Of a DNA stretch of 35,778 nucleotides, positions 1 to 35,778 are shown in pieces. Each line of letters starts with the position of its first letter. Position 1 is the stretch's first letter. Location of the stretch: contig JAPOLH010000008.1 in the NCBI GenBank assembly GCA_029977225.1, forward strand, positions 1-35,778. The letters are read 5' to 3'. The notes under the pieces were generated by a model that saw nothing but the letters and a program-made list of their open reading frames with translations, had not been told where the DNA came from and did no database searches. Made by a program: the position numbers and the translations under genes. The DNA is from Verrucomicrobiaceae bacterium. Lineage in GTDB: Bacteria; Verrucomicrobiota; Verrucomicrobiia; Verrucomicrobiales; Akkermansiaceae.

Positions 1-267
1 CTGCAATTCCCATTTTTGTCCGGCCGCGGGTGATGGCACGAGCTTGCCGCACACTTCGACCGAAGCGCCGGTGTTCATCGCCGCGAGTTCGCCACTACCG
101 GGAATGCCGGCATCGGCAACAACCTGTAGATTGGCAAGGCAAGTGCCGTCGTTGATCTCGAGAAATGAAAACGCCTTCGAGTCGCGGCGTGTGCGCACCC
201 ATCCGGCGATGTGAATCTCATCACAAGGCTCATCACGCAAAAGCACGCGCTTGATCAATGTTCGCAT
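1..267 (-). CDS. asnS: Asparaginyl-tRNA synthetase, N-terminal part (cut by window edge)
   Basis: This reading frame runs open to base 1 and gives 89 residues, so only the N-terminal part of the gene is present. AsnRS charges tRNA-Asn with asparagine in the cytoplasm and is a class IIb synthetase. The visible part is the OB-fold anticodon-binding domain. It contains GWVRTRRDSKAFSFLEINDG (about residues 27-46), close to the GWVRTRRDSK segment I know from E. coli AsnS, followed by a TGASVEVCGKLV strand and a SPAAGQKWELQ segment. The ATG at 265-267 (MRTLIKRVLL) is chosen because it begins just before the OB-fold. No clear ribosome binding site precedes it. The two small genes upstream (314-559 and 586-795) share its direction, so the three may be co-transcribed. 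The class II catalytic motifs lie outside the window. Lysyl- or aspartyl-tRNA synthetases share the fold, but the sequence match favours AsnS. Confidence 0.9.
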   Translation of the reverse strand, partial: MRTLIKRVLLRDEPCDEIHIAGWVRTRRDSKAFSFLEINDGTCLANLQVVADAGIPGSGELAAMNTGASVEVCGKLVPSPAAGQKWELQ

Positions 268-313
268 GCACTTGAATAGGCTGGTGCGCGGCGCTTGTCA
301 AAGCGGCCCCACT

Positions 314-559
314 TCAACCTGGCAGCGACTTGTGCGACCCGTCGCAGAGTGGTGGGTTCGCGCTGTGCTTGCACTGGCACCACCAGACGGTGGTTTTTTC
401 CGCGACTTCGTATTTCACCGGTTGCAGGCCGGTGCCTTTGTGGGAGCCATCGCAGAAGGGCTGATGCGTCGAGCGTCCGCAGGAGCACCACCAATAGGTG
501 CCTGCTTCCACTTCGAGAGCCATCGGTTTCCTGTCGCAAATGATTGGTTGTTCGGCCAT
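314..559 (-). CDS. Double CDGSH-type iron-sulfur protein
   Basis: An 81-residue protein with two consecutive CDGSH domains. Each has the C-x-C-x2-S-x3-P-x-C-D-G-S-H ligand set: CSCGRSTHQPFCDGSH near residues 25-40 and CQCKHSANPPLCDGSH near residues 60-75. In this family (mitoNEET/CISD relatives) three cysteines and one histidine bind a redox-active [2Fe-2S] cluster, so two clusters are expected here. The exact partner of bacterial CDGSH proteins is generally unknown; electron transfer or cluster transfer is the usual suggestion. There is no signal peptide or membrane segment, so it should be cytoplasmic. The ATG at 557-559 starts MAEQPIICDRKPMALEV; a second Met at residue 13 is a possible later start. 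It lies 46 bases upstream of asnS and 26 bases after the small membrane protein, all on the minus strand. Confidence 0.9.
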   Translation of the reverse strand: MAEQPIICDRKPMALEVEAGTYWWCSCGRSTHQPFCDGSHKGTGLQPVKYEVAEKTTVWWCQCKHSANPPLCDGSHKSLPG

Positions 560-585
560 GGCAGTATTTCTAACACATTTTTAGA

Positions 586-795
586 TCAACGCGAGGCCGA
601 AACCGTCCATCCCGGTTTGCTATCGGAATTTGCCGTATTCGTTTCCTCGGTCGACTCGGCCTTGGGGACTACGGTTTTGGCCGAAGCCGCGTCGGTTGGG
701 CGATAACGCTGCACCGATTGCGGAGTCACAAAGGTGAGGCCCAGCCAAACCAGGAGAGCGGCCGAATACGCGACGATGAAGGAACGGAGGCTCAT
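586..795 (-). CDS. Small hypothetical single-pass membrane protein
   Basis: A 69-residue frame that I do not recognise as any family. From the ATG at 793-795 it begins MSLRSFIVAYSAALLVWLGL, which is one clear hydrophobic helix (about residues 5-24) after a single arginine. It then has a polar tail rich in Ser, Thr, Ala and Glu with no cysteine after the helix. This fits either a membrane-anchored short protein or an uncleaved signal anchor. An upstream start at 867 would add a basic stretch and is possible, but the ATG at 795 gives the usual short N-terminus before a signal anchor. It is co-directional with the CDGSH gene, 26 bases away. The other strand has no better frame here. Existence as a gene is moderately likely; function is unknown. 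Confidence 0.45.
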   Translation of the reverse strand: MSLRSFIVAYSAALLVWLGLTFVTPQSVQRYRPTDAASAKTVVPKAESTEETNTANSDSKPGWTVSASR

Positions 796-989
796 GGGTA
801 TTTCGGAGATGTTGATGATCAACTGTTTGCGTTTTCTGCGTGCTTTCGGGAATCGATGCAATCTCAAAAGCGTGAGGCGGAGAGATCAAAATGAATTGTC
901 GCGATCGCCTGCAGTCGTTAGCCTTTGCCTCACAGGAGCGCGGGCGCTGAAAGGCACCGGCATCCTCAACCACCACAACAGCTAGCACC

Positions 990-1820
990 ATGGGTATCTT
1001 CAGCAAGCCGAGCCTGCGCAATCATGACCGCCGCGATGACATGCCGGAGGGCCTCTGGAACAAATGCCCGGAATGCGCCGCCATGGTGCACAACCTCGAG
1101 TTGCAGCAGAATCTCCATGTTTGCCCCCACTGCTCGCACCATTTCCTCATCGGCGCGCACGAACGCATCTTGATGCTGGCCGACGCCGGCTCCTTCGAAG
1201 AAACCGAGACTGGGCTCATTTCCGCCAATCCGCTTGGCTTCCAAGGCTACGCCGAAAAGACCGCCGCCTTGCGCGCCAAGACCGGCCTCGATGATGCGGT
1301 GGTCTGCGGCCGCCTCAGCATCGACGGCAACCGCGCCATGATCGCCGTGATGGACTTCAAGTTCTTCGCTGGGTCGATGGGCTCAGTGGTCGGTGAAAAA
1401 ATCACCCGTGCCATCGAAATGGCCATCGCCGAGAAACGCGGCATGATCATTGTTTCAGCTTCATCTGGCGCACGCATGCAAGAAGGGATGCTCTCGCTGA
1501 TGCAAATGGCCAAGACCTGCGGCGCTTTGGCCCGACTCTCCGAAGCGAAGCTGCCCTTCATTTCCCTGCTCACACACCCGACCACCGGCGGCGTGACCGC
1601 GTCGTTTGCGACCATCGGCGACATCAACCTTGCTGAGCCGAAATGCATGATCGGTTTTGCCGGGCCGCGGGTCGTCAAGGAAACCACTCACCAAAATTTG
1701 CCGCCCGGTTTCCAAACCGCCGAGTTCATGCTCGAGCACGGCCTCGTCGATGCGATCGTCCACCGCGGCAAGCTCCGCGAGCGCCTCGCCACCCTGCTGT
1801 CCTACATGATGCCGCGCTGA
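990..1820 (+). CDS. accD: Acetyl-CoA carboxylase carboxyltransferase subunit beta
   Basis: AccD pairs with AccA to form the carboxyltransferase that moves the carboxyl group from biotin-BCCP to acetyl-CoA, giving malonyl-CoA for fatty acid synthesis. At 276 residues it is close to the usual bacterial length. The N-terminal zinc ribbon is intact: C26-x2-C29 and C45-x2-C48. The crotonase-like carboxyltransferase domain follows, with the SASSGARMQEG segment, the TTGGVTASFA acyl-CoA/oxyanion region and GFAGPRVVKETT. The start ATG at 990 gives MGIFSKPSLRN, a typical AccD N-terminus. No accA is nearby. Downstream hisF follows after 54 bases and may share the transcript. birA, which encodes the biotin ligase that activates the partner BCCP, lies elsewhere in this window at 20058-20861. 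Confidence 0.97.
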   Translation: MGIFSKPSLRNHDRRDDMPEGLWNKCPECAAMVHNLELQQNLHVCPHCSHHFLIGAHERILMLADAGSFEETETGLISANPLGFQGYAEKTAALRAKTGLDDAVVCGRLSIDGNRAMIAVMDFKFFAGSMGSVVGEKITRAIEMAIAEKRGMIIVSASSGARMQEGMLSLMQMAKTCGALARLSEAKLPFISLLTHPTTGGVTASFATIGDINLAEPKCMIGFAGPRVVKETTHQNLPPGFQTAEFMLEHGLVDAIVHRGKLRERLATLLSYMMPR

Positions 1821-1839
1821 AATGATGCAGCGCCCCCAG

Positions 1840-1864
1840 CGCAAGTCGCATCATCACTTGCGCA
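1840..1864 (+). other. Hairpin between accD and hisF
   Basis: GCGCAAGT (1840-1847) and ACTTGCGC (1857-1864) are perfect 8-bp inverted arms around a 9-base loop. The structure fills the gap between the accD stop and the hisF start at 1875. No U-run follows, so a strong intrinsic terminator is unlikely; an mRNA processing or stability element is equally possible. The function is not known. Confidence 0.35.
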
Positions 1865-1874
1865 AGGCCAGCCG

Positions 1875-2657
1875 ATGGTCAAAGCTCCGCCCGTGCTCGC
1901 GAAACGAATCATCCCCTGCCTCGATGTCACCGACGGCCGCGTGGTCAAGGGCGTGAATTTTGTCGACCTCATCGACGCCGGCGACCCGGTCGAATGCGCG
2001 ATGGCTTACAACGCGCAAGAGGCGGACGAGTTGGTCTTTCTCGACATCACCGCCTCATCCGACAAGCGCCGCACGATGGTCGATGTCGTGAGCCGCACGG
2101 CCGAGCATTGTTTCATCCCGCTCACGGTCGGCGGCGGAATTCGCACGGTCGATGACATGCGCGAAATGTTGCTCGCCGGCGCGGACAAGGTCGGCATCAA
2201 CACCGCCGCGGTGAACAACCCGGGCCTGGTCGACGCCGGCGCCAAAGCCTTCGGCAGCCAGTGCATCGTCGTCGCGATCGATGCCAAGCGCGAAGGTCCG
2301 GGCAAATGGGGCGTTTACACCCACGGAGGCCGCACTCCCGTCGGTCTCGACGCGGTCGAGTGGGCCCGCGAAGTCTGGCGCCGCGGTGCCGGCGAAATCC
2401 TCCTCACCAGCATGGATGCCGATGGCACCCAGGCCGGCTATGACATCGAGCTCACCGCCGCGGTTTCGTCCGCCGTCGGTATTCCGGTCATCGCCAGCGG
2501 CGGTGCGGGAAACCTCGAGCACATGGTCGAGGTCCTCGATGCCGGCAAGGCCGATGCCGTGCTCGCTGCGAGCATTTTCCACTTCGGCAAACACACGGTT
2601 GGCGAGGCCAAACGGCATTTTGCCGAGCGGGGCATCCCGGTGCGCCCAGCGCATTGA
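1875..2657 (+). CDS. hisF: Imidazole glycerol phosphate synthase subunit HisF
   Basis: HisF is the cyclase half of IGP synthase. With HisH, which provides ammonia, it turns PRFAR into imidazole glycerol phosphate and AICAR in histidine synthesis. The 260-residue protein is a (beta-alpha)8 barrel. The two catalytic aspartates are visible: D17 in RIIPCLDV and D136 in VVAIDAK. Phosphate-binding loops are seen as VGGGIR (about residues 85-90) and IASGGAGN near residue 210. The start ATG at 1875 leaves a short MVKAPPVLA leader before the first strand. hisF is separated here from other his genes; hisH and hisA are not in the window. A candidate terminator follows at 2690-2724. Confidence 0.97.
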
Positions 2658-2689
2658 GGAGGAGGTCAGAGGTCAATGGTGAAAAGAGG

Positions 2690-2724
2690 AAGAACACGAA
2701 GAAGCGGCTTCTTCATCTTCTTTT
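2690..2724 (+). terminator. Putative intrinsic terminator after hisF
   Basis: GAAGAAG (2698-2704) and CTTCTTC (2708-2714) are perfect arms with a CGG loop. Further purine/pyrimidine complementarity outside them (AGGAAGAA on the left, ATCTTCTTTT on the right) lengthens the stem. The right side ends in a short T-rich stretch. It stands about 40 bases after the hisF stop and before metH, so it would separate the two transcripts. The stem is A/U-rich and therefore weak. Confidence 0.4.
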
Positions 2725-2767
2725 AGAATTTCAGGGTTTCAGCGTTTCAGCTTTTCCCACCCATCAA

Positions 2768-2781
2768 CATATCCAGATATG
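2768..2781 (+). promoter_or_regulatory. Palindrome CATATC-CA-GATATG upstream of metH
   Basis: A perfect 6-bp inverted repeat with a 2-base centre lies 46 bases before the first metH gene. The compact dyad looks like a homodimer operator. ArsR-family methionine-cycle repressors such as SahR use short ATATC-like palindromes, as far as I recall, so a link to S-adenosylhomocysteine control is an inference only. No regulator gene is adjacent. Confidence 0.35.
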
Positions 2782-2827
2782 ATGATTTGATTCTTGAAAT
2801 CACAGCCTTAGGGGCTATTTTTTCCGC

Positions 2828-3922
2828 ATGATTCAAGCCGACCCCACCCGGGAACTCTGCGATGCCTTGGCCGAAAGGATTTTGGTGCTCGATGGCGCCA
2901 TGGGCACGACCATCCGCACCTACGGGCTTAACGAAAGCGACGCCCGCGGCGAGCGCTTTGCCGATAGCGAAAAGGACCTGCTCAACAATGGTGACATTCT
3001 GAGCCTCACACGCCCGGGAGTCATTGGCGACATCCACAAGCGTTTCTATGAAGCGGGCTCGGACATCTGCGAGACCAACACCTTTTCCGCCACCAGCATC
3101 GCGCAGAGCGAATTCTTTGTCGAAGACCCGCGCGAAAAAGGCGGACGCAAGGACCCGGAATTTTTTCAGAAGATCATCGAGGATCCGTTTCTCAACGAGC
3201 TTGCTTGGGAAATGAATGTCGAGTCGGCCAAGCTCTGCCGCAAGTGGGCCGATGCCGTTGGCAGCGATACCGGTCGCAAGCGCTATGTCGCTGGAGCGAT
3301 CGGGCCGCTCACGGTTTCGCTCACCAACTCGCCCGACGCCAATGACCCAGGCTTCCGCGTGGTGAATTTCGATCAGGTGCTCGATGCGTACAAATTGCAG
3401 ATCAAGGCGCTGATCGAGGGTGGTTGCGACATCCTGATGATCGAAACGATCTTTGATTCGCTCAATGCCAAGGCCGCGGCGGTGGCCGTTCAGGAAGTTT
3501 ATGCGGAAATGAAATTGCATCTGCCGCTGATCATTTCGGCAGCGGTCGGGCTTGGTGGTGAAACGATGATTTCCGCGCAAAAGGTCGAGGCGTTTTGGAA
3601 TGCCTTCGCGCACACGCATCCCTTGGCGATAGGCCTCAACTGCTCGCTCGGGCCCGACCTCATGAAGCCGCACCTCGAGGATCTCTCTGCCTGTGCGACC
3701 ACTCACATTTCCTGCTACCCGAATGCCGGTCTGCCCAACCCGCTCGCGCCCACCGGCTTCGACCTCGAGCCCAAGCACATGCATGATTACATGGCCGACT
3801 TCGCCAACGCCGGCCTGCTCAACCTCGCCGGCGGCTGCTGCGGCAACACCCCAGACCACATCGCCGCCATCGCCCAAGCCGTCGCGAATAAAAAGCCAAG
3901 GGAAGTGCCTGGTATCGGATGA
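2828..3922 (+). CDS. metH: Methionine synthase, homocysteine-binding module only (split MetH, part 1)
   Basis: This 364-residue protein is the N-terminal homocysteine S-methyltransferase barrel of cobalamin-dependent methionine synthase and nothing more. The zinc ligands that activate homocysteine are all present: C272 in GLNCSLGP and C337/C338 in GGCCGN. The substrate region LDGAMGTTIR (residues 21-30) and the FSATSIAQ stretch are also typical. The frame ends with PREVPGIG and then TGA, exactly where complete MetH proteins enter the linker to the folate domain. The remaining three modules are encoded at 4435-7194. The stop codon lies one base outside the left inverted repeat of the inserted unit. 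The ATG at 2828 has a weak AGGGG about 14 bases upstream. The two polypeptides presumably associate to work; this is inferred from all key residues being kept. Confidence 0.95.
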   Translation: MIQADPTRELCDALAERILVLDGAMGTTIRTYGLNESDARGERFADSEKDLLNNGDILSLTRPGVIGDIHKRFYEAGSDICETNTFSATSIAQSEFFVEDPREKGGRKDPEFFQKIIEDPFLNELAWEMNVESAKLCRKWADAVGSDTGRKRYVAGAIGPLTVSLTNSPDANDPGFRVVNFDQVLDAYKLQIKALIEGGCDILMIETIFDSLNAKAAAVAVQEVYAEMKLHLPLIISAAVGLGGETMISAQKVEAFWNAFAHTHPLAIGLNCSLGPDLMKPHLEDLSACATTHISCYPNAGLPNPLAPTGFDLEPKHMHDYMADFANAGLLNLAGGCCGNTPDHIAAIAQAVANKKPREVPGIG

Positions 3923-3923
3923 G

Positions 3924-3965
3924 TCGAAACGCGGAGACGCGGAGCTCGCAGAGGAAGACGCTGAG
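3924..3965 (+). repeat. Left 42-bp inverted repeat of GxxExxY unit
   Basis: These 42 bases begin TCGAAACGCGGAG and are the reverse complement of 4386-4427 with 5 mismatches by hand alignment and no gaps. The repeat begins 1 base after the metH part 1 stop codon and ends 19 bases before the GxxExxY start. Confidence 0.9.
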
Positions 3966-3984
3966 AAGATTTTGAGACCACACC

Positions 3985-4383
3985 ATGAGAACAAAGGACG
4001 AGTTGAATGAATTGTCGGGAGTGATCATCGACGCCGCGATGGAAGTTCATCGTGAGTTTGGGCCTGGATTACTTGAGCGGGTTTATGAGGCGGCACTTGC
4101 CAAGGAGCTTTCGCTCAGGGGGATATCCACAACTCGACAAGTTGCCGCGCCGGTCATCTATAAAAATGAACTGCTCGATGAGGATGCTTATCGAATCGAC
4201 TTGTTAGTGGAGGATGCCGTGGTGGTTGAACTAAAAACCGTTGCCGCACTTCTTCCAATTCACGAGGCTCAAATCCATACCTACATGAAGCTTTCTAAAA
4301 AAAGCCTCGGATTGTTAATCAACTTTCACACATCGCTTCTTAAAGATGGCATCAAACGCCATGTCATCAATTTTCCCCAATAA
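3985..4383 (+). CDS. GxxExxY protein (PD-(D/E)XK nuclease-like superfamily)
   Basis: A 132-residue protein of the GxxExxY family (Pfam PDDEXK_3). The name motif is G28-x2-E31-x2-Y34 in GPGLLERVYEAAL. The nuclease-like core is visible as D72 in YRIDLLVED and E82-x-K84 in VVVELKTV, the D...ExK arrangement of PD-(D/E)XK enzymes. The conserved HEAQIHTYMKL and GLLINFH segments follow. The biochemical role of the family is not settled; the fold suggests nucleic acid binding or cleavage. It lies alone between inverted repeats, in the gap between the two metH pieces and on the same strand. The ATG at 3985 (MRTKDELNELSG) matches the usual family start. Its codon use is more A/T-rich than that of its neighbours, which supports later arrival. 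Confidence 0.92.
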   Translation: MRTKDELNELSGVIIDAAMEVHREFGPGLLERVYEAALAKELSLRGISTTRQVAAPVIYKNELLDEDAYRIDLLVEDAVVVELKTVAALLPIHEAQIHTYMKLSKKSLGLLINFHTSLLKDGIKRHVINFPQ

Positions 4384-4385
4384 CA

Positions 4386-4427
4386 CTCTGCGTCTTTCTC
4401 TGCGAACTTCGCGCCTCCGCGTTTCGA
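4386..4427 (+). repeat. Right 42-bp inverted repeat of GxxExxY unit
   Basis: These bases end CTCCGCGTTTCGA and pair with 3924-3965 as an ungapped inverted repeat (37 of 42 matching). The repeat begins 2 bases after the GxxExxY stop and ends 7 bases before the ATG of metH part 2, so that start codon lies immediately outside the element. Confidence 0.9.
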
Positions 4428-4434
4428 TTTAAAA

Positions 4435-7194
4435 ATGAAAACCATTCCACACGCTCTTCGGCTTTCCGGCACGGAGGCCTACAACCACACTGCCGACAAG
4501 CGCTTCCTGATGATCGGCGAGCGCACGAATGTCGCGGGCTCACCGCAGTTTGCCAAGCTGGTTCGCGCGGGTGATCTCGAAGCGGCGGTGGAGGTTGCGC
4601 GTCAGCAAGTCGAGAATGGCGCCAATGTCATCGACATCTGCTTCGACGACGGGCTCATCGACGGCAAGGCGATGATGTCACGCTACCTGCAGTTGCTGCA
4701 AGGCGAGCCGGATGTGGCGAAGGTGCCGATCATGGTCGACTCTTCGAAGTGGGAGATCCTCGAAGCCGGCCTGAAGTGCCTGCAGGGCAAGGGCATCGTC
4801 AACTCGATCTCGCTCAAGGAGGGCGAGGAAGTTTTCAAAAACCACGCGCGTCACATCATGCGTTACGGCGCGGCGGTGGTGGTGATGGCCTTCGATGAAA
4901 ACGGCCAGGCCGCTACCTACGAAGAAAAGATCCGCATCTGCGAACGCGCGTATCGCATCCTGGTCGATGAGGTCGGATTCAATGCCGACGACATTATTTT
5001 TGATCCGAACATCCTCACCGTCGCCACCGGCATCGAAGAGCACAACAACTATGCGCTCGACTTCATCAATGCGACGCGATGGATCAAAGAAAACCTTCCC
5101 GGCGCGAAAGTCTCGGGCGGCGTTTCAAACATTTCGTTTTCATTCCGCGGCAACAATGTCGTGCGCGAGGCGATGCACTCGGCATTTCTCTATCACGCCG
5201 GCAAGGCGGGCATGGACATGGGCATCGTCAATGCCGGCATGCTCGAGGTGTACGACGAGATTCCGAAAGAACTGCTCGAGCATGTCGAGGATGTGCTTCT
5301 CAACCGCCGACCCGATGCGACCGAGCGTTTGCTCGAACTTGCAGAGCGCTTCAAGGGTCAGGGCGGCAAAAAGGTCGAGGAAGATCTTTCGTGGCGCGAA
5401 GAGCCGGTCGAAAAGCGCCTCGAGCATGCCTTGCTGAAGGGCATCGACAAATTCATCGACGAGGACACCGAAGAAGCCCGCAAAAAATATGGCAGACCTC
5501 TCAAGGTCATCGAAGGCCCATTGATGGATGGCATGGGCGTTGTCGGCGACCTCTTCGGCGCGGGCAAGATGTTCCTGCCCCAAGTGGTCAAGTCGGCGCG
5601 CGTGATGAAAAAAGCGGTCGCATGGCTCACGCCATACATGGAGGAGGAAAAAGCCGAGCACCTCGCTGGCGACATTGCGGCGATCAAGGCCGATAATCCC
5701 GCACTCAGCGACGATGAGGCATTGCGTCTTGCCGAACGCGGCCGCTCGGCCGGCCGTTTCCTCATCGCCACGGTGAAGGGCGATGTCCACGACATCGGCA
5801 AAAACATTGTCGGCGTCGTCCTTGCGTGCAACGGCTTCGAGGTCACCGACCTCGGCGTGATGGTCCCCTGCGACAAAATTTTGGACAAGGCCATCGAGAT
5901 TGGCGCGGATGTCATCGGCCTCTCGGGACTGATCACTCCATCACTCGACGAGATGGTGCATGTCGCCAAAGAAATGGAGCGGCGCGGATTCAAAATTCCG
6001 TTGCTCATTGGTGGCGCCACCACTTCCGCCGCGCACACGGCCATCAAGATCGCCGAGCATTACTCCGGCCCGATCGTGCATGTCCTCGACGCCTCGCGCT
6101 CGGTACCTGTCACGACCTCGCTGCTCTCCGCCGATCAACGCGACGGTTTCGTCCGCGACAACCTCGCGAAACAAAAATCGCTGCGCGAAAATTTCATCAG
6201 CGGCCCGAAAAAAGAAACCCTCACGCTCGAACAAGCCCGCGACGCAGGGCCAAAATACGATTGGGACAACTACACTCCGCCCGTGCCGGGATTCATCGGC
6301 ACGCGGACGCTTGATATGCCGCTGCGAGACCTCGTCGATTACATCGACTGGACGCCATTCTTTCATGCGTGGGAGCTGCGCGGGGTGTGGGATCGCGAGC
6401 AAAAAGTGCTCAAAACGAAAAATGCCGAAGGCGCGGCGGAAGCGGCAAAGCTTCATCAGGACGCGCTTGGCTGGATCGATCGCATCATCGCAGAGAACAA
6501 ATTCTCCGCGCGCGGCATTTACGGATTCTTTCCCGCCAACTCGGCCGGCGATGACATCATCGTCTGGACCGATGAAACACGTACAACCGAGCGCACGCGC
6601 TTCCACAGCCTGCGCCAACAGATCAAAAAGGACTCGGGCAAACCCAATGTCGCGCTAGCCGATTGGGTGAAGCCCTGTAGCACCGACCACATCGGTGGAT
6701 TTGTCGTGGGCATCCACGGGGCCGATGAATTTGCGGCAGAGCTCGAGAAAGACAACGACCCCTACGGTTCGATCATGGTCAAGGCGATTGCCGACCGCTT
6801 TGCCGAGGCCTTTGCCGAATGCCTGCATCACAAAGCTCGCATCGACTGGGGCTACGAGGCCGAAGGCGAGCTGACCAATGATCAGCTCATACATGAAAAC
6901 TATCAGGGCATTCGCCCCGCGCCCGGGTATCCGGCGCAGCCGGACCACACGGAAAAGCCATTGCTGTTCGACCTGCTTGGCGCGACCGCGGCCACCGGCG
7001 TGTCGCTCACCGAAAGCTGCGCGATGCACCCGGGAGCGGCGGTCTGCGGGCTTTATTTTTCTCATCCCGAGAGCCACTACTTCGCCATCTCCGAGCTGCA
7101 AAAGGATCAGATCGAGGACTATGCAAAACGCAAGGGCATGACCTTTGCCGAGGCGGAGAAATGGCTTGGTCCGTGGCTGGGATACATTCCGTGA
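4435..7194 (+). CDS. metH: Methionine synthase, folate, cobalamin and activation modules (split MetH, part 2)
   Basis: This 919-residue protein carries the rest of MetH. The pterin-binding barrel (about 25-290) has GERTNVAGS and VDSSKW. The helical cap (about 320-405) has GPLMDGM and [13 protein letters not shown]. The Rossmann cobalamin domain has D450-V-H452-D-I-G455, in which the histidine is the lower axial cobalt ligand, and [10 protein letters not shown]. The C-terminal reactivation domain that binds S-adenosylmethionine has [15 protein letters not shown] and ends [13 protein letters not shown] stretch at about 405-440 between cap and cobalamin domain is longer than in E. coli. The N-terminus [12 protein letters not shown] lines up with the linker that follows the homocysteine module in complete MetH. 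No Shine-Dalgarno is seen before the ATG at 4435. Together with 2828-3922 the full enzyme is accounted for. Confidence 0.95.
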
Positions 7195-7243
7195 TTTGCT
7201 TCTCGACGCCTATGGCGGTGGCACTCAGTGTGCGCGGGAAACT

Positions 7244-8212
7244 ATGAAAACATTCATCAAGCTCTGCGTCACAATGCTGGCGCTTCACACTTCGGGTCAT
7301 GTGTTCGCCGGCGGCGAAGGCTGGCTCACCGACATCGATGCCGCGAAGAAAACCGCAGGTGAATCGAAAAAAGATCTGCTCATCGACTTCACCGGGTCCG
7401 ATTGGTGCGGCTGGTGCATCAAGCTCAACGACGAGGTCTTCAAGCACGACGCATTCAAGGCGGGCGTGAAGGACAGCTTCGTATTGGTCGAGATCGACTT
7501 CCCGCGGGCGAAAGACAAGTTGCCCGAAGATGCGCGCAAGCGGAATACCGAGCTGGCAGAAAAATACGCCGTGCAAGGGTACCCGACGATCCTGCTCTGC
7601 GATGCCGAAGGAAAACCTTATGCCGCGACCGGCTATCAAAAAGGCGGGCCCGAAAAATATGTCGATCACCTCAATGAGCTTCGCAAAAACAAGATCAAGC
7701 GCGACGAAGCATTCGCCAAAGCCGCCAAGGCAAACGGTGTGGAAAAAGCCAAGGCCTTGGTCGCCGCGCTTAATGCAATGAAGCTCGATGAAAAGGTTGT
7801 AGCCAATTTCTACGGCGACATCGCCGAGCAGGTGGTCGCTGCAGACCCCAAAGACGAAACCGGCTTTGCGAAAAAGGCCAAGTCCGGCAAGCGTCTCGAA
7901 GAATTTCAAAAATCCCTGCAGGAGCTCGGCGCCAAACGCGATCATGAGGGAGCGCTCGCCTTGGTCGAAAAAACCCTCAAGGAGGGTGGCTTTGATACGG
8001 AATCGACTCTGCAGATCATGATGACGCGCTCTGCGATTTTCGCATCGACCGGTAAATTCGACGAAGCCATCAAAGCTGCCGACGAAGCCAAAGCCTATGC
8101 TCCAGAGAGCCCGATGGCGCCGATGATCGACCAATTCCGCAAGCGACTTGAGCAGGGCAAGGAAGAGTCCAAGAAAAATCCTGCGGCGGGCGACAACAAG
8201 CCGGCCGAGTAA
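7244..8212 (+). CDS. Secreted thioredoxin-fold protein
   Basis: A 322-residue protein with an N-terminal signal peptide (about residues 1-22, hydrophobic core CVTMLALHTSGHVFA). A thioredoxin-like domain follows (about 30-155) with the active-site motif W-C55-G-W-C58 after a DLLIDFTGSD strand, and the cis-proline region YPTILLCD. This CGWC type belongs to the thioredoxin_7/DUF255-like group rather than classical thioredoxin (CGPC). The C-terminal half (about 165-322) is helical, charged and repeat-like, possibly TPR-like. It probably acts in the periplasm on disulfides or as a chaperone; the substrate is unknown. The ATG at 7244 is preferred over an upstream TTG because it starts directly at the signal peptide. 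It lies 49 bases after metH part 2 and 26 before cinA, so they may share a transcript. Confidence 0.8.
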   Translation: MKTFIKLCVTMLALHTSGHVFAGGEGWLTDIDAAKKTAGESKKDLLIDFTGSDWCGWCIKLNDEVFKHDAFKAGVKDSFVLVEIDFPRAKDKLPEDARKRNTELAEKYAVQGYPTILLCDAEGKPYAATGYQKGGPEKYVDHLNELRKNKIKRDEAFAKAAKANGVEKAKALVAALNAMKLDEKVVANFYGDIAEQVVAADPKDETGFAKKAKSGKRLEEFQKSLQELGAKRDHEGALALVEKTLKEGGFDTESTLQIMMTRSAIFASTGKFDEAIKAADEAKAYAPESPMAPMIDQFRKRLEQGKEESKKNPAAGDNKPAE

Positions 8213-8238
8213 TTTCAACCGCCCCGCAAATCGACCGC

Positions 8239-9477
8239 ATGCGCATCGAGGTCATCAACACCGGCACCGAGTTGTTGCTTGGCAACACCATCAACACTCA
8301 CGGTGCTTGGTTTGGTCGCGAACTTTTCAAGCTCGGTTTACGCGTCGCGCGACAGACGACTGTGCCCGATGGCACGGCGATCCGTGAGGCGATCGAGGAG
8401 GCGATTGGGCGCAGCGATGCGATCATCGTGACTGGTGGCCTCGGACCAACCAGCGACGACCTCACCCGCGAGATCACCGCCGAGGTACTTGGGCTTGAGC
8501 TCATCACCGACGAGGCCGCGCTGCGGTCGTTAGAGGGTTTCTTCGCGCATCGCGGCAAGCCGATGGCGCAGGCCAACCTCAAGCAAGCCTTGGTGCCAGT
8601 CGGTGCCGATGTGCTGCCTAACCCGAACGGCACTGCGCCCGGAGTCTATGTGCCGCCGCGCCTCAACGATCAGGCAAATTGCGCGATCTTTCTACTGCCT
8701 GGCCCACCGCGCGAACTTTACCCGATGTTTCACCACGAGGTCGCACCGCGCCTCAAGGCGATGGCGGCGATCGATGAAGTGCACGGCAGTCGTGAATTGA
8801 AATTCACCGGCATCGGCGAAAGCGATTTCCATCAGGGCATCGACGCGCAGCTGGCGGAGATTGCTGATCTCGAATTTGGCTACTGCGCGCACATTGGTGA
8901 GGTTGATCTGCGCCTGATCGGCCCACCCGAAGCACTCGCGAGGGGCACGGCCATTGCCCTAGAAAAGTTTGGCTCGTTTCTGATCAGCGACGATGGCTCA
9001 TCGCTTGAGGCCACCGTAGTGCGCTTGTTGAAGGAACGCGGGTTGACGCTGGCGACGGCCGAGAGCTGCACCGGCGGGCTGATCGCCAACCGCATCACCA
9101 ATGTGCCCGGCGCGAGTGCGGTGTTCGGTCATGGATTTATCACCTATGCGAATAACGCGAAATCATCCTCGCTAAATGTTTCGCCCGAAGACCTTGCGAC
9201 CCACGGCGCGGTGAGCGAGGTAGTTGCCAAGCAAATGGCTGCAGGTGCGCTGCAAGCATCCGGCGCCAATATCGCCGTCGCGGTCACCGGCATCGCCGGA
9301 CCCGATGGCGGCTCGCCGGAAAAACCCGTCGGCACGGCATGGATCGGTCTCGCATCGCCGAATCACGATGCGATCGCGTTCAAAGTCTTCCACCCGCGAA
9401 ACCGCCACGACTTCAAGCTCGCCGTCAGTCAGGCGGCACTCGAAGCGGTGAGGCGTCGGGTCCTCGGACTGAGCTGA
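8239..9477 (+). CDS. cinA: CinA-family nicotinamide-nucleotide amidohydrolase
   Basis: A 412-residue protein with the two usual CinA domains. The N-terminal MoCF_biosynth-like domain (about 1-170) contains TGGLGPTSDDLTRE, the part linked in the family to ADP-ribose pyrophosphatase activity. The C-terminal CinA/PncC domain (about 255-405) contains ATAESCTGGLIANRIT near residue 270 and VAVTGIAGPDGGSPEKPVGT. PncC converts NMN to nicotinate mononucleotide and ammonia in the pyridine nucleotide cycle. Nicotinate mononucleotide is also the product of nadC at 20865-21764. No recA follows here, although cinA-recA pairs occur in other bacteria. The ATG at 8239 begins MRIEVINTGTELLLG, the standard family start. 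It is cytoplasmic, with no signal sequence. Confidence 0.95.
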   Translation: MRIEVINTGTELLLGNTINTHGAWFGRELFKLGLRVARQTTVPDGTAIREAIEEAIGRSDAIIVTGGLGPTSDDLTREITAEVLGLELITDEAALRSLEGFFAHRGKPMAQANLKQALVPVGADVLPNPNGTAPGVYVPPRLNDQANCAIFLLPGPPRELYPMFHHEVAPRLKAMAAIDEVHGSRELKFTGIGESDFHQGIDAQLAEIADLEFGYCAHIGEVDLRLIGPPEALARGTAIALEKFGSFLISDDGSSLEATVVRLLKERGLTLATAESCTGGLIANRITNVPGASAVFGHGFITYANNAKSSSLNVSPEDLATHGAVSEVVAKQMAAGALQASGANIAVAVTGIAGPDGGSPEKPVGTAWIGLASPNHDAIAFKVFHPRNRHDFKLAVSQAALEAVRRRVLGLS

Positions 9478-9550
9478 GCCTCGCGTGCGTACGCGCGCAG
9501 GCGCGCCTTGGAAAAAAATTTTGACCCGCAAGTAGGGCATATTTCACCAA

Positions 9551-9615
9551 ACCGCTTGCAAAACCAGCAGGGTTGGCACTAGTCCCTCAATCCACATTCG
9601 CAACACCGCTTGCAA
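9551..9615 (+). repeat. Two direct copies of ACCGCTTGCAA upstream of topB
   Basis: The 11-base word ACCGCTTGCAA occurs at 9551-9561 and 9605-9615, 54 bases apart, in the 143-base gap between cinA and the topB ATG. The second copy ends just before the start codon at 9621. It may be a binding site or chance; no known motif is recognised. Confidence 0.25.
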
Positions 9616-9620
9616 TCGCC

Positions 9621-12170
9621 ATGGGAAAAATACTCATCATCGCCGAAAAACCCAGCGTCATGACCGACCTCAGCCGCGCGCTGGCCAAGCCGCTCGGCAA
9701 ATTTGAAAAGCATGGCGCCGCCCGCGATGCTTATTTTGAAAACGACAATGCCGTCATTACCTCCGCCGTCGGTCACCTGGTCGAGCTCAAGATGCCCACG
9801 GGACCGAATGGCAAGAACCTGCCGTGGAATTTTAGCGTGCTGCCGGCAATCCCGAAAAATTTCGAACTCGCAGCCAAACCCGATACCGAAGCGCGCCTCA
9901 AGCAGGTGCTCAAGCTCGCCAAGCGCAAGGACATCGACCTCTTGGTCAACGCCTGCGACGCCGGCCGCGAGGGTGAGCTGATCTTCCGCTACATCGTCGA
10001 ATACGGTGGCATTCAAAAACCCGTGAAGCGGTTGTGGATGCAATCGATGACGCAAAACGCAATCGCCGACGCATGGGACAAGCTGCGCGATGAAAAGCAA
10101 ATGGTGGCCCTCGCCGATGCCGCGAAATGCCGCTCGGAATCCGACTGGCTCGTCGGCCTCAACGCCACCCGCGCGCTGACCTGTTTCAACTCGCGCCATG
10201 GCGGATTCAACATCACCGCCGCCGGACGCGTGCAAACGCCGACGCTTGCGATCCTCGCCGCCCGCGAGGCCGAGATCCAAGCATTCAAGTCGAGCCCCTA
10301 CTTCGAGGTCCACGCGACCTTCGGCGTGAAAGCCGGCGACTACCTCGGCAAGTGGATCGACGAGAAGTGGAAAAAATCCGAGGCAAGCCCGCACGGGAAG
10401 CCCGAGCGAATTTGGGATCAGGCCGCTGCCGAGGCGATCAAGTCGCGCTGCGAAGGCAAGACCGGCGCCATCAGCGAAGAGAAAAAAGCGCAGTCGCAAA
10501 TCGCGCCGCAACTCTACGACCTCACCACATTGCAACGCGAAGCGGGCTTCTCCGCCAAAGGCACGCTCAGCATCGCGCAGGCACTTTACGAAAAACACAA
10601 GGTCATCACCTATCCGCGTACGGATTCACGCTATCTGCCCGAAGACTACCTTCCGAATGTGCGCGAGACGCTTGGGGAAATCGCCAGCAGCGATCTGGAC
10701 TGCGCGCGTTATGCCAAGGCGGTGCTCAATGGCGGCAATGAAAACGGACCGAAGCTCGCCAAGCTCAAGCGTGTGTTCGACGACAAAAAAGTTTCCGATC
10801 ACTTTGCCATCATCCCGACCGGAAAATTTTCCAAACTCAGCGATACCGAGCAGAAGGTTTACGACATGATCGTGAAGCGCTTCATTGCGGTGTTTTATCC
10901 CTCCGCCGAGTTTGAGCAAACCACGCGCCTCACAAAGATTTCGAATGGCGAAGTGACAGACACCTTCAAAACCGAAGGTCGCGTGCTGGTGAAACCCGGC
11001 TGGCTCGAAGTCTATGGCAAACGCGCCGGTGTGGCATCGGGCAAGGACGAGCTCACCGCCGTGAGCGCCGGTGAGACGGCAACAGTGGAATCGATCGAGG
11101 TCCTGCACGAAGAAACCAAACCACCCGCGCGCTTCACCGAATCAACCCTGCTCTCGGCGATGGAAGGCGCGGGCAAGCTCATCGACGACGAGGCGCTGCG
11201 CGAAGCGATGTCCGAGCGCGGCCTCGGCACCCCCGCCACCCGCGCGTCGATCATCGAAGGCCTCATTTCACAAAAGTACATCGCCCGCGAAGGACGCGAT
11301 TTGCATGTCAGCAACAGCGGCATGCGGCTCATCGAGTTGGTGCGCGACATGAAGATCGAAGGGCTTTATTCGCCCAAGCTCACCGGCGATTGGGAGCACA
11401 AGCTGCACCTCATGGAGCAAGGCGAGCTCAAGCGCGACGAGTTCATGCGCGAGATCAACGCCTATACCGAAGAAATCGTCGGCAAGGCAAAGGGCCGCGC
11501 CGATGATGCGAAGAACCAATCGTTCCCCGACCTCAAGGTCGATTGCCCGGTCTGCGGAGCAAAGGGTCTCCGCCAAACTGATGCCACCTACGAGTGCCGT
11601 CAGCCGGAATGCAAATTCAAGGCGAAGAAACACATCGCCGGCCGCCTGCTCACCGAGGCCGAAGCCGCCGAGCTTTTCACGAAAAAATTTGTCGGCCCGC
11701 TCACCGGATTCAAATCGAAGTTCAACAAACCCTTCGATGCCGGACTCGAACTCGATGCGAAGTTCAAAATCAACTTCGTCTTCGACAACGACGACAAGGA
11801 CGCCGCCGCCGAGCTCACCGAAGAGCAAGTCATCGGCGAGGTCGAGCTGGCCGATGGGCGCCGCGTGAAACTTTATCAAACCGAAAAGGCCTATCACCTG
11901 CCGGAAGTCATCACGAAAAAAGAGCCCAATGGCATCCGCATAGGCAAGTCGATCCTGCAGCACGAAATCACACGCGAGCAGGCGATCAAGCTCGTGAGCG
12001 CCGGCAAGACCGATCTCATCAAGGGCTTTGTTTCAAACAAAACGAAACGCAAGTTCGACGCGTTCCTCACCTTCGATGCGAAGGAAGGAAAAATCGGCTT
12101 CGATTTCCCGCCGCGTCCAGCGAAGAAAGCTGCGACCAAAAAATCCGCGGCCAAAGACGCTGACGAATGA
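9621..12170 (+). CDS. topB: DNA topoisomerase III (type IA)
   Basis: A type IA topoisomerase that cuts one strand through a 5'-phosphotyrosine, used for decatenation and recombination intermediates. The Toprim domain starts [11 protein letters not shown] with E9 and K10, the TopB style, and has DAGREGE at D113-E119. The catalytic loop is TYPRTDSR with nucleophile Y331. The [10 protein letters not shown] and [12 protein letters not shown] motifs are present. After the core are a four-cysteine zinc ribbon (CPVCG...CRQPEC near residues 640-670) and two C-terminal Toprim_Crpt-like repeats, ending in a Lys/Ala-rich tail. The total is 849 residues, longer than E. coli TopB because of this tail. The ATG at 9621 is preferred over a TTG at 9573, since [10 protein letters not shown] is the domain start. 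It converges with the gene at 12177-12632, 6 bases between stops. Confidence 0.95.
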
Positions 12171-12176
12171 GGCGGA

Positions 12177-12632
12177 TCAGCCCGAATGCTTGTTCATCGC
12201 TTTGATCTCATCCGCACTTTGATTCACAAAGGCAGAAGCGCCGAGCGGATGACGATCGCCGATCAAGTGTTGCTTGCCTTGGCGGTAGAGGTCGACGAGG
12301 TGAGAGCCCGCGCGAACGGCGAGGGCCATGGTCGAGGGGTTCGACTGATGAAGAAAATTCGCCTCATGCTCGAGTGAGGATTCCTCGCGTTCGATGTGAT
12401 CGAGCAGGATGTGGATTTTCTGCAGCGCCAGCGCGCCATCGTGATCGCGATGTTGGAACTCGCTGTAATTTCGCTGCAACGCCTTGTATTCGACCTTCAG
12501 CGCCTTGAGCCGACGATCGAGTTCGCGGGATGCCGGCTCGCCGATCTCGTACAATTCTTCGCTGAGCTTTTCGAGTTGTTCGCCGGCCTTGGCGATTTCG
12601 GCATCGAGATGGTTTGCGATATGATTGCTCAT
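12177..12632 (-). CDS. Hypothetical helical/coiled-coil protein
   Basis: A 151-residue cytoplasmic protein that I do not recognise. It is almost entirely charged and helix-forming. Residues about 10-75 show heptad-like spacing (AKAGEQLEKLSEELYEIGEP, then ALKVEYKALQRNYSEF), suggesting a coiled coil. The C-terminal half has HDGALALQKIHILLDHIERE and ends with NQSADEIKAMNKHSG. There is no signal peptide, cysteine pair or enzyme motif. The ATG at 12630-12632 (MSNHIANHLDAEI) is preferred to an upstream TTG at 12653. It follows blh by 86 bases on the same strand and so could be the last gene of the rhodopsin transcript, although no functional link is evident. Confidence 0.7.
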   Translation of the reverse strand: MSNHIANHLDAEIAKAGEQLEKLSEELYEIGEPASRELDRRLKALKVEYKALQRNYSEFQHRDHDGALALQKIHILLDHIEREESSLEHEANFLHQSNPSTMALAVRAGSHLVDLYRQGKQHLIGDRHPLGASAFVNQSADEIKAMNKHSG

Positions 12633-12718
12633 GATGGTTTGGGGTTTATCCAATTAACACTTTACTCCCAGCGTCATGTCACCGCAACCCGTTTTCCGCC
12701 CCACCATGATGCGGCCCA

Positions 12719-13750
12719 TCAAAGGGCTGGAGCGAGGTCTGGCCTCGGCAGCTGCAAGCCCAGCAGGTGATGCGGCAGCGTGGTGATCATGTAAAAAACG
12801 ATGCCCGCCACTGCCAGTGTGTGAGCATTGAACGGGCCCAGCAGACAGCAGATCGGGATGAGGCAAAGGACAGTGGGCACCATGAGCGGCAGGCTGATGC
12901 CGTGCACGCGAACCAAGCGCCGCACTAAACTCGCGGGCGCGGCCGGCGGCTCGATCACCTTGCGCGTGCAGGCCAATCGCCGCGTGTGGCGGTACGCATG
13001 CACACCAAGGAAAAACATGCCCACCGCGAACAGAGGATCCGCAAAGACCGCAAGAGTGGCCACCAAGGCATGCTCGATCAGATCAAAGCTTGCCCTGCGC
13101 GCCCTGCCACCTCGCCATCTCACAATCGCACTGACCATCGCAAACCCAGCGCCTGCGATAACACCGAGCCATGAGAGTTTTTGCAAATGCATGATGTCTG
13201 GCATCCACGTGGTTTTCGGCTTCCATGCGAATGCTTCGGCAATTTGAGCAAATGGCGCCCAGGCCGACACCGGATGCATCGCAAACACCACGGCCAAGAG
13301 TAACAAGCCGCGACCGAATACAAATGACCAACACGCGAAGGCACCATCTCTATCGATTCGCAATGCCGTCGCATCGGCCATGCCGAAGTGAAAGATGGTA
13401 AGCCCGAGAAACAGCAACGCGAAAACGCCTGGCTGCCATAGGAGAAACAGTAAGCAGGCAAGCATTAGCCCAAAGTAGCCCGCAAAACCCGCAAGCTGGC
13501 GTGTGAACAATTTTTTACCGGTGAGCCGTGCCCGCACCATCCAATCGGCCGCGCCGTGAGGCATGCCAAAAATCAGCAAGGCAAACACGAATGGCCATGC
13601 GGCAAAGCGCTTTGTGATCTCGGGTGCGATGATACCGACCGCGCATCCGATCATCAGCATCGCCCACGGCAAGGCCCGCGGACCGGACCACAGCGCTCGC
13701 GCCGAATTCAATGGGCCGGCTCGCTCAAAGCTTTCACGCCTTGATAGCAT
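12719..13750 (-). CDS. blh: Brp/Blh-family beta-carotene 15,15'-dioxygenase
   Basis: Blh cleaves beta-carotene centrally into two molecules of retinal, the chromophore of microbial rhodopsins. This 343-residue polytopic membrane protein shows the family's metal-binding histidines: GMPHGAADW (H65), TIFHFGMAD (H121), GVHAYRH (H251, H255) and TTLPHH near the C-terminus, all within or beside hydrophobic helices. The start is taken as the ATG at 13748-13750, which overlaps the end of the rhodopsin gene by 43 bases; a TTG at 13798 would overlap it by 91. The overlap suggests translational coupling. It lies directly downstream of the rhodopsin gene, the standard pairing for a self-sufficient retinal system. 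Carotenoid genes (crtE, crtB, crtI, crtY) are not in the window, so beta-carotene must come from another locus. Confidence 0.93.
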   Translation of the reverse strand: MLSRRESFERAGPLNSARALWSGPRALPWAMLMIGCAVGIIAPEITKRFAAWPFVFALLIFGMPHGAADWMVRARLTGKKLFTRQLAGFAGYFGLMLACLLFLLWQPGVFALLFLGLTIFHFGMADATALRIDRDGAFACWSFVFGRGLLLLAVVFAMHPVSAWAPFAQIAEAFAWKPKTTWMPDIMHLQKLSWLGVIAGAGFAMVSAIVRWRGGRARRASFDLIEHALVATLAVFADPLFAVGMFFLGVHAYRHTRRLACTRKVIEPPAAPASLVRRLVRVHGISLPLMVPTVLCLIPICCLLGPFNAHTLAVAGIVFYMITTLPHHLLGLQLPRPDLAPAL

Positions 13751-14613
13751 GCGAGGCCGAAGAACACTTTGTTGATCACATCCGCGACGTTGTAACAAAC
13801 CTCGCGCCAGCTTTCTCCATCAGCTCCGCCGAGGGCCATCAGAAAACCCACGGGATAGATCACCCAACCAAGCAGGACATAAAGCCGCATCGTTTCCAGG
13901 CTTCTCTGGATGCTCGCCGGCGCGCTCTTCATCGCTTCGGAAACTTTGCTATAAAGCATGTACACGATGTAGAGCCATGCGACGCAGCTCACTGCATACC
14001 ACAGCCACCATTGGCTGCTGCCAGTTTTACTTTCCTCCGCCACCCATGCCGTGATGAGCATGACAAAGGCCCAGAAAACGAGCCCTCGAAACAACTTAGC
14101 ACCCTTTCGGCCAAGGTTGAGCAAAAGCGGAAATTCCATCAGCAGCAGCGGCACGGTGATGAGCCAGTCAATGTAGCGATAGGCCGTCGGAAACTGCCGG
14201 ATCGTGGCGCCTGCGATGCGATTCCCATTGGCATCAAACAGCGAAGCCACGCCTTCCAGATAAATGCCGCTCATCCGCCAGTAATGAAATGCAGCCACCG
14301 CGCAAATGATGCCAGCCACCGTCAGTGTCGTCTGATACCGCGTCAGTACGGTCTTGCGCTGAAGCCAAAAGAACAACGCGCCGGCACCCATGGCAACCGT
14401 GGCCAGCCAGAACAGGTACATCGTGACGCCCTCCATCGTAAGGCCCGCATTCAGCGCCTTCATGGTGGTCGACATGTCGGCAAGCGTCAGCAAAGGGAAG
14501 TTCAACGCGAACAACTTGCCCTGCGAAAACAATCCGCCGGTTTGTTTCTCGTAGCTTAACGCGTCATTCGAACCTGCCCCGAACTCCTTTTCCGTGTTGG
14601 TGTGAATTTTCAT
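13708..14613 (-). CDS. Proteorhodopsin-type light-driven proton pump
   Basis: A seven-helix microbial rhodopsin of 301 residues. Helix C reads RYIDWLITVPLLLMEF, giving D149 (proton acceptor), T153 and E160 (proton donor), the DTE triad of proteorhodopsin proton pumps. L157 stands where marine proteorhodopsins carry Leu (green) or Gln (blue), so green absorption is predicted. Helix G has DVINKVF with D278 and the retinal Schiff-base lysine K282. H110 in AFHYWRM matches the conserved helix B histidine next to the acceptor. The first 50 or so residues precede the first helix and are longer than usual; starts at Met47 or Met51 are possible. It lies upstream of blh. A hairpin is found just before the ATG. 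It would generate a proton gradient at the inner membrane in light. Confidence 0.96.
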   Translation of the reverse strand: MKIHTNTEKEFGAGSNDALSYEKQTGGLFSQGKLFALNFPLLTLADMSTTMKALNAGLTMEGVTMYLFWLATVAMGAGALFFWLQRKTVLTRYQTTLTVAGIICAVAAFHYWRMSGIYLEGVASLFDANGNRIAGATIRQFPTAYRYIDWLITVPLLLMEFPLLLNLGRKGAKLFRGLVFWAFVMLITAWVAEESKTGSSQWWLWYAVSCVAWLYIVYMLYSKVSEAMKSAPASIQRSLETMRLYVLLGWVIYPVGFLMALGGADGESWREVCYNVADVINKVFFGLACYQGVKALSEPAH

Positions 14614-14619
14614 GATGGA

Positions 14620-14635
14620 TTGGAGGGATCTCCAA
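14620..14635 (-). promoter_or_regulatory. Hairpin in leader of rhodopsin gene
   Basis: On the minus strand TTGGAG, ATCC and CTCCAA form a perfect 6-bp stem with a 4-base loop, ending 6 bases before the rhodopsin ATG. The only GGAG near this start is inside the 5' arm and paired with CTCC, so the hairpin could influence ribosome access. This is an inference from the sequence alone. Confidence 0.3.
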
Positions 14636-14680
14636 TCATCAATCTAATTCACCGCCACTGCCGAACAAGCGGCCTCGCGT

Positions 14681-14694
14681 CACGCGATCGCGTG
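14681..14694. repeat. 14-bp palindrome between leuS and the rhodopsin gene
   Basis: CACGCGATCGCGTG is a perfect palindrome placed 5 bases beyond the leuS stop codon and 67 bases before the rhodopsin start. It may form a GC-rich stem at the end of the leuS mRNA, but no U-run follows. It may equally be a binding site for a rhodopsin regulator. No known motif is assigned. Confidence 0.35.
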
Positions 14695-14699
14695 TGAGC

Positions 14700-17264
<2,565 letters not shown>

Positions 17265-17354
17265 CGTGGTTTGAGGGCCACGGACCATGGCCAAGGGGCG
17301 GCGGAATGAAAAGCAAAACCCCGGGGCTGAGCGCTGTACGGGTGGAATATTGCG

Positions 17355-18200
17355 TCAGGCGCCTGCGCTCATGCCCGCCCAGTGCCATAGCGCGGGATCG
17401 AGCTCATGCCGGGCGCAGCGGGCGAGCTGCGCGGCATCGGCGCCGACATGGAGCATGGCAAACATCGTCGAGCCCGACCCACAAAGCAGCGCAGCGCGGA
17501 CCTCTTCGCGGCGCAGCAGCCATTGCTTGAGCTCCCCAAGAAAGCGGTGCTTGGCAAAGACCGGACGCTCGAGGTCGTTGACCAATTCCAGCCCATCGAT
17601 GATTTGGGGCGCGTAGCGGATGCCGGGGATTTCCTGCGAATCGAGCCAATGCCGATAGGCTTCGGGTGTCGGCACGCCGAATGATGGTTTAAGCAAAAGG
17701 ACCGGCATGGCGGGTGGAGGTTCGACCGACTCGAGGCGTTCGCCGCGACCACTGACTCGCACAGCCGCATCGCCAAGAAAGAACGGCACATCCGATCCGA
17801 TGCCCGCTGCGAGTTCGATGAGTCGGTTGGTGCCTAGCTTGCCATCGTGCAGTTGATCGAGCGCGAGCAAGGTCGCCGCTGCATCGCTGCTGCCACCACC
17901 GAGGCCGGCACCGTGCGGGATGGATTTTTTCAGATGAATCGCAATGCGGCATTCCGTTTGTGCGGCGGCTTCGTATGCGCGCAGTGCTTTGATCACCAAA
18001 TTGCCCTCGTCGCCGGGCACAGTCGGGTCGTCGCAGGAAAATGAAAATTTCGCGACTTCGGAAAATTCGAGTTCATCGGCAAGCTTGGGCAAGCGCACCA
18101 TCAGGCTCTCAATGTCGTGAAAGCCATCATCGCGACGGCCGAGCACGCGCAGCGAAAGATTGAGTTTGGCCGGTGCCTGAATGCGATATGGCGTGCTCAT
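17355..18200 (-). CDS. ispE: 4-diphosphocytidyl-2-C-methyl-D-erythritol kinase
   Basis: IspE phosphorylates CDP-methylerythritol in the MEP pathway to isoprenoid precursors. The protein is 281 residues, normal for the family. It is a GHMP kinase: PAKLNLSLRV at 10-19 with K12, the ATP-binding GAGLGGGSSDAA at 98-108, and GSDVPFFL with the catalytic-type D137. The ATG at 18198-18200 overlaps the stop of the upstream laccase-domain gene by 4 bases (ATGA), which implies translational coupling. An open frame continues far upstream but that part runs through the neighbouring gene and is not IspE-like. The product is needed for all isoprenoids, including the carotenoids from which Blh makes retinal a few genes away. 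Confidence 0.96.
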   Translation of the reverse strand: MSTPYRIQAPAKLNLSLRVLGRRDDGFHDIESLMVRLPKLADELEFSEVAKFSFSCDDPTVPGDEGNLVIKALRAYEAAAQTECRIAIHLKKSIPHGAGLGGGSSDAAATLLALDQLHDGKLGTNRLIELAAGIGSDVPFFLGDAAVRVSGRGERLESVEPPPAMPVLLLKPSFGVPTPEAYRHWLDSQEIPGIRYAPQIIDGLELVNDLERPVFAKHRFLGELKQWLLRREEVRAALLCGSGSTMFAMLHVGADAAQLARCARHELDPALWHWAGMSAGA

Positions 18201-18958
18201 GGCGATGGGTCTTTGACGATGAGTGCCATCATGCGCCCGGTTTTTCCGAGCTCTTTGCGATAGCTGTAATAGCGGCGCAAATCTGCCGCGGTGTTGAGCC
18301 CGCAGTCGATGAAATTTCCAAGGCCAAGCGCACTCGCTTGTGCGGCAATCTGCGCGGCAAAATCGATTTCGTAATCGGGCGGGCGAATGCAGGGGCTGAG
18401 CACGGCAGTGACATCTTCCGCGCGTGTGCCAAAGCTTTCGGCCATGCGTTCGAGCGCAACGCCGAGGATGTTTTGCTCGGTGCCTTTTTTGCCCGAATGC
18501 AACAAGCCGATGGCGCCCGTGCGCCGATCGGCGAGCCAGATCGCACCGCAATCGGCGACATAAATCGCAAGCACCACGCCCGCTTGATTCGTGAGCAAGC
18601 CATCGACCGCCGGCACTGCGCCCATGCCATCGGCCGCAATGATTTGCGCGGCCCCCGGCACCACCGCGACGGCATGGCCGTGAACTTGCTCCGCGCGCCA
18701 CCAAGCGGCATCACTGCCGGCAAACTCATTCACTCGCGCTTGATGAAACGAACGCAAATGCCGCATCGCCTCATCGCGGTCGCATGCAAGCTCGAGCCCC
18801 GGAACACGCTCGACCCAGCCAGCACGAATGCCAGGGATCGCATGGATCGGATCAAGAAACGAAAACACCTCCGTCACCGCAACAGGGTAAGGGAGGTGGT
18901 GGTGCTTCGCCAAGCGACATTGTGCGCCGAGCGAAGCGGGATTCGTGAGTTTGCTCAA
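18197..18958 (-). CDS. pgeF: PgeF/YfiH-type multicopper laccase-domain protein
   Basis: A 253-residue member of the Cu-oxidase_4 family (YfiH, human LACC1). Family members act as purine nucleoside phosphorylase/adenosine deaminase-like enzymes or correct wrong residues in peptidoglycan precursors (PgeF). The zinc site residues are all present: H93 in EQVHGHAV, C137 in YVADCGAIW and H154 in GLLHSGKKGTEQN. In many relatives the last motif is H-A-G-W-R-G, whereas here the WR pair is replaced by KK. The C-terminal DYEIDFAAQ and RRYYSYRKE segments are typical. The start is a TTG at 18956-18958 overlapping the TGA of marR (TTGA); later in-frame GTG codons are possible. ispE overlaps its end by 4 bases. 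The protein is cytoplasmic, with no signal peptide. Confidence 0.85.
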   Translation of the reverse strand: MSKLTNPASLGAQCRLAKHHHLPYPVAVTEVFSFLDPIHAIPGIRAGWVERVPGLELACDRDEAMRHLRSFHQARVNEFAGSDAAWWRAEQVHGHAVAVVPGAAQIIAADGMGAVPAVDGLLTNQAGVVLAIYVADCGAIWLADRRTGAIGLLHSGKKGTEQNILGVALERMAESFGTRAEDVTAVLSPCIRPPDYEIDFAAQIAAQASALGLGNFIDCGLNTAADLRRYYSYRKELGKTGRMMALIVKDPSP

Positions 18959-19410
18959 TGCATCGTGCGGCCGTGGATCGCGCGCTTGGTGTGCTCGACC
19001 GCTTCGGCCTGATCCTCATCAAGGTCGGCAAGAATGTTGGCGAGGTCGCTGGCAATTTCCGAACGCATCTTTGAGACGAGCTCGGCGCCCTTGCGGGTGA
19101 TGCGCACCATGATCTTGCGGCGATCTTCGGCGGCGTGCGTGCGCTCGACATAGGCGAGCTTTTCGAGACGGTCGACAAGACCAGTCGCGGCTGCCGTCGA
19201 GTGACCCATTTTCTTTGCGATATCCGACATCGTCAGATACTCCTCGCTCGAGAGATAGGTTAGAAGAAAGAACTGCGAAAACGAGATGTTTCCTTTGTTC
19301 AGCTCGGTCGACAGGTTCAAAATGCAGCTGCGCTGCGTGAATAGGACAAAGTCAGCGAGACGGTCGGCATCGGCTTTGACCGAAGCGCCCGTGGCGTTCG
19401 TAGATTTCAT
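18955..19410 (-). CDS. MarR-family transcriptional regulator
   Basis: A 151-residue winged-helix protein of the MarR family. The DNA-binding region is seen around residues 55-100: YLTMSDIAKKMGHSTAAATGLVDRLEKLAYVERTHAAEDRRKIMVRITRKG, cut here into its parts as recognition helix STAAATGLVDRLE followed by the wing AAEDRRKIMVRITRKG. Flanking helices give the dimerisation domain. MarR proteins usually repress their own operon and respond to small aromatic compounds or oxidation; a single cysteine (C29) lies in the N-terminal helix region. The ATG at 19408-19410 is clear. It is the first gene ahead of pgeF and ispE, with overlapping junctions. The 231-base region upstream contains palindromes that could be its operator. 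Confidence 0.93.
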   Translation of the reverse strand: MKSTNATGASVKADADRLADFVLFTQRSCILNLSTELNKGNISFSQFFLLTYLSSEEYLTMSDIAKKMGHSTAAATGLVDRLEKLAYVERTHAAEDRRKIMVRITRKGAELVSKMRSEIASDLANILADLDEDQAEAVEHTKRAIHGRTMH

Positions 19411-19641
19411 GTTGGCTGGTTGTTGGGTTCATGGTTGGGGACGGGGTGACGCATGGCACTGCGCAGCAGAGACCGAGCGCCGGGCACGCGGCCGGGGCGG
19501 TTCGGAATCGGCCTGCTCCTTCGGGACAAGGAGTGCGGCGGGGACCCCACGCGTCGTGGGACTTTTGAAAATTACGCCTTTCCAAGAGGTCTTGAAAGAA
19601 AATAATTCCGCAAAACCGAAATATTTTTTCAAAAAATACCG
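19411..19641 (-). promoter_or_regulatory. Leader/promoter region of marR with palindromes
   Basis: No gene is supported in this 231-base gap. It contains three inverted repeats: CCCACG-CGT-CGTGGG (19546-19560), CTCCTT-CGGGAC-AAGGAG (19516-19533), and an A/T-rich TATTTTTT-C-AAAAAATA around 19620-19637. The last is close to the end of the lipoprotein gene. MarR proteins bind palindromes of about this size near their own promoter, so one of the first two is a candidate operator. A terminator of the lipoprotein cluster may also be here. None is proven. Confidence 0.35.
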
Positions 19642-20061
19642 CTAATCCGTGGTTTTTTGAGGATTTTTTACATCCTCGGCGGGCGAAACTTCCGCTGCCG
19701 GAGACTCAGTGGCGGGTTCGCTAGCGGCCGGCGGCTTGGGAACATGTTGTGAATAAACCGCGTCGCCGAGCTCGATGTGACCCGACTGCAGATCGGCGGC
19801 GGCGAATTGGCCGAGCGCCTCGCCGGTGACGAGCAGGTTGGCACTGCGCTGGTCGGCCCCGCGGGTGGTGAGAATGGTGCCCGGCTCAGCGGTCCATTTG
19901 CCGAAACTTTGGATCAGCACAAAGCGCTTGTCGGGTGGGATCGACGCGATGCGGCCGACAAGACGCGGTAGCTCGGCTTTGGGTTTTCCCTCCGGCTCCT
20001 TGGTCGCGCAGGAAACCCATGCAAGGCAGGCGAGGCCAAATATGAAGGCTCTTTTCATCAT
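19642..20061 (-). CDS. Hypothetical lipoprotein
   Basis: A 139-residue predicted lipoprotein of no recognised family. The N-terminus MMKRAFIFGLACLAWVSCATKEPEG has a positive start, hydrophobic stretch and a lipobox-like V-S-C, with C18 as the lipidated residue. The middle (about 33-105) is a compact beta-rich stretch: RLVGRIASIPPDKRFVLIQS, then GTILTTRG, LLVTGEALGQFAAADLQSG and LGDAVYSQ. This is reminiscent of small OB/SH3-like domains but is not assigned. The C-terminal 30 residues are Pro/Ala/Glu-rich and disordered. The first ATG (20061) overlaps the birA stop by 4 bases (ATGA) and a second ATG follows directly, so translation is probably coupled to birA. It is the last gene of the nos-nadC-birA cluster. 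Confidence 0.8.
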   Translation of the reverse strand: MMKRAFIFGLACLAWVSCATKEPEGKPKAELPRLVGRIASIPPDKRFVLIQSFGKWTAEPGTILTTRGADQRSANLLVTGEALGQFAAADLQSGHIELGDAVYSQHVPKPPAASEPATESPAAEVSPAEDVKNPQKTTD

Positions 20062-20861
20062 GGCGTTGGCGCCTCGTTGAGCGATGGTGGAACGGAGTTT
20101 TGTGCAGATTCCGAAAGGATGCGAATCTCATCGGCCTGAATGAGGTGTTCACGTCCGTTCGGGCCGCGAAGGATCAACTCGCCGGCGGCCGAGAGACCAT
20201 CGACCACGCCGACGCGCGGGCCGCTTGGTGTCGTGAGCTGCACGGCTTTTCCGGTGAGCACGCAGCGCTGGCGAACCTGGTCCATGAGCGCGGCGAATTC
20301 CGCGTCGATCTGGCGCGCGCGGATCGCGAAGCGGCGGATGATCGCGCCGAGCACATCGCCGCGCGAATGGGGCATGCCGGTTTCCAACTCGAGCGAACTG
20401 GCGATTTCCGCCACCTCATCGGGAAAGCGTGTGGTGTTCACATTCAGGCCGATGCCGACGATGGCGAAGTCCGAGCCCGCCTCGACGAGGATGCCGGCAA
20501 TTTTGCGCGAGCCGATCCAGACATCGTTGGGCCACTTGATACCAGCGGCAGGTCCGAAGGACTCGACCGCTTCGGCGACCGCGAGGCCGGCGGCAAGGGC
20601 GAGGCGTGGCCACAGCGCCTTGGGGGCCACGGGGCGAAGCAGAATGGAAAAAGTGAGCGACTCGCCCGGTGGCGCAAACCATTGAGCGCCGCGCCGGCCG
20701 CGGCCGGCGCTTTGTTCAAGCGCGAGCAACACCAGTCCCTCCGGTGCCGATGCTTCGGCAAGCGAGCGCAACTCGTCGTTGGTCGAGCCAGCCGACTCGA
20801 GCACCTTTAGATGAAAGGGATCGCGAAACTCCGCCGCGGCACCTGTGAGGTCGTGGGCCAT
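20058..20861 (-). CDS. birA: Biotin--[acetyl-CoA carboxylase] ligase
   Basis: BirA attaches biotin to the AccB subunit of acetyl-CoA carboxylase. This 267-residue protein has only the catalytic and C-terminal domains. It starts directly at the ligase fold and lacks the N-terminal winged helix of E. coli BirA, so it is a monofunctional, non-repressor ligase. Key motifs are STNDEL (26-31), GRGRRGAQW (53-61) in the biotinyl-AMP loop, KWPNDVW (109-115), RKIAGILVE with K120, and VGIGLNVN. The C-terminal SH3-like domain ends around LIQADEIRIL. The ATG at 20859-20861 lies 3 bases after the nadC stop and its own stop overlaps the lipoprotein start, so it belongs to one tight transcription unit. Confidence 0.95.
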   Translation of the reverse strand: MAHDLTGAAAEFRDPFHLKVLESAGSTNDELRSLAEASAPEGLVLLALEQSAGRGRRGAQWFAPPGESLTFSILLRPVAPKALWPRLALAAGLAVAEAVESFGPAAGIKWPNDVWIGSRKIAGILVEAGSDFAIVGIGLNVNTTRFPDEVAEIASSLELETGMPHSRGDVLGAIIRRFAIRARQIDAEFAALMDQVRQRCVLTGKAVQLTTPSGPRVGVVDGLSAAGELILRGPNGREHLIQADEIRILSESAQNSVPPSLNEAPTP

Positions 20862-20864
20862 GGG

Positions 20865-21764
20865 TCAGGAAATTTCCAACGGCGTGAAGTCCAAGCCGAT
20901 GTCGAGCGCCGGTGCCGAATGCGTGAGCGCGCCAACGGAAATGAAATCAACCCCGGTCGCGGCAATGTCGCGGATCGTTTCGAGCGTCACGCCACCGCTC
21001 GCCTCAAACATCGGTGTCGTCCGCTCGCCGCGCATCGACACCGCCTCACGCAGATCGTCGATGCTCATGTTATCGAGCAGGATGTGGGCGACGCCATCGA
21101 GCGCGAGAAACTCACGCACCTGATCGAGTCGATCGGCCTCAAGCTCGACTTCGATGCCGGGCTTGTCATTTTTCAAATGCTGGATCGCCGCCTGAATCGC
21201 CGCAACGCCACCTTCGGTGACGAGGTGATTGTCCTTCACCATCGCGCGATCATGCAAATTCATGCGGTGGTTGTGGCCGCCGCCATCGACGACCGCTTTT
21301 TTTTCATGCAATCGATAGCCCGGTGTTGTTTTGCGCGTGTCGAGGATGCGCGCGCCAGTGCCCTTGATGGCATCGACATAGCGTGCCGTGAGCGTGGCCA
21401 CACCGCTGAGCCTTTGCGCAAAATTGAGCGCCGTGCGTTCACCGCCAAGGATCGAACGCGCCGATCCCTCGACGCGCAACAGCAAGGCCCCCTCGCTCAC
21501 GCGGCTGCCATCTTCGATCAGGATTTCGACCAACAGCGTGGGGTCGACTTTTTCAAAAACCCGCGCGGCGAGCTCAATGCCGGAGACCACGCCTTCGCGG
21601 CGCGCCGTGATGAAGGCCCGCGCACGGCGATCGGCCGGGATGAAATACTGCGAAGTGACATCGCCATCACCGAGGTCTTCAGCGAGCGCGAGATCGATCA
21701 ATGTTTCCGTGTGGTCTTTCAACGAAAACGAAATGGAACGCCTCGCGCGAGCGCTGTCAATCAC
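20865..21764 (-). CDS. nadC: Nicotinate-nucleotide pyrophosphorylase (carboxylating)
   Basis: NadC (quinolinate phosphoribosyltransferase) turns quinolinate and PRPP into nicotinate mononucleotide in de novo NAD synthesis. The 299-residue protein shows LALAEDLGDGDVTSQYF (26-42), the GERTALNFAQRLSGVAT helix, ILDTRKTTPGYR with active-site R and K residues, GGGHNHRMNLHDRAMVKDNH, and the C-terminal FEASGGVTLETIRDIAATGV. Length and motifs match the family. The start is a GTG at 21762-21764, 3 bases after the nitric oxide synthase stop; no ATG lies near. birA follows 3 bases downstream. nadA and nadB are not in this window. Confidence 0.96.
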   Translation of the reverse strand: MIDSARARRSISFSLKDHTETLIDLALAEDLGDGDVTSQYFIPADRRARAFITARREGVVSGIELAARVFEKVDPTLLVEILIEDGSRVSEGALLLRVEGSARSILGGERTALNFAQRLSGVATLTARYVDAIKGTGARILDTRKTTPGYRLHEKKAVVDGGGHNHRMNLHDRAMVKDNHLVTEGGVAAIQAAIQHLKNDKPGIEVELEADRLDQVREFLALDGVAHILLDNMSIDDLREAVSMRGERTTPMFEASGGVTLETIRDIAATGVDFISVGALTHSAPALDIGLDFTPLEIS

Positions 21765-21767
21765 GCG

Positions 21768-22868
21768 TCACCGCCGATGCTTTTGCAGCAGCTCACGGCC
21801 GCGCGCGGTTTGCCACGGGTTGGCTTGCAACAGGTAGTTCGGAAACTCAGGCCGCAATGAGTAGCCGCGATGGAAAACCGGCGTCGCCGATGCGGAAATG
21901 GGCGGCACGATCCATGACCATTCGGCCTGTGCCTCGCGGCCAGCGCGCTGCTCGCTTTCGCAAAACTCGATGAACTCGCGCGAGGCTTGATGGTGATCGA
22001 CGAGTCGCACGCCTTCCTGCTGGAACGACCACAGCACCGCCTCGTTGAGCTCAACGAGCGCGTGGTCGCGCCACAAGTTGCGGGTCTGGCGCGTATCGAG
22101 GCCAAGCTTTTCGGCAATGATCGGCAACTGGTTGTAACGCGCCACATCACCAAAATCGCGCGCCCCGATTTCCGTACCCATGTACCAACCGTTGAATGGC
22201 GCGCAGGGGTAAACTTCCGCACCGGTCGCAAAGATCATGTCGGAAATCGCCGGCACTGCGTACCACTTGAGACCCAGCTTGCCGAACCACTCGTGACGCG
22301 GATGGCGAATCGCCACCTCGCGCACCAAGTGCGGCGGCAATTCGTAAAATCGCAGCGACCCGCCGCACTGAATAATCAACGGCAAAAGATCGAATCGCGT
22401 CGGGCTCGCGGGCGGCCGCCAGCCGAGCGCCAAGGCAACCCGCGTGAGCTCGAGGTTCATCGGATCACCGAGAATGCTGCCATCGGACGACTCGTGCGCG
22501 GCGTATCGGACGAGCTGGTGGCTCCAAATGCGGATCTCGTTTTCAACGCCGCGCCATGGCGGCATCACTGTCATCGCAGGCGTGATCCGCCCATCGCCGG
22601 TCGCACGTTTCAAATGCTCGCAGGAAGCCTCGAAAACTTCGTCGGCCGTCGCGAGTTGACGGGCATCGATTACCTCCAGCGACTTCCAATGCAGCCGACC
22701 GATGCATCGCACGGCATTGCGCCACGCCTCACGACCCGCCTGCTCCAACGAGTCATCCGAAGCAGCAACGGACTTGAGTAGCTCCGCCGAATCGACGAGA
22801 TCCCAACGCTTGGCATGATGGCCATGCAGTGGGCATCTGGAGGCAGCTGGCGTGTTCGGGTCATTCAT
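21768..22868 (-). CDS. nos: Bacterial nitric oxide synthase, oxygenase domain only
   Basis: A 366-residue bacterial NOS, which oxidises L-arginine to citrulline and nitric oxide at a thiolate-bound heme using a pterin or folate cofactor. AWRNAVRCIGRLHWKSL holds the heme-ligand cysteine C55. The arginine-binding glutamate is E233 in FNGWYMGTEIGARDFGD. LKWYAVPAISDM has Ile (I208) where animal enzymes have Val, the bacterial state tied to slower NO release. LVDHHQAS and WSWIVPPIS are the pterin-side motifs. There is no flavin reductase domain, as in most bacterial forms, so electrons must come from a separate flavodoxin or reductase. The ATG at 22866-22868 gives MNDPNTPAASRCPLHG; the extended frame upstream is not family-like. 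It heads a minus-strand cluster with nadC and birA. Confidence 0.95.
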   Translation of the reverse strand: MNDPNTPAASRCPLHGHHAKRWDLVDSAELLKSVAASDDSLEQAGREAWRNAVRCIGRLHWKSLEVIDARQLATADEVFEASCEHLKRATGDGRITPAMTVMPPWRGVENEIRIWSHQLVRYAAHESSDGSILGDPMNLELTRVALALGWRPPASPTRFDLLPLIIQCGGSLRFYELPPHLVREVAIRHPRHEWFGKLGLKWYAVPAISDMIFATGAEVYPCAPFNGWYMGTEIGARDFGDVARYNQLPIIAEKLGLDTRQTRNLWRDHALVELNEAVLWSFQQEGVRLVDHHQASREFIEFCESEQRAGREAQAEWSWIVPPISASATPVFHRGYSLRPEFPNYLLQANPWQTARGRELLQKHRR

Positions 22869-23032
22869 GATGGCATCACAGCACCGGTCACGCGGCGGAA
22901 CGACTTCAGAAAGAAGCGGGAAACTCCACGGTGGCAAGCGGAAAGGACGCTGCTTTGATACGGCGAAAAAACCCGGCGCTTGCAAATGTGGTCGGTTGAC
23001 AAGCAGGGCCTCGAACAATCACTCTGGAGACG

Positions 23033-24781
23033 TTGCGCCGCATCATTTCGGATGCTACGCTTGCCCGCTTTACAATCCATCCCCAGACACTTTTTCACCC
23101 AGTGTTTTCCAACGAAGATTATCTTGCGGAGCTGCTCAACGAAGCCGGAGTCGTGAGCCCAGAAGAGATTGCCGATGCCCGCCGCAGGGTTTCTGGGTCT
23201 CAATCGCTCGTCGCTTATCTGCTGGCCAACACCGCACTCACTGAAGATCAGATCGGCGAGGTGCTTGCCGCCAATGCGGGCATCGCGTTCGTGCGGCTTG
23301 CCGATCTTCAATTTCAACCGGGCATCACCGAGACCATCACCGAGGATACCGCCAAACGCTACCGTGTGATCCCGGTGCAGGACGATGGCCTCACACTCAC
23401 CATCGCGGTGGCTGATCCGCTCGATTTTGAAACTCTCGACTCCCTGCCACACATCATTGGCCGGGATCTCAACTTCGTTTGCGCCACCCAACCGGACATC
23501 CAATACCACTTGCGGGAATTCTACCGCGCCACCGACGCCTCGCCCGATGATGGCGCATTTGGCATCCAAGTGACCACCGGCGACCTCGAGGCGGGTGCCG
23601 ATGCAGATGACGCCCCCGTCATCCGCCTGGTCATTCAGTTGCTCAGCGAGGCGTTTCGCCTGCGCGCATCCGACATCCACATCGAGCCACTCGAAACGTC
23701 CGTGCGCGTGCGCTACCGCCTCGACGGCAAACTGATCCATGTCGACTCGCATCCGAAAAAACTTCTGCCCTCCATCATCGCACGCCTCAAGGTGATGAGC
23801 GGCACGATGTCGATCGCTGAAAAACGCATGCCACAAGATGGCCGCATTCAGCTCAAAATCGGCGGTAAGGAAGTCGACCTCCGAGTCTCCTCGGTCCCCT
23901 CCAACCACGGCGAGTCGATCGTCATGCGGATCCTCGACAAAACCGCCCTCATGCTCGGCCTGCCGGAGCTGGGGTTTTTCTCCGACGACCAAACAACCTT
24001 CGAGCAACTGCTCGGGCTGCCTGATGGCATCTTGCTCGTGACCGGCCCAACCGGATCGGGGAAAACCACCACGCTCTACGCCTGTCTCAACGTCATCAAC
24101 CGCCCCGACAAAAAAATCATCACCGTCGAGGATCCGGTCGAGTACGAGCTACCCGGCATCAACCAGGTGATGGTCAAATCCGATATCGGCATGACCTTTG
24201 CCGCGGCCCTGCGCGCCATGCTGAGACAAGCGCCCAACATCATCATGATCGGGGAAATTCGCGATGCCGAAACCGCCAACATTGCGATCAATGCATCGCT
24301 CACCGGCCACTTGGTTTTCTCCACGCTTCACACCAACGACGCCCCCTCCGCCGTTGCGCGTCTCGCCGATATCGGCGTGAAGCCCTTCCTCATCGCATCG
24401 GCCGTGCGCGGGGTGCTTGCGCAGCGACTCGTGCGCAAGCTTTGCCCGATCTGCAAATCCCCGACCGAACTCACCGAAAAGGAAATGCGCGCGCTATCGC
24501 TCGATGCCTCACGCACGATCGACGCCACCACCTTCGGCCCTGTCGGCTGCGACAAATGCCGCGGCGGCGGCTACAAGGGACGCATGGGAATTTTCGAATT
24601 GTTTCTCGTCGATGACGAGGTTCGCCAAATGATCAATACCGGTCTCACCACTACCCAGTTGCGACGCCGCGCGCGCGAACTCGGCATGCGCACGCTGCGT
24701 GAGGACGGCATCCGCAAGGTGCTCGCAGGCCTCACTTCGGGTAGCGAAGTGGTTCACACCACCATGTCCGACGCCGACTGA
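23033..24781 (+). CDS. GspE/PilB-type secretion ATPase (first copy)
   Basis: A hexameric ATPase that drives assembly of type IV pili or type II secretion pseudopili from the cytoplasmic side. It has an N-terminal GspE_N-like domain (about 25-165) and the ATPase core: Walker A GPTGSGKT (338-345), Asp-box region ITVEDPVEYEL, Walker B IIMIGEIRD (403-411) and the His-box LTGHLVFSTLHTNDA. A four-cysteine zinc site is present (C471, C474, C506, C509). The 582-residue frame begins with TTG at 23033, just after GGAGA, but a GTG at 23102 (VFSNEDYLAELL) fits the family start better, so the N-terminus is uncertain. Its stop lies 34 bases before a second ATPase of the same family. It is divergent from nos. 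Confidence 0.92.
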   Translation: MRRIISDATLARFTIHPQTLFHPVFSNEDYLAELLNEAGVVSPEEIADARRRVSGSQSLVAYLLANTALTEDQIGEVLAANAGIAFVRLADLQFQPGITETITEDTAKRYRVIPVQDDGLTLTIAVADPLDFETLDSLPHIIGRDLNFVCATQPDIQYHLREFYRATDASPDDGAFGIQVTTGDLEAGADADDAPVIRLVIQLLSEAFRLRASDIHIEPLETSVRVRYRLDGKLIHVDSHPKKLLPSIIARLKVMSGTMSIAEKRMPQDGRIQLKIGGKEVDLRVSSVPSNHGESIVMRILDKTALMLGLPELGFFSDDQTTFEQLLGLPDGILLVTGPTGSGKTTTLYACLNVINRPDKKIITVEDPVEYELPGINQVMVKSDIGMTFAAALRAMLRQAPNIIMIGEIRDAETANIAINASLTGHLVFSTLHTNDAPSAVARLADIGVKPFLIASAVRGVLAQRLVRKLCPICKSPTELTEKEMRALSLDASRTIDATTFGPVGCDKCRGGGYKGRMGIFELFLVDDEVRQMINTGLTTTQLRRRARELGMRTLREDGIRKVLAGLTSGSEVVHTTMSDAD

Positions 24782-24815
24782 CCTTTTCCCAAAACCTTTT
24801 CACCGCGCCAGTCCT

Positions 24816-26486
24816 ATGGACCATCATCAAATCGTCGAGCTCTTCGAAGCCAGAGGTCTTATCGACCAGAGTCTCGCCCAGGAAATTCTCGCGGAAGTCG
24901 CCAACAGCGGCAAAACCGCGGGGGAAATCCTCGCGGATTTCGATGTCATCCAAAACCGTGATGATGTCTGGCCAGTCGTGGCCTCCGAATTGGGCGTCCA
25001 GATGGTTGATCTGCGCGATTGGACTCCGCCAGAAGCCATTCTCGCTTTGATTCCCGCCGGCACCGCGCGCCTCCACGGAGCGTTGCCAGTGCAGTTTGAC
25101 GAGGCTGGTTTGCATGTCGCGCTGGTCGATCCGCTCAACCCGCAGACGGCCGAAGACCTCCGGTTCGCACTCGGTCGAGAGATCAATGTCGTGATCGCGC
25201 CCGACTACCTCGTCGAAGCCAAGATCAATGACTGCTATGGCGGAGAGGGCAAGGCGATGGAGGACCTCCTCAACCAGCTGGTCATCAACAGCGAGTCACA
25301 GAACGCCGCCGATCTCGAATCTGAGGCCAACTCGGCGCCAATTATCCGCTATGTCGATCTGGTCCTTTATCAAGCCATCAAGGAACAGGCCTCCGACATC
25401 CATTTTGAGCCGTTCGAAAACGAATTCAAAATCCGCTACCGCGTCGATGGTGCACTCTACGAAATGGCGCCGCCGCCCATTCACTTGGCGCTGCCGATCA
25501 TCTCGCGCGTGAAAGTGATGTCGAACATGAACATCGCCGAGCGCCGCATCCCGCAAGACGGCCGCATTGTGAAACAGATCGGCGAAAAACAGGTCGACAT
25601 GCGGGTCTCGTCGCTGCCCACCCATCACGGCGAATCGATCGTGCTTCGCGTCCTCGACCGCTCATCGGTGAATCTCTCACTCGAGAACCTCGGCCTGCCC
25701 GAATACATTTACGATTACATCACCGAGACCATCGAAAAACCCAACGGGATATTCATCGTCACGGGCCCCACCGGCGCGGGCAAGACCACCACCCTCTACG
25801 CCGCACTGCGCCGCATCAACACGATCGATTCAAAGCTGCTTACCGCTGAAGACCCGGTCGAGTATGACATCGACGGCATCGTGCAAATCCCTATCAACGA
25901 AGCAATCGGCCTCGACTTTCCACGCGTGTTGCGTGCGTTCCTGCGCCAGGACCCGGACAGGATCATGATCGGGGAAATGCGCGACAGGGAGACCGCCACC
26001 ATCGGCATCCAAGCCGCGCTCACCGGCCACCTGGTTCTTTCGACCCTTCACACCAACGACGCGCCCGGCGCGGTGACGCGCCTCATCGACATGGGCTGCG
26101 AGCCCTTCCTCGTCGGCGCATCGCTCGAAGGCGTGCTCGCTCAGCGGCTTGTCCGCACGATCTGCAAGGAATGCAAATCTCCCTACGAACCCAACGAGGC
26201 AATTCTCGGTCAGCTTGGCCTCTCCGCCCATGAGTTGGGCGACAAACAATTTTCGACCGGTGCCGGTTGTGACAGTTGCGGCCAGACCGGCTACCGCGGC
26301 CGTCGCGGGCTTTACGAGCTGCTCAACATCACCGACCCGATCCGCGAGCTGATCACTGCCCGCGCTCCAACGGTGGTGATCAAACAAAAAGCCGTTGAGC
26401 TCGGCATGAACACGCTGCGCGAAGACGGTTTGCGCAACATTTACCTCGGCCACACCACGATCGAGGAAGTGTTGAAGTACACTTGA
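24816..26486 (+). CDS. GspE/PilB-type secretion ATPase (second copy)
   Basis: A paralogue of the preceding gene with 556 residues. The N-terminal domain (about 1-150) is followed by the ATPase core with Walker A GPTGAGKT (317-324), LTAEDPVEYD, Walker B RIMIGEMRD (382-390) and LTGHLVLSTLHTNDA. The zinc site has C450, C453, C485 and C488. The two copies align throughout but differ enough to be long-standing paralogues rather than a recent duplication. In type IV systems a pair could be an extension and a second extension or retraction motor, but PilT-type retraction ATPases lack this zinc site and N-domain, so both look like extension/secretion motors. The ATG at 24816 (MDHHQIVELFEARG) is clear. 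It precedes gspF by 88 bases. Confidence 0.93.
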   Translation: MDHHQIVELFEARGLIDQSLAQEILAEVANSGKTAGEILADFDVIQNRDDVWPVVASELGVQMVDLRDWTPPEAILALIPAGTARLHGALPVQFDEAGLHVALVDPLNPQTAEDLRFALGREINVVIAPDYLVEAKINDCYGGEGKAMEDLLNQLVINSESQNAADLESEANSAPIIRYVDLVLYQAIKEQASDIHFEPFENEFKIRYRVDGALYEMAPPPIHLALPIISRVKVMSNMNIAERRIPQDGRIVKQIGEKQVDMRVSSLPTHHGESIVLRVLDRSSVNLSLENLGLPEYIYDYITETIEKPNGIFIVTGPTGAGKTTTLYAALRRINTIDSKLLTAEDPVEYDIDGIVQIPINEAIGLDFPRVLRAFLRQDPDRIMIGEMRDRETATIGIQAALTGHLVLSTLHTNDAPGAVTRLIDMGCEPFLVGASLEGVLAQRLVRTICKECKSPYEPNEAILGQLGLSAHELGDKQFSTGAGCDSCGQTGYRGRRGLYELLNITDPIRELITARAPTVVIKQKAVELGMNTLREDGLRNIYLGHTTIEEVLKYT

Positions 26487-26574
26487 TTTCTGCCCGCCCA
26501 CCGCTCCATTCAGGGCGCGACTTTCCAATCGCCAAGCCGACGAATTTCCGCTTCAATCCTTCATAAGATCCGCC

Positions 26575-27855
26575 ATGCCCAATTTCCTCTATAACGCCCT
26601 CGACGCCAAAGGCGAACAGAAGTCCGGAGTCCTTGCCGCCAACTCCGAAAACGAGGCAATCCAGCAGCTTCGCGCCAGCGGGCTGTACCCGACCCAGATT
26701 CAGGAAGAAGGCAAGGTCAGCAAAAAAGCCAAGGCGGCCTTCGCACCAAAAGCCAAAAGCAAAGCCAAAGCCAAACCCGCTGCGAAAGCCGGCGGCAGCG
26801 TGAAGCCGAAGAGCCTCACGATCTTCACCCGCCAGCTTGCCACCCTCATCGATTCCGGCCTACCCCTTCTGCGCAGCCTCACCGTGCTGGAAAAACAGGA
26901 GCCTAACCCGGTGCTACGCGCCACCGTTGGTGCCCTCGCGGAGAACGTCCAAGGCGGCTCGACTTTCTCAGAGTCACTCGCACAGCACCCGAAGATCTTC
27001 AACAAACTCTACGTCAACATGGTCAAGGCCGGCGAACTTGGCGGTGTGCTCGAAGTCGTCCTCAACCGTCTCGCGGAATATCAAGAGAAGGCTCAAAAAC
27101 TCAAAAACAAGATCGTCTCGGCCATGGTCTATCCGGTGATCGTGATGTTCATCGCCGTTGGCATCCTAGTTTTCCTGATGATTTTCATCGTGCCGAAGTT
27201 CAAGGAAATGTTCACCAACACCGACCAGGAGCTACCGCTCATTTCCAAAATCGTATTCGGCACCTCCGAGTTCTTCCTGGCGCGCCCGCTCTTCCTGCCC
27301 AACGTGTTTTTCCTGTTCATCGTATTCAGCGTTTTGGTCGTGATCTTCAACATTTGGGGCAAAACCAAAGGCGGACGCAGCGCCATCGACCTGATCAAGC
27401 TGCGCATGCCGGTCCTTGGCGACATTCAACGCAAAAGCGCCGTCTCGCGCTTCTCGCGCACACTCGGCACACTCGTCACCTCCGGCGTGCCGATCCTCCA
27501 AGCGCTCAACATCACCCGCGACACCGCAGGCAATGTCGTGATCTCCAGCGCCATCGAAAAAGTCCACGAGGCGGTGAAAGAAGGTGAAACCATCGTGACC
27601 CCGCTCCAAGCCAGCGGCGTTTTCCCCAACATGGTCATCTCGATGGTCGATGTCGGCGAGGAAACCGGCCAGCTGCCGGAGATGCTTCTCAAGATTGCCG
27701 ATGTCTACGACGACGAAGTCGACAACTCGGTCACCGCGCTCACTTCGATCCTCGAGCCGATCATGATTGTGATTCTCGCCCTTATCGTTGGTTCGGTGGT
27801 GTTCGCGCTCTTCCTGCCACTGATCAAGATGATCTCGACCATGGGCAACCAATAA
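26575..27855 (+). CDS. gspF: Type II secretion/type IV pilus inner-membrane platform protein GspF/PilC
   Basis: The polytopic platform protein around which the pseudopilus or pilus is assembled and which is turned by the GspE ATPase. The 426 residues contain the N-terminal MPNFLYNALDAKGEQKSG start typical of GspF, then two T2SSF domains: about 80-205 (TIFTRQLATLIDSGLPLLRSL) and about 285-415 (RFSRTLGTLVTSGVPILQAL). Three membrane helices are predicted at about 184-206, 240-260 and 393-416. An unusual Lys/Ala-rich stretch at about 47-80 lies between the N-terminal peptide and the first domain, longer and more basic than in typical GspF. The ATG at 26575 is well supported. It is followed by the pseudopilin gene after 20 bases. 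Confidence 0.95.
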   Translation: MPNFLYNALDAKGEQKSGVLAANSENEAIQQLRASGLYPTQIQEEGKVSKKAKAAFAPKAKSKAKAKPAAKAGGSVKPKSLTIFTRQLATLIDSGLPLLRSLTVLEKQEPNPVLRATVGALAENVQGGSTFSESLAQHPKIFNKLYVNMVKAGELGGVLEVVLNRLAEYQEKAQKLKNKIVSAMVYPVIVMFIAVGILVFLMIFIVPKFKEMFTNTDQELPLISKIVFGTSEFFLARPLFLPNVFFLFIVFSVLVVIFNIWGKTKGGRSAIDLIKLRMPVLGDIQRKSAVSRFSRTLGTLVTSGVPILQALNITRDTAGNVVISSAIEKVHEAVKEGETIVTPLQASGVFPNMVISMVDVGEETGQLPEMLLKIADVYDDEVDNSVTALTSILEPIMIVILALIVGSVVFALFLPLIKMISTMGNQ

Positions 27856-27875
27856 CCAGCAAGCCACGGAACATC

Positions 27876-28457
27876 ATGATTGCCCATTCACGCCGCATCG
27901 GCAGCGCCGCCTTCACGCTCATTGAGGTATTGGCGGTCATCGCAATCATCATGATTCTCGCCGGAATCGTGGTCGGCGGCATGGAGTACGCCAAGCAACG
28001 CCAAGCCAGCGAAAAGGCGAGAGTGCAAATCGCGCTGCTGAGCAAAGCGATCGAGGAATACAAAGTGGACATGGGGGTTTATCCCGGCACGGACGAAAAC
28101 ACCGCGGTCGCCGGCGATGTTTCGGAGCAACTCTATCAGGCTTTGTTCAAGGACGGGTACGATTACACCGACCCCGCGACGCCACCGAGCTCATGGGCCA
28201 AGGCGAGCAAAATTTACCTCAATCAACTCGACCCCCGGAACAACAAACAAGGTTGGGTGCCCAAAACGACGGCAAGCACCCCCGGAACGAACATCAAAAT
28301 TCTCGATCCATGGGCCAACGGCTACCTCTACCGAAAAGGCAGCAACGCCCAGAATCCCGACTTCGACCTCTGGTCGATGGGCAAGGACGGCAAGACCAAT
28401 ACGACCAATCCCTCCAAGACGGAGACCGACAACAAGGACGACATCCGCAATTTTTGA
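27876..28457 (+). CDS. gspG: Type II secretion major pseudopilin GspG-like
   Basis: A 193-residue prepilin-like protein. The N-terminus MIAHSRRIGSAAFTLIEVLA has a short basic leader and the FTLIEV start of mature pilins, with the conserved glutamate at mature position 5 (E17). The residue before the cleavage point is Ala12 rather than Gly. A hydrophobic helix of about 20 residues follows. The globular part has the GspG signature: IALLSKAIEEYKVDMGVYPG, LDPWANGYLYRKG, and DFDLWSMGKDGK. The predicted calcium-binding loop region near the C-terminus is present, followed by an extra Thr/Asn/Lys-rich tail ending DDIRNF. It would form the pseudopilus shaft. Cleavage by a prepilin peptidase (not in the window) is needed. 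It lies 20 bases after gspF in the same direction. Confidence 0.93.
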   Translation: MIAHSRRIGSAAFTLIEVLAVIAIIMILAGIVVGGMEYAKQRQASEKARVQIALLSKAIEEYKVDMGVYPGTDENTAVAGDVSEQLYQALFKDGYDYTDPATPPSSWAKASKIYLNQLDPRNNKQGWVPKTTASTPGTNIKILDPWANGYLYRKGSNAQNPDFDLWSMGKDGKTNTTNPSKTETDNKDDIRNF

Positions 28458-28462
28458 GCTAA

Positions 28463-28528
28463 GGCGAATTCGCCCCACGCGTTTGCGACGCAATTGTCAT
28501 TGGATTGTGCTCGACGCTCGCGCGTCGA
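28463..28528 (+). other. Two palindromes after gspG
   Basis: The 95-base gap after gspG holds the perfect 12-base palindrome GGCGAATTCGCC (28463-28474) and a stem TCGACGC-TCGC-GCGTCGA (28511-28528). Either could fold in the mRNA and mark the end of the secretion operon, but neither is followed by a U-run, so an intrinsic terminator is only possible. No coding potential is seen. Confidence 0.35.
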
Positions 28529-28552
28529 CAGGGCTTGTTTCGGTGTAAGTAC

Positions 28553-29104
28553 ATGAGCGAAACCCCATCGACCCCAGCCAAGGCCGCCACCGAAAAGGCC
28601 GAGCCGCGCACGCGTAGGATTTCCAATCCGCGTCCCAAAAAGACGGCCAAAGCCGCCAAGGACGAAAGCGAAGCCACGCCGCCCGCAAAGTTTCCCGAAT
28701 TCCCCTCCACTGCCGAAAGCTCATCCGATGCCGTCACACAAAACGACTGGCCAGAACCCGAGCCCGCATCGTCGGGTGCCGGATCAAGCCCGGAAAATCC
28801 CAAGCGCAAACGCCGGCGTAAAAAAGGCAAAGGCGGCGGGCAGTCGCAGTCACCAGTCGGCAACGACACACCCGAGCAAGCCGGCGAGCCGACCACTCAG
28901 CCGCCAACGCAGCCGAAGCCGAATCATGCGCCACGCGTGAAGCTTGATGCCGAGCAGCTCGCAAAGTTTGCTTGGAAGATCTATCTGGCCGAGGTGAGCG
29001 AGGAAGGCGTCGCCCTGATTGGCGACAACGACGCCCGCGAACTTACGCGTCGCTGCTTCCGCCTAGCGGAAATTTTTCTCGAGGAACAAGGCCGTCGCCG
29101 CTGA
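28553..29104 (+). CDS. Hypothetical basic, largely disordered protein
   Basis: A 183-residue protein with no recognised family. Residues 1-125 are low-complexity, rich in Pro, Ser, Ala, Lys and Glu, with a strongly basic patch KRKRRRKKGKGGG near 83-95. The last 55 residues are ordered and helical: LDAEQLAKFAWKIYLAEVSE, then GVALIGDNDARELTRRCFRLAEIFLEEQ. The basic patch suggests nucleic acid or ribosome contact, but this is only inference. The ATG at 28553 (MSETPSTPAKAATE) is preferred to a frame start at 28505. It follows the secretion genes by 95 bases and converges with nuoA. Confidence 0.7.
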   Translation: MSETPSTPAKAATEKAEPRTRRISNPRPKKTAKAAKDESEATPPAKFPEFPSTAESSSDAVTQNDWPEPEPASSGAGSSPENPKRKRRRKKGKGGGQSQSPVGNDTPEQAGEPTTQPPTQPKPNHAPRVKLDAEQLAKFAWKIYLAEVSEEGVALIGDNDARELTRRCFRLAEIFLEEQGRRR

Positions 29105-29122
29105 CCCAACAAGTCCGAAAGC

Positions 29123-29494
29123 TTAAGACTTCCAGTTGAGCACGCCCTTCTTGAGAGCGTAGGCGTAGGCGACCACGAGGATGCCGGCAAAGCCAGCCAT
29201 GCTGGCGAGTGCGGTCGGCCCCTCCGCGACCAGGTCGCGAAACTGCAGCGCCCATGGATACATGAAGACGACCTCGATGTCGAAAAGCACGAAGAGCATC
29301 GCCACGATGTAGAACTTTACCGAAAATCTCGGCGCGCCTTCACCGATTGGCAGCATGCCGCACTCATAGGCGCTGTCTTTGGTCGCGTTGGTTTTCGCCG
29401 AGCGACCAAAAATCACGCTGGCTAGCAGGACGGTGACTGCAAATCCAAGCGCGACGAGCACTTGCAGCAAAACGGGAAGGTAATTTTCTGGCAT
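29123..29494 (-). CDS. nuoA: NADH-quinone oxidoreductase subunit A
   Basis: NuoA is a small membrane subunit of respiratory complex I. This 123-residue protein has three predicted membrane helices (about 5-27, 62-84, 92-115) and the conserved SAYECGMLPIGEGAPRFSVKF loop, shown in part, followed by FDIEVVFMYPWA. Length is normal. The ATG at 29492-29494 starts MPENYLPVLLQVL, and the frame open upstream is not NuoA-like. It stands alone: no other nuo gene is in the window, the gene beyond its stop (28553-29104) is convergent, and the gene upstream is closed by a terminator. Complex I genes usually form an operon beginning with nuoA, so the rest must be elsewhere. Confidence 0.95.
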   Translation of the reverse strand: MPENYLPVLLQVLVALGFAVTVLLASVIFGRSAKTNATKDSAYECGMLPIGEGAPRFSVKFYIVAMLFVLFDIEVVFMYPWALQFRDLVAEGPTALASMAGFAGILVVAYAYALKKGVLNWKS

Positions 29495-29547
29495 GACGAA
29501 TGAGAGGGATGGCTGGGTGATAGCCCGCGAGGGGCCGGTTTGAATAG

Positions 29548-29583
29548 CAAAAAAACCCGCAGCCGTCATCCGGCCGCGGGTTT
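29548..29583 (-). terminator. Intrinsic terminator for the 29610-29930 gene
   Basis: AAACCCGCAGCCG (29553-29565) pairs with CGGCCGCGGGTTT (29571-29583) with one mismatch around a 5-base loop. Read on the minus strand the GC-rich stem ends in a run of seven T (complement of 29549-29555). This is the clearest intrinsic terminator in the window. It closes the small gene upstream and separates it from nuoA. Confidence 0.8.
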
Positions 29584-29609
29584 GGGGAAGCAAGTACAAC
29601 AATGAAGTC

Positions 29610-29930
29610 TTACTCCTGCTCGGCAGCAGCTTCTTGAGCGGCCGCGTAGGCGCTGGATGCCTCGTGCACGCGAGCGGTGCCCTTGTATTCCTTGCCGATT
29701 TTTTCGACAAGGCCGCGGGTCACAAGATTTTGAAGCTTTTCGTAGGCACGCAGGCGAAGCATTTCCTCGCCGCCGCTCACGGCGTTGCGGACCTTAAGGT
29801 TGGCAAAGACCCGCTCAAAAAGATCGTTGAATCCAAAAACCTTCTTCTCGGAGAGCACGGTGACCAATTCGTCGGTCACGTGGTCCGGAAGTCGTCGGGA
29901 GAATCGGGTGCGTTTAGTGGTGATTGCCAT
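29610..29930 (-). CDS. Small conserved-looking hypothetical protein
   Basis: A 106-residue protein of unknown function. The N-terminus MAITTKRTRFSRRLPDH is basic. The middle, about 25-88, has GFNDLFERVFANLKVRNAV and MLRLRAYEKLQNLVTRGLVEKIGKEYKG, a helix-turn-helix or winged-helix-like pattern with a final strand that resembles a small DNA-binding wing. The C-terminal 20 residues are Ala/Glu-rich. There is no signal or membrane segment. The ATG at 29928-29930 is the only good start. A strong terminator follows, so it is a single-gene unit. It is divergent from rpmE2. A DNA- or RNA-binding role is a guess from fold pattern only. Confidence 0.75.
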   Translation of the reverse strand: MAITTKRTRFSRRLPDHVTDELVTVLSEKKVFGFNDLFERVFANLKVRNAVSGGEEMLRLRAYEKLQNLVTRGLVEKIGKEYKGTARVHEASSAYAAAQEAAAEQE

Positions 29931-30062
29931 AACGCCATCACCCTACACGGCTTCGCGATAAAAGCGACTCAAAAAACCTCAAATAATTTTCTTTAAGCTA
30001 AAATATCACGGGTTCTTGACCATCGCCACCGCGGAAAAACCAAAAAATTTCCTCATGGCAGC

Positions 30063-30091
30063 TTGACAGCAGGCCGTTTCCCGCCATTCTC
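30063..30091 (+). promoter_or_regulatory. Possible promoter of rpmE2
   Basis: TTGACA (30063-30068) is separated by 17 bases from ATTCTC (30086-30091), a poor -10 match. The -35 is perfect and the position, 45 bases before the L31 start, is right. The surrounding 29931-30135 gap of 205 bases otherwise holds no recognisable feature and should also carry the promoter of the divergent gene at 29610-29930. Confidence 0.35.
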
Positions 30092-30135
30092 CGCGCTCCC
30101 GACGCGTCGGAAACGTGTTGGCAACCAGAGTTCCC

Positions 30136-30405
30136 ATGAAAAAGGACATCCATCCCAAATACAATCCGGTCGTGTTTGTTGACATGACCACCGGCGCCCG
30201 TTTCATCACCCGCTCGACCAAGAGCTCCGACAAAAAGGAAGTTATCGACGGCGTCGAGCACAGCGTGATTTCGATCGGCATCACTTCCGACTCGCATCCG
30301 TTCTTCACCGGCCAAAAGCAATTCGTCGATACCGAAGGTCGCATCGACAAGTTCCAAAAGCGCTTTGGTGCCGTTCGCCGCGTGGCGAAGCCAAAGGCAG
30401 AATAA
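30136..30405 (+). CDS. rpmE2: 50S ribosomal protein L31 type B
   Basis: An 89-residue L31 of the type B class, which lacks the four zinc-binding cysteines of type A; indeed the protein contains no cysteine. The family signature is clear: MKKDIHPKYNPVVFVD at the start, SITSDSHPFFTGQ-like ITSDSHPFFTGQKQFVDTEG, and RIDKFQKRFG near the end. In bacteria that hold both types, type B replaces zinc-containing L31 during zinc shortage, but it can also be the only copy; no Zur box is recognised here. The ATG at 30136 is chosen because the seven residues ahead of it (from 30115) are not L31-like. It is transcribed alone and followed by a hairpin. Confidence 0.96.
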   Translation: MKKDIHPKYNPVVFVDMTTGARFITRSTKSSDKKEVIDGVEHSVISIGITSDSHPFFTGQKQFVDTEGRIDKFQKRFGAVRRVAKPKAE

Positions 30406-30442
30406 GGCCGCATAGGCGCCATCCTGCCTCACGGTGTCTCTG

Positions 30443-30458
30443 CTCCCTTGCCAGGGAG
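30443..30458 (+). terminator. Hairpin after rpmE2
   Basis: CTCCCT-TGCC-AGGGAG is a perfect 6-bp stem with a 4-base loop, 38 bases after the L31 stop. A TTTT run follows at 30467-30470, separated by GGCGGC-like bases that could pair with the GCCGC at 30409-30413 to extend the structure. A terminator is plausible but not strong. Confidence 0.4.
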
Positions 30459-30484
30459 TTGGCGGCTTTTCGTGGGCCGATCAC

Positions 30485-31057
30485 TCAGATCACTGGGCCC
30501 TCGGCGAGCACGTACCAAAAGCGGCCGACGCCTGCTTTTTTCATCTCCACCCGAGTGAGGGCGTAAAACGCCTCCCATTGGTCGGGGTGGATTGTCTGGC
30601 AACCAAGCGAGCTTGTGCCCTTGCGGCCGCCGCGGTGGATGTTGATTGCGACCCCAGGCCGGCTGCTGGGCACCTCAAGTTCACCATCGCGTCGAACAGG
30701 AAGTTCCTCATCAGGCGTAGCCGGGCGAAAGGCAGGGTAACCGCCATCGGGGCGCGAAACGCCGTGCATGCCAGGCTTGTAGGGATGACATCCCGGCAAC
30801 AACGAAGCCACGCCCGTGCGAAAGCGGCTGGGATCGGTATTGGCGTTGAAGGCGGCAAAGGTTTCCGGCCCGACCACAAAGGCCGCATCGTCATAGATGC
30901 CACGATCGTTGGTGCCGGGCGCGCCCAAGGAATCCTGGTAATATCCGCGAATGCCCACCACCAACATTTCGGGGAATTCTTCATCCGGCCGATGCCGGCG
31001 CCACACGCCTTGAGCCTTGGCGAGCACGATGGATCGTGGAGCGCGGGGCTTGGCCAT
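30485..31057 (-). CDS. Putative L,D-transpeptidase (YkuD)-like protein
   Basis: A 190-residue protein whose C-terminal part carries a YkuD-like catalytic pattern: IHRGGRKGTSSLGCQT with H141, S150 and nucleophile-like C153, preceded by the strand GVAINI. YkuD enzymes make 3-3 peptidoglycan cross-links or attach lipoproteins through this H...SxGC cysteine. Here the residue after the cysteine is Gln-Thr instead of the common Ile/Val-Arg, so it is a divergent relative. No signal peptide is visible in MAKPRAPRSIVLAKAQ, which is odd for a periplasmic enzyme. Another cysteine, C90, is not in a motif. The ATG at 31055-31057 lies 19 bases after the hom stop on the same strand. Phage or contractile-system proteins can carry similar folds, so assignment is tentative. 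Confidence 0.6.
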   Translation of the reverse strand: MAKPRAPRSIVLAKAQGVWRRHRPDEEFPEMLVVGIRGYYQDSLGAPGTNDRGIYDDAAFVVGPETFAAFNANTDPSRFRTGVASLLPGCHPYKPGMHGVSRPDGGYPAFRPATPDEELPVRRDGELEVPSSRPGVAINIHRGGRKGTSSLGCQTIHPDQWEAFYALTRVEMKKAGVGRFWYVLAEGPVI

Positions 31058-31076
31058 GAGGGTGGGATTTGTAAAT

Positions 31077-32402
31077 TCAGCCGAGGCTCTCGATGCGGAA
31101 AACCACCGGCGCGCTGTTGATGCAGTCGAGGGCTTCGATTTCCGCGAGCGCCGACTGCAGCTTGCCGAAAGGACAGGTGTGAAGCAGGAAGACCATGTCG
31201 ACAAATTCGGCATCGGGATTCGATGGGTTCACTGGCGAGTGGGTGCCGGAAATGCCGATGCCATGCTTGGCCAGCAGGCCGGAAATTTCAGCAATCACGC
31301 CGGGGCGGTCGGTCACATCGAAGCGCACGTAATACGCGGTCGAGGTCTCGGCCACCGGAAGGATGCGCCCCTTGTCGCGGTAGGGCAGGAAGCCGCGGTG
31401 CCCGTTGGCTTGCCGCAGCGAACGGGCTGCCTCAACGAGGTCGGCCACCACCGACGAAGCGGTCGGATCCTGACCTGCTCCGCGGCCATAAAATAACGAC
31501 TCGCCCGCGGTATCGCCGTGCACGGCCACCGCGTTGAAGACACCGTGGACGGATGCAAGGATGTGCGACTTGGCAAGAAACGACGGCTGTACGCGTAGCT
31601 CGACTTCGCCATTGGGATGTTCGCGAATGAACGCCAAAAGCTTCACCACATAACCAAGGCTGGTGGCGAAGTGGATGTCGTTGGGTCGCACCTGCTCGAT
31701 GCCCGAGACGTGAATCGTGCTCGGATCGATTGGAAATCCGTATGCCAGCGTCGCCAGCAAAATCGCTTTGTGCGCGGCATCCCAGCCATTCACATCGAGT
31801 GCCGGATCGGCCTCGGCATACCCAAGCGCTTGGGCTTCGGCGAGCGCCGCCTCGAAGGTGAGGCCGGCATCGGTCATACGCCCAAGAATGTAATTCGAGG
31901 TGCCGTTGATGATGCCCGAAAATGAAAGGATGCGGTTGCCGATGAAGGAATCCTGCACCGTGCGGATGATTGGGATGCCACCCGCAACGGCCGCCTCAAA
32001 ATGAATCGGCGTATCGTGCTCTTTCGACAACGCGAAAAGCTCGATGCCACGCTCGGCGAGCAAGGCCTTGTTGCCGGTTACGACTGGTTTTTTTGCACGC
32101 AGAGCGGCGGCTACAATCTCAAACGCGTCGGTCGTGCCGCCGATCAGCTCGACGACAATGTCGACCGCCGGATCCTCCACCAGCTTGCGCCAATCGGTGG
32201 TGAACATTTCAGCCGGCACCTCGCCAGTGGTTGCGCGTGCCTTGGCGGTGTTGCGCACAAGAATCTTGGCAATGTGCAAGCGCACGCCGCCGCCAGTGCG
32301 GCCAGTGATAAGCTCGCCATTGCGCTCGAGCACATTCCACACGCCGGAACCGACGGTCCCGAATCCGGCCAAACCAATGCCTAGTGACGAACAGGATTTC
32401 AC
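31077..32402 (-). CDS. hom: Homoserine dehydrogenase
   Basis: Hom reduces aspartate semialdehyde to homoserine, the branch point to methionine and threonine. The 441-residue protein has an N-terminal NAD(P)-binding fold (GIGLAGFGTVGSGVW, about residues 8-22), the KPVVTGNKALLAERG segment, the catalytic core with AAVAGGIPII, GIINGTSNYILGRM and AEADPALDVNGWDAAHK, and a C-terminal ACT domain (about 355-435: YYVRFDVTDRPGVIAEISGL) that usually senses threonine. The start is a GTG at 32400-32402. The ykuD-like gene follows after 19 bases. It is a stand-alone enzyme, not fused to aspartokinase, and provides precursor for the methionine synthase pieces at 2828-7194. Confidence 0.96.
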   Translation of the reverse strand: MKSCSSLGIGLAGFGTVGSGVWNVLERNGELITGRTGGGVRLHIAKILVRNTAKARATTGEVPAEMFTTDWRKLVEDPAVDIVVELIGGTTDAFEIVAAALRAKKPVVTGNKALLAERGIELFALSKEHDTPIHFEAAVAGGIPIIRTVQDSFIGNRILSFSGIINGTSNYILGRMTDAGLTFEAALAEAQALGYAEADPALDVNGWDAAHKAILLATLAYGFPIDPSTIHVSGIEQVRPNDIHFATSLGYVVKLLAFIREHPNGEVELRVQPSFLAKSHILASVHGVFNAVAVHGDTAGESLFYGRGAGQDPTASSVVADLVEAARSLRQANGHRGFLPYRDKGRILPVAETSTAYYVRFDVTDRPGVIAEISGLLAKHGIGISGTHSPVNPSNPDAEFVDMVFLLHTCPFGKLQSALAEIEALDCINSAPVVFRIESLG

Positions 32403-32482
32403 GCCGCCCAGTGTGACGATGAATCACGCGAGCTCCAAGCCGGAAGTGGCGTGATGAAAAAGTCGCAGGGCAGCGTGCTGCT

Positions 32483-32800
32483 CTAATCCTGGCTACCCGC
32501 CAATTGACGCTCGGCCTCGAGCCAGTCGCCGCGCGAGTCTCCCGGCAACCCCTGCTCCACACGTCGGCGGTAATTCAAATAAGCCGCACGAGCGATCACA
32601 TCATTGCTGGGCCGCGCCACAATGATTGGCGCCGATTTTTTGGCGGCCACCTGTTTTGCCGGTTTTTCGGTGGGTTTCTTCGCGGCTTTTTTCACCGCCT
32701 TCTTGGCAACTTTTTTTACCGGGGCCTTGGCTGCTGCCTTCTTCGCTGCAGGCTTCGTTTCGGGTTTGGCGGTCTTTTTTGCGGTTTTTTTGGCGGCCAT
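32483..32800 (-). CDS. Histone H1-like Lys/Ala-rich protein with DUF2934 domain
   Basis: A 105-residue protein in two parts. Residues 1-60 are an almost pure Lys/Ala/Pro stretch (MAAKKTAKKTAKPETKPAAK, KKVAKKAVKKAAKKP) like the tail of bacterial histone H1-like proteins, which bind DNA nonspecifically. Residues about 66-105 match the short DUF2934 domain: VIARAAYLNYRRRVEQGLPG and DWLEAERQLAG, with the typical AxxAYxxxxxR...DWxxAExxL pattern. DUF2934 function is unknown. The combination suggests a small nucleoid-associated protein; this is inference. The ATG at 32798-32800 is preferred to a frame start at 32833. It lies 80 bases upstream of hom and diverges from the OmpA-type gene. Confidence 0.8.
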   Translation of the reverse strand: MAAKKTAKKTAKPETKPAAKKAAAKAPVKKVAKKAVKKAAKKPTEKPAKQVAAKKSAPIIVARPSNDVIARAAYLNYRRRVEQGLPGDSRGDWLEAERQLAGSQD

Positions 32801-32911
32801 GATTTTGGGTGGTTCGTTCGTGTTTTTTATCAAGCAGGCGAAATGCCAAGCCCCAATATAAACCTGCGCGTCGGTGATTGCCAGCCCCTTTGACGCGCGT
32901 ATATTCGAGCC

Positions 32912-34084
32912 ATGGCGAATGGTTTTTCATGGAGCGGCGCACGTGGCGGCTCATACCATCCCCCCGCTTCCAGTCGGCTTGGCTGGTGGGCGGCGCTGGC
33001 CATGCTCGGCTCACTCCTGCTCCACATCGGCGTGTTCGTCGCGCTCAACCGCATGAAGATCGCCCTTCATTTCGAGCAAGCCACCGAGCTCCTCACCAAA
33101 CCGGTGGCCATTCGCCCCGTGGACGCGGCACCCATCGAATACCCGCCTGCCCCACCGCCCGACGAAAGCGTCAAGCCACCAACCAATGCCGCCGCCTTGC
33201 TCGAAGAAGTCGACTTGCTGGCCGCTCTGCCCAAGGACAAGGAAATCGAAATGAAACCCGATGTGCGCGAGGCCGAATTCGCACTGCGCATGGAAAACCC
33301 AGTCGCAAAAGGTGAACCAGGCGCGCAAATTACCGAAGTCACTTCGGGGTTCGAAATTGATTCCGACCTGCCCGAGCTCGGCCGCCAGCCGGAACAACTC
33401 AAACCGGCTGAAGTCGGCCAGCTCACTATCGACCCAGGCACCGCTCAAGTGGATGACGACAATATCGGCAAACTAACCGATGAAATGATCCGCCGCGGCG
33501 CAGGCGGCAAGGCCGAACAAGGCGCGCTCAATGACACCGCTTCGCTCGATGATCTCCTCGGCCTGCCCGCCAATGCCTTGGTGTCGAAGAAGACCATGCT
33601 GCCAAGCGATTTGCTCTTCGAGTTCAACAGCGCCGAGTTGCGCGAAAGCGCGAAAGTCGGTCTCATGAAGCTCGCGCTGCTCATGGATCGCAACCCGAAC
33701 CTTTTCTGCTGGATCGAAGGCCACACCGACCTTGAAGGCGGCGATGACTTCAACCTCGACCTCTCAGTGCGCCGTGCCGCAGCCGTGAAGCGCTACCTCG
33801 TCGAGTCGTTGCGCATGGACGCTTCAAAAATCAGCACCCGTGGGTTTGGTCGCTACGAGCCGATCGTCACCCGCGGCAACCGCGATGAGCAAGGCATCAA
33901 CCGCCGTGTCGAAATCCGCATGCGCCCGTCGCCACCGACAAAAGAACAGCTCACCATCCAGCCACAAAAAGCCGCGGTTGTGGTGGATTCTCCACCGCCA
34001 AAGGCTGTCGAAGTGAAACCGGAACGCGCCCTGCCGGTCGAGCAGGATCCGCCAGCACCGCGCGCCCTGCCAGTCACGGAGTAA
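32912..34084 (+). CDS. Membrane-anchored OmpA-domain protein
   Basis: A 390-residue protein with one N-terminal membrane helix (about 24-45, GWWAALAMLGSLLLHIGVFV) and no cleavable signal or lipobox, so it is inner-membrane anchored. A Pro/Glu-rich linker follows (about 60-215). The OmpA-like peptidoglycan-binding domain spans about 230-345, with LLFEFNSAELRESA, IEGHTDLEGGDDFNLDLSVRRA and the NRRVEIRM end; these contain the usual Asp and Arg contacts to diaminopimelate. The C-terminus is again Pro-rich. It could tether the inner membrane to the cell wall, as in MotB-like or TolR/Pal-like proteins, but there is no barrel. The ATG at 32912 is clear. The next gene starts directly after its stop codon. 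Confidence 0.85.
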   Translation: MANGFSWSGARGGSYHPPASSRLGWWAALAMLGSLLLHIGVFVALNRMKIALHFEQATELLTKPVAIRPVDAAPIEYPPAPPPDESVKPPTNAAALLEEVDLLAALPKDKEIEMKPDVREAEFALRMENPVAKGEPGAQITEVTSGFEIDSDLPELGRQPEQLKPAEVGQLTIDPGTAQVDDDNIGKLTDEMIRRGAGGKAEQGALNDTASLDDLLGLPANALVSKKTMLPSDLLFEFNSAELRESAKVGLMKLALLMDRNPNLFCWIEGHTDLEGGDDFNLDLSVRRAAAVKRYLVESLRMDASKISTRGFGRYEPIVTRGNRDEQGINRRVEIRMRPSPPTKEQLTIQPQKAAVVVDSPPPKAVEVKPERALPVEQDPPAPRALPVTE

Positions 34085-34795
34085 ATGACTAGGCCGCAAT
34101 TGCACGTACGCGCGGCAATCCTTCGCCACCGCCCGAACATGATACCGTTCACCGCACCACAAGTTTCTTCGATGAGGCATGGCGACTTCGCCGCCGCCGC
34201 ACAGCGCCTCAAGTGCGATCCATGGATCATGCGTCAGGCCTGGCTTGCCAAGCCCGATGAAAATTTGCGCGCGGCCACGGTGCGCTTCGGTTGGGAGCCA
34301 GCCGCGCTATGGGTGCTCGCTGATTTGCCAGACGATTTCATCACCTCGCGCAGCACCGATCACAGCCAAGACATGTGGACGCTCGGCGATGTGTTCGAAA
34401 TCTTCATCGCCCGCAGCGGCTCGCCCAGCTACCTCGAACTGCATGTCACTCCCCACAATCATCGGCTTCACCTGCATTTGAACGCCAAGGGCGTGGAAAA
34501 AATTCGCAGCGGACAATCCACGCTCGATGAGTTCCGCCGACCGCCATCGGCATTCGATTCGTGGGTAGAAAAATCCACAGACTTGAACCAATGGCAGGTG
34601 CTGGCGCGCATCCCTGCAAACATTTTACCCGATGGCCAACCCTTCGTCGCGGGCCAATCCCTCGAGCTATCGTTCAGCCGCTACGACGCAGGCCCCGCAG
34701 GTGCGCCCGATGTCCTCTCATCGACCTCGGCGCATCGCGAACTCAACTACCATCGCCGCCATGAGTGGCAGGAGGTCGTGTTGAAAAACGGCTAA
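34085..34795 (+). CDS. Possible CBM9-like (carbohydrate-binding) domain protein
   Basis: A 236-residue protein with a beta-sandwich-like pattern. ALWVLADLPDDFITSRSTDH, then WTLGDVFEIFIARSGSPSYL, ELHVTPHNHRLHLHL, and later LELSFSRYDAGPAG, resemble the family 9-like carbohydrate-binding domains found in some bacteria, in which W and E residues line the sugar site. I am not sure of the family. There is no signal peptide, so a cytoplasmic or non-classical location is likely. The frame begins with ATG at 34085, immediately after the TAA of the OmpA-type gene (TAAATG); Met19 at 34139 (MIPFTAPQV) is an alternative start. Codon use is like its neighbours. Coupling to the OmpA gene suggests a surface or envelope role. 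Confidence 0.6.
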   Translation: MTRPQLHVRAAILRHRPNMIPFTAPQVSSMRHGDFAAAAQRLKCDPWIMRQAWLAKPDENLRAATVRFGWEPAALWVLADLPDDFITSRSTDHSQDMWTLGDVFEIFIARSGSPSYLELHVTPHNHRLHLHLNAKGVEKIRSGQSTLDEFRRPPSAFDSWVEKSTDLNQWQVLARIPANILPDGQPFVAGQSLELSFSRYDAGPAGAPDVLSSTSAHRELNYHRRHEWQEVVLKNG

Positions 34796-34858
34796 TGCCG
34801 TAAAGCGCCGCGATATGAGACCAAAAAAATCTCGTCAGCACGCCCGCGATCGGCGGAA

Positions 34859-35641
34859 ATGCGCACCGTGATTCATCCCACCGCCATTGTTTCGCCGCTT
34901 GCCACACTGGGTGCCAATGTCCGCATCGGCCCGTATTGCGTCATCGGCGACGATGTCGTGCTCGGTGACGACTGCGTGCTGCATTCCCATGTCGTGCTCG
35001 AAGGCCCGTCGAAATTCGGCCGCGGCAACGAGTTCTACCCTTTCGCTGCCATCGGCGGCAAAACCCAGGACCTCAAGTATCAAGGCGAACCAACCCTGCT
35101 CGAAGTCGGCGACTTCAACCAGTTCCGCGAAAACAGCACCGTGCACCGTGGCACCCACGACCACACGCCCACCCGCATCGGCTCGCACAACCTGATCCTT
35201 TGCTACTCGCACATCGCCCACGACTGCCAACTCGGCGATCACATCATCCTCTCCAACACCGTCGGCCTCGCCGGCCACGTCACCGTCGAGGATCACGCGA
35301 TCATTTCCGGCTTCGCCGCCGTTCACCAGTTCTGCCGCATCGGCAAACACTCGATCATCGGCGGATGCTCAAAGGTCGTGCAAGACGTCCCGCCATTCAT
35401 GATCGTCGATGGCAACCCCGCCTCCACTCGCGGCCTCAACATGGTCGGCCTCCAACGCCGTGGCTTCTCAGAAGACGACATCAAATCACTCAAGGCGGCG
35501 TACAAAAAACTCTTCCTCAAAAAGGACGGAAATCTCGCCCAATCCATCAGCTCGCTCAAAGCCACCCACGACGGCGACACCCCACAAGTCGCCCACCTCA
35601 TCCACTTCATCGAAGAATCCCAACGCGGCGTAACGCGCTAA
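34859..35641 (+). CDS. lpxA: Acyl-ACP--UDP-N-acetylglucosamine O-acyltransferase
   Basis: LpxA transfers a 3-hydroxyacyl chain to UDP-GlcNAc, the first step of lipid A synthesis. The 260-residue protein is a left-handed beta helix of hexapeptide repeats (IHPTAIVSPLATLGANVRIG and following) with a C-terminal helical part. The catalytic base is H121 in SHIAHDCQLGDH. GGKTQDLKYQGEPTLLEVGD and the FAAVHQFCRIG segment are LpxA signatures. The ATG at 34859 has GGCGGAA just before it. It shows the bacterium makes lipopolysaccharide. lpxD, fabZ and lpxB, which often surround lpxA, are not in the window. Confidence 0.96.
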   Translation: MRTVIHPTAIVSPLATLGANVRIGPYCVIGDDVVLGDDCVLHSHVVLEGPSKFGRGNEFYPFAAIGGKTQDLKYQGEPTLLEVGDFNQFRENSTVHRGTHDHTPTRIGSHNLILCYSHIAHDCQLGDHIILSNTVGLAGHVTVEDHAIISGFAAVHQFCRIGKHSIIGGCSKVVQDVPPFMIVDGNPASTRGLNMVGLQRRGFSEDDIKSLKAAYKKLFLKKDGNLAQSISSLKATHDGDTPQVAHLIHFIEESQRGVTR

Positions 35642-35661
35642 CATGCCTCTTGCCTTAGCGC

Positions 35662-35778
35662 TCATTCGAGGTTGAGCGAGTCGCTGAATTTTCTAGAGCA
35701 GTTTGCGAAAATGTGGAGCCGGTGGAGCGAGAAGATTTTGGCCAGGGCCAGGCGTTGCGATGGAGTGGATAGACATCC
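35662..35778 (-). CDS. Possible 3' end of a gene cut by the window edge
   Basis: On the minus strand a frame is open from the edge through 38 codons to a TGA at 35662-35664, ending KFSDSLNLE. Third positions are mostly G or C, in line with the neighbours, but the stretch is too short to identify and other frames are open for similar lengths. If real, the gene would converge with lpxA. No function can be given. Confidence 0.2.
   Translation of the reverse strand, partial: GCLSTPSQRLALAKIFSLHRLHIFANCSRKFSDSLNLE

Follow-up and report, generated by a model that had tools for sequence, protein, structure and literature searches.

A rhodopsin gene paired with a gene for a Blh/Brp beta-carotene 15,15'-dioxygenase raises the question of how its host comes by the beta-carotene from which retinal would be cut. 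Such a pair lies on the minus strand in a verrucomicrobial lake bacterium, with both genes intact, midway along a 35.8-kb contig and adjoining leuS; this contig, the whole of which was analysed and is called the window here, is one of 167 that make up a 1.75-Mb genome, which is 89% complete. An earlier note on this DNA had read the pair as a self-sufficient proteorhodopsin system with a green-absorbing proton pump. The presence of both genes is borne out by family scans, intact open reading frames and conservation of the pair, and the pump motif and green-tuning leucine of that reading stand as well, while proteorhodopsin identity and self-sufficiency do not. Elsewhere in the window, a B12-dependent methionine synthase is carried in two open reading frames (2828-7194), one with the homocysteine-methyltransferase part and one with the remainder, and a gene for a 132-aa PDDEXK_3 protein sits between them; as read from the open reading frames, the stretch 23033-28457 carries two tandem GspE/PilB-like ATPase genes and, after them, genes for a PilC-like and a pseudopilin-like protein.

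The rhodopsin (13708-14613, minus strand, 301 amino acids) matches Bac_rhodopsin (PF01036, E 2.8e-40, 138.6 bits) in the Pfam scan, and this domain, together with the Schiff-base lysine K282 within DVINK of helix G, makes it a type 1 (microbial) rhodopsin. All six residues that had been cited for it (D149, T153, E160, L157, H110 and K282) were found at those numbers by a script check. The proton-pump motif is present, with D149 as the Asp acceptor, T153 as the Thr and E160 as the carboxyl donor, and L157 places a leucine at the green tuning position; because of this D-T-E, His and Lys motif and the leucine at the tuning site, the protein is likely to be a green outward proton pump, as had been claimed. 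In the residue table, E160 takes the place of the lysine donor that is found in ESR, the rhodopsin of Exiguobacterium sibiricum, and in nine surveyed sister sequences. Three lysine-donor sister rhodopsins (L106, L109 and L121) have Glu in helix E where most of the set have Trp213. The window rhodopsin belongs to the same superfamily as xanthorhodopsin and Kin4B8 with their carotenoid antenna, but it has Tyr206 at the antenna site where XR, GR, psXR and Kin4B8 carry the glycine opening, and because of this a xanthorhodopsin-type antenna is unlikely and was rejected. A rhodopsin with N-D-Q replacing D-T-E, a motif that we take to be sodium-pump-like, was seen adjoining CrtY and Blh genes in another genome (L129, 5701-6654, genome G034).

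The Blh reading frame (12719-13798, minus strand, 359 amino acids) scores 103 bits against the Pfam BCD family (PF15461; cut-off 28) and 105.6 bits against NCBIfam TIGR03753, above the curated cut-off of 95.25. Its four histidines H81, H137, H267 and H343, which we take to be iron ligands, are all invariant in the Blh alignment, and the enzyme would be expected to cleave beta-carotene to retinal. It had been claimed that this gene overlaps the 3' end of the rhodopsin gene; a TTGA overlap stands, but the long overlap of 90 nt holds only with the TTG start at 13798 and probably reflects how the reading frame was annotated. Translation more likely starts from the TTG at 13711, in a TTGA overlap with the rhodopsin stop that gives a gene of 12719-13711, because all three verrucomicrobial copies preserve this junction and similarity to planctomycete Blh begins close to it.

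The pairing of the two genes is not chance, since blh lies behind the rhodopsin gene in 26 of 30 related loci and the other four stretches end inside or just past the rhodopsin; in a survey of the order, blh adjoins the rhodopsin gene in 20/20 genomes of the window's type. The closest relatives are two MAGs labelled Akkermansiaceae and Verrucomicrobia (rhodopsin identity 92%), and the gene order around the pair is common to these and the window. The other 28 loci mostly carry Planctomycetota labels, at 72-82% rhodopsin identity, and in the gene-neighbourhood comparison of loci no planctomycete locus grouped with either immediate neighbour of the pair, leuS or a gene for a 158-aa protein. One locus (L028) holds a planctomycete-type pair on a 3.9-kb contig of a 7-Mb bin labelled delta proteobacterium (G022), for which a mixed bin or a further transfer is possible.

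A tree of 69 rhodopsins, including the proteorhodopsins and xanthorhodopsins with which the earlier note had proposed a comparison, places the window rhodopsin in neither group. By this tree, its place is in a clade of Planctomycetota and Verrucomicrobiota sequences that probably lies on the ESR side; its type corresponds to a PVC set of 45 sequences, which ESR joins at weaker support (95/71) and with long branches involved. The window copy and two sister copies cluster at 100/100, and this trio nests within mostly planctomycete sets of 27 (94/94) and 24 (91/88) sequences; within a PVC subclade of 38 sequences (99/99), the window copy stands apart from other verrucomicrobial rhodopsins. Green proteorhodopsin and ten verrucomicrobial sequences form a clade (99/98) that excludes it, and the xanthorhodopsins form another separate clade. 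The closest solved structure is also that of ESR (4hyj), at 172.5 bits versus 125.0 bits for green proteorhodopsin. Descent from proteorhodopsin, which the cited residues had been said to define, was rejected on the position of the protein outside the green-proteorhodopsin clade. The grouping with planctomycete rhodopsins, apart from other verrucomicrobial ones, suggests that the gene was transferred between phyla; any direction given to this transfer would be inferred. Base composition is uninformative as evidence for transfer, with 57.4% G+C in the pair and 59.0% in the window.

The claim of self-sufficiency fails at the enzymes that would have to supply the dioxygenase. Profiles for lycopene cyclases of the CrtY type (PF05834) and the CrtYcd type (PF18916) found no match in the host genome at its 89% completeness, and no phytoene synthase of the kind found in C40 carotenoid operons was found in it either. 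Absence of any beta-carotene pathway from the genome had been named in the earlier note as evidence that would count against its reading, and for the recognised enzymes (PF05834, PF18916 and operon-type CrtB), at the sensitivity of these searches, this is what was found.

The missing cyclase is not peculiar to this genome. In the survey of the order, a rhodopsin was present in 39 of 386 genomes, 20 of which hold the window's type alone; 16 hold proteorhodopsin, xanthorhodopsin or NDQ types (among them G142, which holds both rhodopsin types and was counted in the proteorhodopsin group), and three were set aside, one with an ESR-like rhodopsin (G038), one with two rhodopsins in which no cyclase was found (G222) and one fragment (G378). 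A cyclase was scored wherever PF05834 matched over its full length or PF18916 matched at all, and by this count it was present in 0/20 genomes of the window's type versus 15/16 of the other types (14 with full-length CrtY, one with CrtYcd and one, G237, 63% complete, with neither); the Fisher p of 2.9e-9 overstates independence, these being related genomes with shared ancestry uncorrected. Several of the 20 genomes are 91-98% complete, and a few hold partial PF05834 matches of 20-23 bits. The genome with the ESR-like rhodopsin carries a PF18916 match that is not linked to the rhodopsin, and an unlinked cyclase is therefore possible in principle.

A further set of 29 genomes, drawn from the 30 related loci (27 of them beyond the two shared with the survey, and mostly planctomycete), was searched in the same manner; it omits L033, whose record prefix is the same as that of L012, and it includes three loci (L021, L034 and L035) in which the rhodopsin reaches the end of the stretch and Blh lies beyond view. 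PF18916 was matched in 0/29 of these genomes and full-length PF05834 in none. PF05834 matches occur in 14/29 (best 26.9 bits), but all are partial and as cyclases these were rejected; the four proteins among them that were scanned score best as geranylgeranyl-reductase-like or halogenase-like flavoproteins. As judged by these profiles, the cyclase gap is systematic across the window's rhodopsin type in two phyla.

Phytoene synthase was searched for in 16 of the order's 39 rhodopsin genomes (12 of the 20 of the window's type) and in 27 others, with trees of 30 and 59 SQS_PSY sequences (one a duplicate) built from fetched-locus copies only; left out of these trees were the split gene of G306, the third copy from each of the four crt-operon genomes and many of the second copies from planctomycetes. 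The host has two SQS_PSY genes, one HpnD-like and the other nearer to squalene synthase, and both fall outside the operon-CrtB clade. All four crt-operon genomes have three SQS_PSY copies each, including an extra copy in a clade of its own (98/97). Each of the 12 genomes searched that hold the window's type has one or two SQS_PSY genes (the three matches in G306 represent one gene and a split gene), and no classified copy from them falls in the operon-CrtB clade. SQS_PSY matches were found in 24 of the 27 further genomes, mostly as a tandem pair, and in the one such pair scanned, the HpnC cut-off is reached by one gene, the other being HpnD-like but below its cut-off. The exception is the 7-Mb bin G022, which may be mixed: its single SQS_PSY copy falls among the operon copies, and its best score, below the curated cut-off, is as a phytoene synthase.

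The host does appear to make carotenoids of another kind. Its genome has two crtI-family genes, one of which lies on contig C33 (L037, 12781-18058) beside a glycosyltransferase gene and a gene that matches PF18927 (glycosyl-4,4'-diaponeurosporenoate acyltransferase) at 107 bits; a gene for an aldehyde dehydrogenase is close by. This cluster looks like a staphyloxanthin-like pathway for acyclic C30 carotenoids, and C30 products would be predicted from it. Rubritalea squalenifaciens is a verrucomicrobium. Acyclic C30 carotenoids have been reported from that species, according to the part of the source covered (PMC3967232). In four genomes of genus g11 (L107, L108, L127 and L128), a crtI-family gene lies directly behind the rhodopsin-blh pair, an arrangement seen partly in G142; the g11 desaturase is 60-62% identical to the host's C161 gene, an apparent orthologue, and is distinct from the crtI of C40 operons. 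This linkage hints that the substrate of Blh is endogenous and not imported.

We favour, with moderate confidence, an explanation in which a green outward proton pump uses retinal that Blh cuts from imported beta-carotene, in a host that makes C30 pigments and has exchanged genes with planctomycetes. The rhodopsin and blh genes would have been exchanged together, probably with freshwater planctomycetes. The host would make no beta-carotene by recognised routes, its own carotenoids appearing to be acyclic C30, and because of this missing route Blh most likely acts on an acquired beta-ring carotenoid: beta-carotene, or a related compound, whose source would be algae, cyanobacteria or detritus. 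Cleavage of the acquired carotenoid would yield retinal bound at K282, through which light would drive outward proton transport. Of this, the sequences themselves show the two genes, their key residues, their pairing, the clade and, at the sensitivity of the searches, the missing CrtY, CrtYcd and operon-type phytoene synthase; the remainder is predicted. Counting against this explanation are that no carotenoid importer was identified, that rhodopsin-blh-crtI clusters occur in g11, that the host genome is only 89% complete, that G022 has a phytoene-synthase-like gene, and that G038 has its unlinked PF18916 match.

The alternative that survives best, though we think it rather unlikely, is that these bacteria do make beta-carotene, using a phytoene synthase and a cyclase that escape the profiles, for instance a cyclase of the CruA type or a new one. 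To our knowledge, neither PF05834 nor PF18916 makes a claim to cover CruA-type enzymes. Blh and the complete set of pump residues have been conserved in both phyla, which is most easily explained if the substrate is reliably at hand, and the unlinked PF18916 match in G038 also favours such a hidden cyclase. Against it, however, the SQS_PSY copies classified from genomes of the window's type all fall outside the operon-CrtB clade and, where scanned, score as C30 enzymes, and no extra copy is seen. Less probable again is that Blh acts on some other carotenoid, such as a product of the crtI-family desaturase that is linked to the pair in sister genera, to give retinal or a ring-less analogue. The clusters in the four g11 genomes and the identity of their desaturase to the C161 gene are in its favour, but it is established chemistry that retinal requires a beta ring and that acyclic C30 carotenoids have none, the Blh histidines are unchanged, and the tabulated retinal-site residues of the window rhodopsin resemble those of ESR and green proteorhodopsin. 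According to the part of PMC4871484 covered, the chromophore of E17R, a relative of ESR, is ordinary retinal, which likewise counts against it; E17R has its absorption at 524 nm (PMC4871484).

An ordinary self-sufficient pair, with its full beta-carotene pathway lying in the 11% of the genome that is unassembled, would fit an 89% complete assembly in 167 contigs, but it is very improbable because the gap repeats in 20/20 genomes of the window's type, including sisters more complete than the host (some at 96-98%), and incomplete assembly was rejected as the cause. Least credible of all is that the pair is a contaminant or a mis-binned planctomycete fragment, as the planctomycete-like position of the rhodopsin in the tree might suggest, since it sits mid-contig beside leuS in a gene order matched in two other MAGs.

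The remark that rhodopsins are less studied in this group was fair, but verrucomicrobial and planctomycete rhodopsins are in print, and a PVC rhodopsin branch near Exiguobacterium has already been published (PMC5673642, PMC6461901 and PMC10284914, in the parts covered). The freshwater Verrucomicrobiae-Tous-C5FEB branch, as presented in the portion covered (PMC5673642), shares with the window its hosts, its nearness to ESR and the prediction of a green proton pump, and the window's clade is probably clade P4 of the covered text of PMC10284914. The same text describes crtEBIY-blh adjoining the rhodopsin in most verrucomicrobial rhodopsin holders (PMC10284914). Missing beta-carotene genes, as found here, are absent from the discussion in the covered parts of PMC5673642 and PMC10284914. 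The proton donor of ESR is Lys96 in the passages covered (PMC8387761, PMC4871484), in contrast to Glu160 in the window rhodopsin and in the other tabulated rhodopsins of the 38-sequence subclade.

The green proteorhodopsin system with its crtEBIY-blh operon shares with the window the D-T-E, His, Leu and Lys residues and a linked blh, but the window rhodopsin lies outside the proteorhodopsin clade and no operon-type crtB or crtY was found for it. The part of PMC13043013 covered describes operons in which a rhodopsin gene is accompanied by blh and, optionally, by carotenoid genes. For the rhodopsins of Saccharibacteria and Rhodoluna, the host is thought to rely on outside pigment, as is proposed here, but in the sections covered those systems are without blh (PMC9296517, PMC7734400), whereas the window has blh and is missing the earlier pathway. 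Rhodopsins of the window's clade are already known, and Blh without a beta-carotene pathway was not found in print: no report of a clade that keeps blh yet is without beta-carotene genes genome-wide was found in the passages, sections and abstracts searched.

What sets this lineage apart is that it retains the final enzyme without the recognised enzymes that precede it, a pattern that follows a single rhodopsin clade through two phyla. We raise only tentatively, as a possibility with the balance somewhat against it, that this rhodopsin-Blh lineage obtains its chromophore by an undescribed route, either with Blh scavenging an imported carotenoid or with a novel cyclase or the host's own desaturase products leading to beta-carotene or a retinal analogue. 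If this is true, the phototrophy of lake Planctomycetota and Verrucomicrobiota would either depend on the beta-carotene of others or hold an undiscovered route to retinal.
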